From the NCBI RefSeq assembly GCF_007752535.1, contig NZ_CP036426.1, positions 2,480,001-2,544,000 of the forward strand: a DNA stretch of 64,000 bases. Reading direction: 5' to 3'. Below are positions 1 through 64,000 of the stretch, one piece after another. The position numbers and the translations under genes were made by a program. This DNA is from Tautonia plasticadhaerens. GTDB taxonomy: Bacteria > Planctomycetota > Planctomycetia > Isosphaerales > Isosphaeraceae. Numbering within the stretch: position 1 is the first letter of the stretch; each line of letters begins with the position of its first letter. A model generated the notes under the pieces. The model ran no database searches, was not told where the DNA came from, and saw only the letters and a program-made list of their open reading frames with translations.

Positions 1-147
1 TCACGATCCCGAGCCCCGACCTCAACACCCCAGGTTGATCTTCGTGAGTTAATCGATGCGGTGCCCGCACGTTCAGAAGAAGACCGTCTAACGCTATTCT
101 TCCTATCCTGCACAGACAGCGCATGTTCCCCATTATATGCGATTTAG
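1..147 (+). CDS. possible C-terminal end of a protein entering from the left edge
   Basis: Frame 1 is open from the first base to a TAG at 145-147 and would encode 48 residues ending in LYAI. It contains an amphipathic stretch (VDLRELIDAVPARSEEDRL). The start lies outside the window, so neither family nor function can be named. An open frame of this length arises by chance fairly often, and the base composition here is lower in GC than the chromosome, so this is a weak call. Confidence 0.25.
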   Translation, partial: SRSRAPTSTPQVDLRELIDAVPARSEEDRLTLFFLSCTDSACSPLYAI

Positions 148-244
148 GTTCTTCCGAAGGATCGATCGAATGTGACTGAAGGAGAACCCGTCGCAGACAT
201 AGAGAGACTTTGTTGTCATACAGACATCAGACGGAGTCGCAGCG

Positions 245-595
245 ATGAATCGGGATGACCTGGCCAGACTCGTGCTGATCGAGGTGCAGCAGCGATGCGA
301 GGCGATCCGGTCCCGCCCGAGGCCGCCGCAATGGAAATGCTGGTCCGTACTGAAGCATGACCTCGACGTCGCTCATGGGCCGTGCTACTCGCCGCGATGG
401 TTCGGCGACGCGAGCGCGACGGAGGCCGGTCGGGTCCGCCTCCTGAGGGCCGTCTACCGGCTGGCCGATTCCGGGTTGCTGACCATCGTCAAGAGCGAGG
501 GGGGCCGGCTGGAACGGGTACGGTTGACGGCCTCCGGAGATGAGGCCGCGACCGAGCTTCGAAATGCCGAAACGCAATCGCGAGCCGCAACCTGA
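245..595 (+). CDS. small protein with winged-helix-like C-terminal part
   Basis: This 116-residue protein starts at an ATG preceded by GGAG eight bases upstream. Residues about 66-100 (LLRAVYRLADSGLLTIVK...RLERVRLTASG) have the look of a winged helix: a helix, a short loop and a beta hairpin ending in an LTxxG pattern often seen at the end of MarR- or PadR-like domains. The rest is unrecognised. It lies convergent to the operon at 1776-623. A regulatory role in the island is an inference only; the family is not identified. Confidence 0.55.
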   Translation: MNRDDLARLVLIEVQQRCEAIRSRPRPPQWKCWSVLKHDLDVAHGPCYSPRWFGDASATEAGRVRLLRAVYRLADSGLLTIVKSEGGRLERVRLTASGDEAATELRNAETQSRAAT

Positions 596-622
596 TTTCT
601 CAAAGAGATCTCGGTCCGAGCA

Positions 623-1162
623 TCACCCGACGTTGACTTGGTTCTGCGCGAGATTGACACGGAGGGCCGGGAGCGCCAGCTTGCGGACCGTAGCAAGGGT
701 CTTGATGGCCGAGAGGAACCGGCGATGCGCCGCGTCGATCCGCCGTTGGTGGAACTCGGCCTGACGCAGCGTCAGATCCTTTGATTGCTCGTAATTCGTC
801 TGGCGAATATTGACCTCCGCCCAACAGAGCGCGGCCCGCTCGGCCAGGAGTCGCTCCATCGGCGTCGGGTTCGGCCCTTCCAGGTCGCGGCGGACCTCTC
901 CGAGCCGGAGGCGGAGCGATTCCTTGATGGCCAGATCCTTCCCGGAGGCGCCCCGCGCGATCGCGTCGAACAGCCAGGCGGGCGGGTCACCGTAGTGGTC
1001 GAGGAACCATCGGCCCCGCTTCGGGTCGGAGAGCAGGGACCGCAATTGCGGGAGGCAGGATTGATCGCCCCGATGGGCCCGCTCCAGGAGTGCCTCAATC
1101 TCGGCCTGGGTCGTGGGGAGCCCGGCTCCCGACTCCGCCGGTTGCGTGTTCGTCTGGGACAT
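623..1162 (-). CDS. island protein of unknown function, helical C-terminus
   Basis: The protein is 179 residues if it starts at the ATG at 1162, which has a purine-rich GGAGG-type site directly upstream; a longer open frame to 1225 lacks this. Residues about 20-75 include an LLERAHRGDQSCLPQLRSLL segment resembling a short helical repeat, followed by a long charged helical region (KESLRLRLGEVRRDLEGPNPTPMERLLAERAAL is split by PNP). No enzyme motif is visible. It is the last gene of a three-gene minus-strand operon, and its start overlaps the end of the gene before it by 68 bp. Function unknown. Confidence 0.6.
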   Translation of the reverse strand: MSQTNTQPAESGAGLPTTQAEIEALLERAHRGDQSCLPQLRSLLSDPKRGRWFLDHYGDPPAWLFDAIARGASGKDLAIKESLRLRLGEVRRDLEGPNPTPMERLLAERAALCWAEVNIRQTNYEQSKDLTLRQAEFHQRRIDAAHRRFLSAIKTLATVRKLALPALRVNLAQNQVNVG

Positions 1163-1463
1163 CTCGCCTCCGCCTCCACTCGCCGCGCTTGTGTCGATGG
1201 AACCCGGCCGCGATGAGCGCCGCATGGGCCACGGCCTCCACCCGGTCGAACCACTCCGATAGCTCCCGCTCCTGCCGCTCTGCCGCCTCCCGTTCCTCCA
1301 GCTCCTCTTCCCGCTCGATCTGCCGTTCCTCCCGGTCTTCCATGTCGAGCAACGCGAACCGGGCGCCCCGCTCCCCCTGGCCGAAATACTCGGTCACGAC
1401 CCGCCCCGCCTCCCGCCGGGAACGGTAGTAGTATCGGCGACCCTTGATGGTTTTCCAGCCCAT
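1095..1463 (-). CDS. GRRYYYR-type small basic island protein
   Basis: The 122-residue protein starts MGWKTIKGRRYYYRSRREAG, an opening that recurs in small proteins of planctomycete islands. The middle (about 45-80) is a run of Glu/Arg that should form a coiled coil or single helix, and the end is Arg-rich. The ATG at 1463 is preferred over an upstream ATG at 1541, because the upstream extension overlaps the preceding gene and looks non-coding. It is the second gene of the minus-strand operon. The function is not known; the basic N-terminus would suit nucleic-acid binding, which is inference. Confidence 0.6.
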   Translation of the reverse strand: MGWKTIKGRRYYYRSRREAGRVVTEYFGQGERGARFALLDMEDREERQIEREEELEEREAAERQERELSEWFDRVEAVAHAALIAAGFHRHKRGEWRRRRDVPDEHATGGVGSRAPHDPGRD

Positions 1464-1533
1464 GAGTTCACACCCGGTTAACCTACACGCTCGGAGCTGC
1501 CCCGCTTCCCGTCCGCCCGCATCCGGTCGGCCC

Positions 1534-1776
1534 TCACTCACCGGAGGCCCGCCCCTCGGCCGACTTCACCCGTTCGGCCTCGGCCGTGAACTCCTGCGCG
1601 ACCGACCCGCGTAACAGGTGGCTCAGGAACTCGGCCAGACTCAGGCCCCGTGCATCGGCCACGAATCGGGCCTGGGCGACGATCGCACGGTCGATCTTCA
1701 CCGCCACGTCATCCCGCCCCGATCGGGGCCGGCCGGCCCCCGAACGTTGCCCTCCGTGCTGGCGTTTCTCCGCCAT
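1534..1776 (-). CDS. ribbon-helix-helix-like small protein
   Basis: This 80-residue protein opens with a basic GxRSGAGRPRSGRDD segment. It continues as VAVKIDRAIVAQARFVADARGLSLAEFLSHLLRG (about 24-57), which matches the strand-helix-helix layout of Arc/MetJ/CopG-like DNA-binding proteins. Such proteins usually repress their own promoter. It is the first gene of the minus-strand operon, and a 13-bp palindrome lies in the divergent promoter region 110 bp upstream (1887-1899). No toxin partner is obvious, so an antitoxin role is not claimed. Confidence 0.65.
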   Translation of the reverse strand: MAEKRQHGGQRSGAGRPRSGRDDVAVKIDRAIVAQARFVADARGLSLAEFLSHLLRGSVAQEFTAEAERVKSAEGRASGE

Positions 1777-1875
1777 CGACGTCTGCCCTCACCGCGCGAT
1801 CTCAGGGAATGAACGATCCCGCCATCGGTATCATGCGGGGGGAATCAAATTTTTCAAGATTCAAGACCGGCTGTC

Positions 1876-1903
1876 TTGATTTTCGTTACCAAATTGGTAT
1901 GAT
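1876..1903 (+). promoter_or_regulatory. predicted sigma70-type promoter with embedded palindromic operator
   Basis: TTGATT at 1876-1881 and an extended -10, TGG-TATGAT (TATGAT 1898-1903), are separated by 16 bp. This would drive the plus-strand leader and the gene at 2005. The perfect palindrome TACCAAATTGGTA at 1887-1899 sits across the spacer and the start of the -10, where a repressor would block polymerase. The divergently encoded ribbon-helix-helix-like protein is the obvious candidate ligand, by inference. A second possible promoter on the minus strand (TTGAAA about 1858-1853) would serve that operon. Confidence 0.5.
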
Positions 1904-1941
1904 TCAAGTGATGGGGTTGAACGGCAGCCCCGAACGAAAAG

Positions 1942-1975
1942 GGGCCCGCCGGTGCTGGGAACACCGGACGGGCCC
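1942..1975 (+). other. strong hairpin in the leader of the 2005 gene
   Basis: Thirteen bases at 1942-1954 pair with 1962-1975 with a single bulged A, closing a 7-base loop. The hairpin lies between the predicted promoter (1876-1903) and the ribosome binding site of the gene at 2005. It has no T-run after it (the next bases are TAGGGC), so it is not a convincing terminator. It may be a leader structure or a protein-binding site. Confidence 0.55.
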
Positions 1976-2004
1976 TAGGGCAAGGCTGATAGGGAGCCTC
2001 ACCC

Positions 2005-2256
2005 ATGACCATTCTCTTCGATTCGACCCGCCCGACCAAGGCCAATCGCCCCTTCGGGCGGGGCATCGGTCGCCCGACCGACGCCTATGGCAACCCGCTC
2101 CGCCGGGTCGGCTACTCGGCCGATGATGCGGCCTGGTACGCCGCCCAAGGCGGCGACTTCCACACCCTTGACGTCGACACCGCCTCGATCCTCTGGGACA
2201 GGGCCGCGTCCGACGCGGAGGCCGAGAGCCGCGTCGAGACGCTCGGCTACCTCTAA
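2005..2256 (+). CDS. small island protein of unknown function
   Basis: The 83-residue protein has a good ribosome site (GGGAG about eight bases before the ATG) and a leader carrying a strong hairpin. Visible features are an N-terminal basic segment (TRPTKANRPFGRGIGRP) followed by a YSADDAAWYAAQGGDF stretch and an acidic C-terminus. No known domain is recognised. The gene is followed after 72 bp by a short gene in the same direction. Its place next to a regulated promoter suggests an early or control function, which is speculative. Confidence 0.6.
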   Translation: MTILFDSTRPTKANRPFGRGIGRPTDAYGNPLRRVGYSADDAAWYAAQGGDFHTLDVDTASILWDRAASDAEAESRVETLGYL

Positions 2257-2328
2257 CCCGCCCGGGGTCGGGGGCTCGACGCCCCCGGCCCTGATCGATT
2301 TCTTGCCCGATCCTGGAGGATCGACGCC

Positions 2329-2490
2329 ATGAACATCCCGACCCGACGCCCCCATCCTCGACGCCCCGCCGCCTCGGGCTGGCCAGCCTGGACCGATGAG
2401 GTTCGCTGGACCATCGGCCCCAACACTCCCTGCCAAGAGATTCTGCTTGACCTCGAACAGGAAGCTTTAAATCTTGATAAAATTTCATGA
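2329..2490 (+). CDS. short island protein, probably cut at its 3' end by the AT-rich insertion
   Basis: An ATG at 2329 has a GGAGGA site eight bases upstream and opens 53 codons to a TGA at 2488-2490. The first part (RPAASGWPAWTDEVRWTIGP) is GC-rich in codon use. The last dozen residues (EQEALNLDKIS) are encoded by AT-rich DNA that continues into the cargo block. The original C-terminus was therefore probably replaced when the block came in. Function unknown. Confidence 0.5.
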   Translation: MNIPTRRPHPRRPAASGWPAWTDEVRWTIGPNTPCQEILLDLEQEALNLDKIS

Positions 2491-2586
2491 TTTCTAGTGG
2501 ATCACTTTCGAGCATCCAGGATCAATGGGCAGCCGGAGCCCCAGATTTCGCTAATCCTGCCTTCTTTGCTGTGAGGGAGAATTGGG

Positions 2587-2615
2587 TTGACCTGTCCCAG
2601 CGAAAGTAGTAGTAA
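2587..2615 (+). promoter_or_regulatory. candidate promoter of the cargo genes
   Basis: TTGACC at 2587-2592 and TAGTAA at 2610-2615 are separated by 17 bp, about 125 bp before the start of the small gene at 2741. The -35 is close to consensus and the -10 is poor. No other good candidate is seen in the 250 bp between 2491 and 2740, which otherwise hold nothing recognisable. Confidence 0.35.
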
Positions 2616-2740
2616 CCCACTCCGCGCGCCCTGTAGAATGGATTTGCATGGCTCGGCAACCATGATCGGCTTCCATTGCGGTCTAGAGAGAGGGGTGCGT
2701 GATGCTAACGGAAACCGGAATCGCAGGGAGGCTCGGATCA

Positions 2741-2950
2741 ATGTCAAACACTCGAGTTCAACGGATTGATGACCTCCTACTTGAACGGCTTCGATCCAGC
2801 GGACAAGAATTGACCGCAGAGGAGTTGGAAAAGGAGTTGTCTATCAGCGAACCCCCTTACAGCACTTTCGAAATTAGGGCCGCGCTCTGGAGACTCATCG
2901 CAACGAGGGATGTCGTCTTAACCCCGAAACGCACGCTGAAAGCGTCGTAA
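2741..2950 (+). CDS. small helix-turn-helix-like protein preceding the dNTPase
   Basis: The 69-residue reading starts at an ATG with AGGGAGG nine bases upstream; an upstream ATG at 2699 is less well placed. The sequence IDDLLLERLRSSGQELTAEELEKELSI...IRAALWRLIATRDVVLTPKRTL has the layout of a small winged helix: a helix, a recognition-like pair, then a beta strand ending in LTPK. It precedes the dNTPase by 45 bp in the same direction, so the two probably form one transcript. Whether it represses the pair or partners the enzyme is unknown. Confidence 0.6.
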   Translation: MSNTRVQRIDDLLLERLRSSGQELTAEELEKELSISEPPYSTFEIRAALWRLIATRDVVLTPKRTLKAS

Positions 2951-2995
2951 GACAAGCGGATCGCCGCGCACGCCAAACCAAAAAATGATTATCAA

Positions 2996-4321
2996 ATGAA
3001 AAGGGAAGATAGGAAACATCCGGATGGCACTATTCAAGGGAAGTCGAGTCCCGCGGATCGGGATCGTATCTTGTATTCCCCGGAGTTTCGCCGGCTCGCT
3101 TCAGTGACACAGGTTGCGGTCGCAGAAGGAGGTTTACTCTTCCACAACCGACTAACCCACAGTCTAAAGGTGGCACAAATTGGTCGTCGACTTGCTGAGG
3201 GGCTGCTCGATTCACATAGAGAAATCGCAGTATCACTTGGTGGCATCGACCCCGAAACCGTAGAAAGCGCTGCCCTCGCTCACGACCTAGGCCACCCCCC
3301 ATTTGGCCATGTCGCCGAAAGAAAACTTGACAAGTTATTATTAAAGGAAGGAGTTGCCGATGGCTTTGAGGGCAATCCGCAGTCGTTTAGGATTGTCACG
3401 AAGATTGCCGTACAAGGGGATCACTATGACGGATTAAATCTTGCCCGCGCAACTCTAAATGCATTGCTGAAATACCCGCATATGCGGAAACCCAGTGGAA
3501 AAGGAAATAAAAAATGGGGCGCATACACATTTGAAGAAGACGATTTTCGGTTCGCTCGGGCCCTCCAGACGGTCGGCAATGGCGACTCGATGTGTGTCGA
3601 AGCTCAAATAATGACATGGGCCGACGACATTACATATTCAGTTCACGACATAGAGGATTTCTATCAGGCAGGGCTAATTCCCCTTGATCAACTGACTAGC
3701 AAAGACGGGAGAGAGGTGGATCGGTTTTTAGCCAATGTGTTCGAGCGGTGGAGCAGGAAGGGTATTACTTCAAAGTATGGCAAAGACGAGTTGTCTGAAG
3801 CTTTTCGCGGGCTTCTGAAACTGGCACCCATCCAAGAACCCTATAGCGGCGCCAGAAGGCAGCAAGCCGCTTTGCGAAACTTTACTTCGGGTTTAATTGA
3901 TCGCTATGTGGGACACACAAAATTAATCGAAGGAGACAACTCAAGTGGCAATCTTGAAATTGATAAAAATATTTTAATGGAAGTCGAAATGTTGAAAGAG
4001 TTGCTTTGGTATTATGTTATAAAAAACCCTGCTCTTGCGTCCCAGGAGCACGGGCAATCCAGGATAATAGAAGAATTATTCAATATATTTGCACAGGCAG
4101 CTACCAGCAACGACTCAGACGACTGGGCAATCCTCCCTGGCCGCGCCAGGGAACTGATTGATGAAATCGTCAAATTGAATGGTCAAAATACATCCAAAAA
4201 TGAACGGCTCCGAGTTGTTGCCGATACGGTAGCAGGAATGACTGAGCAGCAGGCTCTTCAAATGTTCCACCGATTGACCGCGATTTCGCCTGGCTCCTTG
4301 TTTCAGCCAATTGCTACATGA
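2996..4321 (+). CDS. dGTPase-family HD-domain deoxynucleoside triphosphate triphosphohydrolase
   Basis: The family cleaves dNTPs to deoxynucleoside and triphosphate. The 441 residues match the family length. Visible are the entry motif RILYSPEFRRLASVTQV (24-40), a metal-binding His in NRLTHSLKVA (H55), the HD pair and next His in AHDLGHPPFGH (H96, D97, H100), the FEGN motif (about 124-127), a GLNLA/RATL helix (about 146-155) and the later metal Asp in MTWADDITYSVHD (D210/D211). All catalytic positions look intact. Codon use is AT-rich, unlike the neighbours, which points to transfer. Related enzymes act in antiphage defence by depleting dNTPs; a defence role here is inferred from the island setting. 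There is no clear ribosome site; a five-codon frame MIIK-stop at 2985-2999 overlaps the start, so translational coupling is possible. Confidence 0.9.
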   Translation: MKREDRKHPDGTIQGKSSPADRDRILYSPEFRRLASVTQVAVAEGGLLFHNRLTHSLKVAQIGRRLAEGLLDSHREIAVSLGGIDPETVESAALAHDLGHPPFGHVAERKLDKLLLKEGVADGFEGNPQSFRIVTKIAVQGDHYDGLNLARATLNALLKYPHMRKPSGKGNKKWGAYTFEEDDFRFARALQTVGNGDSMCVEAQIMTWADDITYSVHDIEDFYQAGLIPLDQLTSKDGREVDRFLANVFERWSRKGITSKYGKDELSEAFRGLLKLAPIQEPYSGARRQQAALRNFTSGLIDRYVGHTKLIEGDNSSGNLEIDKNILMEVEMLKELLWYYVIKNPALASQEHGQSRIIEELFNIFAQAATSNDSDDWAILPGRARELIDEIVKLNGQNTSKNERLRVVADTVAGMTEQQALQMFHRLTAISPGSLFQPIAT

Positions 4322-4332
4322 ACACCAGAAAC

Positions 4333-5502
4333 TCATATTCTCAATGATATTTGGATCATTAAAGATTTTAGACCGCTCGAGTTTTCATTTAATTCTGTCA
4401 AGTCCAGGCCGTCAGTCAAGTCGAGCACACGGGCCTTATTCGGGCCACGCTGAAACCACAACCTGGCGCCCGAACGTCCTGCACCATCGGCGTCCAAGGC
4501 CAGAAACCAAACCGGGCACAACGCAAGGGCCTCAATGGTGTGTCTTGACGGATTCTGGCAAGCAGATCCGACAGTGACAACATTCATCACATGGCCAACC
4601 TCTTGGAAGGCCAACAACGCATCCAGTTCCCCCTCGCATATCAGGGCAGGCACTCCGGCGCAAAGGTCGGGCCAGGGATAGGCGTGGCCCCGCTCGGACC
4701 CGGCAGCGGCCATGAGCTTCGGCCCGTCCGACTCCTTCCGCCAGGGACGGCTTACTTCCTCGTGGAGCCGCCTCACGTTGACGCCGCACCATCGGGCCTC
4801 GGGGGCCGGTTCTTCCGAACCAGTAGTGGCAGAATACCAGGCGCCAGGGGCGACCCAGGGTAGGACGACGCCCCGGGGCATCCAGACCCCGCGGGGCCGG
4901 CTGCGAACGTCGAGCCCGAGGACCTCGACGGTCTCAGATCGGGCCGGCCGGGCGAGGAAGCCGACCCGGAACCGGCTCAGGGTGTGATCCTCCAGGCCCC
5001 GGCGGCGGAGCCATTCGAGCGCGGGCCGGCCCTCGGGGGACCAGAGGCGGGCCTCGGCGTCCTCGACGATCGCGTTGACGGCCGCCTGCCAGGCCGGATC
5101 ACGCCAGGCCGGGACGCGGGGCCTCGGAGGGGCCGGGGCCGGCGTCTCGGGGCGGGGGGATGGGCCCGACGCCGATCGAACCCTCCCGCCCTCCACCTGG
5201 CCGCGCCATCCCAGGGTCCGCAGGGCGTCGAGGCGCCCGGAGCCGTCGCGGGCCATGACGTAATCGATCACGTCGCCGGACGCGCCGCAGGCGAAGCAGC
5301 GATAGCGGCCGTCCCTGACCTGCATCGACGGGGTCCGCTCCCGGCCCCCGGCATGGAAGGGACACCGGACAAACCCGCGTCGATCGAGGGCGATGCCGTC
5401 GGCCCGGAGGACCTCGGCCAGCGGGTTGTCCCGCACGATCTCCGCGAAGGGAATCGGCCCAAGCTCGCGACGACCCTTCCCATCGGAGCGGTTTGGAACC
5501 AT
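4333..5502 (-). CDS. CHC2 zinc-finger / Toprim DNA primase, C-terminus replaced
   Basis: This is a DnaG-type primase of a mobile element that would synthesise RNA primers. The N-terminal zinc finger is intact (C47-P-F-H50 ... C69-F-A-C72 with GDVIDYV after it). A Pro-rich linker follows, and then a Toprim fold with the acidic motif ICEGELDALLAF (about 293-304) and LALDADGAGRSGA (about 337). The last ~25 residues (from about LNENSSGLKS) are encoded by AT-rich DNA belonging to the inserted block, so the natural tail is lost. The catalytic core appears complete, so activity is possible. It lies 80 bp downstream of the DUF3987 gene in one operon. Confidence 0.88.
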   Translation of the reverse strand: MVPNRSDGKGRRELGPIPFAEIVRDNPLAEVLRADGIALDRRGFVRCPFHAGGRERTPSMQVRDGRYRCFACGASGDVIDYVMARDGSGRLDALRTLGWRGQVEGGRVRSASGPSPRPETPAPAPPRPRVPAWRDPAWQAAVNAIVEDAEARLWSPEGRPALEWLRRRGLEDHTLSRFRVGFLARPARSETVEVLGLDVRSRPRGVWMPRGVVLPWVAPGAWYSATTGSEEPAPEARWCGVNVRRLHEEVSRPWRKESDGPKLMAAAGSERGHAYPWPDLCAGVPALICEGELDALLAFQEVGHVMNVVTVGSACQNPSRHTIEALALCPVWFLALDADGAGRSGARLWFQRGPNKARVLDLTDGLDLTELNENSSGLKSLMIQISLRI

Positions 5503-5512
5503 GATCGCCTGA

Positions 5513-5620
5513 ACCCACGTTACCCACGATACCCACTGAATCCGGTCATCGGCCCGAGCGTCGCCCCGTCCGTCCCCATCGCCTACGGGTTTAGTGGGTT
5601 CGGTGGGTTTCGTGGGGGGA
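5513..5620. repeat. two arrays of 9-bp repeats in opposite orientation, candidate origin
   Basis: ACCCAC occurs at 5513, 5522 and 5531, exactly nine bases apart. In opposite orientation the related units GGGT/GTGGGT/GTGGGT/GTGGGG begin at 5585, 5594, 5603 and 5612, also nine bases apart. A 48-bp spacer (5537-5584) lies between the arrays. The right array overlaps the last codons of the DUF3987 gene (a PPNPLNP tail), while the left array is non-coding, before the primase start. Iterons next to replication genes are typical origins in plasmids and satellites. The spacer is not AT-rich, which speaks against a simple unwinding element. Confidence 0.5.
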
Positions 5621-7415
5621 CGGCGTTCAGGTTCGGGTTCACTTCGTAGCTCGGCGAGGGGGGGCGGCCGGACTTACCCTCCCGATCCTCCTCGGGACGG
5701 ACGCGGATGCATCCCTGCCGCTCCAGCCAGCCGAGGGCCGCATCGCGACGGTCGAGGCGGCCCCGGAAGCGGCTCAGGCTGTCGCGGTTCACGTCGTTCG
5801 CGCTGAAGTGGTCCAGCGACTTCCGCCGGATCCAGGCGAGGATCGCATGGGCGTCCGGCGGGACCTCGACCCGGCCCTCGTGGATTTCCCCGAGGACCCG
5901 GCGGGCCATGACCTTGAAGTAGTCGACCAGGGCCGCGGCGCCCTCGACGTCCTCGGCCTCGACGCTGGCCGGGGAGGGGAGCCGGACCGGCGGCTCATCC
6001 TCGGTCGAGGAGCCGACCTCCATCGACCAGCCGCCGGGCCGGGCCGCATCGACCTTCCCGTAGGCTTGCCGCAGTTGGGCCAGGACCAGGGCGAGCCGGG
6101 CACAGATCGTCTCGAATTTCGGCCAGGCGCCCCGCAAGTCCTCGGGGAACTCGGGGGTCTCCCGCTCCGACTGGTGCGCGTCGTACCACTCGACCCAGCG
6201 GGCCTTCCCGTCCCGGCTGAAGTCGACGACGACGGGACGCGGGCCCTCCTTGCCTTGCTCCATCGGCCGGTGCCAGAGGGCCGTCAGGGCGGCGGCCCAG
6301 CTGTCCTCCGCCTCGACGCTGACCGTGTCCTCCGTCCAGCGACGACGGACGGCGATCCCGGGGTAGGCGTAGAGGAACCGATCCGTCAGGCCGTCATTCT
6401 GGCCGGGCTTCTCGCGCAGCGAGGGCAGCTTGGAGGGAACCAGTCCGCCGAGGACGACGACGCTGGGCCGGGAGACGTCGAGGACCTCCCGGTTCGTCTT
6501 CCGCTCGGCCCCGGCGTCGGCCCCCGACCAGTTCGACAGCCAGAACGGCCGGTCGCCCCCGCTCCCGGAGCGATACTCGTTCATGCTGTAGAGCCAGCCG
6601 GTCAACTCGTCGACGTGTCGGAGCAGGCCGCGCGGGTTGTCGTTGTGCACGGCGATGACGCTCTCCCGGGTGGCGTCGGGCCGGAGCATGACGCGCCGGC
6701 GGACGGGCCTCGGGCCGCGCTCGTCCGAGTCCTCGGCCTCCCATGCCTCCAGGTCGCGATCGTATTGCCGCCTCAGGCGATCGTCGATCTTCCGGAGCGG
6801 CCCGACCAGGAACTTCGCGGCGTGCGTCTTCCCGTCGCCGGGCGATCCGACGGCCGCCCCGTATAGCGTCGGCGGCTCCGTCCAGGTCCGCTTCAATCGG
6901 AGGTTGACCGACTGGCCGATCGCGGCGGCGGCCGCGCAGATGACGACCAGGCCGGGGAAGTCGGGGGGGACCTGGAAGGCGCCCGCCGTCTCGTCGATCA
7001 GCAGACGGACCGGATCGGGGAACGCCTCGACCGGGAACGGGACCGGATCGGGGATGTCCCGACCCAGCGGGTTGACGGGCCATTCCCGGCCGTCGGCAAC
7101 ATCGACGATCCGGCGGGCCTCGGGGCGGTTCTGGTTCGTCCAGTCGATCGCGTCGAGGATCGGCCGGAGCCTTGTGTTGCTCTTGTTCGCCTTCCCCCAA
7201 CTCGCCAGGCCGTCGAGTCCGCCCGAGGCGGCGGTCATGAGCGCCTCGGTCCAGGCCGGGCCGGGATCGAGCTTGGCGACCGCCTCCGGGCCCAGGGCAC
7301 CCTCGGCGGCATCGAGGGCCCAGAGGGCGTGGCGTAGCGTCTCGGCATCGAAGGGCGACGATCCCGAGCCGTCGGTTGAAGGCTCGCTGGCCTCCGCCGT
7401 ACAATCGCGATGCAC
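5583..7415 (-). CDS. DUF3987 family replication-associated ATPase
   Basis: The 610-residue protein starts at a GTG with GGGAG eight bases upstream. A Walker A motif, GSPGDGKTHAAK (about 193-204), is followed by VRRRVMLRPDATRESVIAVHNDNPRGLLRHVDELTGWL, in which HVDELTGW fits a Walker B region, and then GDRPFWLSNWSGA. This is the pattern of DUF3987 proteins found beside primases in prophages and islands and thought to serve as helicase/primase-like factors. The C-terminal ~100 residues look like a winged-helix domain (LDHFSANDVNRDSLSRFRGRLDRRDAALGWLERQGCIRV). It is encoded upstream of the primase. The last codons coincide with the 9-bp repeat array. Confidence 0.82.
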   Translation of the reverse strand: MHRDCTAEASEPSTDGSGSSPFDAETLRHALWALDAAEGALGPEAVAKLDPGPAWTEALMTAASGGLDGLASWGKANKSNTRLRPILDAIDWTNQNRPEARRIVDVADGREWPVNPLGRDIPDPVPFPVEAFPDPVRLLIDETAGAFQVPPDFPGLVVICAAAAAIGQSVNLRLKRTWTEPPTLYGAAVGSPGDGKTHAAKFLVGPLRKIDDRLRRQYDRDLEAWEAEDSDERGPRPVRRRVMLRPDATRESVIAVHNDNPRGLLRHVDELTGWLYSMNEYRSGSGGDRPFWLSNWSGADAGAERKTNREVLDVSRPSVVVLGGLVPSKLPSLREKPGQNDGLTDRFLYAYPGIAVRRRWTEDTVSVEAEDSWAAALTALWHRPMEQGKEGPRPVVVDFSRDGKARWVEWYDAHQSERETPEFPEDLRGAWPKFETICARLALVLAQLRQAYGKVDAARPGGWSMEVGSSTEDEPPVRLPSPASVEAEDVEGAAALVDYFKVMARRVLGEIHEGRVEVPPDAHAILAWIRRKSLDHFSANDVNRDSLSRFRGRLDRRDAALGWLERQGCIRVRPEEDREGKSGRPPSPSYEVNPNLNAVPPRNPPNPLNP

Positions 7416-7542
7416 GTTGAACTCCCTTTCGTCTCAGCAGCGGAAGCGGGAACGCGACGGGCACGCGAGCCGATGGGCCCCGGGGGGACTGGCCTCCCCC
7501 CGGGGCTCGCTCGTCGACCCGCCGCGACGGACGCGGGACGGG

Positions 7543-7881
7543 TCAGGCTCCCATTCGTTCCAACTCCTGGGCCGCCCGCTCCGAGTCGCGGAGCCGCCGG
7601 GCCTCCGTGCGCCGGGTACGGACGGGGGACGCCGCCGACGGGTCACGGCCGGCCTGATCTCCCGGGGAGCCCGAGAGCCGCTCCACGAAGCGTTGGACGG
7701 CCTCCCGGCTTGTGTAGCGGGAGCCGCCGATGGTGACGGTCTCGAGCCGGGCGCCCTTGACCCCCTTCGTCGCCCATCGCCAGATGGTCGAGATGTGAGT
7801 CCTCTTGCCGGGCCGGCTGGACGGAATGAGGGCCGATACTTGGCCGAGGGGGATGATCGTCTCGAACGTGACATCGATCAC
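7543..7881 (-). CDS. DUF1580 family helix-turn-helix protein, excisionase-like
   Basis: The protein is 112 residues, starting at a GTG with GGGAGG eight bases upstream. The sequence IPLGQVSALIPSSRPGKRTHISTIWRWATKGVKGARLETVTIGGSRYTSREAVQRFVERL (about 10-69) is a MerR/excisionase-like helix-turn-helix, typical of the DUF1580 family found mainly in planctomycetes. The tail is Arg-rich. It sits between the recombinase and the replication genes, the usual place for an excisionase or a copy regulator; which role it has cannot be told from sequence. Confidence 0.8.
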   Translation of the reverse strand: MIDVTFETIIPLGQVSALIPSSRPGKRTHISTIWRWATKGVKGARLETVTIGGSRYTSREAVQRFVERLSGSPGDQAGRDPSAASPVRTRRTEARRLRDSERAAQELERMGA

Positions 7882-7993
7882 TTGCGGTGCCTCCCGATGA
7901 CTCGATATGAGTTGCCTCGGGATGCAATTGTCTTAGAAAGCCGAGGGGAGATTCCTGGGGAGGTGAGGGGGGAGATAGGGGGAAATGAGGGCG

Positions 7994-8656
7994 TTATGGT
8001 TTGGACGATCCCGACGCGAGTCTCCAGCGGACCCTGCAGTTGTCTCGCCGGAACTGGAGCGGCCCGCCGCTGCACCTGGCCTTCTTGTTGAAATCCTTGA
8101 TGGTCTGGTTGAGCTTCTCTTCCGTGTCGAGCGGGTTGGGGATCGATTCGGGCCACCCGGCCCGCTCGAAGGCATCGAGGATTGCGCACTGGTTCTCCGC
8201 CTCGCGCGAGAACGCTTCCCAGGCCACGCCGCCAACCACGAGCCTCCGCGTACCGACATCCCATCTGGGTCGGGGATTGTCTGCCGTTGCCTCGGGGTCC
8301 GGGTCACCATCGAGCCAAGCGGCGAATCGATCATAGTCGGCGGCGATCTCCCGATACTCCTCCAGCTCCGGGGGGAGCCGGCCATCGAACCGCCAGAGCA
8401 TATCGTGAGCGACCTGGACCGGTTCCGCCTCCTCGTACCACTCGCCCCAATCCCAGGGCTCCTCGTCGCCGTTGACGGGCATGTTGTCGCCAACGTGCTT
8501 GATCCATCGCCCATCCGGCGTGAGGTAATAGATGCAAAGCGTGTCCGCCCATTCGTGGATTCGTGGGTCAGAGACCCTGAACCGCTGACATCGGTGGAGA
8601 TCCACCGCGAATTGCCCCAAGGCATTCTCCCGACTGACCCAGATGTAATCGCTCAT
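7994..8656 (-). CDS. island protein of unknown function
   Basis: The protein is 220 residues from the ATG at 8656; an in-frame start at 8698 is possible but adds a segment unlike the rest. The middle is acidic and Trp-rich (WDWGEWYEEAEPVQVAHD). The C-terminal ~60 residues (LDTEEKLNQTIKDFNKKARCSGGPLQFRRDNCRVRWRLA) look like a small DNA-binding or regulatory domain also seen at the end of other planctomycete island proteins. It lies between the recombinase (gap 95 bp) and DUF1580 on the same strand. Function unknown. Confidence 0.6.
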   Translation of the reverse strand: MSDYIWVSRENALGQFAVDLHRCQRFRVSDPRIHEWADTLCIYYLTPDGRWIKHVGDNMPVNGDEEPWDWGEWYEEAEPVQVAHDMLWRFDGRLPPELEEYREIAADYDRFAAWLDGDPDPEATADNPRPRWDVGTRRLVVGGVAWEAFSREAENQCAILDAFERAGWPESIPNPLDTEEKLNQTIKDFNKKARCSGGPLQFRRDNCRVRWRLASGSSKP

Positions 8657-8751
8657 GGGCGGACGAAGACTCCAGCTATCCCCCGGGTCGCCGATCATCG
8701 CGTGCGGCGATGTCGCGCCCGATGCGGCCCGGAGGACGGGTTACCATGATG

Positions 8752-9963
8752 TCATCCGATGAGCCCCATGACCTCCGCCGCCTTCTTGGAATCGAGTTCC
8801 GCATAGACCTCGGTCACCACCGGGCTCGAATGGCCGAGGACGGCGCGGGCCGCGTCCAGGCCGAACTCCTTGCGGAGCCGGGTGGCCGCGTTGTGGCGCA
8901 ACTGGTTCGGGTGCCAGGCGGGGATCTCCCGGCCCGCCCGCCGTGCGAGGTCTCTGTTTGCCCGAGCAATCCCGTATGTGATCGCCCGACGATAGCTGAC
9001 GACAGTATAGGTGTCGCCGGGTCGCTTCTCCGGCCTGGACTTGGTCCGATTCCGCTGAGAGGGTTGAACCGGAGTTTTGCGAGCGGCCCTCATCGCGGCT
9101 CGTCGCTCGACGTCCGCCTCCGCCGGAGAGAACAACGGGGCCTCCAACTCGGTCCGGAGCCAGGGCCGGAGCGTGGCTTGGGCTTGGGGACCGAGGTGGA
9201 TCACTCGACGCCGGCCGTGATGCTCGGTCTTGTGGCTCTCAGGGCTATAGATCCAGATCCGGCCGGTCGTGTCGATGTCGATCGTGCGCATCGAGACGAC
9301 CTCGCCCGGCCTCATGCCGGTGAGCCGTTGCAATTCGATCATCGCCCAGACCTGGCGGCTGACGAAAGGATGGACGGCGTCAACGAAGGCATCGGGCACG
9401 GGCCGGACCGGTTCCGATTCCCGGACATCGGCTCGGCCTCGACGGAGGCCCTCGACCGTCCGGAGCGCCTCGGCGACCGAGGACGGGATGAGTTCCTCGG
9501 AGACGGCCCACTTGAAGGCTCGTTTGATCTGATCGGTCCGCTTGTTCACGCCGTTCCGGCAGAGGCCCGACCCGACGAACGATTGGCGGAGCGCCTTGAG
9601 CGACCGGGGTCCGAAATCGCGGGCCAAGGTGTTCCCGTAGAGCTGGCGGAGGGCCCGGACCGCAATCCGGATGTTGGCCGGTTCCTTGGTCGGCTGGCCG
9701 TGCTTCGTGTAATAGGCATCGGCGTGCCGGAGATAGGCCACGAGCATCTCGTTGACCGTCAAATCGGCCTGGCCATCGTCATTGGGCCCTGGGAGCCGCC
9801 TCCCGAGGGAGAGCCACTCCGCGATGATCCGATCATACTCGGCCCGGCTCTCGGGGGTGCCGTGACGGCCGAGGTAGAAATCCCGGCCGCTGAGGGTGAC
9901 GACGGCCTGGCCGGTCGGCTTGTGGAGGCGATAGGACGGGGTCCGATCCGAGCGGATGGGCAC
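8752..9963 (-). CDS. tyrosine recombinase (integrase) of the island
   Basis: The protein is 403 residues from a GTG with GGAG nine bases upstream. The N-terminal part (about 65-165) is the core-binding helical domain. The catalytic domain shows Arg218 in TGMRPGEV, a WHPNQLRHN motif (351-358; Arg356), LGHSS (His378) and the nucleophile Tyr387 in TEVYAEL. The first His of the usual HxLR box is an Asn here, with His two residues before it. It would insert and excise the element at the neighbouring tRNA-Pro gene. All other key residues are present, so it should be active. Confidence 0.92.
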   Translation of the reverse strand: MPIRSDRTPSYRLHKPTGQAVVTLSGRDFYLGRHGTPESRAEYDRIIAEWLSLGRRLPGPNDDGQADLTVNEMLVAYLRHADAYYTKHGQPTKEPANIRIAVRALRQLYGNTLARDFGPRSLKALRQSFVGSGLCRNGVNKRTDQIKRAFKWAVSEELIPSSVAEALRTVEGLRRGRADVRESEPVRPVPDAFVDAVHPFVSRQVWAMIELQRLTGMRPGEVVSMRTIDIDTTGRIWIYSPESHKTEHHGRRRVIHLGPQAQATLRPWLRTELEAPLFSPAEADVERRAAMRAARKTPVQPSQRNRTKSRPEKRPGDTYTVVSYRRAITYGIARANRDLARRAGREIPAWHPNQLRHNAATRLRKEFGLDAARAVLGHSSPVVTEVYAELDSKKAAEVMGLIG

Positions 9964-10074
9964 GGTTCCAATCTCCGATCCGGTAGACTACCGGCTTTCA
10001 GGAGCATCGGAGCCGCGCCATCCGTCCCCGGATGGGTTCCCTATCTCTAGGAATCGGCGGGGGGTTATGTTGAG

Positions 10075-10149
10075 TCGGGGCGAGCCGATTCGAACGGCCG
10101 ACCTCCTGCACCCCAAGCAGGCGCGCTAACCAGGCTGCGCTACGCCCCG
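10075..10149 (-). tRNA. tRNA-Pro (anticodon GGG)
   Basis: The minus strand folds into a full cloverleaf. The acceptor stem CGGGGCG pairs with CGCCCCG and has C1-G72, typical of bacterial proline tRNAs; the discriminator is A. The D arm contains AGCCTGGTTAGC, the anticodon arm CCTGC-TTGGGGT-GCAGG gives anticodon GGG, and the T arm carries TTCGAAT. CCA is not encoded. The 3' half is the likely attachment site of the island on its left. Confidence 0.93.
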
Positions 10150-10217
10150 ATCCCGATCGAGAACCGTCTGGCCGAGGCCATCGGGCGGACAATCGGCAGA
10201 CCCGGCATCCGCCGTCG

Positions 10218-10261
10218 GGGTTCGCGGGATTGGCCGGGTGGCCAAGCGGGGTCGCGAACCC
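10218..10261. other. nested perfect hairpin between tRNA-Pro and pyrF
   Basis: An outer 9-bp stem (10218-10226 with 10253-10261) encloses an inner 6-bp stem (TTGGCC 10230-10235 with GGCCAA 10240-10245). It could be formed in the minus-strand leader of tRNA-Pro, where TAGAAT at about 10290 may be the -10, or in the plus strand before pyrF. No T-run follows on either strand. It is not a tRNA. Confidence 0.45.
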
Positions 10262-10341
10262 TAGGATGCAAGCGAATCAGTGGCCGTATTCTAAAGGATT
10301 CCGGGCCCCTGTCAATGCGGCCCGCTGGAGACGAGGGGATC

Positions 10342-11280
10342 GTGGACAACGCCGCCGACCGACTCATCGCCAGAATCCGATCCGTGGGCAACGCCGTCGT
10401 GGTGGGGATCGACCCCCGGCCCTCCCAATTCCCGGCCGAGATCCGGGGCCGATTCCCCGAGACCAGGGCCGGGGTCGCCGAGTCGATGCGGGCCTTCAGC
10501 GAGGCGATCCTCGACGTGGTGGCCGGCCTGGTGCCGGCGGTGAAGTTCCAGTCGGCGTTCTTCGAGGAATTCGGGCCCGAGGGGGTGGCCGCCTTGCACC
10601 AGGCCGCGGCAGGCGCGAGGCGTCGGGGGCTGTTCGTCATCATCGACGGCAAGCGGAACGACATCGGCTCGACGGCCGAGGCCTACGCCCGGGGTTACCT
10701 GGGCCGGCCCCCCGTCTCGGAGGGGGAGGGGCCGAGCTGGGATGCCGACGCGCTGACGATCAATCCCTACCTCGGGGGAGACGGCATCGCCCCGTTCGCC
10801 TCGGTGGCGTCGGAGCGGGGCAAGGGGCTGTTCGTCCTGGTCCGGACGAGCAACCCCTCGGCCGGCGACTTCCAGGACCTGGTGGCCGACGGGAAGCCGA
10901 TCTACCGGCACGTCGCCGATCGGCTGGTCGAGTGGGCCGGGCCGCTGCGGGGGGAGTCGGGCTACAGCGCACTCGGGGCGGTGGTCGGGGCCACCTACCC
11001 GGAACAACTGGCCGAGCTGAGGGCCGCGATGCCGGGCATCCTCTTCCTGATCCCCGGCTACGGTGCCCAGGGGGGGAGGGCGACCGACATCGCCGCCGGC
11101 TGCGACGCGCAGGGGCTGGGGGCCGTCGTCAACTGCTCCCGGGGGATCATCTTCGCCTTCGAGCGGCCCGACCTCCGGGCGAGGTTCGGCGACGACTGGC
11201 GGGCGGCCGTGTCATTCGCCGTCCGGGAGATGGTCGACGACCTGGCGGCGAACACCCCGATGGGGAGGTTGCAGGCGTGA
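10342..11280 (+). CDS. pyrF: orotidine 5'-phosphate decarboxylase, type 2
   Basis: The enzyme converts OMP to UMP, the last step of pyrimidine synthesis. The catalytic segment FVIIDGKRNDIGSTAEAYARGYLG (about 104-127) carries the Lys and Asp of the DxKxxD motif. TINPYLGGDGIAPF, LVRTSNPSAGDFQD, a GAVVGATYPEQL strand and the phosphate-binding IPGYGAQGGRATDI and NCSRGIIFAF follow in order; this longer pattern is type 2. A GTG at 10342 with GGAG and GAGG just upstream is preferred over an ATG at 10315, which has no ribosome site. It is a single gene, ending convergent with the next. Confidence 0.93.
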   Translation: MDNAADRLIARIRSVGNAVVVGIDPRPSQFPAEIRGRFPETRAGVAESMRAFSEAILDVVAGLVPAVKFQSAFFEEFGPEGVAALHQAAAGARRRGLFVIIDGKRNDIGSTAEAYARGYLGRPPVSEGEGPSWDADALTINPYLGGDGIAPFASVASERGKGLFVLVRTSNPSAGDFQDLVADGKPIYRHVADRLVEWAGPLRGESGYSALGAVVGATYPEQLAELRAAMPGILFLIPGYGAQGGRATDIAAGCDAQGLGAVVNCSRGIIFAFERPDLRARFGDDWRAAVSFAVREMVDDLAANTPMGRLQA

Positions 11281-11322
11281 CCTCCCGGCCGGCCTCGACC
11301 GGGCCCCGCGGGTCGGGCGCAC

Positions 11323-11938
11323 CTACAGGAACGCCCGCCCGAAGGGCCAAACGATGCAGGCGAGCCCGAAGATGAGGCAGAGACCCTCAAACCAATCCGA
11401 CGGTCTCCGCCCCGCCCCCGACACGGCGAGGATCGCCCAGGAGGAGGCGACCGCGACCCCGAGCCCCGTCGGGGCGACGTCGAGGAGTTCCCACGCGGAC
11501 GGGCAATGATATGAACCGGCGGACGGGAAGATCGGCCGTCCCCGGGACGTCCGGGAGACGGCCGAGGAGAGGACCTCGACCGAGAGGAAGGCGACCCCCA
11601 GGAAGGCCCCGATGGCCGATGCAACCCCGTACGATCGGCCGGCTCGCCGGAGCCGCCGCCGATTCGAGAGGATGGCGATCGGGGCGAGGGCGTACGACCA
11701 GAGGATCAACCCGACCGTGATCTCGTGGGATCGCCGTTCGACCGGCCCCCACGGGTGGCGTCAGGATCCCGACCCTCGCCTCGAAGCTCCTCCTCGATTC
11801 GACCAGGGCATCCGTGATCCTTGGCGGGATCGAGAGCGTCAGGGCGACGGCCGCCACCATCGCCATCATGTGGACCAGCCGCAAGGGGCGACCCCCCGGC
11901 CGCGGCGTCCCTCCCTGGGGACGAGCAGCCTCTTGCAT
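11323..11938 (-). pseudogene. frameshifted membrane protein gene
   Basis: Two minus-strand frames together make one plausible membrane protein of about 200 residues. The first starts at an ATG at 11938 with GGAGG upstream and gives a membrane segment (RLVHMMAMVAAVALTLSI) and then ESRRSFEARVGILTPP. The second takes over as WGPVERRSHEITVGLILWSYALAP and adds further membrane helices to the stop at 11323. The frames meet at about 11745-11757, in a run of C and G. A real mutation, a sequencing slip or recoding would all look the same. Function unknown. Confidence 0.55.
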
Positions 11939-12026
11939 CCCGCAGCCCTCCAGTCTTCGAGCGGGGCACGAGACCCGGACGATCAGGGGAGCGGAGGCCG
12001 ACAACATCCGACGGCCCGGGAGGTGG

Positions 12027-12278
12027 TCAGAGCTGGGGGATCCCGCCCCGTCTGGCCGCCCGGACGACGGCGAAGGTGCCGATGCCGAACAGGGTGAACG
12101 GCACGGCGATCATCAGCAGGATGCTCCGGGAGAACCCGGAGGCCACGTCTCCGGCCCGGCCCCGCTGCTGATCGGCGAGGGCCCTGCTGCAATTCGGGCA
12201 GGCCGACGCCGGCGTGGTTGAGGCCAGGAGCAGGATCCCGGCGAGCAGGCCGAGGCGGAGCCGATTGGTGGTTCTCAT
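12027..12278 (-). CDS. small exported or membrane protein with CPNC motif
   Basis: The 83 residues have an N-terminal signal-like stretch (LGLLAGILLLASTTPASA), then CPNCSRALADQQ, and a C-terminal membrane segment (SILLMIAVPFTLFGIGTFAVV) with a basic end. The gene is 33 bp after the SCO/DUF420 fusion on the same strand. Similar small proteins accompany cytochrome-oxidase biogenesis genes in planctomycetes, so a role in copper or haem handling around oxidase assembly is likely but inferred. The two Cys could bind metal. Confidence 0.75.
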   Translation of the reverse strand: MRTTNRLRLGLLAGILLLASTTPASACPNCSRALADQQRGRAGDVASGFSRSILLMIAVPFTLFGIGTFAVVRAARRGGIPQL

Positions 12279-12311
12279 GATCCGTACCCGTTCCGGGACG
12301 AAGGGGTCAGG

Positions 12312-13388
12312 TCACGGCCCGGCCGTCGAGACGGCGGCGGAGAAGTCGAGCCGGTAGAGCATCAGGTAGATCACCACCCCGGTGATCGAGACGTAGACCC
12401 AGATCGGGAAGGTGACCTGGGCGATCCTCCGGTGCCGGTCGAATCGCTTGCGGAGGGCCCGGACCACCGTCACCAGGATCATCGGCACCATCACGACCGC
12501 CAGGACCGTGTGCGAGAGCAGGATCGAGAAGTAGGCCGGCCGGGCCGGGCCGACCCCCGAGAACTTCACGCTGCCGACCATGGCATGGTAGACGAGGTAG
12601 CAGGCCAGGAACACCGCCGAGACGGTCAGGGCGGCGACCTGGGTGGCCGCGTGGGCGGTCACCCGTCTCGACCGGATGAAGGCCCAGCCGACCAGCAGCA
12701 GCAGGGCGCACGCCCCGTTGAGCGAGGCGTTCACCGCGGGCAGGTTGCGGGCCCAGGCGGGGGCGGAGAGGACCGGCAGCCGCTCCCGGAGCCGGGCCAT
12801 GCCGGCCTCGTCGCCGATGTCGAACAGGCCGACGACGCGGTTGCCGCGGTCGACCAAGGCCAGCTTGGTGCTGTGCAGGACCGCCTCGGCACCGGAGGCC
12901 CGGTCCTCCTCGCTCGCCTCGGCGACCGGCTGGAGGAAGCCTCGCCCGATCAGGTCGTAAGTCGCCTGCTGGTCCCCGGCGAGGAACCACCAGCGGTCGG
13001 GGTCGGCGCCGTAGCGGCGGGCGAAGTCGGTGAGGACCTCGGGGGTGTCGTACTCGGGGTCGACGCTGATGCTGACGAGCCGGACGGGGGAATTCTCGGG
13101 CAGCTCGGCCTGGAGCTTCGCCATCTCGGCCGAGATCCGGGGGCAGCTCGACGGGCACCGGCTGAAGACGAAGGCGGCGACCCAGACCCGGTCGGCCAGG
13201 TCGGCCTCGGTCACCTCCCGGCCGGACCGCTCGGTGAAACGGAAGGGGCCCAGCTCGGTCGAGGCCGGGCCGAGGTCGTATCCGGCCCGGGAGGGCGGGT
13301 ACGGGTCGGTCAGGGCGACGCAGGCGACCGTCGAGGCGGCGACCGTCGCCACCACGATGCCGATGCCGATGCGATAGGCGCTGCTCAC
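12312..13388 (-). CDS. SCO1/SenC copper chaperone fused to DUF420 membrane domain
   Basis: The 358 residues begin with a membrane anchor (about 6-25). The SCO thioredoxin-like domain (about 40-200) has the copper ligands FSRCPSSCPR (C78, C82) and LHSTKLALVD (H172). From about residue 215 a DUF420 part follows, with LPAVNASLNGACALLLLVGWAFI and four or more membrane helices. SCO proteins deliver copper to the CuA site of cytochrome c oxidase; DUF420 proteins occur in the same operons. The fusion puts both in one polypeptide. No oxidase subunit genes are in the window. Confidence 0.88.
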   Translation of the reverse strand: MSSAYRIGIGIVVATVAASTVACVALTDPYPPSRAGYDLGPASTELGPFRFTERSGREVTEADLADRVWVAAFVFSRCPSSCPRISAEMAKLQAELPENSPVRLVSISVDPEYDTPEVLTDFARRYGADPDRWWFLAGDQQATYDLIGRGFLQPVAEASEEDRASGAEAVLHSTKLALVDRGNRVVGLFDIGDEAGMARLRERLPVLSAPAWARNLPAVNASLNGACALLLLVGWAFIRSRRVTAHAATQVAALTVSAVFLACYLVYHAMVGSVKFSGVGPARPAYFSILLSHTVLAVVMVPMILVTVVRALRKRFDRHRRIAQVTFPIWVYVSITGVVIYLMLYRLDFSAAVSTAGP

Positions 13389-13599
13389 GGCGGGATGCTC
13401 TCGGGGAGAGCCCAGTTTGGGACGCAGGAGGGCGGGTCGAGGCGGGGGGCCGTCGGGCCGTCGTCGGACCCGGGACGCCCCCGACCTTGCTCCGGTGGTC
13501 GGGTGGGGTGGGTGCGATCGGCCCTGAAGCCGGGCGTACCTCTATGGTATGCAACCGACAAGTGTGGTGCCAGCCGAGGGCCGAAGCCGGTCGGGCGGC

Positions 13600-14712
13600 T
13601 CACCAGCCCCGGGCGCGCTCGATGACTTCCAGGTTCCGGATCGCCTCGATGGCCGGGACAAAAACCGCGTCGGGGTCACCCCGGATCGCGAGGCCGAACT
13701 GCTCGACCTGGAGGCGGTGCAGGTCGACGGCGGGGACGGGCGTCGTCTCCCCCGGGTCGTCGGGGGCCGAGACGGTGATCGAGCCGGCCGGGCCGAGCAG
13801 GATGTCCGGGCAGCTCGCCCGGCGATCGGTGCCGACAAGCTCGAAGGAGAGGCTCGGGGGCATCTGCCCGGCCTCGACTTCCAGCCGGGCAACGCATCCC
13901 CCTTCGAATCGGATCGAGAGGACGGCGTGGTCGTCCGTCTCGAATCCCCAATGCTCGCTGGAGAGGTCCGCCTGGACCGACTCGACCGCGTCTCCCAGGA
14001 ACCAGAGGGCGAGGTCGATCAGGTGCGTGCCCGCCTCGCAGACGGCCCAGCCTCCGCTCCGGGCCTTGCTGCGATGCCAGTCGCTGGGGTCGGGGTGGCG
14101 GAACCGGAGCCGGGCGGCCAGCGACTCGATCGCGCCGAACTCACCGACCTCGACCGCCCTCCGGAGGGCCCGGGCGGTCGGATGCTGCCTCATGTGGTAC
14201 CCGACGGCCAGCAGCCTGCCGGACCGGGCGGCGGCGTCGGCCATCCGCCTGGCGTCGGCCGAGGTCGTGGCCATCGGCTTCTCGCAGAGGACGTGCCTGC
14301 CCGCCTCCAGGGCGGCGATGGCGTGCTCGGGGTGCAGGTCGGGAGGGCTGAGGACCCAGACGGCCTCGACGTCAGGGTCCCGGAGCACGGCGTCGAGCCG
14401 GTCGAAGGCCCTCGGAGGCGGGCCGCCAAGGTGCCCGAGCCACCGGGCGAGGGCGAGGCGCCGGCCGACCCGCCCGTACCGGAGCCTCGATTCGAGCCGA
14501 CGGCCCCCCAGCCGGCGGGCGAGGGCGAATCCCGAGGCACGCCTGGCCGACCGGGTCGCCCGACCGGGATCCCGGCTGAGGATCGAGCAGAGCCGGGCGT
14601 TCCCGGCGGCGAGGACCGCCGGAATTGCCCCGCCGGCGGCGAACCCGGAGCCGCCGACCAGCCCCCAGCCGACCGGCTTACCGACCGCGGCGGCCGGGTG
14701 GTCGTTGGTCAT
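13600..14712 (-). CDS. Gfo/Idh/MocA family oxidoreductase
   Basis: The protein is 370 residues from the ATG at 14712, which overlaps the TGA of the glycosyltransferase before it (ATGA). The Rossmann start GWGLVGGSGFAAGGAIPAVL (about 14-33) has a diverged glycine motif. An Arg-rich stretch of about 30 residues interrupts the early domain. VWVLSPPDLHPEHAIAALEAGRHVLCEKPMATT (about 117-149) is the family's EKP motif, and CEAGTHLIDLALWFLGD holds the catalytic-side His. Substrate unknown. Coupling with the glycosyltransferase suggests nucleotide-sugar or surface-glycan metabolism. Confidence 0.85.
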   Translation of the reverse strand: MTNDHPAAAVGKPVGWGLVGGSGFAAGGAIPAVLAAGNARLCSILSRDPGRATRSARRASGFALARRLGGRRLESRLRYGRVGRRLALARWLGHLGGPPPRAFDRLDAVLRDPDVEAVWVLSPPDLHPEHAIAALEAGRHVLCEKPMATTSADARRMADAAARSGRLLAVGYHMRQHPTARALRRAVEVGEFGAIESLAARLRFRHPDPSDWHRSKARSGGWAVCEAGTHLIDLALWFLGDAVESVQADLSSEHWGFETDDHAVLSIRFEGGCVARLEVEAGQMPPSLSFELVGTDRRASCPDILLGPAGSITVSAPDDPGETTPVPAVDLHRLQVEQFGLAIRGDPDAVFVPAIEAIRNLEVIERARGW

Positions 14713-15932
14713 CGGTCGGGCCCCCGGGGAGACGCGATGACCTCCTCGAACAGCGCGACCATCCGGTCGAGGCAGGGTTCCAGGCGGTAATGCTCGCGGA
14801 CGAGGCCGGCGGCGTGCTCGCCGAGGTGCCGGAAGTCGTCCGGGGCCTCCAGGACGCCGAGGGCGGCCTCGGCCAGGCCGTCGGCGTCGAAGAAGTCGAC
14901 GAGCAGGCCGGTCCGCCCGTGCTCGACGACCTCCCGGACCGGGGCGGTGTCGCTGGCGACGACGGTGGCGCCGCAGGCCATCGCGTTCAGGAGCGACCAG
15001 GAGAGGACGAAGGGGACGGTCAGGTACAGGTGCACGTCGCTGATCGAGAACAGCCGAGCCAGCTCCTGGGGAGGGATGCGGCCGAGGAAGACGAACCGGG
15101 ACAGGTCGTAGTCGTCCTGCGCCAGCACCCAGTCCTTGAACGACTTCGACCCGGTGAACCTCGCGTCCCCGCCGTAGCAGACGCGGTCCTCTCCGGCGAC
15201 GAGGAAGAGGACGTCGGATCGGCGCCCGGCGATCCGTTTCGCGGCCTTCATGAAGAGGTCGAAGCCCCGCATCGACTCCATGCCCCGGGTGGCGTAGGTC
15301 ACGACCTTCGTCCCCTCCGGGATCTCCCGGCCGGCGACGACGCGGGGCAGGCCTGGCAGGGGGTGCCAGAGGTCGGCGTCGATGCCGTCGAAGATCACCT
15401 CGACCTTCGGGCGGTACTCGGCCGGCAGCCGTGACTGCTGGAACCGGGTCGGGCTGTAGCCCCGGTCGCAGTTGTGCAGGTCGAGCAGGAGCATGGCGTT
15501 GCGGGCCCGGCAGCGGAGGCGGTCGAGCTCGGTGGGGGGGAAGTCGGGGCGGAAGTCGAGGTCGGAGCCCTTCGTGTGGTAGAAATATTCGAAATAGTTG
15601 ATGATCGGCGCGTCGTACAGCTCCCTGAGGAAGGCGGTGGAACCGAAGCCCGAGTGGCCGACGACCAGATCCGGGCGGAGGTCGGGCCGGGCCTTCAGCG
15701 CCTCGAAGACGGCGTGGGCGTTCCAGACGGCGTTCTCGAAGGTCCGCGAGCAGTAGTGGTTCTGCTCCGTCGCCCCTCCCCGGCGGGTGAAGCGGACCAG
15801 CTCGATCTCCCCGGCCCGGCCGCTCGCCTTCTCGGTGACGAACGAGCATCGCCAGCCCTCGCGGCGGGAGAGCCGGTCAGCGACGTGCCCGAACTGGGCC
15901 GGGAAATTCGGGTGGACGAACAGCACGTGCAT
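14709..15932 (-). CDS. GT4-like glycosyltransferase
   Basis: The 407-residue protein opens MHVLFVHPNFPAQFGHVADRL, a GT-B fold start with the acceptor-side loop. The C-terminal half has the nucleotide-sugar domain: VVTYATRGMESMRGFDLFMKAAKRI, FLGRIPPQELARLFSISDVHLYLTVPFVLSWSLLNAMACGATVVASDTAPVREVV (about 296-352). In the latter, the expected acidic patch of an E-x7-E motif is changed to S-x7-C/A, seen in some clades. It should transfer a sugar to a surface glycan or lipid in the cytoplasm. It forms a two-gene operon with the dehydrogenase overlapping its stop. Confidence 0.85.
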   Translation of the reverse strand: MHVLFVHPNFPAQFGHVADRLSRREGWRCSFVTEKASGRAGEIELVRFTRRGGATEQNHYCSRTFENAVWNAHAVFEALKARPDLRPDLVVGHSGFGSTAFLRELYDAPIINYFEYFYHTKGSDLDFRPDFPPTELDRLRCRARNAMLLLDLHNCDRGYSPTRFQQSRLPAEYRPKVEVIFDGIDADLWHPLPGLPRVVAGREIPEGTKVVTYATRGMESMRGFDLFMKAAKRIAGRRSDVLFLVAGEDRVCYGGDARFTGSKSFKDWVLAQDDYDLSRFVFLGRIPPQELARLFSISDVHLYLTVPFVLSWSLLNAMACGATVVASDTAPVREVVEHGRTGLLVDFFDADGLAEAALGVLEAPDDFRHLGEHAAGLVREHYRLEPCLDRMVALFEEVIASPRGPDR

Positions 15933-16158
15933 GGCAAGGCGTCTCGGGCTCGCCGTCTGGGCCGAAGCGATCGGCCCCGGTCGGCATCGGGTGTCGGAAG
16001 GGGAGCCATCCCCGGGCTGCGGCGGGTGAACACCGAGGGACGGTCGGGAGTCGACCGGGCCCCGGGGATCGCCTCGCTCGACGCCGGAGGAGGCCGAGCG
16101 TCGGCCTCGCGGGGATCGGCGACGGGTCGACCCGGCCCGGCCGGGTCAGCCCGACCGG

Positions 16159-18311
<2,153 letters not shown>

Positions 18312-18614
18312 CGGGAGGGGGAGGTTGACGGATCACGCGACGGGCGGTCGAGGCGAGTCGCCCTCGGGGGCCGGATCGTCCATCCGGCATCCACCATCCG
18401 AGGCCCGTCATCCGCCATCTCGCATGCAGGAAGTCGCCCCGATCGGTTGGATCCACCGGAACTTGGGGCTGGCCCGGGGACGGATGACGCCGTCTGATGG
18501 TAGGAGGGCTCCGATCCTCTCCCGGGCCGTCGTCCCGCCCGAGGGGCCCCTCCCCGGCACGGTACGGACCCATCGCCGGGAATGCGTCGCGGCACCGATC
18601 ACGCGAGGAAGATC
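18312..18614. other. intergenic stretch with CATCC-rich repeats
   Basis: The 303 bp between the EamA gene and the Tat protein gene hold no convincing coding region. A CATCC-rich segment at 18379-18424 repeats CATCCG and CCATC several times and shares CATCCGCCATC with the element at 54331-54385. No clear promoter was recognised; the ribosome site of the next gene (GAGGA at about 18605) lies at the end. Confidence 0.4.
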
Positions 18615-20132
18615 ATGAGGTCGTCACCCAGCCGCTCCCGTCGCGAGTTCCTCCAGTCGGCCTCGGCCCTCGGCCTGGGGGCGGGGCTCGGGCCCTGGGC
18701 GGTGCTCGGGCCGATCACCCCGGCGAGGGCCTCGGAGATGGCCGTCGGGCCGGAGGCGGTCCGATTCCGGCCGGAGATCGAGCCGGTCGTCCGCTGGATC
18801 GAGGAGACGCCGAGGGATCGGATCCTCGACGTGGCCGTCGAGCGGCTCGGCGGCGGGCTCCCCTACCGGGACTTGCTCTCGGGGTTGTTCCTGGCGGGGA
18901 TCCGGAACGTCAAGCCGAGGCCGGTGGGCTTCAAGTTCCACGCGGTGATGGTGATCAATTCGGCCCACCTGCTGGGCCAGACCGCCCCGGTCGGGGACCG
19001 GCTGCTGCCGCTGCTCTGGGCGCTGGACTACTTCAAGTCGTCCCAGGCACAGGACGTCGAGGAAGGGGACTGGACCCTCTCGAAGGTCGACGAGGCGAGG
19101 GTGCCGGGCCCGTCCCGGGCCGTCGACGAGCTGGAAGGGGCCTTCGAGGCCTGGGACGCCGACGCGGCCGACGCGGCGACGGCGGGCGTCTGCCGGTCCC
19201 AGGGCGCGGCGGCGGCGATGGAGCCGTTCTGGAGGTGCGCCGTCCGGGACTGGCGGAACATCGGCCACAAGCCGATCTTCGCCATGCAGTGCTGGCGGAC
19301 CTTGCAGGCGATCGGCTGGGAGAACGCCGAGCCGGTCCTGCGGTCGCTCTCCTTCGGGATCCTCGACACCCAGGGCAGCTCGCCCGGCGCCGAGGGCCCC
19401 TACGAGGCGAACCTGGAGCTGGCCCGGTCGATGCGACCGGACTGGACGGCCGGCCGCCTCGACCCCGGGGCGACGGAGGCGATGCTCGACGCCATGCGGT
19501 CGGCCCGCCCGGGGGACTCGTCGGCCGAGGCGGCCCGTTTGATCGGCGAGGGGATCTCGCCCGATTCGCTCTGGGACGCCGTGGTGCTCGCCGGGAGCGA
19601 GCTGCTCCTGAAGGAGCCGGGGATCATCCCGCTGCACGCGGTCACCTCGGCCAATGCGCTGCACTTCATCTACCACAACGCCAGCGACCCGACCACGAGG
19701 TCGCTCGCCCTGCTGCAAGCCGCCGGCTGGGTGCCGCTGTTCCGCGACCGCATGGACCTGGACGCGACGCCGGTGATCGACCGGATCGAGCCGATCGCCC
19801 CCGAGGCGGAGGGGGAGCAGGCCGTGGCGGCAATCTTCGAGGCGATCGGCGACGACCACCGGAAGGCCGCCGCGATGATCGTCGGTTACCTGGACGGCGG
19901 GGGCCCGGCCGAGCCGATTTTCGCGGCGGCCCGCTCCTCGATCTTCCGCAAGGGCCGGGACAGCCACGACTACAAGTACGGCGCCGCCGCCTGGGAGGAG
20001 CACCAGCTCGCCTCCGACCCGAGGTGGCGGCCCGCCCTGGCCGCCGCCATCGCGGCCCAGGTGCCGGGGTCCGGCACGAGCGACAGCCCGTTGATGAGGC
20101 GGGCGCAGGAGGCCGTAGGGCGGATCGGCTGA
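18615..20132 (+). CDS. Tat-exported protein of unknown function
   Basis: The protein is 505 residues from the ATG at 18615, six bases after GAGGA. The N-terminus SRSRREFLQSASALGLGAGL is a twin-arginine signal (RR at 8-9), followed by a hydrophobic stretch and a likely cleavage site after TPARAS. The mature part is helical and has several conserved-looking His/Trp segments (GFKFHAVMVINSAHLLGQ, IIPLHAVTSANALHFIYHN). No known catalytic motif is recognised. Tat export implies folding or cofactor loading in the cytoplasm. Function unknown. Confidence 0.8.
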   Translation: MRSSPSRSRREFLQSASALGLGAGLGPWAVLGPITPARASEMAVGPEAVRFRPEIEPVVRWIEETPRDRILDVAVERLGGGLPYRDLLSGLFLAGIRNVKPRPVGFKFHAVMVINSAHLLGQTAPVGDRLLPLLWALDYFKSSQAQDVEEGDWTLSKVDEARVPGPSRAVDELEGAFEAWDADAADAATAGVCRSQGAAAAMEPFWRCAVRDWRNIGHKPIFAMQCWRTLQAIGWENAEPVLRSLSFGILDTQGSSPGAEGPYEANLELARSMRPDWTAGRLDPGATEAMLDAMRSARPGDSSAEAARLIGEGISPDSLWDAVVLAGSELLLKEPGIIPLHAVTSANALHFIYHNASDPTTRSLALLQAAGWVPLFRDRMDLDATPVIDRIEPIAPEAEGEQAVAAIFEAIGDDHRKAAAMIVGYLDGGGPAEPIFAAARSSIFRKGRDSHDYKYGAAAWEEHQLASDPRWRPALAAAIAAQVPGSGTSDSPLMRRAQEAVGRIG

Positions 20133-20222
20133 GCGCGACCGAGCAGGGACGGAGGCGGATGGGGTCGACGCATCCGCCCCTCATCCGCCCTCCGTCCTCC
20201 GCCGTCGGGGGGGAGGGCGGCC
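20133..20222. repeat. REP-like palindromic element at convergent gene ends
   Basis: GGCGGATG and CATCCGCC pair around a loop containing GGTCGAC (about 20154-20178), with further GGGACGGA/TCCGTCC pairing outside. A related element (GATGG-TCGACGCC-ATCCGCC core) lies at 54331-54375, also between two convergent genes. It may act as a bidirectional terminator or be a dispersed repeat. Confidence 0.45.
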
Positions 20223-20969
20223 TCACGCCGCCAGCGTCTCGGTGAGGAAGCGGCGGGTGGCCTCCTGGCTCGGATTGTCGAGGACGGCCGTGGGGGGGCC
20301 GGACTCGACGACGACGCCCTGGTCGAAGACGTGGACGACGTCGGCGACGCGTCGGGCGAAACCCATGGCATGGGTGACGACGATCATCGTCTGGCCGTCC
20401 CGGGCGAGGTCGGCCATCACGGAGAGGACCTCGGCGGTCATCCGGGGGTCCAGGGCGCTGGTCGGCTCGTCGAAGAGGATGGCCCGGGGGCCCATCGCCA
20501 GGGCCCGGGCGATCGCCACCCGCTGCTGCTGGCCGCCGGAGAGCTGCACGGGGCGGGCGTCGATCTTCTCCCGGAGTCCGACCCGCTCCAGCAGGGCGAC
20601 GGCCCGATGGTCGGCCTCGTCCCGGTCGAGGCCGAGGACGTGGATCGGCCCCTCGGTGATGTTCTGGAGCACGGTGCGGTGGGGGAAGAGGTTGAAGCCC
20701 TGGAAGACCATCCCCACCCGGGTCCGGATCTGCCGGAGGACTGCCTCGCGGTGACGGTCGACCGACCAGGGGTCGAGCGGCAGGCCGTCGACGACGACCG
20801 AACCGGCCTGGAACCGTTCCAGGCCGTTCAGGCAGCGCAGGAAGGTGCTCTTGCCGCTGCCGGAGGGCCCGACCACCACCGCGACCTCCCCGCGGTCGAC
20901 GGCCAGGTCGATCCCCCGGAGCACCTCCAGCGCCCCGTGTCGCTTCACCAATCCGGACACCTCGATCAT
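20223..20969 (-). CDS. polar amino-acid ABC transporter ATPase
   Basis: The protein is 248 residues; its ATG overlaps the stop of the permease gene (ATGA). It has Walker A GPSGSGKST (34-42), a Q-loop in VGMVFQGFNLFPHRTVLQN, the signature LSGGQQQRVAIARALA (about 139-154), Walker B ILFDEPTSALDP (about 159-170) and a switch His in VVTHAMGFARR. The FNLFPH and HAMGFAR wording is typical of glutamine/polar amino acid importers. It energises uptake with the fused binding-protein/permease encoded just upstream. Confidence 0.93.
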   Translation of the reverse strand: MIEVSGLVKRHGALEVLRGIDLAVDRGEVAVVVGPSGSGKSTFLRCLNGLERFQAGSVVVDGLPLDPWSVDRHREAVLRQIRTRVGMVFQGFNLFPHRTVLQNITEGPIHVLGLDRDEADHRAVALLERVGLREKIDARPVQLSGGQQQRVAIARALAMGPRAILFDEPTSALDPRMTAEVLSVMADLARDGQTMIVVTHAMGFARRVADVVHVFDQGVVVESGPPTAVLDNPSQEATRRFLTETLAA

Positions 20970-22585
20970 TCGGGGGCCCCCCTCTTCGTCGCTCGGGAGC
21001 GGTCGTCTCCCCGGAGACGGCGCTCGGACCATCGGGACAACCAGGACAGCGGCAGGCTCATCACCAGGTAGAGCACCGCGCAGGCCAGGGCGAACTCCAG
21101 CACCCCTCCGGTGCTGTTGGCGAGGATCTGGTACTGCTTGCTCAGCTCGACGATCGTGATCACCGAGCAGACCGAGCTGTCCTTGAACAGCGCGATGAAG
21201 TCGTTGGTCACCGGGGGGATGACGATCCGGACCGCCTGGGGGATCACCACCCGCCGCAGGGCGAGCCACCGGGGCATCCCCAGGGCCAGGGCGGCCTCCA
21301 TCTGCCCGGCGGGGATCGCCTGGAGCCCGGCCCGGTAGATCTCGGCCTCGTACGCCGAATAATTGATCGCCAGCCCGGCGATCCCGGCGACATACGGCGG
21401 CAGGTTCGCCAGGTAGAACAGGACGAAGAGCTGGAGCATCAACGGGGTGCCCCGGATCAGTTCGACGTAGGCCGAGAGCGGGATCCGGACGAAGGCGGGC
21501 CCGTAGAGGCGGCCCAGCGCGATGAGCAGGCCGGCGACGATGGCGATGGGCATCGAGGCGACCGAGAGGACGATCGTCGTCCCGGCGGCGCCGAGCAGGT
21601 ACCCGCGGTACTTCCAGATCAGGGCCCACCCGCGATCGGACTCCCGACTCAGCTCGGCCATCGAGGCGGCGACCCGGGCGGTGTCGAGCGTGGCGAGTTC
21701 CTCCTGGGCGTCGGTCCAGATGTCGTACGTGCGGTAGATGCGTTCGAGCGTCCCGTCGGCGATCAGGGCCTCGATCGCCCGGTCGAGAGCCCCGGCCAGC
21801 GCCTCGTCTCCGTTCCGGACGTAGATGACGTAATACCCGCGCCCCTCGGGGGGGCCGACGTTCTCCAGGCCGGGGAATTGCGGCCGATAGAATCGGGCGG
21901 CGGGGAGATCCTGGAGCGTGGCATCGAGCCGGCCGCTGAGGACCTGCATCATCGGGTCGGTGGCCCCGGTGTAGGCGCGGACCTCGACGGTCCCGTCCTG
22001 GTTCTCCCTCGCGAAGGTCTCGGCCGCCGAGGTGCCGAGCACGCCGACGCTCCAGCGGCCCCCGCCGGGCTTCGGCGCCTTCAGGTCGTCCCAGGACCGG
22101 ATGGGGGCGCCTTCCCGGACCATCAGCTGGAGCTGGTAGATGTAGTAGGGGCGGGACGCCCGATAGTCCCGGACCCGGCTCGGGAGCAGCTCGTAGCCGT
22201 TGGCGACCGCGTCGACGCGCCCGGCGTCGAGGACGTTGAGCAACTGGTCCCACTGGCCCTGGGAGAGCTCGGCCTCGACGCCGAGTCGGGCGGCGAGGGC
22301 ATCCACCAGCTCGACCTCGAAGCCGACGAGCCGGCCGGGGTCGTCGGGGTCGATGTAGGCGTAGGGGCCGCCGCCTTCCATGTCGCAGCCGTAGGAGAGC
22401 CGGCCGGTGGATCGGACGTGGTCCAGGGCGTCTCGGGCCGAGGCCGGTGGTGCCCCGATCAGGGGGGCGAGGAGCAGGGCGGGCAGGAAGATCAGCCTTC
22501 GGAGGGCTCGCGGGAGGAGAGGTGAGTTGCGGTGCAAGCCGGCCTCGGCCGGGGGGGGAGGAGACGCGGACGGGGGTTGTTCCAT
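20966..22585 (-). CDS. fused solute-binding protein and permease of an amino-acid ABC importer
   Basis: The protein is 539 residues from the ATG at 22585. A signal/anchor (LRRLIFLPALLLAPLIGAPPASA) precedes a periplasmic binding domain (SBP family 3; GRLSYGCDMEGGGPYAYIDPDDPGRLVGFEVELVDALA ... YVRNGDEALAGALDRAIEALIADGTLERIYRTY). Then comes a HisM/GlnP-type permease with five or so membrane segments and the EAA loop (YEAEIYRAGLQAIPAGQMEAALALGMPRW). Both parts in one chain occur in some GlnH-GlnP importers. The substrate is likely a polar amino acid; which one is not determined. Confidence 0.92.
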   Translation of the reverse strand: MEQPPSASPPPPAEAGLHRNSPLLPRALRRLIFLPALLLAPLIGAPPASARDALDHVRSTGRLSYGCDMEGGGPYAYIDPDDPGRLVGFEVELVDALAARLGVEAELSQGQWDQLLNVLDAGRVDAVANGYELLPSRVRDYRASRPYYIYQLQLMVREGAPIRSWDDLKAPKPGGGRWSVGVLGTSAAETFARENQDGTVEVRAYTGATDPMMQVLSGRLDATLQDLPAARFYRPQFPGLENVGPPEGRGYYVIYVRNGDEALAGALDRAIEALIADGTLERIYRTYDIWTDAQEELATLDTARVAASMAELSRESDRGWALIWKYRGYLLGAAGTTIVLSVASMPIAIVAGLLIALGRLYGPAFVRIPLSAYVELIRGTPLMLQLFVLFYLANLPPYVAGIAGLAINYSAYEAEIYRAGLQAIPAGQMEAALALGMPRWLALRRVVIPQAVRIVIPPVTNDFIALFKDSSVCSVITIVELSKQYQILANSTGGVLEFALACAVLYLVMSLPLSWLSRWSERRLRGDDRSRATKRGAPE

Positions 22586-22699
22586 CAAGAAACCTCGTTC
22601 GGCTGGGGGACCCCTTTCTCCCGGGAAACGCCGGGCCTCTGGACGGGTACCATCTTTCAATGTCCCGGCCCCCCCGACAAGGGAAAACTGCGACCCTAC

Positions 22700-22732
22700 G
22701 GGGGCGCGACCCGGGTCCCGGGTCGCGCCCCC
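22700..22732 (-). terminator. intrinsic terminator after the sugar isomerase gene
   Basis: A perfect 15-bp GC stem (22700-22714 with 22718-22732) closes a 3-base loop 30 bp past the stop at 22763. On the minus strand it is followed after a short gap by a TTTT run (about 22686). Confidence 0.75.
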
Positions 22733-22762
22733 GAGGGCGATGGGATCGGGAGGCGGTGCGGC

Positions 22763-23782
22763 TCAGGCCCTCGACTGGCCCTCGGCGAAGGCGGAGTCGA
22801 AGGCCCGGCCGGCGGCGGGGAACATCATAGTCCGCTTGATGAATTGCACGGCCTCGGCGGCGCCGAACTCGCGGTCCATGCCGGGGTCCTCCCACTCGAC
22901 CGAGAGGGGCCCCTCGTAGCCGATCAGGTTCAGCTCGCGGGCGATCTCGGCGAAATCGACCTGGCCCCGGCCGGGGGATCGGAAGTCCCAGCCCCGGCGG
23001 GGGTCGCCGAAGTCGAGGTGGGAGCTGAGCAGGCCGGTCCGGCCGTCGAGCGTGGTGGCCACGTCCTTGACGTGGACGTGGTAGATCCGCTCCCGGATCT
23101 TCGGCTCCCGCAGGTAGTGGGCGGGGTTCATCCCCTGCCAGAGCAGGTGGCTGGGGTCGTAGTTGAAGCCGAACTCGGGGCGGCCGTCCACGGCGTCGAT
23201 CGCCTTGAGGGCGGAGTACGTGTCGAAGGCGATCTCGGTCGGGTGGACCTCCAGCCCGAAGCGGACCCCCTCCTGCTTGAAGACGTCGAGGATGGGGTTG
23301 AAGACGTCGGCGAACTTCCGGAACCCGGCGTCGATCATCGAGGTCGGCGTGGGGGGGAAGGCGTAGAGCATGTGCCAGATGGAGGAGCCGGTGAAGCCGT
23401 TGACCACCGAGACGCCGAGCTTGGCGGCGGCCCGGGCCGTGTCCTTCAGCTCCTCGGCGGCCCGCTCGTTGACCCCCTTCGGGTCGCCGTCCCCCCAGAC
23501 GTGGGGCGGCAGGATCGCCTTGTGGCGCTCGTCGATCGGGTCGAGCACCGCCTGGCCGACCAGGTGGGCCGAGATCGCCCAGCAGTTCAGGCCGTAGCGG
23601 CCGAGCAGCTCCTTGCGCTGCTTGCAGTAGCTGCCGTCTTCCAGCGCCTTCTTCACGTCAAAGTGGCCGCCCCAGCAAGGCAACTCGATGCCGTCATAAC
23701 CCCACTCGGCGACTTTCGGGGCCCAGTGCTCCAGCGGCTGATCGGCCCACTGGCCGGTGAACAACGTGATCGGACGGGGCAT
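22763..23782 (-). CDS. sugar phosphate isomerase/epimerase (AP endonuclease 2-like TIM barrel)
   Basis: The protein is 339 residues from the ATG at 23782. The barrel signatures are present: [16 protein letters not shown] (about 26-41), [13 protein letters not shown] with a metal Glu/His, [17 protein letters not shown] (Asp and His), [10 protein letters not shown] and [10 protein letters not shown]. Such proteins isomerise or dehydrate sugars, often beside Gfo/Idh enzymes. Metal ligands appear complete. The longer upstream frame is non-homologous. The gene is single, with a strong terminator after it. Confidence 0.88.
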
Positions 23783-24045
23783 GAGACATCCTCCCAGCGC
23801 ATCGGTATGGGCGACATCGAGGTCGAGAGCGGGCACCCAGGCCGGCGAAGGAGACCGGCCGTCGTGGTGGACAGGGGGGCAGGGAGCCAAGGTAGGGGCA
23901 CGGGGGGAGGAAGTCAATGATCGGGTGCGGCCCCCGGGCGGTGGGTGCGACGACGACCAGGAGTCTCGGGATGGGGGGCGGCGGGTGGCGGGCGGGGGAA
24001 GGCCGGGGGCCGATGACGCCCGACCCGCCGCCGGCCGCCATTCGC

Positions 24046-26118
24046 TCAGAAGTCGATCGGCTCATACGGCACCAACGCCATGCCGGATGCCGTCCGGTCC
24101 GGGTCGCCCCAGTCGTCGGCGTTGCGGCGGCGGACCAGCTCGGAGATGGCGGAGGCGAGCCGACGGCCGACGGCGGCCCGATAGGGGGCGTCGGCCTGGA
24201 GCAGCTCGGCCTGGGAGCGGGAGAGCAGGCTGTCGGGGGGGGAGGGGGGGAGCCCCTGACGCCGGGCGAGGTGCTCGGCGAAGGTGCGGTCCCCCCGGTC
24301 GGCGGACAGGAACGAGGACTCCCCGGCGGCGGCGGCGGTGCCGATCCGGAGCAGGTCGGTCAGGTCGGTGGCCCCCCCCTGGAGCGCCTGCTGGAACTGG
24401 CTGAGTTCGTCGATCAGGGCATCCAGCTCCGGTCGGGTCATCAGCATTTGCACCGTCACCATCGGCTCCCCCCCCACCCGCTCGGCGATCCAGCCCCGGC
24501 GCACCGAGGGTGCCTTCACCCCTTCGAGCCGGGGGTCGGGGCGTGGGCGGTCTCCCAGGAGGTCGACGAGCACGGGCGCGACCTGGTCGAGCGTCAGCCC
24601 CCGGCGGTCGACGTAGTCCCGGAGCCTCCCCTCGGCCTCGGCGTCGAGCAGCGCGGCGAGTTCCCTGGCGTACTGGACGCGGTCGTCGATGATCGCCCGG
24701 AGGGTCGGCCGGAGGGCGGAAGCGTCGGCCAGGCCCGGGCGGACGGGGGGGATCGGCCGCTCGAAGCCGGAGTCCCGGTCCCGGGGGCGATAGGACCCGG
24801 AGGCGAGGGCGTCCCACTGGGACTGATACCGCTCGGGCTCGTCCCCGGCGAGGTCGTCGCGGCGGATCGAGACGGCGGCGATCGTGATCCGGTGGTGCCG
24901 GGCCAGCCGGGCGAGGGCCTGGGCCCGGGAGGCGTCCCGGTCGTGGTCGGGGGCGTCGCCGATGAGCACGAGGAGCTTGGTCGCCAGGTCCCCCTCCCGG
25001 CCGGTCGGCCAGGAGAGGTGCCGGGAGGCGCCGATCGGCTCGTCGGCGGGGGCCGGCAGGGCGGCGGCGACGCCGTCGAGCACGGCCTCGGCGACCGAGC
25101 CGTCGCCCCGCCGGGCCGCGTCGAGGCGGTCGAGCGTCTTCCGGAAGATGCTCGGATGGGTGAAGGGGGAGGCGATCCGGACCGAGTAGTCGAACGCCGG
25201 GTGTTCATCGCGGTAGGCGACCAGCCCGAGCCGGAGTGAAACTCCCTGGCGATCCGCCTCGTCGGAGAGGTCGGCGGCCAGGCCCCGGGCGGCGTCGATG
25301 TAGGACTGCATCGACGCGGTCGTGTCGACGACGAAGGCGATGTCGATCCGGCGGAGGAGCCTCGTCAGGTGATCCGGGGGCTCGGCCGGGGGAGGGGGGG
25401 GAGGGGAGCGGTCCTCGACGAGGCTGGCGACCTCGAAGATCGTCCGGGTCGAGCCGTCGGGCTGGGGGATCGCGTCGCCGGAGAGGATCGGCAGTCCGAG
25501 CGTGGGGTCGGTTCGGTCGTCGTCGGCCCCCGGGTCGGGCTCCCGGCCCTCGGTGGGGCAGGCGCCATCGTGCCGGGGGCAGTCCCGATCGGCGAGGGCG
25601 TCGAGCAGGCAGGACCTCTCCCGGTAGACGACCAGCGGAGGACGGCCGCCCCGGGGGGTGGGGCGGGCCATCAGCCGGGTGTCCCAGGCCAGCACGGCGT
25701 CGGCGGGCACCCAGCCGGTCGGGGGCCCCTCGGCCGGGCCGACCCGGAGGGAACGGGGGCCGTCCGGCCCCTCGGGCCGGGCCTCCTCGAAGACGAACTG
25801 GACGGCGTAGTAGTCCAGCGGGTCGCCCGAGGGCGGGGAATCCGGTCCGGGTCCGAATCGAGGGCGGAGGCCGAGTTCCCGGACGAGCACCTTGCGGCGG
25901 AGCCCGTCGGCGGTCCGGAGGATGCCGTCGTCGACCGGGGGCGGATCGTGGGCCGCCTCGACGTCCGGCCGTCCCGCCCCGGGAGGGGGCCCGGGGACGC
26001 CCGGCCCGACCACGGGGGGACGGCCCGGCCCCCCCCGGAACAGGGAGGCCATGCCGAGCGCCGAGCCGACGACGAGCGTCACCAGGTAGAACACCGGCAT
26101 CCGGTAGAGCGGCGGCAT
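24046..26118 (-). CDS. membrane-anchored von Willebrand factor A domain protein
   Basis: The protein is 690 residues from the ATG at 26118, which follows a GAGGGGGTG-type site. An N-terminal membrane anchor (residues about 6-27) is followed by a Pro-rich stretch and an SH3-like region ([19 protein letters not shown]). The VWA domain begins [23 protein letters not shown] (about 258-280), with an intact DxTxS MIDAS and the later [12 protein letters not shown]. The C-terminal ~250 residues are helical. It probably senses or binds extracytoplasmic partners. It is head-to-head with the sulfatase-modifying-factor-like gene (gap 133 bp), so they may share control. Confidence 0.8.
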
Positions 26119-26251
26119 CACCCCCTCGGGCGGTCGAGACGATTGGATGGCACCAGCCCGATTCGGCCGGCCCGGACCTCTGGTATCGTACGAGGGATCG
26201 GGAGGGCGGCAACACCGCCCCCCGGGCGTCCCGCTTTCGAGGAGGAGCACC

Positions 26252-27955
26252 GTGACGCGACCGACGACGATCCGCCCGCTGCTCGGCCTGATCCTGCTCG
26301 GGGGCCCGGCGTCGGTCTCGACCGACGCCCAGGCCCCGGTGACCCTGACCCGGTGGGAAGGCCCGGCGTCCCCGTCCTCGGCGGGCCGGGCCCCGGGGCA
26401 GGCGATGTTCCTGCTCCGGGCCCGGGCCCGGTGGTCGCCCGACGCCCCGGGGGAACGCGACCGGTACGAGCTCCGGGTAACGCTCCCCGACGGCCGGGTC
26501 GGACGCCGGCCGATGCGGCCCGAGGAGGGGCCGGGGTCCCTGGTCGTCACCTTCCCGGTCCCGGCAGACTCCGTGCGCAACCTGCTCCCGGAGGCGGTGA
26601 ACGTCGAGGTGGCCCTGGTCGACCCGACGACCGGAACCCCGATGAGTAACCCGCTCGTCGCCGACATCTCCCGGTTCCCGAACCCGGGTCCCCCGCCGAG
26701 TCGGGCCCCGACCGGGCCGTTCGACTGGGGCAGGCCGCTCTCCCCGGGCGAGTCCGGCTCCGGGGCGTTGCCCAGGTCGTGCCCGGGCGGCTGGCGGTTC
26801 GTCCGGGTCGCCTCGACCCCCGACCGGCCCGGGTTCTTCGTGGCGACGACCGAGGCGACGAACCGCCAGGTCGCCGACCTCCTGCCCGACCACGACCCGG
26901 ACGCCGGACGCTCCGACGAGTTCTCGCTCGACGCCCCCGAGCAGCCCGCGATCAACCTCACCCCCGGGCGGGCCGAGGCCTACCTGGCCGCCCTCCGGGA
27001 GGCCGACCCGGCCGGCGTGCCGTTTCGCCTGCCGACCCGGGCCGAGTGGGAGCGGGCCGCCCGGGCGGGGCGAAACGCGGCCTACTGGTGGGGAGACGCC
27101 CCGGTCTTCCCCGACGGGGCGAACTTCCTCGGCCCGGAACCGGGGGAGGAGGCGGACACGACCGCACCCGAGTCGGGATCGGGCGACGGCTTCCTCGCCA
27201 ACCCGTGGGGGCTCGTGCACACGTTCGGCAACGTCGCCGAGTGGGCGACCGGGGGGGACGGCGGCTCGGCCTTCTCCCGGATGGGCGGCCACTTCCGGAG
27301 CGAGCCCGCCCAGGCCCTCGAACCCCCGGTCGTCGACGACCCGGCCGCCCTCGGGCCCGACCCCTACGTCGGGCTCCGGCCCGCGTTCGACCTGGATGCG
27401 GCGACCGGCGCCGAGCTGATCCGCCGGCAACTGGCCGACGACCCCGAGCTGGCCGGGGTGGGCGTCTCGTTCGACCCCGACGCCGCCTCGGCGACCCTCT
27501 CCGGCCCCGTCCCCGGGACCGAGGCCCGGCGGAGGGCCTCGGAGCGGCTTCGGTCGCTCTGGTTCCTCGCGGCCGTCGTCGACGAGATGCGGACGCCGGT
27601 CCGGGCCCCCGGCCGTCTCGCCTCGATCGGCGGCGTGGCGGGGACGCCGACCCCGACGAGGCTCCTCGGCCGGACGATCCTCCGCGTGCCCGTCTCCGCC
27701 TCCTGGGACGGCCCCCAGCCGGTGGCGGGGTCGGACTGGTGGCTGAACGTCTACGGCCCTGGAGGCGCCCACTGGGCTTATCGGCTCGACGCCGGAGAGC
27801 CGGGGAAGCCGACCCTCCTGCTCGCCATCCCGGCCGGGCTGGTCGGGCCCGACGGGACCGCCCGGGTCGCCCTGAGCCTCGGCGTCCCGGCGACGTCTCC
27901 GGAGGAGCCGAGAGTCGTCAGCGACCTGGCCATGCTGAAAATCCGGGGAGGCTGA
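26252..27955 (+). CDS. exported formylglycine-generating-enzyme-like (SUMF1) protein
   Basis: The protein is 567 residues from a GTG with GGAGGAG upstream. A short signal (RPLLGLILLGGPASVSTDAQA) leads to a Pro/Asp-rich domain. Then comes the SUMF1/FGE-sulfatase fold: RVASTPDRPGFFVATTEATNRQVADLL (about 185-210), PFRLPTRAEWERAARAGRNAAYWWGD (about 254-279), NPWGLVHTFGNVAEWATGG and YVGLRPAFD. The catalytic Cys pair of true formylglycine enzymes is not visible, so this is more likely a binding or structural member. A BON-like segment follows (AELIRRQLADDPELAGVGVSFDPD). The C-terminal ~90 residues are beta-rich. Confidence 0.78.
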   Translation: MTRPTTIRPLLGLILLGGPASVSTDAQAPVTLTRWEGPASPSSAGRAPGQAMFLLRARARWSPDAPGERDRYELRVTLPDGRVGRRPMRPEEGPGSLVVTFPVPADSVRNLLPEAVNVEVALVDPTTGTPMSNPLVADISRFPNPGPPPSRAPTGPFDWGRPLSPGESGSGALPRSCPGGWRFVRVASTPDRPGFFVATTEATNRQVADLLPDHDPDAGRSDEFSLDAPEQPAINLTPGRAEAYLAALREADPAGVPFRLPTRAEWERAARAGRNAAYWWGDAPVFPDGANFLGPEPGEEADTTAPESGSGDGFLANPWGLVHTFGNVAEWATGGDGGSAFSRMGGHFRSEPAQALEPPVVDDPAALGPDPYVGLRPAFDLDAATGAELIRRQLADDPELAGVGVSFDPDAASATLSGPVPGTEARRRASERLRSLWFLAAVVDEMRTPVRAPGRLASIGGVAGTPTPTRLLGRTILRVPVSASWDGPQPVAGSDWWLNVYGPGGAHWAYRLDAGEPGKPTLLLAIPAGLVGPDGTARVALSLGVPATSPEEPRVVSDLAMLKIRGG

Positions 27956-28206
27956 CGGGCCGAGGGCCGGCGGCGACGGCCCGACCCGCGCGGGGGACGG
28001 ACCGGGGCCCCGACCGATCCGAGCCCGTCGCCCCTCCCGCCGCCCCCGACCTCTGGGCCATCGACCGCCCGCCCCCGACGTCGATCCCCCGGCTCCTCCC
28101 CGCCGTTCTCCCCCGGATCGCGACCGAAGTTCGGGGGGCCACAATCTCGACCGACGGGGGGCGAACACCCTCCCGTCCCGTTCCCAGCCCTGAGAGGACG
28201 CCCGAG

Positions 28207-28977
28207 ATGGACGACGCGAACGCCCCCGGGGCGACGCCGGAGCCGGTGACCGCCCGGTCCCTGGGATTGCTGAACATCATCTTCGGCGCCCTGTTCCTGC
28301 TGGGGAACGGCTACGAGGCCGGCGTCGTCCTGGCACTGCCGTTCTACGGCAGGCTGATGGACTGGGGCCAGTCGATGGCCCGGCAGCAGCAGGACGAGCG
28401 TCGCAGGGCCCTGATGGACCGATTCGACCAGCAGATCGAGGAGGCGGAGTCGGACGAGGGGCGGGAACGGGTCGAGGCCGAGCGCACCGTGGCCGAGATG
28501 AACGATGTCGGCGACCTCCCGATGATGGAGTTCCCGATGGACTTCCTCGACCGGCCAGACGTGCGGAATGGCGTGCTCGCCAAGCTCGGCGTGATGGGCA
28601 GCCTCAACGTCCTGTTGATCGCCTCGGGGTTCGGGCTGACGTGGCTCCGGGGCTGGGGCCGGGGTCTGGGCCGGGCCGTCGCCCTGCTGATGATCCCGGC
28701 GGTCCTCGCGTTCCTGACCATGGAATTGATTGCGGCCCCCTCGCTGGCGGGGGGCTGGACGGACGGCATGTCGGAGATGATCCTCGGTCCCGGGGCCTCG
28801 CCGTCCCCCGCGTTCGCCGAGGCGATCGACCTCTACCGGCAGGGGGCCACCCGGGTCTTCGCCTTCTCGATCGCGACGACCGGGAGCCTGGCGCTGCTCT
28901 ACCCGATCCTCGTCCTCGTCGTCGCCTCCCGCCCCGGCGTCGGGCTCGCGGTGCGACGGCCGACGCCGGCCCCCTGA
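28207..28977 (+). CDS. membrane protein, first of two tandem paralogs
   Basis: The 256 residues start with a membrane segment (SLGLLNIIFGALFLLGNGYEAGVV), then a charged, probably coiled-coil cytoplasmic or periplasmic stretch (DERRRALMDRFDQQIEEAESDEGRERVEAERTV). Three more membrane segments follow, the last being STGSLALLYPILVLVVA-like. The next gene has the same plan and the motif LG(L/V)LNI(I/V)FGA, so the two arose by duplication. Function unknown. Both lie before an ABC-2 type permease. Confidence 0.72.
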   Translation: MDDANAPGATPEPVTARSLGLLNIIFGALFLLGNGYEAGVVLALPFYGRLMDWGQSMARQQQDERRRALMDRFDQQIEEAESDEGRERVEAERTVAEMNDVGDLPMMEFPMDFLDRPDVRNGVLAKLGVMGSLNVLLIASGFGLTWLRGWGRGLGRAVALLMIPAVLAFLTMELIAAPSLAGGWTDGMSEMILGPGASPSPAFAEAIDLYRQGATRVFAFSIATTGSLALLYPILVLVVASRPGVGLAVRRPTPAP

Positions 28978-29042
28978 CCCCGGCGTCGGTCAAATCACCG
29001 ACCCGACCCGACCCGACGCGACCCGCACCCCGCCGGAGCCCG

Positions 29043-29840
29043 ATGATGACCGCCCCGCATCCCCCCATCCCCGTCCGCCCCAGGCCGAGGCCCGTCCGGG
29101 CCCTGGGCGTCCTGAACATCGTCTTCGGGGCGATCCTGCTGGCCTACTCCTGGCTGATGCTCGGCGGCATGGCCTTCAACGGCATGTCCCCGGGGCCGAC
29201 CGAGGCGCTGGAGGAGGCCGTCGTGGCGACGGCGAAGGCGGATCATGAGGAGACGCTCCGGCGGCTCGAATCCCTCGAACGGCGGGCCGAGCACGACGAG
29301 GCCCGGGAGGTGTTCCGGGCCGAGCGGCTCCGTCGGGAGGAGGCGGGCCCGGGCGTCCCCCCCCAGGCCCAGATGTTCCTGATGAGCGGGGAGATGCGGG
29401 GGATGATGGCCTGGACGGGGGTCGGCGCGGTCCTCGGCCTGGGCCTGAATCTCGCGCTGATCGCCTCGGGGGTCGGTCTGGTGCAGCGGGTCGAGTGGGG
29501 GCGTCGGCTCGGCCTCCGGACGGCGGCCGTGAAGCTGCCGGTGGTGGTGGTGATGCAGGTGCTCTGGCTGGCCTGGGTGGTGCCGTCGCTCTCCCGGGCG
29601 GTCGGCGAGCCGGTCGGCGACATGATGGCCGCCCAGGGCGGGGGCATGCCCGCGGGGATGCCCAACATGACCCAACTCTACGCGGTCATCTACTCGATCT
29701 GGGGGGTCGTCGTGCTGCTCCTCGGGTCGACCTACCCGATCATCCTGCTCGTCATGCTCCGTCGCCCCGGGCTGAAGGCCGCGTGCGAGCCGGCCGAGCG
29801 TCGGGGTCGGGCCATGTTGCTGGAGGCCGCACGATCGTGA
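29043..29840 (+). CDS. membrane protein, second of two tandem paralogs
   Basis: The 265 residues repeat the layout of the preceding protein: RALGVLNIVFGAILLAYSWLMLGG, a charged helical stretch (EETLRRLESLERRAEHDEAREVFRAERLRREE) and three further membrane segments ending in YPIILLVMLRRPG. A Met-rich loop (MPAGMPNM) lies near residue 205. The start is a double ATG. The stop overlaps the GTG of the following permease gene, which points to translational coupling. Function unknown. Confidence 0.72.
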   Translation: MMTAPHPPIPVRPRPRPVRALGVLNIVFGAILLAYSWLMLGGMAFNGMSPGPTEALEEAVVATAKADHEETLRRLESLERRAEHDEAREVFRAERLRREEAGPGVPPQAQMFLMSGEMRGMMAWTGVGAVLGLGLNLALIASGVGLVQRVEWGRRLGLRTAAVKLPVVVVMQVLWLAWVVPSLSRAVGEPVGDMMAAQGGGMPAGMPNMTQLYAVIYSIWGVVVLLLGSTYPIILLVMLRRPGLKAACEPAERRGRAMLLEAARS

Positions 29841-31594
29841 GCCGTCACCTCGCCTCGATCGCCCTCGGCCCGCTGGTCGGCCCGGAATGCCGGAGGGCAT
29901 CCCGGCGCGGCTGGCTGTTCGCGGCCCGGACGGCCTCGGCCCTGCTCGGTTCGGCCGCGCCGCTGGTGGTCCTCTGGTGGTGGTGGATCAACTGGAACGA
30001 GGCGGCCGACCCGGACTTCTCCCCCTTCGGCCCGCTCCGGGGGGCCCTGGCCGTGCTCGTCGGCCTGGGGGCGGCGATCGGCCTGGTGCTCGGGCCTGCG
30101 GTGCTGGCCGGCAGCCTGAGCGGGGAGCAGGAGCGGGGGTCGATGGGCCTCCTGCTGACGACGCGGGTCAACGCCTTCGAGGTGGTCGCCGGGCGACTGT
30201 CGGGGCGGTTCTCCCAGGTGGCGATGATCCTGCTGGCGACGGCGCCGCTGATGCTGCTGCTCGCCTTCCTGTCGGCGATCGGCCCGGCGTCGCTGCTGAC
30301 GATGCTGCTGTATGGCCCTGCGCTGGCGCTGGGGGCCTGCGGGCTGACGGCGGGGGTGGCGGTCGCCTGCCGGAGGGGGAGGGACGCGCTGCTCGGCTCG
30401 TACGCGATCGGGCTGGGCCTGATCGTCGCCGGGAGCCTTCTGCCGGGCTGGACGGCCTGGGGCGCGGGGCTGTCGGTGCTCAACCCGTTCGCGCCGATCG
30501 TGCCGCTGGCCTGGGCCGAGGACCCGATGCCCGCGCTGCTGTCCGCGTCCTGCTGGCTGGCGATCGGCTCGGCCGGGCTGGCGGCGGCGATCGTCAGGCT
30601 GAGGCCGAACAGCCTGAAGTGGCTCGACGGCGACTCGGGCCGCCGGGGCCGCCGGGCGACTCGACGGGGGAAGATCCCCCCGCTGGGGGCCCGGCCCATG
30701 CTCTGGAAGGAGATCTACATCGAGCGCCGGAACAGCCTCGGCGGCCTGGGGAGATGGCTCGGCTACCTCGCGGTGGGCTACCTGGTGATCGCCAGCACGT
30801 TGCTCGCGGGCCGATACCTCGATGCGCTGCTCCGGCTCGGCGACCTGGCGCGGGCCGACGAGCAGCTCTCGCTGCTGCAGGAGGCGATCGTCGACACGTC
30901 GTCGTACTTCGGTGTGTTCATCCAGTGGGCGGTCGGCCTGAGGGCGGCGGTGGCGATCGCCGGGGAGCGGGATCGGGAGACGTGGGACGCCCTGCTGACG
31001 AGCCCCCTGGAGGGGCGGGAGATCGTCGGCGGCAAGCTGCTGGGGAGCCTGCACGCCTTGCGTTGGCTGTTCCTGGCAACACTGTTCGCCTGGTCGCTGG
31101 CCCTGGGGATCGGGGCGATGACCCCCCGGGAATACCTGCACGCGATCGCCTGGACGGGGGTGATCTCGGCCTTCATGGCGGCCGTCGGCGTCCGGATGTC
31201 GCTGGCCTCCTCGACCGCGACGACGGCGATGGCGATGACGATCGGCGCCTGGCTCGGGGCGATCATCGGGCTGTCGATGCTGGCCGGGCTGCTGACGGGG
31301 CTGGGGGCCCTGGGGTTCGTCCTCTTCTGGGTCGCCTCGACCCAGTTCGGGCTCCAGTCGGCCCCGGCCCCATGGTTCCCGATCGGGGGAGACACGGGAT
31401 TCGCCCTGCTCCAATTGCTGCTCTACGCGGGGATCACTTCGTCGATCGTCGCCGAGTCCCGGGCCCGGTTCGACCGCCTCGCCGGCCGGATCGTGCCCGA
31501 CGACGCCTGGGCGACCGGCGAGCCCCGGCCCGACGCCCCCCGGCCGGGCCCGGCGGCCGAGCCGGTGCTGGCGTCGAGCGATCAGCCCGGCTGA
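29837..31594 (+). CDS. ABC-2 type transporter permease
   Basis: The protein is 585 residues from a GTG overlapping the previous stop (GTGA). About ten to twelve membrane helices form two halves, each with a short cytoplasmic element SGEQERGSMGLLLTTRV (about 95) and AGERDRETWDALLTSPLEGREIVGGKLLGSL (about 377-407). The latter is the ABC-2 permease hallmark in which the enzyme-contact helix reads ERDRxTWDxLLTSPL. No ATPase gene lies next to it, so its partner is encoded elsewhere. Substrate unknown. Confidence 0.82.
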   Translation: MSRHLASIALGPLVGPECRRASRRGWLFAARTASALLGSAAPLVVLWWWWINWNEAADPDFSPFGPLRGALAVLVGLGAAIGLVLGPAVLAGSLSGEQERGSMGLLLTTRVNAFEVVAGRLSGRFSQVAMILLATAPLMLLLAFLSAIGPASLLTMLLYGPALALGACGLTAGVAVACRRGRDALLGSYAIGLGLIVAGSLLPGWTAWGAGLSVLNPFAPIVPLAWAEDPMPALLSASCWLAIGSAGLAAAIVRLRPNSLKWLDGDSGRRGRRATRRGKIPPLGARPMLWKEIYIERRNSLGGLGRWLGYLAVGYLVIASTLLAGRYLDALLRLGDLARADEQLSLLQEAIVDTSSYFGVFIQWAVGLRAAVAIAGERDRETWDALLTSPLEGREIVGGKLLGSLHALRWLFLATLFAWSLALGIGAMTPREYLHAIAWTGVISAFMAAVGVRMSLASSTATTAMAMTIGAWLGAIIGLSMLAGLLTGLGALGFVLFWVASTQFGLQSAPAPWFPIGGDTGFALLQLLLYAGITSSIVAESRARFDRLAGRIVPDDAWATGEPRPDAPRPGPAAEPVLASSDQPG

Positions 31595-32289
31595 TCGGCC
31601 GGTGCGTCCGGCTGCGTGACGGGCTCGAAGTAGAGGGTGACGAACTCGCCGAGCGGCGCGATGGCCGGGGTGTTGGCCACGTAGTTGAGCGCCGCGTCGT
31701 CGGCGGTGCTGGCGATCGGGAGGTCGAGGATCGCCTCGGGGAAGTTGGAGACGGTGATCAGGTCGCCGCCGTCTGCGGCGTAGAGGGGCCTCTCCAGGCC
31801 GGGCCGATCGATCTCGAAGCTGCCGGCGAAGACCCAGCGGATCTCCAGCGGCGTGCCGGTCTCCTCCTCCTGGACCCAGGACCGGGCGTCGGCCTTCCGG
31901 GCCTCGCCGCCCTCGGCCCACTCGACGGTGATGGCGATGGCCGGCCCCTCGGGGGGGGTGAACTCGGGTTGGTAGCGGACCGGGTGGCCGGGCTCGACGC
32001 CGGTGAGGATGAGGCCGGCGTGGATGAGCCGGGGGGAGGCGTCGGTGGCGAGGATCGCCTCGTGCTCCTTGGTGTTCCTCAGGCAGAGCAGGTGTTCGAG
32101 GAAGCCGTCCCGCTTGACGACCTGGGCCCGCATCACCAGCCTCCGGGCCTCGGGATCGAACCAGAGGGCCGGGCCGAGGGGCCTGTAGCCCTCGGGGGCC
32201 TCGAAGTGGTCCTCCCGGGGGGCGTCGATCGGCAGTTGCGGGGCCGTCCCCAGGGAGACGGCCAGGCAGGCGAGCCAGGGGGCGAGCAT
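31582..32289 (-). CDS. YdjY-like exported protein
   Basis: The protein is 235 residues from the ATG at 32289, with GAGAGGA eight bases upstream. A signal sequence (MLAPWLACLAVSLGTA) precedes the domain: EARRLVMRAQVVKRDGFLEHLLCLRNTKEHEAILATDASPRLIHAGLILTG (about 53-103), matching the pattern of YdjY-type domains in planctomycetes. Longer upstream frames are Arg/Pro-rich and rejected. Its end overlaps the convergent permease gene by 13 bp. Function unknown; periplasmic. Confidence 0.75.
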   Translation of the reverse strand: MLAPWLACLAVSLGTAPQLPIDAPREDHFEAPEGYRPLGPALWFDPEARRLVMRAQVVKRDGFLEHLLCLRNTKEHEAILATDASPRLIHAGLILTGVEPGHPVRYQPEFTPPEGPAIAITVEWAEGGEARKADARSWVQEEETGTPLEIRWVFAGSFEIDRPGLERPLYAADGGDLITVSNFPEAILDLPIASTADDAALNYVANTPAIAPLGEFVTLYFEPVTQPDAPADQPG

Positions 32290-32419
32290 CGGTGAATCCT
32301 CTCGGGTGCTGCGCCTCAACCCGGCCGGTCGGCCGGGCACGGGATCCGGCACGCGAGGGGCCGAGGCCCGGGCTCGGGCGTCAGGATTCAGGCTATCGCC
32401 CGGGCCGGGAAATGGAAAG

Positions 32420-32445
32420 GGCCGCCGGGGTTGCCCCCGGCGGCC
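32420..32445 (-). terminator. intrinsic terminator after the secretin gene
   Basis: An 11-bp GC stem (32420-32430 with 32435-32445) closes a 4-base loop 116 bp past the secretin stop. On the minus strand it is followed by CTTTCCATTTCC. Confidence 0.6.
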
Positions 32446-32560
32446 GGTCGCGTTTGGGAAGAAGGTTGGCGGGTGGGCCGGGCCGCGTCGCATCGCTTGG
32501 CGTCGCAAGAGAGTCGTCGCGATCCGATCGACCCGGCCCGCGGTCGGGCCGGGCCCGGGA

Positions 32561-36589
<4,029 letters not shown>

Positions 36590-37195
36590 CGCGACCTCCT
36601 TTCGCCGCGGCCGGAGACGACCGCCGACTTCCCTGGCGGCGGTCCGAGCGTGGCCTCCGACGCGGGGGATTGAAGGCCGCCGTGGCCCGATGCCCCGCCG
36701 GGACGCCCGTATTCCAGGCATCCCGGCCGGCCCGAGCCCGGCGGCTGCACCCTGCTCCGATCCGGCTGCGATGGGTCTTGCCGAGGTGTGGGGCGACCGG
36801 CGACTACCGAGACAGGGACTGACGTGCCGGTTTGCTACCGCAATCCCGGCCGATGGTCAACCCCGACGGCCGCGGCCCTCGCCGCGACCCCGCCCGACCC
36901 GCTCCTCCGACATCTTCCCCGGACCGTCCACCGTCCGACACCGGCCTCGGCTCCGGGGGAACCGGGGCCTCGCGGCGTCGTTGCCGCTCCCGTCGCCCCC
37001 GGGGCCCCCCGACGGATCGGGACGTCCCGGGCACGCCGAAGTCGGCGGTGTTCCGCCTGTAGGGATCGTATCGATGGCCCGGAATCTTCAATGTCTTCCG
37101 GAAAAAGGGCCCCGGCGCAGCGAAACGGCCCCCGGCACCTGGGGAGGTGCCGGGGGCCGAACGCCATACCCGGTCGGGGATTGCGGCCGGATCGA
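36590..37195. other. 606-bp gap between secretin and the upstream pilus-like gene
   Basis: No reading frame here resembles a gene. It contains the terminator at 37127-37158 and, on the minus strand, a weak promoter candidate (TTGAAG 37091-37086 and TACGAT 37070-37065, spacing 15) that could start a secretin transcript with a long leader. The remaining DNA is GC-rich and featureless. Confidence 0.4.
37127..37158 (-). terminator. intrinsic terminator after the third pilus-like gene
   Basis: A perfect 14-bp stem (37127-37140 with 37145-37158) closes a GGGG loop, 38 bp past the stop at 37196. On the minus strand a GTTTCG and then a CCCTTTTTCC run follow. It separates the secretin gene from the three genes before it. 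Confidence 0.72.
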
Positions 37196-39232
37196 TCAGG
37201 AACCGCCCCTCATGCCGCCGCCGTACATCATCCCCATGTCGTTGCCCCGAGACTTCTTGTTCAGCTCGTTGGAGATCGACAGGGTGTACGACTCCCTCAT
37301 GAACTGCAACTGCTCGTCGGTGGCGTCGACGGCCTGGTTGTGCAAGGCCAGGGTCCCGTCGGGGCGGAGCACGGCGACCACCGCCGGCAGCTCGAAGCTG
37401 CCCGAGAGGGGCCGGCCGCCCACCGAGAGGTTCTGGACGGGGACCTGGCTGCCCATCGTGTCGACGACCAGCTCCCGGCTCTGGAAGTTGATCACCTCGG
37501 ACTTCGGCTCGTCCTCCCCCTCCACGGCGACCAGCCGCTGCGCCGGCTTGCCGATGAACTCGCCCGGCGCCGCCGGGAAGTTGCTGACGGCCAGCGAGCC
37601 GGACTGGGGGTTCCAGGCGACGACGTCGAAGTTGACCGTCTCGGGCCGGTAGGCGCCGCCCTGGGCGGGGTTCATGGCGTAGAGCGACACGTCGGCCGGC
37701 ACCTTGACCGGGTCGGTCGGGTCGCACCAGGGGCCGGCGAACTCCCGGGCCTGGCTGTCGACGCCGTGGGACACGTCCTCCCGGTTGTAGTTCGGGTTGC
37801 CCACCACGACCCGGACCCGATACCGATACGTCGTGTCGGGCCGGACGGTGTAATCCAGGCCCCGGACCATGATGATCTCCTCGTCGCTCATGTGCTCGGG
37901 GCCCGAGCCGGCGGGGCGGCCCATCATCCCGCCCATCCCCATCATGCCCGAGCCCATCATGCCCGAGCCGCCCATCTCCAGGCCCATCATCCCCGAGCCC
38001 ATCATGCCGCTCGAGCCCATCATGCCCGAGCCGCCCATCTCCAGGCCCATCATCCCCGAACCCATCATCCCCGAACCCATCATGCCGGACATGGCGGTCG
38101 CGTTCGGTTCCTCCTCGTCCTCCTCGGCGAGCAGTTCGCGGATCTTGTCGGGGGGGATGAGCTGGGCGTGATGGACCCCCGCATAGTAGCCGGAGGACAG
38201 GAACGGCAGGAAGGCGACGATCGGCGGGAGGCGGACCGGGTCCGGGGTCAGCTCGTAGGACGGATCCTCCTCGAAGGCGACGTCGGCCGTCAGCTCCTCG
38301 AGCCTCGAGGGATCGACCAGCTCCCAATCGGACCAGTCCCCGGAGACGGGGTCGAAGGCCTGACGCTCCATCTCGATCCGCTTGTAATCGGGGTGTGCCT
38401 CGGGGCTGTCCTCGGAAATCTTCAGGGCCTTGGCGTACCGCTCGCGGAACTGCTGGTTGTTGATCAGGCCGACGATGGCCACCCAGCGCTCTCCCCGGAC
38501 CTCGATCTTGTAGTCGACCAGCTCCGCCGCGGCGGTCTCCTCTTCCTCCTCGGGGGGCAGTTGCAGCCCTCCGGCGATGGCGGCCTTGGTCTTGGAGCTG
38601 GCGACCTGCTCCTGGCGCTTGTTGAGCTGTTCTTGGAGGACGCTCGTCTTGGTCGTGCCGCCCATGCCCATCATGCCCGAGCCCATGCCGGACATCCCGC
38701 CCCGGCCTTCGCCGCCCATGCCGCTCATCATGCCGTACATGCCGGAGCGGATCTTCTCCTGCTGGTCGGGGTCGGGGGGCAGCAGGTTGCCCTGTTCGTC
38801 CCGGGCGGCGAAGGGGATTCCGCCGCGGCCGGCGGTGGCGACCACGGCGTAGGGGGCCAGCAGCTGCTCCTGGACGCTGTCGCGGATCAGGCCGGCGCCG
38901 GGCTCGGCCTTCACGAACGACCGGGTGAGCGAGAACTGCCGGACGTCGACCTTGGTCTTCTCCCGGGAGGCGACCTGCGGCCCGAAGCCCTGGAGGACCA
39001 TGCCGTCCTGCTCGACCCGCTCGAGGATCGCCTTCTCGTCCTGCGGGCGGTTGATATTCTGCTGGGCCTGGTTGGCGACCTCGGTCAGCTGCTCCGGCGT
39101 GGTCTCGATCGTCTCCTTGCTCAGGGCGAGGAACACGAAGACCAGGCAGAGCAGGGCGGTCAGCGCCACGGCCACCTTGTCGGCGTACCGCAGCGTGACC
39201 TTCTGGAGCTTCTCCACCGTCGGGTTGGCCAT
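37196..39232 (-). CDS. bitopic membrane protein of the pilus-like complex with Met/Gly-rich blocks
   Basis: The 678-residue protein has one membrane helix (KVAVALTALLCLVFVFLALS, about 19-38) and a long periplasmic part. Met/Gly blocks lie at about 164-194 and 379-444, the second built of GSGMMG and GLEMGG units with an internal near-duplicate. The region after residue 445 (EHMSDEEIIMVRGLDYTVRPDTTYRYRVRVVVGNPNYN) looks like a fibronectin III fold. Its place between PilM-like and secretin genes suggests the PilP-like link to the outer-membrane pore, although sequence identity to PilP is not evident. Inference on function is contextual. Confidence 0.75.
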   Translation of the reverse strand: MANPTVEKLQKVTLRYADKVAVALTALLCLVFVFLALSKETIETTPEQLTEVANQAQQNINRPQDEKAILERVEQDGMVLQGFGPQVASREKTKVDVRQFSLTRSFVKAEPGAGLIRDSVQEQLLAPYAVVATAGRGGIPFAARDEQGNLLPPDPDQQEKIRSGMYGMMSGMGGEGRGGMSGMGSGMMGMGGTTKTSVLQEQLNKRQEQVASSKTKAAIAGGLQLPPEEEEETAAAELVDYKIEVRGERWVAIVGLINNQQFRERYAKALKISEDSPEAHPDYKRIEMERQAFDPVSGDWSDWELVDPSRLEELTADVAFEEDPSYELTPDPVRLPPIVAFLPFLSSGYYAGVHHAQLIPPDKIRELLAEEDEEEPNATAMSGMMGSGMMGSGMMGLEMGGSGMMGSSGMMGSGMMGLEMGGSGMMGSGMMGMGGMMGRPAGSGPEHMSDEEIIMVRGLDYTVRPDTTYRYRVRVVVGNPNYNREDVSHGVDSQAREFAGPWCDPTDPVKVPADVSLYAMNPAQGGAYRPETVNFDVVAWNPQSGSLAVSNFPAAPGEFIGKPAQRLVAVEGEDEPKSEVINFQSRELVVDTMGSQVPVQNLSVGGRPLSGSFELPAVVAVLRPDGTLALHNQAVDATDEQLQFMRESYTLSISNELNKKSRGNDMGMMYGGGMRGGS

Positions 39233-39370
39233 GGGACGACTCCTCTCGGATTCCGGTCGGGCTGGACTCTTCGAGTCGATTCGGGCGTGCGAAGGACGAT
39301 TGATCGGTTCGACGGGGCGGGCCGGGACGGGAGTGGTGGGCCGGCCCGCCCCGGGGTCGGGGGATCGCCG

Positions 39371-41206
39371 TCAGCGAGCCGGGCCGGGATCGGGCTCGGA
39401 CGCGGGGGCCTGGGATCCGTCCGGAACCTCGCCGGCCTCGGCCTCGGGAGTCTCCCCGGTCGCTCCCGAGGCCTCCTCGGGCGCGGGCGCGGCCTCGGCC
39501 CCGTCCGGGACGAGGCCGGCATCAGCGGGTTGGTCTTCGACCGGCATCTCGGGCTCCCCGGCATCGACGGGCTCCCCGGCATCGACGGGGGCCCCGGCAT
39601 CGACGGCGGGGGCGTCGGTCGGCGGCTCCTGCCCGGCCTCGTCGGCGAGCGGCTGGTCGCCGAGGCTCGGCTCGGCGGTCGGCTCCTCGGGGTCCGGCGG
39701 ATAGTAGAAGCGGGCCTGCACGTAGACCTGCAACTCGACGACGTTGTAGTAGGGGTCGTAGATGGAGACCTTCTCGGGCTCCAGTTCCTCCTTGCCGGTC
39801 TCCTCCTGGTCCTTGGAGAGGTCGCGGCGCACCTTGGAGCGGGGCTGGTTGCGGGTCATGCCGGGACCTCCCATGCCGCCCATCATGCCGGGCATCATGC
39901 CGTACTCGCCCATGCCTCCCCGGCCGCCCATCATGCCCGAGCCCATCATGCCCGAGCCCATCATGCCGGGCATCATGCCCATCCCGCCGTACTCGCCCAT
40001 GCCCATCCCCATGCCCATCATGCCGAGGACGCCGCCGCCGGACCCCATGCCGAAGCCCCCCATGCCGGCGTAGCCGGCAAAGCCTTGGCCCTTGACGGGG
40101 GGCTGGACCCGGGTCTTCGGGCGGGTCCAGTTGGCCTCCAGGACCCTCATGGACATGGGGGAATTCTCGAACTCGACCAGGAAGTTCTGGATCGAGTTCT
40201 GGTCGATCAGTACGGAGACGACCGCCGGATAGTCGCGGAACAGTTCGACGCCCTCTTCCTGGAGGAACCGGACCGGCCCGCCCCCCTTGCTCATGCCCAT
40301 GCCCCCGGAGCCCATCATGCCGGGCATCATGCCCATGCCCATTGCGCCGTACTCGCCCATACCGGCGGTCATACCCATGTCGCCCCGGCCTCCCATCGCC
40401 CCACCCATGCCACCGGCTCCGGCGGCCGGGGCCTCCGGCTCGAGGGACTGCCCCCCCTTAGTGACCTCGGGCGGGTCCTTCAGCTCGAAGCCCTCGGCGG
40501 CGGTGCGGTGGTCGACGGCCACGGGGTTGCCGACCTCCAGCGTCAGCAGGTTCTTGATCGGCGCCGACTCCCAGTCGGAGGCCCCGGCCTTCTTGTTCAC
40601 CTGGGCCACGACCTCCAGGATCGAGCGACGGACCCAGAGGTTCTCCTGGTACTGCCAGATCTTGGTGATCGTCGGCAGGTTGTTGATGTCGAAGGTGACC
40701 GTCTGGAGCAGGGCCTCCATCGGCGGGGTGACGACGATCCCCTCGCCGGTGACCGGATCCCACGGGTCGACCGTCTCGAAGACCTCCTTGGCGTAGTCCT
40801 CGTAGTCCTGGGAATACTCGTAGGCGATGCTCAGCAGCTCGTTGGGGGGCACGTCCTCGGGGATGTCCCGGCCCCAGGCCGAGAGCTGGGGGGCGACCCG
40901 ATCGGGCCAGTCCAGCAGCCCGGCCTGCCGGGCGTAGAGCGAGCCGTGGGCCTCCTCCACGTCCTCCTCGATCAACTCGATCTTGGCCTGGGTGTACTCG
41001 GCATACTGGCCGTTGGGGACGGTGCCCGAGGCGTACGACTGCGCCCCCTCCTTCGCCCCCTTGATCTCGGCGGTCTTGGTCTCGGTCTCCGACTTGACCG
41101 AGCCGAACGTCACGAAGTAGCCGATGATCGGCAGCAACGCGGCGATGCCCAGCGCGATCCAGAATCGGTTCTGGACCAGCAGGCGGAGGATTTCCTTGGC
41201 GTCCAT
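39371..41206 (-). CDS. bitopic membrane protein, PilO-like position, with Met/Gly-rich blocks and acidic tail
   Basis: The 611 residues begin ILRLLVQNRFWIALGIAALLPIIGYFVTFGSV, a single membrane helix (about 15-35), followed by helical segments that could dimerise. Met/Gly blocks lie at about 262-305 and 375-452. A beta-rich segment follows (KVSIYDPYYNVVELQVYVQARFYYP), then a ~90-residue acidic Ala/Pro/Glu/Asp tail with PVDAGEP repeats. Size and place match PilO- or PilN-like alignment proteins, but no family is recognised. The coding DNA shares a 70-bp identical segment with the PilM-like gene. Confidence 0.75.
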   Translation of the reverse strand: MDAKEILRLLVQNRFWIALGIAALLPIIGYFVTFGSVKSETETKTAEIKGAKEGAQSYASGTVPNGQYAEYTQAKIELIEEDVEEAHGSLYARQAGLLDWPDRVAPQLSAWGRDIPEDVPPNELLSIAYEYSQDYEDYAKEVFETVDPWDPVTGEGIVVTPPMEALLQTVTFDINNLPTITKIWQYQENLWVRRSILEVVAQVNKKAGASDWESAPIKNLLTLEVGNPVAVDHRTAAEGFELKDPPEVTKGGQSLEPEAPAAGAGGMGGAMGGRGDMGMTAGMGEYGAMGMGMMPGMMGSGGMGMSKGGGPVRFLQEEGVELFRDYPAVVSVLIDQNSIQNFLVEFENSPMSMRVLEANWTRPKTRVQPPVKGQGFAGYAGMGGFGMGSGGGVLGMMGMGMGMGEYGGMGMMPGMMGSGMMGSGMMGGRGGMGEYGMMPGMMGGMGGPGMTRNQPRSKVRRDLSKDQEETGKEELEPEKVSIYDPYYNVVELQVYVQARFYYPPDPEEPTAEPSLGDQPLADEAGQEPPTDAPAVDAGAPVDAGEPVDAGEPEMPVEDQPADAGLVPDGAEAAPAPEEASGATGETPEAEAGEVPDGSQAPASEPDPGPAR

Positions 41207-41317
41207 GGTGGTCGGTTCCGGTAGCCTGGGGAATTGGGGACGGGTCTGACCGGCAGGTCGAGGAGGTCGCGTCGAATCAATCGCGGCGAGGCCCGGAGGG
41301 ATCGGGGATGGGGCCGC

Positions 41318-41344
41318 CCGGAGGGGGCCCGGGGCCCCCTCCGG
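41318..41344 (-). other. long GC palindrome directly after the pilM-like gene
   Basis: A 13-base arm at 41318-41330 is the exact complement of 41332-41344, beginning seven bases past the pilM-like stop. The centre is too tight for the full stem, so about 11-12 pairs can form. There is no T-run, so at most it is a weak terminator or RNA end stabiliser that could set the ratio between pilM and the downstream genes. Confidence 0.45.
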
Positions 41345-41350
41345 CGGCGA

Positions 41351-43852
41351 TCAGGGGGCCCCGGGGGCCGTCGCGGCCCCGTCGGCGGCCGGGGCGGCAC
41401 CGTCGGCGGCCGGAGCGGTCCCGTCGGTCGGGGGGGCCGCGCCCTCGGTCCCGGCCGGGCCCTGGAGCTGCTGCTGGATCATCTGCTCCGACTCGGCCGC
41501 AGACTCCTTCTGGAAATCCTCGATGTTGACCTGGACCTGGTTCTTGTACTTGGCCTGGGCGTCCTGGAGCTTCTTGACCAGCTCGGCCGGCTCCGGAGCC
41601 GGCTTCTCCTCGGTCGGCGGCTGCCAGACGACATAGATCACGAAGTCGGTCCGGGTCAGGTACTCGATGTCCTCTTCCTTGGTCTTACCCATGCCGCCCA
41701 TCATGCCGGGCATCATGCCGTACTCGCCCATGCCTCCCCGGCCGCCCATCATGCCCGGCCCCATCATGCCCGAGCCCATCATGCCGCCTGAACCCATCAT
41801 GCCGGGCATCATGCCCATTTCACCGTATTCACCCATTCCCCCCATCATACTGCTCATCTGGCCGGCCATCATGCCCATGTCTCCCATGCCCGGCCCCATC
41901 ATCCCGCCGGCCCCCGCGGCGGGCGCGGCGATGGAGTGCTTGAGGGTGGGGGCGCCGAGGTTCATGCTGTTGGAGGCGAGGGCCTTGTCGGTGGTCCATT
42001 GGGGGTCGGTCAGGAACCATCGCAGGCTGGCGTGGGAGAAGCCGAGTCGGCGGAAGGGGATCTCCCAGAAGCGGGGGAGCACCCGCTCGGTGAGGAAGAA
42101 GAACGGGCCCGACCCCCGGTCCCGGAGCGGGGGGTTGTAGTGGTGGCCGATCAGCTCGATCACCCAGCCGGGGCCCTCGGGGGGGGTCTCCTGGTCGTAG
42201 GGGTGCATCGTGTTCTTGGTGCGCTCGGGCAGTTCGATGGTGCTGGTGAACCACTCGCCCAGGTCGGCCTTGTAGACGGGCCGGATGGCGTCGATGTGCA
42301 CCCGGTGCAGTTCCAGTTGACGGCGACCCTCGGGAGATTCGAAGTCGACCTCGGCGAACCGCCGGGCGTCGTCCAGGGGGTCATAGACGGCGTTGCTGAG
42401 CACCTGGAAGAGGGACTTGAAGTCGGCCCCGCCGGGGTTGGTCTCGACCAGGGTCTCGCCCTTCTCCTTCAGCGCGTTGAACTGGCCCTTGTCGGCCTCG
42501 TACTTCTTCTTGAAGTTGTCGCCGGTCGACGCGACTTGCTTGGCCTGGGCGACGGCCGACTCGAAGTCGGGGTTCTTCACCTTGGCCAGGGCCCGGTAGT
42601 CACCCAGGAACAGGGCCGAGAAGCCCAGCAGCAGCAGGGCCGCGGCCAGCAGGGTGAGCGGCTTCTTGGCCCGGACCATCCGGGCCTTCTCGATCTCCTC
42701 CGGCAGCAGGTTGGTCTTCAGGCCGCCGAGGGCCAGCCCCTGCACGCCGAGCCCGTAGGCCACGGCGAACGACGGCATGTTCTCCTGGAACTGCGGGGCG
42801 GCCAGCACCTCCTCGCCGACCATCCGGTCGAAGTGCTCCAGCTTCTCCACGTCCATGTTCAGGTTCTGCTGCAGGAACTTCTGCAAGCCCGGCAGCTTGA
42901 ACCCGTTGCCCAGGCCGATGACCTTCACGACCTTGGCCTGGCGGTTGACGCTCCCGTAGAAGCCGATCGAGCGCTGGACCTCGCTGGAGAAGTCGTTGAA
43001 GACGCCCCGCATCGCCGTGAAGACGGCCCGGGGGTCGGGGGCCTTGGTGGCATTCCGCTTCAGGTGCTCGGCCTTGGCGAAGGTGAGCTTCAGCTCCTTC
43101 GTCAACGCCCGGGTGAAGTGGTTGCCGCCGATCGGCACGTTCCGCTGCCAGATCCGCTCGCCGTCGGTGATGATGAGATCCGTGTGGTCGGCGCCGATGT
43201 CCAGCACGACCATCGACCCGCCCGGCTCGATCGCCGGGCTGGCGGCGGGCTTCGGCCCGACGGCGTCGCCCTCGAGCTCCCCCTCGATCGCCCCGGCCTC
43301 CCCCTGGGGGCGGAGCCGGTCGTAGGCGATGAAGTTGAACAGGGCGATCGGGCTCATCTGGACGATGTCGACCTCGATCCCCGCCACGGTGAACGGCAGC
43401 ATCGAGCGCTGGATCTGCTCGCGCTTCATGGCGAACAGGCCGACCTCGGTCTGGGAGAACTCCTCGTCCCCCTCGGTGGCGATCTCCTGCCAGTCCCAGA
43501 TCACCTCCTCCAGGGCGAAGGGGATCTGCTGGCGGGCCTCGAACTTGACGATGTCGGGGATCCGCTTCTTGTCCACCGGCGGCAGCTTGATGAACTTCAC
43601 CAGGCCGGTCTGGCCCGGCACGCCGATGGCGACCCGATTCCCCTTGACCTCGTTGCGTTCGAGGAACGTGGTCATCGCCTCCCGGACCAGCTCCTCGGGG
43701 TCGGCGTCGGGCTGGCTGAGGATCTTGGGGTACTCGATATAGTCGAAGGCCTCGGCGATCACGTGATCGGGCGTCTCGCCCGGCACCAGCTTCAAGGCCT
43801 TCAGCGCGGCCTGGCCGATATCGAGGGCCCAGACGGGCTGATTCTTCGGCAT
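41351..43852 (-). CDS. pilM: PilM-like ATPase fused to membrane-anchored C-terminal part
   Basis: The protein is 833 residues from the ATG at 43852 (AGGAG nine bases upstream). Residues 1-360 are an actin-fold PilM domain: VWALDIGQAALKALKL (7-22), AIGVPGQTGLVKFIKLPPVDKKRIPDIVKFEARQQIPF, MVVLDIGADHTDLIITDGERIWQRNVPIGGNHFTRAL and VIGLGNGFKLPGLQKFLQ. Near 395-415 a single membrane helix (PLTLLAAALLLLGFSALFLGDY) follows, with a coiled stretch as in PilN. Met/Gly blocks lie at about 642-720, and the C-terminal tail is repetitive. It would be the cytoplasmic ring joined to its own membrane anchor. It is the first gene of the operon. Confidence 0.88.
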   Translation of the reverse strand: MPKNQPVWALDIGQAALKALKLVPGETPDHVIAEAFDYIEYPKILSQPDADPEELVREAMTTFLERNEVKGNRVAIGVPGQTGLVKFIKLPPVDKKRIPDIVKFEARQQIPFALEEVIWDWQEIATEGDEEFSQTEVGLFAMKREQIQRSMLPFTVAGIEVDIVQMSPIALFNFIAYDRLRPQGEAGAIEGELEGDAVGPKPAASPAIEPGGSMVVLDIGADHTDLIITDGERIWQRNVPIGGNHFTRALTKELKLTFAKAEHLKRNATKAPDPRAVFTAMRGVFNDFSSEVQRSIGFYGSVNRQAKVVKVIGLGNGFKLPGLQKFLQQNLNMDVEKLEHFDRMVGEEVLAAPQFQENMPSFAVAYGLGVQGLALGGLKTNLLPEEIEKARMVRAKKPLTLLAAALLLLGFSALFLGDYRALAKVKNPDFESAVAQAKQVASTGDNFKKKYEADKGQFNALKEKGETLVETNPGGADFKSLFQVLSNAVYDPLDDARRFAEVDFESPEGRRQLELHRVHIDAIRPVYKADLGEWFTSTIELPERTKNTMHPYDQETPPEGPGWVIELIGHHYNPPLRDRGSGPFFFLTERVLPRFWEIPFRRLGFSHASLRWFLTDPQWTTDKALASNSMNLGAPTLKHSIAAPAAGAGGMMGPGMGDMGMMAGQMSSMMGGMGEYGEMGMMPGMMGSGGMMGSGMMGPGMMGGRGGMGEYGMMPGMMGGMGKTKEEDIEYLTRTDFVIYVVWQPPTEEKPAPEPAELVKKLQDAQAKYKNQVQVNIEDFQKESAAESEQMIQQQLQGPAGTEGAAPPTDGTAPAADGAAPAADGAATAPGAP

Positions 43853-44289
43853 GCGGTCAGTCTCCTGGGGCCGGCGAACGGAGCCGGCCGGAAGCCTTGA
43901 TCTGGAAAGCGATTGCGTCGAATGAGCGGGCGAAGATGGGCGGAGGATCCGCGGCCCCCCGGATGAGGGGAGGGGCAGAAGGAGCCCCACGCTAGCAGAG
44001 CGATCGGCGCGTCGTCAATCGGGCGGGACCGAGCCCCTCCGTCGTCAACCCTTCGACGACCCGGCCCCGCAGAGAGTTCCCGGCCCGGACGGGATCGGGC
44101 CCCGACGGCACCGGCCCTCGACCGGCCTCGTCCGCCCCCGAATGTCCAAGCTTAACATACGAGGGATTGGCCCGAAGGGTTTGCCCCCAACGCGGTTGCG
44201 TTGGCATGTCGGGCGGACTCTGACGACTCTACGGGACGGGACGGGGGCGGTGACGAGGGGGAAGGGAGGCCCGCCTCGAGCGCCTCCGG
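43853..44289. other. 437-bp gap before the pilus-like operon
   Basis: No gene is seen. A perfect 7-bp hairpin (CCAACGC at 44187-44193 with GCGTTGG at 44198-44204) lies 86 bp past the amidohydrolase stop and may end its transcript. An AT-richer patch near 44155-44163 (minus strand TATGTTAAG) is the best -10 candidate for the pilus-like operon, without a clear -35. Confidence 0.4.
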
Positions 44290-47200
44290 TCATCCCGCCC
44301 CCGGCCCCTCGAAGGCGACCTCGCCGTCGACGATCGTCTCGGTGACCCGTGCCCGGCGGACCTCCTCGGCGGGCAGGGCGAACGGATCGCGGTCGATAAC
44401 CGTCAGGTCGGCCCTCATCCCCGGGCGAAGCACGCCCAGCCGATCCTCGTCGAAGCCTGCATAGGCCGATCCGGCGGTGAAGGCCCGGAGGGCTTCGTGC
44501 AAAGAGAGCAGGTGCTCCGGGTGCCAGCCCCCCTCGGGCATCCCTCCGGCGTCCTTCCGCGAGAGCGACGCGTAGAGTCCCCAGAACGGGCTGACGATCT
44601 CGACCGGGAAGTCGCTGCCGAAGGCCAGGGGCACCCCGGCGTCCCGGAACCACCGCCAGGCATAGGCGCCGAGCACCCGGTCGGGGCCGAGGCGGGCGTC
44701 GGCCCATCGCATGTCGGTGCTGGCGTGCGACGGCTGCATCGAGGCGATGATCCCCGCCCGCGCGAACTTCGGCACGTCCTCGGGACGGATCACCTGCGCG
44801 TGCTCGACCCTCAGGCGGGGGTCCGTCTCGCCCGGGACCGCCTGCAGGGCGGCGGCGTAGGCCTCCAGCACCAGGGCATTCCCCTTGTCGCCGATGGCAT
44901 GGGTGCAGACCTGCCAGCGGTTGCGGAGCGCCTCGATCGTCACCGCCCGGAGCCGGTCGGGGTCGATCAGGGAGAGCCCGGCATTCCCCGGGTCGTCGGC
45001 GTAGGGCTCGAACATCAAGGCGCCCCGGGAGCCCATCGCGCCGTCGATAAACAGCTTGATCGCCCGGTACCGGAAGCGGTCCCCCGAATCGCCCGACTTG
45101 GGGGGCTCCGAGACGAACTCGACTTCGCGGCCCTCGGGGGGGTTCGCCATCCCGTAGACCCGGAGCGTGAGCAGCCCCTCCCGGTCGAGATCCCGGAAGA
45201 TCCGGGCGATCCCGGGGGGGACCCCGGCGTCATGCACGCCGGTCAGGCCGGCGGCGAGCGCCGCCTCCTGGGCCTTGAGCAGGCGACGGCGGATGTCCTC
45301 GGTGGAGAGGCCCGGCACGACCCGGCCGATCAGGCCCATCGCGCCGTCGATGAAGACGCCGGTCGGGTTCCCCTCGTCGTCCCGGATGATCTGGCCGTCG
45401 TCGGGGGCCTCGGAGTCGGCGGTGACCCCGGCGCGTCGCATCGCCTCGGAGTTCGCCCAGCCGGCGTGGCCGTCGACCCGGCGGAGCCAGACGGGCCGAT
45501 CGGGGGCGGCCTCGTCGAGCGGCCCGGTCGTCGGGAACTCGCCGCCGGGCCAGAGGCTCTGGTCCCAGTTCCGGCCGGTGACCCAGCCCCCCTCGGGGGC
45601 CTGCTCGGCCCGCCCCCGGATCATCCGGGTCACCTCGTCGAGCGAGGCCACGTCCCTCAGGTCGACCTCCTCCAACGACGAGCCGAGCATCAGCAGGTGG
45701 GCATGGGCATCGATCAGGCCGGGCAGGGCGAAGCCGTCGGGGCGATCGACCACCCTGGTGTTCTGGCCCCGATAGGGCGCGACCTCGTCGATCGAGCCGA
45801 CCGCGACGATCTCACCGGCCCGGGAGGCGACCGCCTCGGCCCAGGGATTGGCGGGGTCCCCGGTCCAGATCCGGGAGGCCGAGACGATCAGGTCGGCCGG
45901 GCCGTCGTCTTGGAGCCGGAGGGCCCGGCCGGGCAGGGTCTCCATGAAACGTCCCCCGGAGATGGCCGGCGTGCCGGCGATCAGCAAGTGGACGACCCCG
46001 GGTGCGAGGACCGTCGGGTCGTCGAAGGTGGCGGCGTCCCGGAACGTCTCCGGGTCGAAGACGACGAGGTCCGCCACCGCCCCCTCGCGGATGACCCCGC
46101 GATCCGGCAGGCCGAGGATCTCCGCCGGCAGGCCGCTGGACGCCCGGATCGCGGCCTCCAGGGTGATCACGCCGTCATCCAGGGCGTAGCGGATCTTCCG
46201 GGGGAAGGTGCCGTAGGACCTCGGGTGCGGCCGATCGTCGCCCCCGGCCTCGTGGGCCGAGCCGTCGGAGGCGGTGGCGACGAACTCGCGTCGCATGACG
46301 TGGCGGACGTCCTCCTCGTTCATGATGAAACTGATGGCCGAGGCCCCGCCGTTTCGCTGGATCTCGACGACGACCTCCTCGGGGGGCATCCCCTCGGCCG
46401 AGGCGATCGCCGCGAGGTTCTTGCCGACCCAGTCCGGCCGATCGGGGTAGCGGGCGATCCGGATGGCCTCGCCGCCGTTGCGTCGCTCCAGGCCGGCCCG
46501 GATCTCCTGCCGGAGTTCCTCGCCCCGTTCCGGGTCGTCGGCGATCCGGGCGAAGGCGTCGTCGCCATCCCGGAGGGCCCAATCGGGCACGACCATCGCG
46601 CCGAGCGAGGTGCTCGACGCGACGTACGGGTACTGGTCGGCCGAGACGCGCTGCCCGGCCTCCCTCGCCTCGGCGATCCGGTCGCAGGCGGGGACGACCG
46701 TCCCCCAGGCGTCCTTGCCGCTGGCCTTCAGGTGGGAGATGTGCACCGGGGCGCCGGATTCCCGGCCGATCCGGATCGCCTCGTCGATGGAATTGAGCAG
46801 CGACGTCCCCTCCCCCCGGATGTGGCTGGCGTAGAGGCCGCCGCGATCGGCCACCACCCGGGAGAGGGCGATGAGTTCCTCGGTGTCGCCGTACCGGCTC
46901 GGGATGTAGATGAGTCCGGTCGACATCCCCCAGGCCCCGCCTCCCATCCCCTCGGCGACGATCGCCTCCATGCGGTCGAGTTCCTCGGGGGTTGCCCGGC
47001 GGTCGTCGTTGCCGATCACCTCGCGACGGACGGAGCCGTGGGGGATCAGGTGGATGACATTCGTCCCGGCCCCGCCGTCGTCGACCTCGTCCAGGTAGGC
47101 GACCACGTCGATCGGCCCGCCGCCGCAATTGCCGGTGACGATCGTCGTGACGCCCTGGGCCTGGTAGTTGCGGTTCGCCCGGGTCGGGTCCTCCAGGATC

Positions 47201-47490
47201 GTCCGATCGGAGTGCGTATGCAGGTCGATGAACCCGGGCGAGATGATCAGGCCCGTGACGTCGAGCACCTCAGCCCCCTCGACCGGCCGGAACGCGCCGA
47301 CGGCGACGATCCGGCCGTCTCGGACCGCCACGTCTGCGTCGAAGGCCGGGGAACCCGTCCCGTCGACCACCGTCCCGCCCTGCAGGACGAGGTCGGCGTC
47401 GACCTCCACCCCTGAGGCCGCCGGGGGACCCCCGACGATCGCCAGGACGAGCCCCCACCAGAGCCGCCGACTCGCTCCGATCCGCGTCAT
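44290..47490 (-). CDS. double amidohydrolase: D-aminoacylase-like module fused to YtcJ-like module
   Basis: The 1066-residue frame is continuous from the ATG at 47490. After a signal-like start (RLWWGLVLAIVGGPPAASG), module 1 (about 30-525) is an N-acyl-D-amino-acid deacylase: DLVLQGGTVVDGTG, GFIDLHTHSD (H91, H93), SHIRGEGTSLLNSIDEAI and LHSYGTFPRKIR-like ending PRSYGTFPRKIRY. At about residue 530 a second complete enzyme begins: DLIVSASRIWTGD, PGLIDAHAHLLML (about 593-605), GWANSEAM, CTHAIGDKGN, EHAQVIRPEDVPKF and AFGSDFPVE. This is the pattern of the YtcJ-like Amidohydro_3 family. These usually occur as separate proteins of about 500-550 residues. Both metal sites look intact. Substrates are unknown; a periplasmic location is likely. 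Confidence 0.85.
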   Translation of the reverse strand: MTRIGASRRLWWGLVLAIVGGPPAASGVEVDADLVLQGGTVVDGTGSPAFDADVAVRDGRIVAVGAFRPVEGAEVLDVTGLIISPGFIDLHTHSDRTILEDPTRANRNYQAQGVTTIVTGNCGGGPIDVVAYLDEVDDGGAGTNVIHLIPHGSVRREVIGNDDRRATPEELDRMEAIVAEGMGGGAWGMSTGLIYIPSRYGDTEELIALSRVVADRGGLYASHIRGEGTSLLNSIDEAIRIGRESGAPVHISHLKASGKDAWGTVVPACDRIAEAREAGQRVSADQYPYVASSTSLGAMVVPDWALRDGDDAFARIADDPERGEELRQEIRAGLERRNGGEAIRIARYPDRPDWVGKNLAAIASAEGMPPEEVVVEIQRNGGASAISFIMNEEDVRHVMRREFVATASDGSAHEAGGDDRPHPRSYGTFPRKIRYALDDGVITLEAAIRASSGLPAEILGLPDRGVIREGAVADLVVFDPETFRDAATFDDPTVLAPGVVHLLIAGTPAISGGRFMETLPGRALRLQDDGPADLIVSASRIWTGDPANPWAEAVASRAGEIVAVGSIDEVAPYRGQNTRVVDRPDGFALPGLIDAHAHLLMLGSSLEEVDLRDVASLDEVTRMIRGRAEQAPEGGWVTGRNWDQSLWPGGEFPTTGPLDEAAPDRPVWLRRVDGHAGWANSEAMRRAGVTADSEAPDDGQIIRDDEGNPTGVFIDGAMGLIGRVVPGLSTEDIRRRLLKAQEAALAAGLTGVHDAGVPPGIARIFRDLDREGLLTLRVYGMANPPEGREVEFVSEPPKSGDSGDRFRYRAIKLFIDGAMGSRGALMFEPYADDPGNAGLSLIDPDRLRAVTIEALRNRWQVCTHAIGDKGNALVLEAYAAALQAVPGETDPRLRVEHAQVIRPEDVPKFARAGIIASMQPSHASTDMRWADARLGPDRVLGAYAWRWFRDAGVPLAFGSDFPVEIVSPFWGLYASLSRKDAGGMPEGGWHPEHLLSLHEALRAFTAGSAYAGFDEDRLGVLRPGMRADLTVIDRDPFALPAEEVRRARVTETIVDGEVAFEGPGAG

Positions 47491-47613
47491 GATCGATCGC
47501 CCCCCGTCCCGGTCGACCCGCGCCGACCTCCCGGCGCCGATCGCCCGATTATGGGGGGGCGCCGACGGGCTCGCCAGCATCGAGTCGCCGGGGGCCCGGG
47601 GCCGGGAACGCGG

Positions 47614-47650
47614 ACGGCCGCCCCCCGGAAGCGTACCGGGGGGCGGCCGT
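47614..47650. terminator. perfect 15-bp hairpin, probable terminator
   Basis: Bases 47614-47628 pair perfectly with 47636-47650 around a 7-base loop. It lies 100 bp past the stop of the small frame at 47750 and 124 bp before the amidohydrolase start, both on the minus strand. No T-run follows on either strand, but the stem is very stable. Confidence 0.5.
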
Positions 47651-47749
47651 GGGATGATTCGCGGGCGAGTCGCCCGGGGAGCGAGTCGGTCCGGTCGCCG
47701 GAATCCGTACCCGGCGGCCGATGAAAGAACCTGGTGCCCAGCCCCGGGA

Positions 47750-47974
47750 TCAGCTGCGGTCGGCCGAGGCGGCGGTCCGGGAGTCGACGGATCGGCGGCC
47801 GGTGCGGCCGGAGTTGGCATACGAAGCCGTCAGGGCGCCCAGCAGCAGCGAGCGGCGACCGCTCCGGGCGGAGACCCCGCCGCGACGGATCCGGGCCATG
47901 GCACCGGCCCACTCGTACCCGTTGTGCGTCGGTGCGGTCTTCTTCTTGGAATTCACCACGCTCATCGTAACCAT
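47750..47974 (-). CDS. possible small basic protein
   Basis: The frame encodes 74 residues starting MVTMSVVNSKKKTAPTHNGYEWAGAMARIRRGG and ending Arg/Ser-rich. The start region is lower in GC than the surroundings and has a GGAG three bases before the first ATG, which is too close for an ideal site. A strong hairpin follows the stop. No family is recognised and the call rests on composition and context. Confidence 0.35.
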   Translation of the reverse strand: MVTMSVVNSKKKTAPTHNGYEWAGAMARIRRGGVSARSGRRSLLLGALTASYANSGRTGRRSVDSRTAASADRS

Positions 47975-48403
47975 TCGCTCCAGGTTCAGGGGGTCGAAGA
48001 CCTTCGGGCGGTCTCGACCGCTCCTCCCAATCCGTGGCACCGAGTACGCCCCGCGTCCCGAACTCCCGGCTCGCTCTCCGTAGCGGCCAGTCGATCGGTC
48101 GCGGTGTTCCACCACCGCGGGGGCCGGATGTGTGCTGGATATTCGTCGATCGGCGACCCGCACCGCGCACGACAAGGGGGGGGTGTGCGGGGCACCATAC
48201 TCTGATGAGGCTCGGAGGGATACCCCAAGGGTATCGACCCGCCCGCCGCCGGACTTCACCGATCCACGCGACCCGAGGCTCTCGAGAACCCGGCGTGACG
48301 AACCTGGTGAAGTGGCTCGATGGGAGAGGGACGCCGATTCCTCAGTCGGAGTATCGACATCCTAATGCGAGCCGCATGGGTGAGCAAGCGAATTCCTCGG
48401 CCT
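47975..48403. other. 429-bp gap without recognised gene
   Basis: Only a small perfect hairpin is visible (GATACCC 48219-48225 with GGGTATC 48229-48235, loop CAA). It may lie in the leader of the small frame at 47974. No promoter or coding region could be supported. Confidence 0.3.
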
Positions 48404-49462
48404 TCACCCCGATTCAACATTTCGATGCGACCGCCCCGTCGACCCTGCGGCTCCTGCCGGCCCTGAGGGCCCAGGATCCGACGATGCGGGCAGCACCGGG
48501 GGCACGGGCACGGGGCCGTCGACCTCGGGCTCGGGGGCCCGGGCGGGGACCGCCAGCAAGACGACGATCATCGCCATCGTGCTCAATCCGTTGAACGTCG
48601 CGTGCATCGCGATCGGCGCGACCAGCCCCCCCGTGCGCCGGTAGACCACCCCCAGCCCGACCGCCAGCACGAACAGCGGGATCGGCGCCGGCCACTGCCC
48701 ATAGTGCACCCCGGCGAAGAAGGCCGCGGGCAGGATCAGGGCAACGAGCCCCCCCCCGCGGGGCCCCCGGGCCGGCCCCGAATCGGCGGCCGATGTCGAT
48801 GGATCGCCGGCTCCCCCCGATCGGCCGAGCCGCGCCTCCAGCCATCCCTGGAGGAACCCCCGGAACATCAGCTCCTCGGCCGCCGGCGCCAGCACCACCG
48901 CCGACGCCAGGGCCAGGACGATCACCCCCAGCGACCTCACCTCGAAGAGCATCTCCTGCATCGGGTGGGCCGTCGGCGACCAGATCAAAATCGCCGCGAA
49001 TTGCACCAGGTACACCAGCGGCACCAGGCAGAGCGCCCCGACGACCCCGGTGATCGCGTCCCCCAGGGTCGTCCCCCGGCGGAATCCCAGGTCCGCCGGC
49101 GTCGCCTTGCCGATCGTCAGCAGGATCGCCGGCAGCACGAACAGCAGGACCAGGTTGACGATCGAGACGGCCGCCATCGCGTCGACCAGCGGCAGCTCCC
49201 CTTCCCCGTCCCGTCGGCCGTCGAGCACCTGGGAAGCCGCCAGAGTGACCGCCTGCCAGGCCACGAGGCAGAGGAACACCTCCCGCCCCCCCCAGGGCGC
49301 CGGCCGGACCCGCCGGGCCGGCAACAGCGGCTTGCCCGACCAGAGCCGCTCGACCACCACCGCCCAGGCCGAGGAGATCGCCAGCAGGATGGCCAGGGCC
49401 AGTCCCACCAGCAGGATCATCGATCGCATCGGCAGGTCGAGGTCCGTGTCAATCGGCGGCAT
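48404..49462 (-). CDS. CPBP (CAAX) family intramembrane metalloprotease
   Basis: The protein is 352 residues with about eight membrane helices. The family's motif 1 is LAPAAEELMFRGFLQGWLE (E196, E197, R201), motif 2 is AAFFAGVHYGQWP, and the C-terminal MHATFNG gives the last His/Asn motif. Bacterial members process peptides or act in protein maturation in the membrane. The start at 49462 is the first ATG of the homologous region; a second at MRSM eleven residues later is possible. It is divergent from tyrS. Confidence 0.85.
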   Translation of the reverse strand: MPPIDTDLDLPMRSMILLVGLALAILLAISSAWAVVVERLWSGKPLLPARRVRPAPWGGREVFLCLVAWQAVTLAASQVLDGRRDGEGELPLVDAMAAVSIVNLVLLFVLPAILLTIGKATPADLGFRRGTTLGDAITGVVGALCLVPLVYLVQFAAILIWSPTAHPMQEMLFEVRSLGVIVLALASAVVLAPAAEELMFRGFLQGWLEARLGRSGGAGDPSTSAADSGPARGPRGGGLVALILPAAFFAGVHYGQWPAPIPLFVLAVGLGVVYRRTGGLVAPIAMHATFNGLSTMAMIVVLLAVPARAPEPEVDGPVPVPPVLPASSDPGPSGPAGAAGSTGRSHRNVESG

Positions 49463-49704
49463 CGGCGGTCGCGCTCCGCGGTCGGGTCGTCGGCCCCGGC
49501 CCGCCGGCCCGGGGAGGGTCGGGGTCGGGGTCGGATGGCTCTCCCATCCTAGGTCGAGTCCTCCCGGCCTGGCGATCCCCCGACGGGCCGGGACCCCCGG
49601 CCTGGCTTGCCCGATCCGGGAGGATGGCCTAGAATCGCTCCCGCCCCGCCCGGGGCGACCCCCGGGACCGATCCGCAAGCCCCGAGCCAGGTTAGCGCCC
49701 CCCG

Positions 49705-50922
49705 ATGCGACCCGCCGACGAGCAACTGGAACTCCTCCGACGGGGGATCGACGCGATCACCCCGGAGGCCGAATTCGTCAAGAAGCTGGAGCACTCCGCC
49801 CGCACCGGCAACCCCCTGCGGGTCAAGTACGGCATCGACCCCACCGGCATCGACGTCCACCTCGGCCACACCGTCCCCCTGCGGAAGCTCCGGCAGTTCC
49901 AGGACCTCGGGCACACCGCCGTCATCATCATCGGCGACTACACCGCCCTGGTCGGCGACCCCTCCGGCCGCTCCGACCATCGCGCCGGGCTGACGAAGGA
50001 GCAGGTCGACGCCAACGCCCGGGACTACCTCGCCCAGGTCGGCAAGATCGTCGACCTCTCCCGGGCCGAGGTCCGCCGCAACGGCGAATGGTTCGGCTCC
50101 TGGACGTTCCTCGACGTGCTCGACCTCACCCGGCGGATGACCATCGGCCAGGTCTCCGCGCGGGACGACTTCGCCCAGCGGATCAGGGGCGAGAAGCCCG
50201 TCTACCTCTCCGAGTGCCTCTATCCGCTCATGCAGGGCTGGGACTCCGTCGAGATCCGCGCCGACGTCGAGCTGGGCGGCACCGAGCAGCTCTTCAACCT
50301 GCTCGTCGCCCGGGATCTCCAGCAGGAGGAGGGCCAGCTCCCCCAGGTGGCCATGACCATGCCCATCCTCGTCGGCACCGACGGCACCCAGCGGATGGGC
50401 AAGAGCCTGGGCAATTACATCGGCGTCGCCGAGCCCCCCGAGACGCAGTTCGGCAAGCTGATGAGCATCCCCGACGGGCCCATGCGCCAGTACTTCACCC
50501 TGCTGACCGACTTCCCCCTCGCCGAGGTCGACGCCCTGCTCGGCCCCGGCTTCAACCCCCGGGACGCCAAGGAGGTGCTCGGCAAGGCGGTCGTCTCCCA
50601 GTACCACGGGACCGAGGCCGCCGAGGCCGCCGCGCTGGCCTTCCGACGCCGGGCCGCCGGGGAGGACCCCGTGGAGATTCCCGAGGCCCCCCTCGGCCGA
50701 GACCAGCTCGACGCCGACGGCCGGATCGCCCCGCCGAAGCTCCTCGTCGCCCTGAAGCTCGAATCCAGCACCTCCAACGCCCGACGGGTCATCGAGCAGG
50801 GGGGCGTCACCATCGGACCCGACCGCTCCCCCGTCACCGACCCGAGGGGGCCGATCGCCGTCGAGGACGGCTTGATCGTCCGCGTCGGCAAGCGGAAGAT
50901 CGCCAGGGTGAGGCTCGCATAA
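49705..50922 (+). CDS. tyrS: tyrosyl-tRNA synthetase
   Basis: The enzyme charges tRNA-Tyr. The 405 residues contain a class I HIGH motif as HLGH (52-55) in GIDVHLGHTVPLRKL. TyrRS signatures are YLSECLYPLMQGWDSVEIRADVELGGTEQLFNLLVARDLQ, and the KMSKS site is QRMGKSLGN (about 229-237). A C-terminal S4 RNA-binding domain follows (PPKLLVALKLESSTSNARRVIEQGGVTI). The MGKS form and length suggest the TyrZ-like subgroup. The gene is followed at 75 bp by a dehydrogenase in the same direction. Confidence 0.95.
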   Translation: MRPADEQLELLRRGIDAITPEAEFVKKLEHSARTGNPLRVKYGIDPTGIDVHLGHTVPLRKLRQFQDLGHTAVIIIGDYTALVGDPSGRSDHRAGLTKEQVDANARDYLAQVGKIVDLSRAEVRRNGEWFGSWTFLDVLDLTRRMTIGQVSARDDFAQRIRGEKPVYLSECLYPLMQGWDSVEIRADVELGGTEQLFNLLVARDLQQEEGQLPQVAMTMPILVGTDGTQRMGKSLGNYIGVAEPPETQFGKLMSIPDGPMRQYFTLLTDFPLAEVDALLGPGFNPRDAKEVLGKAVVSQYHGTEAAEAAALAFRRRAAGEDPVEIPEAPLGRDQLDADGRIAPPKLLVALKLESSTSNARRVIEQGGVTIGPDRSPVTDPRGPIAVEDGLIVRVGKRKIARVRLA

Positions 50923-50997
50923 GCGCCAAACCGACTTCGGTCATCACCCGGGCGATCGACACGTATCGCGAAGACATCAAAGAGGGCTACGACCATC

Positions 50998-52065
50998 ATG
51001 GCGGAACACGGCATCGGACTCGTCGGCTGCGGCATGATCGCCGAGTACCACACCAGGGCGATCAACGAGATTCCCGGCTCGCGCGTCGTGGCCGTCTTCG
51101 ACCAGGTGCCGGGGCGTGGGGACAAGATCGTCGGCATGGCCGAGGAGGGCGAGGTCGCCATCTACGACGACCTGGACAGGATGCTCGCCCACCCCGGCCT
51201 CGACGTGGTCAGCGTCTGCACCCCCAGCGGCGCCCACCGGGACCCGGCCGTCGCCGCCGCGAAGGCGGGCAAGCACGTCATCGTCGAGAAGCCGCTGGAG
51301 ATCACCCTGCCGCGCTGCGACGCCGTCATCGACGCCTGCGACGCCGCCGGGACGCGGCTCTGCACGATCTTCCCCTCGCGTTACTCCTCGGCCAATGCCC
51401 GGCTCAAGGAGGCGATCGAACTGGGGCGGTTCGGCCGTCTCACCCTGGGGGACACTTATATCAAGTGGTGGCGGACCCAGGAGTACTACGACTCCGGCGG
51501 CTGGCGCGGCACCTGGGCCCTCGACGGCGGCGGCGCCCTGATGAACCAGTCGATCCACAACGTGGATCTCCTCGCCTGGCTGATGGGGGACGTGGAGACG
51601 GTCACCGCCCTGACCGCCACCCTCGCCCACGAGCGGATCGAGGTCGAGGACACGGCCGTCGCCGCCGTCCGGTTCAAGAACGGCGCCCTCGGCGTCATCG
51701 AGGCCGCCACCAGCGCCTACCCCGGCCTCTCCAAGCGGATCGAGATCCACGGCGATCGCGGCTCCGCCCGGATCGAGCAGGACGACATCACCCTCTGGGA
51801 GTTCCAGGAGAAGGTCCCCAGCGACAACGACGTCCTCGCCGCCATGGCCAAGGTCGGCGCAACCGGGGGCGGTTCAGACCCCCGGGGCATCACCCATGAG
51901 GGCCATCGTCAGCAGCTCTCCGACTTCCTCGCCGCCATCGACGAGGACCGCCCCCCCTTCGTCGACGGCCGCGAGGGCCGCAAATCCGTCGAGATCATCC
52001 GAGCCATCTACAAGTCGGCCGAGCAGGGCGGCACACCGGTCACCCTGCCGCTCCAGGATGACTGA
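50998..52065 (+). CDS. Gfo/Idh/MocA family oxidoreductase
   Basis: The 355 residues start HGIGLVGCGMIAEYHTRAINEIPG (3-26), a complete Rossmann GxGxxA-type motif. VSVCTPSGAHRDPAVAAAKAGKHVIVEKPLEIT (about 75-106) has the catalytic EKP. GWRGTWALDGGGALMNQSIHNVDLLAWLMGDV is the substrate-side segment with a conserved His in NQSIHNVDL. It oxidises or reduces a sugar or inositol-like alcohol with NAD(P); substrate unknown. Confidence 0.9.
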   Translation: MAEHGIGLVGCGMIAEYHTRAINEIPGSRVVAVFDQVPGRGDKIVGMAEEGEVAIYDDLDRMLAHPGLDVVSVCTPSGAHRDPAVAAAKAGKHVIVEKPLEITLPRCDAVIDACDAAGTRLCTIFPSRYSSANARLKEAIELGRFGRLTLGDTYIKWWRTQEYYDSGGWRGTWALDGGGALMNQSIHNVDLLAWLMGDVETVTALTATLAHERIEVEDTAVAAVRFKNGALGVIEAATSAYPGLSKRIEIHGDRGSARIEQDDITLWEFQEKVPSDNDVLAAMAKVGATGGGSDPRGITHEGHRQQLSDFLAAIDEDRPPFVDGREGRKSVEIIRAIYKSAEQGGTPVTLPLQDD

Positions 52066-52089
52066 TCCGCCCCCGGAGGCTCGGCCGCC

Positions 52090-52365
52090 ATGAGCGGTTG
52101 GAAGAAAACGCTCGGCCGAGTCCTCCGGGGAACCGCCGATGCAAACCTCCGCTTCGATGAAGTATGCTCGGTGCTCAAGTGTCTCGGGTTCTCGGAGCGG
52201 ATCAAAGGCGATCTCCACATCTTCACCCGCGATGGCGTCGAGGAGATCCTCAACCTCCAGTCCCGGGACGGGAACGCCAAGCCGTATCAGGTCAAACAAG
52301 TCCGGGACGTGATCGTCCGATACCGACTGGCAGGGGACACCGATGATGAACAGCCCTCGCTATGA
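52090..52365 (+). CDS. hicA: HicA-like mRNA interferase toxin
   Basis: The 91-residue protein starts 10 bases after GGAGG. The double-stranded RNA-binding-like fold is suggested by RFDEVCSVLKCLGFSERIKGDLHIFTRDGVEEILNLQ (about 21-57) and the final VKQVRDVIVRY. The usual catalytic GSH is GDLH here, with His at about 43, so the key His is present in a slightly altered setting. It is longer than the typical 60-80 residues. It overlaps the HicB gene by 23 bp, as expected for a toxin-antitoxin pair. Confidence 0.78.
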   Translation: MSGWKKTLGRVLRGTADANLRFDEVCSVLKCLGFSERIKGDLHIFTRDGVEEILNLQSRDGNAKPYQVKQVRDVIVRYRLAGDTDDEQPSL

Positions 52366-52561
52366 GATCATCATCTACTGGAGTGAGGTCGACCAGGCAT
52401 TCATCGCCGAGGTCCCCGAGCTTGCCGGTTGCGCGTCGGACGGCAGTTCCTATCAGGAGGCCCTCGCCGCGGTCGAGGTCGTCATCGGCGAATGGATCGA
52501 GACGGCCAGGGCACTGGGCCGACCGATCCCCGAGCCCCGTGGCCGGCTGGTGCACGCCTGA
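52343..52561 (+). CDS. hicB: HicB-like antitoxin
   Basis: The 72 residues show the degraded RNase H-like fold of HicB: YEIIIYWSEVDQAFIAEVPELAGCASDGSSYQEALAAVEVVIGEWIETARALGRPIPEP (about 7-65). No C-terminal DNA-binding domain is present, so autoregulation would need another factor. It overlaps hicA by 23 bp and has two adjacent ATG codons. Confidence 0.85.
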   Translation: MMNSPRYEIIIYWSEVDQAFIAEVPELAGCASDGSSYQEALAAVEVVIGEWIETARALGRPIPEPRGRLVHA

Positions 52562-52675
52562 GCCGTCGTAGCCTCACCACCCCGCCCAGGTGACGACCTG
52601 CCGCGGGCGAGATGAGGGTGCTTGTCCCTCCGGCGGGAGAACAGGTCGTCGAATCCGGGCATCAGGGGTCACTCG

Positions 52676-52930
52676 ATGTGGGATGAACGGGAATGCTTCG
52701 CCAGGTCCTTCATCAACGCGATCGCCTGCATGCTGGGGGGCCTCGGCGTCACGATCGCCACCTTGAGCGTCGCATCGGGGAGCCCCGCCCTGTTCGCGTC
52801 ATTCCTCCGGTTTCTGGGTGGACTCGGGGCGGTCGTCCTCGTCTACGCAATCGTCGTCGGCGGCCCTGCAATCGTCGTGCGCGAAGTCGTTCGATGGATG
52901 GGACGACGTCTCCGACGGCCCGAAGCCTAG
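52676..52930 (+). CDS. small two-helix membrane protein
   Basis: The protein is 84 residues from the ATG at 52676, which follows AGGGG at eight bases. It has two membrane segments (NAIACMLGGLGVTIATLSVASG and FLGGLGAVVLVYAIVVGGPAIVV) and a basic C-terminus. No family is recognised. It lies between hicB and another small gene. Confidence 0.5.
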   Translation: MWDERECFARSFINAIACMLGGLGVTIATLSVASGSPALFASFLRFLGGLGAVVLVYAIVVGGPAIVVREVVRWMGRRLRRPEA

Positions 52931-52946
52931 GAGGCGACGCTCGAAC

Positions 52947-53237
52947 ATGCCAGTCAACATTTACCGAGTCACCCCGGAGGGCCAGAAGAACGAACCCATC
53001 GCGTGGCTGTGCGATGACGATTGGCGATTATTAGAACAGAGTGAGGAACTCGAAGCTTGGCTCGCGGAGCAAGGCCCAACACTCAAGCCCGCGCATTACG
53101 TTGCAGACATCGGCTTCGCCCCCCGTCGAGACGCGATGGGCGGCGGAGCCGCGCTTTCGCCGGAGTTGATGCGGATGATGGCAGACCTGGGCATGTACCT
53201 GTTCCTCTCGGAGTATCCGGCCGACGACGAACCCTGA
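52947..53237 (+). CDS. small protein of unknown function
   Basis: The protein is 96 residues from the ATG at 52947, with GGAGG 13 bases upstream. An N-terminal MPVNIYRVTPEGQKNEPIAWLCDDDWRLLEQSEELEAWL leads to a soluble acidic protein, and the last residues are ADDEP. The gene is 16 bp from the preceding one, so probably co-transcribed. No motif known. Confidence 0.55.
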   Translation: MPVNIYRVTPEGQKNEPIAWLCDDDWRLLEQSEELEAWLAEQGPTLKPAHYVADIGFAPRRDAMGGGAALSPELMRMMADLGMYLFLSEYPADDEP

Positions 53238-53358
53238 GCACACCGCCCGGCCCCGCCCCACACCGTACCAGGCCCGCCACCTCGGGGCCGGGGCCGGGAC
53301 GTCACGAGACACCGACTGACCTCTCGATCCCGATCGCGGCTCAATGGAGTGACCGCCG

Positions 53359-54309
53359 ATGTTCCCCAAGCGATCCCGAGCCAGGCGTCGCAACCAGGTC
53401 GTCGACTACGCCGCGTATCTCGGCGTCCGGCTGATCGTGTTCCTCGCGCAGCGGCTGACGATCCGCCAGTCCTACGCCCTGGCCGACGCCATCGCCGCCC
53501 TCGTCTATAAGATCGACAAACGGCATCGGGCGGTGGCGATGGAGAACCTCCGCCTCGCCTACGGCGAAGAGTACACCGAGGAGCAACGCGACGAGATCGT
53601 CCGGGGAGTCTACCGCCACTTCCTCCGGATGGTGATGGAGATGCTGCACATCCCCCGGATGCTCCGCCTGACCACCTGGCGGAAGTTCATCACCCTCAAG
53701 GGCACCGAGGACGTGCTGGAGCGACTGCTCAAGGGGGGGCCGATGATCATGCTCACCGGCCATTACGGCAACTGGGAGATGGCCGGCTACATGTTCGGCG
53801 CCTTCGGCTTCCCGCCCCATTCGGTGGCCCGGACGCTGGACAATCCGCACCTCGACCGCTTCATTCGCTCCTTCCGGGAGGAGACCGGCCAGAAGATGAT
53901 CGCCAAGAAGGGGGGCTCCGAGGCGATGATCGACGTGCTCGCCTCCGGAGGGCTGCTGTCGATGCTCGCCGACCAGGACGCCGGGCCCAAGGGCCTGTTC
54001 GTCCCCTTCTTCGGCCGCCCGGCCTCGACCTTCAAGGCCATCGCCCTGCTGGCGATCGAGTACAACGCCCCCATCGTGGTCGGCGGCGCCCGTCGCATCG
54101 GCGATGACTTCCGCTACGTCGTCGAGCTGGAGGAGGTCATCGAGATCGACCCCGAGGACGCCTCCCCCGACCTCATCCCCGAGCTGACACGACGCTACAC
54201 CGCCGCCCTGGAGCGGATGGTCCGCCGGGACCCCACCCAGTACCTCTGGCTCCACCGCCGCTGGAAGCACCAGCCCCAACCGAAGCGGACGAAGCACAGG
54301 GCGGCCTGA
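53359..54309 (+). CDS. LpxL/HtrB-like lipid A biosynthesis acyltransferase
   Basis: The 316 residues carry the HX4E catalytic motif as GHYGNWE (H135, E140) within MIMLTGHYGNWEMAGYMFGAFGF. Further family landmarks are HSVARTLDNPHLDRFIRSFREETGQKMI and LSMLADQDAGPKGLFVPFFGRPASTFKAIALLAIEYNAPIV. The family transfers an acyl chain from acyl-ACP to a lipid A precursor or other lipid at the inner membrane. It has a basic N-terminus and is probably membrane-associated. Its actual acceptor here is inferred. Confidence 0.88.
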   Translation: MFPKRSRARRRNQVVDYAAYLGVRLIVFLAQRLTIRQSYALADAIAALVYKIDKRHRAVAMENLRLAYGEEYTEEQRDEIVRGVYRHFLRMVMEMLHIPRMLRLTTWRKFITLKGTEDVLERLLKGGPMIMLTGHYGNWEMAGYMFGAFGFPPHSVARTLDNPHLDRFIRSFREETGQKMIAKKGGSEAMIDVLASGGLLSMLADQDAGPKGLFVPFFGRPASTFKAIALLAIEYNAPIVVGGARRIGDDFRYVVELEEVIEIDPEDASPDLIPELTRRYTAALERMVRRDPTQYLWLHRRWKHQPQPKRTKHRAA

Positions 54310-54319
54310 TGCCCGACGA

Positions 54320-54381
54320 CAGACGCGAGATGGCGGAGGGGCGATGGTCGACGCCATCCGCCATCCTTCGTCCGCCTCCCC
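54320..54381. repeat. second REP-like palindromic element
   Basis: GATGGCGGA (54330-54338) pairs with TCCGCCATC (about 54357-54365), and inside it GGCGATGG with a CGCCAT-type partner surrounds TCGAC. It shares the ATGG-TCGACGC-ATCCGCC core with the element at 20133-20222 and sits, like it, between convergent genes. Confidence 0.45.
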
Positions 54382-55464
54382 TCATCGAACCTCGAACGAC
54401 CGCCCCGGCCCGTCCTCGCCGATCTGCACGGAGAACCGAGAACCATCCGGCTCGACCCTCACCCGGATGAACTGCCCGCCTTCGGGGGAATCGTTGGCGA
54501 TCAACGCGGGGTCGGTGTTGTCCTCAGGCCCGGTGGTCACGTTCCGGTGCATCTGGTAGTTGGCCTCGATGCTCGGGATCGACCCCAGCAGCCGGACGAC
54601 CTCGGCCGATCCGCCCTTGCGGGGCCCGTTATTCATGATGGTGACCGTCGGCCGGATCGTCTGAACCAGCGTCGGGTGGTTCGAGACGTCGAGCCCGTGG
54701 TGGGTCACCTGGTACAGGTCGACGGCGTCGTCCCGGGCCTCTCCCCGGCCGATCCGGTCGACTGGGCAGACGAGCTGGCGTTCGATGTTCCAGGTCAGGT
54801 CGCCGCAGTCGAGGAAGTCGAACCGACCGAGCCGGAAGACCAGGGCCAGGCTCCTCGCGTTGTCGGAGCGGTCCTCGGGGAGGTCGGGCGGCAGGTCGTC
54901 GCACCGGGCGTTCGGGGCGCCGTCACCGCCGATCACCTCGCCTCCCGAGGCGAGCACCAGCGCCGACACCTCCCCCTCCAGTGGCAACATGTCTCCGGGC
55001 CTCAGGACGGTACGCTTCCCTTCGCTGGCCGCGAGGTAGGCGACGAGCAGCGGGTCGTCCGGCTTCGGCCCGTCGGGGAAGTCGAGCCCGTCGATCCCGT
55101 CGGAGGGCAGACCCCGGTCCCAGTAGCGATCGATCCGGACCCGCTTCGCCAGCCCCGCCACGCCCCCGTAGTGGTCGGTGTGCCAGTGGGTCGTGACCAG
55201 GTGGTCGAGGTGGTCGAGCCCGGCCACGTCCTTCAGGACGTGCTCGATCCGCTTCGGGTCCCGGTCGTCGAGGCCTGGCCAGCCGGAGTCGATCAGGATC
55301 GACTCCCGATCCGGCGTGACCACCAGCGTGGCGGCCCCGCCGAGGACGTCGATGTAATAGATCTCCAGCCCCGGCCCCTCGGCCTGCCGGGCGAGGGCCG
55401 GGGTCGGGGCGGTCGATGCCGCGATTAGCAGGAGGCAGGCGACACGGGAGGGGATGACTCGCAT
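54382..55464 (-). CDS. exported metallo-beta-lactamase fold hydrolase (ComEC-type)
   Basis: The protein is 360 residues from the ATG at 55464 after a signal peptide (VACLLLIAASTAPTPALA). The metal motif is TTHWHTDHYGG (H93, H95, D97, H98), preceded by ESILIDSGWPG. Later ligands are in FLDCGDLTWN and the THHGLDVSNHP segment. The layout, with a loose MBL fold and THHG motif, resembles ComEC C-terminal domains and related secreted hydrolases. The substrate could be nucleic acid or a phosphoester; unknown. Confidence 0.85.
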   Translation of the reverse strand: MRVIPSRVACLLLIAASTAPTPALARQAEGPGLEIYYIDVLGGAATLVVTPDRESILIDSGWPGLDDRDPKRIEHVLKDVAGLDHLDHLVTTHWHTDHYGGVAGLAKRVRIDRYWDRGLPSDGIDGLDFPDGPKPDDPLLVAYLAASEGKRTVLRPGDMLPLEGEVSALVLASGGEVIGGDGAPNARCDDLPPDLPEDRSDNARSLALVFRLGRFDFLDCGDLTWNIERQLVCPVDRIGRGEARDDAVDLYQVTHHGLDVSNHPTLVQTIRPTVTIMNNGPRKGGSAEVVRLLGSIPSIEANYQMHRNVTTGPEDNTDPALIANDSPEGGQFIRVRVEPDGSRFSVQIGEDGPGRSFEVR

Positions 55465-55480
55465 CGGCGGGAGGCTCCGG

Positions 55481-56038
55481 TCAGGGCCGATCGGGCGAGG
55501 GCCCGGCGGCGGGTGGGAGGTACGCGTCGGGGATCGGGGCATCGGGACGCTCGGCGTCCCAGTAGATCGTGACGACCCGCCAGCCGCCGTCCCCGGTGTC
55601 GAGGAGCTGGAAACTGTTGATCCCCCGGGCGAAGGGCTCGAGATCGGCCTCGTCCCGCCGGGACTCGTAGGTGCTGAAGACGTGGGCGAGCTTCCCGAAC
55701 CGGTCGACCTTGCGGCTGATCTCGCGCTCGAAGAACCCGTCGGCCGCCATCGCCCGGTCGGCCAGCAGGATGTAGTCCTCGACCCCGAGCACCCGGACCG
55801 TCGCCCCGCCCTCGGGGCCGACGACCACCGGGATCAGCCTCGCGTCGGGGACGAACAGGGAGCGGAAGCGGTCCCAGTCCCTCGGCTCCCCCTTCGGGCC
55901 CGAGATCACGTCGTAGACGGCGGCGACCACCGCCTCGATCGAGGCCACATCCCGGGGACTCGGCACCGGCGCCTGGTCCTGGGGCTGGGGCTGGGGCGAG
56001 AACAGGAGCAACGCGAGTCCGATCGGTGCGAGGCTCAT
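55481..56038 (-). CDS. exported NTF2-like protein
   Basis: The 185 residues begin with a short signal (MSLAPIGLALLLFSPQPQPQ). The rest has SnoaL/NTF2-like layout: helices SIEAVVAAVYDVISGPKGEPRDWDRFRSLFVPDARLIPVV, then a beta-rich half ending GWRVVTIYWDAERPDAP. No catalytic residues can be assigned. It lies 16 bp before the metallo-beta-lactamase gene in the same direction, so it is likely its first operon partner. Confidence 0.75.
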   Translation of the reverse strand: MSLAPIGLALLLFSPQPQPQDQAPVPSPRDVASIEAVVAAVYDVISGPKGEPRDWDRFRSLFVPDARLIPVVVGPEGGATVRVLGVEDYILLADRAMAADGFFEREISRKVDRFGKLAHVFSTYESRRDEADLEPFARGINSFQLLDTGDGGWRVVTIYWDAERPDAPIPDAYLPPAAGPSPDRP

Positions 56039-56106
56039 CGGGGGATCTCCGGATCGGGTCCGGGACGCGAACGGGCCTCGATTGTGGTGCGGCGAGCGGC
56101 CCCGGA

Positions 56107-57132
56107 TCAAGCGGGAGGCGTCCCTGCGCCGCTCCGAGCCCGGACGAAAGGCGCCAGGCCGTCGAGCACCGAGCCCGACGCCTCGCGGAGCCGGAGCGAG
56201 TCGACCAGGTCCGCGTTCCGCCCCCCGGCCAGGCCGTCGGCGAGCAGCGCCGAGCCCTGCGCCGCCTGCTTCACCCAGGCCCCCGGCAGGTTGCCCAGCG
56301 GGACGGCCCGGCCGAATCGCCCCAGCGTGTCGACGAGGCCCGGGGCCAGATCCGCCCTGGACGAGGCCGAGCCGGAGAGGTAGATCCGGTCGAACGGTGT
56401 CAGCTCCCGGAGCCCGGCCAGGTGCTTGCGGATCGACTCGAAGAACCCCGGGCGGCCCGCCGCGCCGAGGTCGTCGAGCCCCCCCCGGAACAGGTCCTGC
56501 TTCGACAGGGGGCCGAGCCAGTAGGCCGCCTCCCCGTCCCAGGCCCCCGACGACCTCAACCCCATCGGCCCCGCCGATCCGGCCGAGGCGTCGACGATCG
56601 CCCCACCGTCGACCACGAGCAGCGCCGAGAACGCCGAGCCGATCTCGGCCACGGCGAACGTCGAGCCCGACGGCGCCCGCCCCTCGCCGTCGGCGTCGAG
56701 CCTCAGCGCGAGCGCCGCGACGGCCACCTTGTCGGCCGTGCCGCGATCGACCACGCCGATCTTGCGATGATCGGGGATCGTCGGCAGGTGGATCCCCCCC
56801 GGCAGGAAGACGACCGGCAGGCCCGACCCGGCCAGCGCGGCCACCCATCGCGAGAACCCGCCGACGCCGAGCGGCCGGCCGAGTTCGTCCTCCCGGACGA
56901 GGCCCATCAACCCCAGGTCGGCCCCGGACGCCTCGGACGCCCGGACCATCGGCAGGCCGTAGCCGGAGGGCCCGGCGATCAGGTCGAGCGGCCCCCAGCC
57001 CTCCAGGAGTCGGAGCAGTCCCGCGGGGTCGGCGTCGGGAGGCATCCGGGCCTGGTCGGCGACCTCGCCGTCGACCATCAGGAGCAGGTCGAGGCTGCCG
57101 GTGCCGGGGTCGGTGCCCACGACTCGGGGCAT
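56107..57132 (-). CDS. DUF1464 family sugar-kinase-fold protein of the C1 cluster
   Basis: The 341 residues start VVGTDPGTGSLDLLLMVDGE (4-23), an ASKHA phosphate-binding start. DLIAGPSGYGLP, LPGGIHLPTIPDHRKIGVVDRGTADKVAVAAL (about 110-141) and FDRIYLSGSASSRADL follow. This matches DUF1464, butyrate-kinase-like proteins known from archaea and encoded beside H4MPT-dependent formaldehyde genes in planctomycetes and methylotrophs. Its biochemical role is not known. The gene is 30 bp downstream of the methylene-H4MPT dehydrogenase gene on the same strand. Confidence 0.82.
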   Translation of the reverse strand: MPRVVGTDPGTGSLDLLLMVDGEVADQARMPPDADPAGLLRLLEGWGPLDLIAGPSGYGLPMVRASEASGADLGLMGLVREDELGRPLGVGGFSRWVAALAGSGLPVVFLPGGIHLPTIPDHRKIGVVDRGTADKVAVAALALRLDADGEGRAPSGSTFAVAEIGSAFSALLVVDGGAIVDASAGSAGPMGLRSSGAWDGEAAYWLGPLSKQDLFRGGLDDLGAAGRPGFFESIRKHLAGLRELTPFDRIYLSGSASSRADLAPGLVDTLGRFGRAVPLGNLPGAWVKQAAQGSALLADGLAGGRNADLVDSLRLREASGSVLDGLAPFVRARSGAGTPPA

Positions 57133-57162
57133 GGCGGGGCTCGATCGGGGAGTTCGGGCGGA

Positions 57163-58026
57163 TCAGTCGAGCGACTGGCCGAGGGCGTAGACCTGCTCGG
57201 CGTCGAGGACCAGGTCGTTGGTCGAGAAGAGTTCCTTGATCGCGCGGGCATGGATCCGCATCTTCGTGCCGCCGACGCCGATCGCGCCCCAGGCCCGCAC
57301 GCCCCCCCGGTCGGCGTCCCGGTCGTGGACCTCGATCCCCTCGATCCCCAGCGGTGGCACGGCGTTCAGGTCGATCATCGCCCGCAAGGCGGCCAGGCCC
57401 GACCGGACCGACCCCGGCAGCAGCGTGACGCCCGTCGACCCGGCGGCGACGACGACCTCGCACCCCTCCAGGCCCGAGGCGAGCGAGGCGGCGTCGGCGG
57501 CGGCGAACGGCGAGAGCTCGGTGCCGGTCGCCTCGCCGATCGACCGGGCGACGGCTTCCGCCCGATCGAGGGTCCGGGACGACACGGCCACCGCCGCCCC
57601 TTCCCTCGCCAGGAGCCGGGCCACCCGACGACCGACCGGGCCGGTCGCGGCCAGCACGGCCGCCTTCTTGCCCCGGAGCGAGCCGTCGAGCCCCCGCTTG
57701 GCGGCCAGCACGGCGGCGGCGGCCGTGGTGTTCGCGCCGTTGGGGTCGAGCAGCACCGAGACCCGGAACGGGCCGAAGAATGCCCCGGTCGCCGCCCGGA
57801 GCAGGGCTTCGGCCTTCTCCACGTCGGTGCCGCCGATGAACAGGGCGGTCCGCTTCAGGTCCTCCGGCCCCCGGGTGAAGAGGCCGCCGTACACGAGGTC
57901 CCGCACCTGATCGGGGGTCACCCCCCCGTGCCGGAACAGGTGATCGACCCCCGCATCCACGGCGACGACGGCGTCGAAGACGCTGGGCTGCGGGTCGGCG
58001 TCGAGCTGGATCAGGATCGTCTTCAT
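57163..58026 (-). CDS. methylene-tetrahydromethanopterin dehydrogenase (Mtd family)
   Basis: The enzyme oxidises methylene-H4MPT to methenyl-H4MPT with NAD(P). The 287 residues match the MtdA/B/C size. Visible are FIGGTDVEKAEALL (about 63-76), FGPFRVSVLLDPNGANTTAAAAVLA (about 84-108), the NAD-binding GKKAAVLAATGPVGRRVARLLAREGA (about 118-143), SSRTLDRAEAVA and DLNAVPPLGIEGIE. Whether it is an MtdB- or MtdC-type cannot be told by eye. It stands 109 bp after fae and 30 bp before the DUF1464 gene, so the three form one operon. Confidence 0.9.
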   Translation of the reverse strand: MKTILIQLDADPQPSVFDAVVAVDAGVDHLFRHGGVTPDQVRDLVYGGLFTRGPEDLKRTALFIGGTDVEKAEALLRAATGAFFGPFRVSVLLDPNGANTTAAAAVLAAKRGLDGSLRGKKAAVLAATGPVGRRVARLLAREGAAVAVSSRTLDRAEAVARSIGEATGTELSPFAAADAASLASGLEGCEVVVAAGSTGVTLLPGSVRSGLAALRAMIDLNAVPPLGIEGIEVHDRDADRGGVRAWGAIGVGGTKMRIHARAIKELFSTNDLVLDAEQVYALGQSLD

Positions 58027-58135
58027 CGCGACCCCGGGCAGGGGGACGGCCGGTCGGCCGGCGGGGGAGGACGGCCCTCGCCGGCCGACCGGCGATCGAT
58101 CGGACGGGCTCCGCTCCGGTCCGGTCCGCCTCGGC

Positions 58136-58642
58136 TCAGGAGGCGAATGGGTGGCTGGCCGAGTCCTTCTTGGAGACGACCTCGGAGATGGTCGGCTCGC
58201 CCTTCAAGGCCCTCTGGATGGAGAGCTTGGTGGCCTCGTAGTTGTACTGGTTGATCTTGGCCTTGTCGGTGGCGGCGGGGTGGATGAACACGCCGCAGAC
58301 GATGCAGAGATCCTCGGCCTTGTCCTGCGGGATGGTGCCGTCGGCCACGCAGTCGGCCACGGCCTTGGCCACGGCGTACTGGGCCGGACCGAACATCAGG
58401 ACCGCCTGGTCCAGGCCCTCGATCGTCACCTTGGTGATCAGGACGGTGGCCGGCTTGACCGCCAGGTTCGGCTCCAGCACGGCCAGCAGGCTGGTGTGCC
58501 CCTTCGACTGGTTGGCCAGCGCGTTGGCGAACGCCGCGCCCACCGGGCCGGTCTTGGTGCCGATCATCAGGTCGATGTGGGCGACCTCGTTGCCGTCTCC
58601 GACGAGGGCCTCTCCGATGAGCAGGGTGTGATCGCTGGCCAT
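58136..58642 (-). CDS. fae: formaldehyde-activating enzyme
   Basis: Fae joins formaldehyde and tetrahydromethanopterin to methylene-H4MPT. The 168 residues include the catalytic His in [28 protein letters not shown] (H22) and [41 protein letters not shown]. The end [33 protein letters not shown] is also typical. It is the first gene of the C1 operon. Its ~100-base leader starts at one arm of a 27-bp inverted repeat that carries an extended -10. Confidence 0.96.
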
Positions 58643-58731
58643 GGGGGTCGAACTCCGGGGCTTCTGGCGTTGAGATGCGGGGGGAGTGTCCGGGCGGTCG
58701 GGCCCCCCGTTCGGGTCGCCGGCTTCGGCTG

Positions 58732-58863
58732 GGGGGTCGCTCGGCTGGCATGATAACAAGCCCGGCCCGACCCGCAAGGCCCCGGCGGGGGAGGTGAGCC
58801 CGCGCGGGGCCGCAGCGGATCGAGCGCGGGCAGGCCTGTTATCATGCCAGCCGAGCGACCCCC
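58732..58863. promoter_or_regulatory. perfect 27-bp inverted repeat holding two identical divergent promoters
   Basis: Bases 58732-58758 are the exact reverse complement of 58837-58863, with 78 bp between. Read outward, each arm starts TGTTATCAT, which matches an extended -10 (TGnTATAAT with one change), followed by the same 18 bases as the first transcribed region. The left arm faces fae (start 58642), the right arm the ATP-grasp gene (start 58908). The two divergent units thus share the same core promoter and initial leader. Confidence 0.6.
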
Positions 58864-58907
58864 GCCGCTCCTGCCCCGTGGCCCTGCTGACATCCCCGGG
58901 GCCCCTC

Positions 58908-60095
58908 ATGGGATGGTCCCCGATCCTCCCGCAACCCGGAGCCATCCCCAGCGTGTCCGCCCCCTTGCTGATCCTCGGCGCCAGCGTCCGGGCCCTGGCG
59001 TCCTCGGCCCTCCGAGCCGGGTTCGACCCCGTCGCCGTCGACCTGTTCGCCGATGATGACCTCGCCGCGTCCTGCCCCGCCCGGCGGGTCGACCCGGCCG
59101 CCTACCCGGCCGACCTCCCGAGGATCGCCGCCGAATGCCCCCCCGGCCCCTGGATGTACACCGGGGCGCTGGAGAACCACCCGGGGGTGATCGACCGGAT
59201 CGCCGCCGACCGCCCCCTGTGGGGGGTCGACGGGCCGACGCTCCGACGCGTCCGGGACCCGATCGCCCTGGCCGACGCCCTGCGAAGGGCCCGGCTCCCG
59301 GCGCTCGACGTGGCCCTCGACCCCGACGGCCTCCCCCCGGACGGCACCTGGCTGGTCAAGCCGATCCGGTCGGCCGCCGGGGCGGGAATCCGGCCGTTCC
59401 TGGGGAGCGAGCGGGGGCCGACGGGCTCGGCCTACTTCCAGCGATTCCAGCCCGGGAAGAGCGGCTCGGCCCTCTTCGTGGGAGAGAACGGATCGGCCCG
59501 GCTGGTCGGGGTGACCCGGCAGCGGATCGGTCGGGTCGGCTCCCCGTTCGGCTACCTCGGCAGCGAGGGGCCGATCTGGCCCCCGGTCGCGATGCGAGCG
59601 CAGCTCGGCCGGACGGGCTCGACCCTGGCCGAGGCGTTCGGGCTCCGGGGCCTCTTCGGCGTGGACTTCGTGGCCGACGGCGGGATCGCCTGGCCGACGG
59701 AGGTCAACCCGAGGTACACGGCCTCGGTCGAGGTGATCGAGTACGCGACCGGCCTCGCCTTGCTCCGGGAGCACGCCCGGGCCTTCGGCGCCGGGGTCGA
59801 GGGGCACGGAACTTGCCTCGATTCCGACCGCCGGTTCGCCTGCAAGGTCGTCGTCTTCGCGGACCGGGACGGGACCGTCCCGGCCTCGCACCGCTGGCCG
59901 AGGTTCGATCCCACGTCGCCAGAACCGCCGCCGGTCGCCGACCTGCCGGCCCCCGGCTCCTCCTTCCGGGCCGGACAGCCGGTGCTGACGCTCCTGGAGC
60001 GTGCCGAGGATGCCCGGGACTGTCGTCGGAGGATCGCACGGAGGCTGCGAGGGTGGCGGGAAATCCTCGCCGGGTGGTCGACCCTCGACGACTGA
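58908..60095 (+). CDS. ATP-grasp family ligase linked to the C1 cluster
   Basis: The protein is 395 residues from the ATG at 58908; a GTG at 58953 with GGAG nearby is an alternative that starts the homologous part ([23 protein letters not shown]). The ATP-grasp core is in [20 protein letters not shown] (about 142-161), [14 protein letters not shown] and [29 protein letters not shown] (about 247-275), with the metal Glu-x-Asn in EVNPR. Proteins of this type sit in H4MPT gene clusters (orfY-like) and are thought to work in cofactor synthesis, possibly adding an amino acid. The duplicated promoter with fae supports the link. Confidence 0.85.
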
Positions 60096-60207
60096 CCACC
60101 CCTCCGGCGAGAACCAACCGGGTCGGCCGTCGTATTAGGAGTAAGGACGACGCTCGTCGATCGAATTCCCTCATGGGGCTTCCCTACCTGGAGCAAGGGT
60201 TACCGTC

Positions 60208-60909
60208 ATGTTCCTCCCGTTCGACCCGATCTATCTGCTGATCGTGGGACCGGCGATGCTGCTGGCCCTCTGGGCGCAGGCCAGGGTGAAGTCGGCCTAC
60301 GCCGAAGCCTCCCAGTATCGTTCCGCCTCGGGAGCGACCGGGGCCCAGGCGGCGGCCGAGGTGATGCGTTCCGAGGGCCTGAACCGCGTCGAGATCGAGC
60401 CGGTGCAGGGCTACCTGAGCGACCACTACGACCCCCGACACAAGGTGTTGCGCCTCTCCCCCGGCGTCTACGGCGAGCGGTCGCTGGCCGCACTGGGGAT
60501 CGCCGCCCACGAGGCCGGCCATGCGCTCCAGGACGCCCACGGCTACGGCCCGCTGGCGATCCGGAACCTGCTGGTCCCGGTCGCAGGGTTCGGCTCCAGC
60601 GCCGCGTTCATCGTCTTCTTCGTCGGGCTGCTGTTCTCCTGGACGGGCCTGGTCCTGGCCGGGATCGTCCTATTCTCGGGGGTCGTGGCCTTCCAGCTCG
60701 TGAACCTGCCGGTCGAGTTCGACGCCAGCCGAAGGGCCCGTGTGCACCTGCTCTCGACCGGGCTGATCACCCGGGAGGAGGAGCCGATGGTCGCCAAGGT
60801 CCTGAACGCGGCGGCCTGGACCTACGTCGCGGCCACCCTCTCCAGCGTCCTGACCCTGCTCTACTTCCTCTTCCGCTCCGGCCTGCTCGGGGGCGGCAAC
60901 CGGGAGTGA
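60208..60909 (+). CDS. YugP-like zinc metallopeptidase, membrane protein
   Basis: The 233 residues have an N-terminal membrane segment (YLLIVGPAMLLALWAQARV) and the zinc motif AAHEAGHALQDA (H101, E102, H105). This is followed by two or three membrane helices (LLVPVAGFGSSAAFIVFFVGLLFSWTGLVLAGIVL) and the third ligand region in NLPVEFDASRRA. This matches the neutral zinc metallopeptidase family of YugP type. The target is unknown. It is a single gene followed by a terminator. Confidence 0.9.
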   Translation: MFLPFDPIYLLIVGPAMLLALWAQARVKSAYAEASQYRSASGATGAQAAAEVMRSEGLNRVEIEPVQGYLSDHYDPRHKVLRLSPGVYGERSLAALGIAAHEAGHALQDAHGYGPLAIRNLLVPVAGFGSSAAFIVFFVGLLFSWTGLVLAGIVLFSGVVAFQLVNLPVEFDASRRARVHLLSTGLITREEEPMVAKVLNAAAWTYVAATLSSVLTLLYFLFRSGLLGGGNRE

Positions 60910-60958
60910 CCCGACGAGGGTATGAACGACCCCGGAAGGCAAGACGGACGACGACGGC

Positions 60959-60983
60959 CCGACACCCCCCATGGAGGTGTCGG
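60959..60983 (+). terminator. terminator after the metallopeptidase gene
   Basis: CCGACACC at 60959-60966 pairs with GGTGTCGG at 60976-60983 and is followed by ACTGTTTCGC. It lies 50 bp after the stop at 60909. It also lies just past the convergent phosphatase gene end (61025). Confidence 0.6.
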
Positions 60984-61220
60984 ACTGTTTCGCTCCGCGC
61001 TCTCTCTGTCGGCTCCCGGGCGGCTCAGACGAGCTTGACCAGCACAAACGTGATGTCGTCGTCCTGGTGCCCGTCGCCCCGGTAGTCGAGCAGGGCGGCG
61101 GTGATCGCGTCGGCGATCTGCTGGGAGGGGGCGTCTCGGTGGTCGCGGATGACCTCCCGGAGCCGATCCTTGCCGAACTCGACCCCGTCGGGGGAGCGCG
61201 TCTCCCAGATGCCGTCGGTG

Positions 61221-61231
61221 CCGACCAGCAG
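61221..61231. repeat. left copy of the insertion site direct repeat
   Basis: CCGACCAGCAG at 61221-61231 is repeated at 62757-62767, directly outside the insertion sequence ends. Both copies encode LLVG in the split phosphatase, which fits a target-site duplication of 11 bp. Confidence 0.8.
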
Positions 61232-62756
61232 GGAGGGCGTCTCGTTTGTAGGTGGAATCAGTTCGGTGTGGGGCACCAGAAGGCGTCCCACTGCCGATCT
61301 CCGCTCTTGAACAACGCCCGCAAGTGGCTCAGGGCGTCGGCCCCGTCGGCGCCCCACCTCATCCCCGAGCCCTTCATCCGCTGCCCGATGACCGTCTTGC
61401 ACGCCGCCTCCACCGGCCCCGAGCCGATCGCCCAACCCTTGGCCACGTAGCCCGGGTAGTCCATGCGGTGCGCCTGGTTGGTGAAGTACCGCACCACCTC
61501 CGCTCGTGCTTCCTTCGCCGCGTGGCCGCGCACCTCCAGGCCTCGCAACGCCTCGAGTACGGTCGGGCCGCCCTCGTATTTCAGCCGGTGGCACCAGTCG
61601 CCCAGCCAGCCCTCCCGCGCTTCGTCGTCGCCCGGGAACAGGGCGCGGGCCAGGCCCCCCAGGTATTCGGCGGCGTGGTAGAAGTCGAGGATCACCGCCT
61701 CGACCCTCCCGAAGTTGGCACGCGCCCAGCCCTCCAGCCCGCTGCCCCCGTCGGTCAGCGCGATCCACCGCTCGGCCCGGTCCATCCCCACCTGCGCCGC
61801 CTGCCGCCGGAGCGGCTCGCCCAGGGGGGCCACGCCGCACAGCCCCGCCACGTAGCGGGCCCGGAACCGGGGCGGCGGGCCGTCGGGCCGCGCCCGGCGG
61901 GCGGACACCTCGGGGACCGGGTTGTAGACCATCGCCACGGTGGCCATCCGCCCCTCGGCCGACGACCCGCCCTCGCCCTGCTGCCCGACCCCGGTCGCGT
62001 CCGCCGCCACGTACGCGCAGGTCTTGCCCTCGGCGTCCTTGTGCCAGTGCCAGGCGCGGGCCCCGCCGAAGACCTCCCCGGCGGCCAGCCGCCGGCCGAC
62101 CTCGGCCCCGGCCGCCTCGGCGGCCCGCTCGACCGTCGACTCGGCCAGGCGCAGCCCGGCCATCTTCGGCAAGGTCACCTCGGCCGCCTCGGCGAACGCC
62201 GAGAGCGCCCCGGCCAGGCAGGCGACCTCGTAGGCCGCCGGGGTCAGCGCCGCCTCGGGCACCCGCATCACGGCGTCGCCGGGGGCGAAGCCGCCGTGGC
62301 AGTGGGGGCAGTGGTAGTACGCCCGGGTGACCCGTACCGCCCCGAGCAGGCTGACCACCCGGCGGGGACGGTGGCCCATGAACTTGGCCGGCTCGAGGCA
62401 GGTCGGGCAGCTCACGCTCGACCCCCGGTACCCCCCTTTTTCCGCCCGTCGAGGGCGGCCTGAATCGCCTTGGCCCCGGTCTTGTGGACGAGGTCGCGGA
62501 CCTCGTGCTCGGTCTGCCCGAAGAGTCGGTCGTCGCCCCGCGAGGCGAGGAGCTGGGCGATCCGCCAATGGTCCTCCTCGGAGGCGGCGTGGAGGGCCTG
62601 GTAGATCCGCTCGGCGTCGGCGGCCTGCTCCGGGGTCAGGCCCGAATCGGGGGTGCGCATGGCGGGATGTCCGTGCGAGGTTGTGGGTGAAATCCGTCGA
62701 TCCCATCAGCCACCCCTGTTGTACGGGATTTCCCACCTACTTTCGAGACGCCCACC
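61232..62756 (-). mobile_element. ISKra4-type insertion sequence, 1,525 bp
   Basis: The ends are imperfect inverted repeats: GGAGGGCGTCTCG-TTT-GTAGGTGG from the left and GGTGGGCGTCTCG-AAA-GTAGGTGGG from the right (reverse complement). They are flanked by the 11-bp direct repeats. The whole element consists of one transposase unit in two frames. The frame-perfect join of the host gene on removal shows exact ends. Identical or near-identical flanks suggest a fairly recent insertion. Confidence 0.85.
61258..62660 (-). CDS. ISKra4-family transposase in two frames, probable -1 frameshift
   Basis: The first frame (62660-62412) gives RTPDSGLTPEQAADAERIYQALHAASEEDHWRIAQLLASR and the last residues GRKKGGTGGRA. 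The second (in frame with 61258) takes over as EKGGYRGSSVSCPTCLEPAKFMGHRP and runs to the stop. The change falls at a run of A and G (AAAAAGGGGGG, 62431-62441 on the minus strand), where a -1 shift makes a ~467-residue fused protein. It has a CxxC/CxxC zinc finger (CPTC ... CPHC) and DDE residues in YVAADATGV, IALTDGGSGLEGW and SGPVEAACKTVIGQRM. Both frames look intact, so the element may be active. Confidence 0.85.
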
Positions 62757-62767
62757 CCGACCAGCAG
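62757..62767. repeat. right copy of the insertion site direct repeat
   Basis: This 11-bp copy matches 61221-61231 exactly and adjoins the right end of the insertion sequence at 62756. Confidence 0.8.
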
Positions 62768-64000
62768 GATCCGGCCGGGGGCGAGGCCGTCGAGCGAGGC
62801 CTCTCCATAGGTGGAGTCGTCCATCACGCCGAGGGGAAGCCCGTTGATCTCGGGCAATTCGGCGAAGCGGTCGGCCTCGGGGTCGTAGAGGATCGGCTCG
62901 TCGTGGCCGGCGCTGGACCACCGGATGGTCCCGCGGCGGACGTCCACGACCATCAGGATCATGGTCATGAATCGCTCGCCGCCGGTGTCGGCCTCCAGCT
63001 GTCGGTTGACGTGCGTGAGCAATTCGCCCAGCGAACCCGTCTCGGCCGCCCGGCTGCGGAGGATCCCCCGGGCCGTGGCCATCAGCAGCGCCGCGGCCAC
63101 GCCGTGGCCCATCACGTCGCCGAGCACGACGATCAGGTCCCCCTGTGCCGTCTCGTCTAGCTCCAGGAAGTCGTAGTAGTCGCCCCCCGTCTCGTCGCAG
63201 TAGGTGCTGTGCCCGGCGATGTCGAGCCCGGTGATCGCCGGGGGCTCGGCAGGCAGCAGCTTCTGCTGGATCTCCATCGCCAGTGCCAGCGACTGCCGGA
63301 TCTTGAGTCGGTCCTTCAGGTCGCCGGCCATCCGGTTCAGCTCGTCGGAGAGCTGGGCGAACTCCTTCGTCCCCGAGACGGCCACGTGGTGATCGAGGTC
63401 CCCGGAGCCGATCGCCCGGACCCCCTCCACCAGCCGCAACACCGGCCGGACCATCGCCTGCGACGCCACGATCCCCAGGCCGAGCGTGCTGAGCGCCACC
63501 AGCCCGCCGATCAGCCAGGCCCGCCGCCGGACGGCGTCGAGGGCGCCGGTCACCTCCGACTCGGGCACGACGACGACGGTCCTCCAGTCCAGTTCCCAGG
63601 GGTTCTGCAGCGGCTCGACCTCGACGCGGTACCTCTCGCCGTCGATCGGCATCCGGAATCCGAGATGCCGATCGACCTGGCCGAACGAGCCATATTGCGC
63701 CGAGACCCGCCCGTCGACGGCCCGGATGATCGGGTCGTCGGCCTCCGAGGCCGGCACGCGCCCCCCTTCGGGCCGGGCCACGGCCACGTCGGCCGAGGCG
63801 GCGATCAGGTTCCCGTCCGGCCCGACCAGGAACGACTGCCCCGTCTCGGACACCTCGACCGATCGCAGGAACGCCGACAGCCCCAGCAAGGCCAAGTCCG
63901 CCGAGAGCACGCCGATCAGCTCCCCGCCGTCGTCCCGGACGGGACGGCAGTAGGCGATGCCCAGGGTCGAGATCCCCCCGTCACGCCGGACCCAGGGATA

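Follow-up and report, generated by a model that had tools for sequence, protein, structure and literature searches.

The gene for the formaldehyde-activating enzyme, fae, and a divergent ATP-grasp gene in Tautonia plasticadhaerens are separated by an intergenic region in which a 27-bp sequence occurs twice, in opposite orientations and with the same promoter element in each copy. This raises the question of whether the two genes share a regulatory device or whether one copy arose from the other. Below, the window is the entire 64,000-nucleotide stretch of DNA that was analyzed, and positions are counted from its first nucleotide.

A perfect 27-bp inverted repeat between fae and an ATP-grasp gene

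On one side of the intergenic region lies fae (TIGR03126, PF08714; positions 58136 to 58642, minus strand), followed downstream by a methylene-H4MPT dehydrogenase gene (Mpt_N; 57163 to 58026, minus strand). The ATP-grasp_3 gene (58953 to 60095, plus strand) lies on the other; its GTG start is conserved in two further Tautonia genomes, G002 and G003, with an in-frame ATG at 58908 as an alternative. Direct reading of the sequence placed GGGGGTCGCTCGGCTGGCATGATAACA at 58732 to 58758 and its exact reverse complement at 58837 to 58863, with 78 bp separating the arms. When mismatches were allowed, the arms extended inward to 36 nt at 92% identity. The perfect 27-bp repeat with a 78-bp gap described in the initial annotation was thus confirmed, and 40 Markov shuffles of the window produced no perfect close inverted repeat longer than 17 bp, which is also the length of the runner-up in the real window. 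The 27-bp repeat likewise exceeded every other close inverted repeat in a 464-kb sample of the T. plasticadhaerens genome, comprising 20 sampled 20-kb stretches and the window. A few others in this sample measured 20 to 24 bp, and several of them belong to what appears to be a GC-rich palindromic family within the genome, having GGGTGGCCGGGGTC(TCGTC) in common (L147, 511 to 590; L148, 14889 to 15000; L158, 135 to 199).

The whole element (58732 to 58863) is a quasi-palindrome, its outer 27 bp forming a perfect inverted repeat beyond chance level and its interior an imperfect one. Folded as single-stranded DNA it gave a z score of -8.9, and the partly self-complementary interior (58768 to 58827) formed a hairpin with a z score of -2.6. 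A search of the element against Rfam returned no match at E values up to 1, and a search of it for intrinsic terminators found none.

A conserved fae promoter in the Isosphaeraceae

To place the arms in context, the 400 bp upstream of fae was searched at each of 27 Isosphaeraceae loci. A TTG[CT] element followed after 15 to 18 bp, mostly 16 bp, by TAT[C/G]AT was present at 26 of them, T. plasticadhaerens included; shuffled sequences gave 0.08 matches per set and reversed sequences gave none. The family-wide form (L006 to L031) reads GGGTTGCGG, then 15 to 18 bp, then TAT[C/G]AT with a C-rich discriminator. The strict pattern TTGCGG-N16-TAT[C/G]AT matched once in the T. plasticadhaerens genome, at fae, and had few matches per genome in relatives, mostly one or none. 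Relaxing the spacer to 15 to 17 bp added one T. plasticadhaerens match, a site within another open reading frame, and a wider regulon defined by this pattern was therefore rejected. Because the pattern is nearly restricted to fae in this genome, it is, as far as sequence can tell, a conserved fae promoter rather than a motif common to many genes. Promoters of planctomycetes are little known, and that of fae in the Isosphaeraceae, now defined, should be useful for annotation.

Promoter elements in the two arms

In T. plasticadhaerens the fae promoter occupies 58750 to 58777 on the minus strand as TTGCGG-N16-TATCAT. Its -10 element, TATCAT (58750 to 58755), has a TG one base upstream and is thus an extended -10, and its -35 element, TTGCGG (58772 to 58777), lies 16 bp away and outside the repeated arms. 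Arm 1 (58732 to 58758, minus strand), which faces fae, comprises the extended -10 and the next 18 bp of this promoter; arm 2 (58837 to 58863, plus strand), which faces the ATP-grasp gene, repeats it exactly and has its own TATCAT at 58840 to 58845, a candidate -10 for a second promoter. Read outward, both arms are TGTTATCAT-GCCAGCCGAGCGACCCCC, so that each can be written TGTTATCATGCCAGCCGAGCGACCCCC, an extended -10 with 18 further bases. Coordinates, sequence, and gene calls therefore agree with the earlier claim that the same extended -10 faces fae on one side and the ATP-grasp gene on the other. We infer from the sequence that the start-site sequence is likewise identical in both arms.

A recognizable -35 element, TTGCGG, is found on the fae side only. 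The fae arm has the features of a sigma-70-type extended -10 promoter, with a TGnTATAAT-like element at a conserved position and a -35 at 15 to 18 bp. On the ATP-grasp side no TTG-like hexamer was found at 15 to 19 bp; alignment instead placed CAGCGG (58813 to 58818, plus strand), a probable copied remnant of TTGCGG, 21 bp rather than 16 bp from the -10. A simple sigma-70 scan found no promoter on either the fae or the ATP-grasp side, the hexamers being weak relative to the Escherichia coli consensus. Although it lacks a -35, arm 2 could still act as an extended -10 promoter. Its -10 core precedes the ATP-grasp start by approximately 100 nt, and the fae core is similarly far from fae. A rough matrix revealed no better promoter for the ATP-grasp gene in T. 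plasticadhaerens, the sole higher-scoring site having a weak GATGGT -10, and scanning with it for an ATP-grasp promoter conserved among relatives gave no consistent site.

Bidirectional promoters that depend on -10 symmetry (Warman 2021; PMC12825309) resemble this arrangement in that divergent starts are possible from symmetric -10 elements. In such promoters the starts share or straddle one -10 and are commonly 10, 18, or 23 bp apart (PMC12825309). The two -10 elements here (58750 to 58755 and 58840 to 58845) have 84 bp between them, so that each of two RNA polymerases would occupy a site of its own, and the element was not assigned to this class.

Distribution of the second arm among relatives

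The genus was represented by four genomes, T. plasticadhaerens (G000), Tautonia sociabilis (G001), G002, and G003. In the latter three the fae promoter was present and the second arm was absent. Among the 27 family loci, an outward-facing TAT[C/G]AT in the 400 bp preceding fae was found in T. plasticadhaerens only, and the few inverted repeats at fae in relatives were unrelated in sequence, none carrying the promoter core in its arms. The putative reverse-oriented promoter copy in the fae/ATP-grasp intergenic region is thus exclusive to T. plasticadhaerens among the genomes examined, and the second arm is derived. G002 and G003 have the same divergent fae, ATP-grasp, and zinc-peptidase gene order as T. 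plasticadhaerens, with a shorter spacing between fae and the ATP-grasp gene. T. sociabilis is the sister lineage of T. plasticadhaerens (support 92/95); in its genome, unlike those of the three other Tautonia, the pair formed by the ATP-grasp and zinc-peptidase genes has an inverted orientation with respect to fae (L137, 5350 to 8068), and one breakpoint of this inversion lies in the fae/ATP-grasp intergenic region, where T. plasticadhaerens has the repeat. As the gene pair is inverted in this closest relative, the age of the copy is poorly bracketed.

The leader bases AGCCGAGCG are common to both T. plasticadhaerens arms and the single fae promoter of T. sociabilis, and arm 1 therefore predates arm 2, which was copied from it. 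The inner nine bases of the extended arms differ at three positions. As read from the alignment, arm 2 retains the ancestral C before the TG where arm 1 has T, and at the two other positions arm 1 has the T. sociabilis base and arm 2 differs; these differences appear consistent with arm 1 as the source. The second arm is probably an inverted copy of the whole promoter, since similarity continues inward beyond the 27-bp arms. The two halves of the interior align as an inverted copy with 26 of 33 columns identical, a similarity exceeding that of 99.2 to 99.3% of genome 30-mers (0.7 to 0.8% score as high), which is only moderately significant in DNA of 70% GC and limits the copy reading to that extent. 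Arm 2 also fits the T. plasticadhaerens fae promoter better than it fits the fae promoter of any relative.

These comparisons bear on how the repeat was first explained. That such identity would be unexpected for two independent promoters was borne out, one arm being a probable copy of the other. Strict co-regulation was not, as the -35 of the second arm has been lost (CAGCGG at 21 bp versus TTGCGG at 16 bp) and T. sociabilis, G002, and G003 keep only the fae arm, the very finding that the initial annotation had named as speaking against it. With no second arm in any relative examined, the arrangement does not represent a regulatory design kept across the family; the data do not support strict co-regulation as a conserved device, and the inverted repeat provides no evidence for a conserved formaldehyde regulon. 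The proposal of gene conversion came closer: an arm copied from the other stands, with inverted duplication added as the event and homogenization of the arms perhaps following later.

Origin of the second arm

The reading we favor, and hold to be reasonably probable, is that a template switch duplicated the fae promoter in inverted orientation in this lineage alone, giving rise to the 132-bp region, in which arm 2 supplies a candidate promoter for the ATP-grasp gene. A replication fork would have stalled at a GC-rich quasi-palindrome, and the nascent strand would have switched template and copied the fae promoter backward onto the other strand. Subsequently, a further template switch or selection may have preserved identity across the outer 27 bp as the spacer and -35 accumulated changes. 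Arm 2 would then serve as an extended -10 promoter of the ATP-grasp gene, with a start-site sequence identical to that of fae; lacking a -35, it is likely weaker than the fae promoter. Transcription of the ATP-grasp gene from arm 2 is plausible on these grounds. Applying the inner substitution rate (4 in 30) to the outer arms gives a rough P of ~0.02 for zero changes in 27. The outer identity would be explained by selection on the promoter core or by later template-switch homogenization, which is plausible.

In E. coli and yeast, template switching is an established means by which inverted repeats become perfect (PMC7202029, PMC8604942). Like the quasi-palindrome template-switch mutations described there (E. 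coli thyA and lacZ reporters; yeast), the T. plasticadhaerens element is an inverted repeat that matches perfectly over one stretch and imperfectly elsewhere, is missing from close relatives, and has identical arms where copied. It differs in being longer, with 27-bp arms and a spacer of 78 bp versus the yeast-survey limit of 70 bp, and in lying in a promoter, whereas the other cases lie in a reporter or coding gene.

The same mechanism could have left a neutral scar, a genuine inverted copy whose arm 2 drives no transcription and whose perfect identity reflects recent template-switch homogenization only. The broken -35 and lengthened spacer of arm 2 fit this explanation, as does the ability of quasi-palindrome template switching to perfect arms without selection. 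However, what has been kept coincides with the functional core, a complete extended -10 at a plausible distance (approximately 100 nt) from the ATP-grasp start; for that gene the rough matrix showed no better promoter, only the site with the weak GATGGT -10 scoring higher, and we regard a silent arm as a somewhat unlikely outcome. Selection is given a larger part if both arms are operators of one regulator, bound at the extended -10 and start region and co-regulating fae and the ATP-grasp gene. Identity does end exactly at the promoter core and leader, with the spacer and -35 diverged (the P of ~0.02 given above), several other family members also have fae divergent from a nearby ATP-grasp gene, and ATP-grasp ligases function in the methylofuran synthesis of methylotrophs (PMC8141765). 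Yet where relatives carry this divergent gene pair, only the fae-side arm accompanies it. Nor does the strict 16-bp pattern point to a wider regulon, with its single match in T. plasticadhaerens and usually one match or none in each relative; a shared operator, which would then be confined to T. plasticadhaerens, is considered doubtful.

The remaining explanations have little to recommend them. Spacers between perfect inverted repeats can invert by recombination or intermolecular template switching, and it is conceivable, though very unlikely, that the perfect arms let the 78-bp middle invert in this way and move the single -35 from fae to the ATP-grasp gene; if so, the inversion would be a two-state switch between the divergent genes. 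Inverted duplications may also be produced during library preparation, and the repeat is known from a single genome. Nevertheless, the assembly consists of complete replicons (9,395,224 bp in six; PMC7716859), and the inner parts of the arms differ by several substitutions and indels, unlike a fold-back product, leaving a sequencing or assembly artifact scarcely credible. With 132 bp and 27-bp terminal inverted repeats, the element has the right shape for a small MITE-like mobile element. It is nevertheless present as a single copy in the 9.4-Mb genome, no flanking direct repeat or target site duplication was found, viral contigs gave no match and plasmids only a 33-bp match at chance level, and one of its arms is none other than the ancestral fae promoter; a MITE or transposon remnant was rejected, its probability being negligible.

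An inverted promoter duplication at this locus, known from one T. plasticadhaerens strain, ElP, would be a clean natural example of how one local replication error could equip a neighboring gene with an existing promoter core whose ancestral version is still recognizable throughout the family.

Gene context of fae

The planctomycete fae/H4MPT clusters compared have in common fae, the methylene-H4MPT dehydrogenase gene, and a DUF1464 gene. The divergent ATP-grasp gene is common to T. plasticadhaerens, two other Tautonia genomes, and several other Isosphaeraceae, and the mirrored promoter core is found in T. plasticadhaerens only. A second, distant fae homolog with 39% identity is located elsewhere in the T. 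plasticadhaerens genome (G000:C1:4213864-4214364) and is also present in many relatives. Beyond the ATP-grasp gene, a transposase-like open reading frame (61258 to 62736, minus strand) apparently splits a gene with a SpoIIE/PP2C-like phosphatase domain (61025 to 63910 of the window), as judged by eye from the translations.
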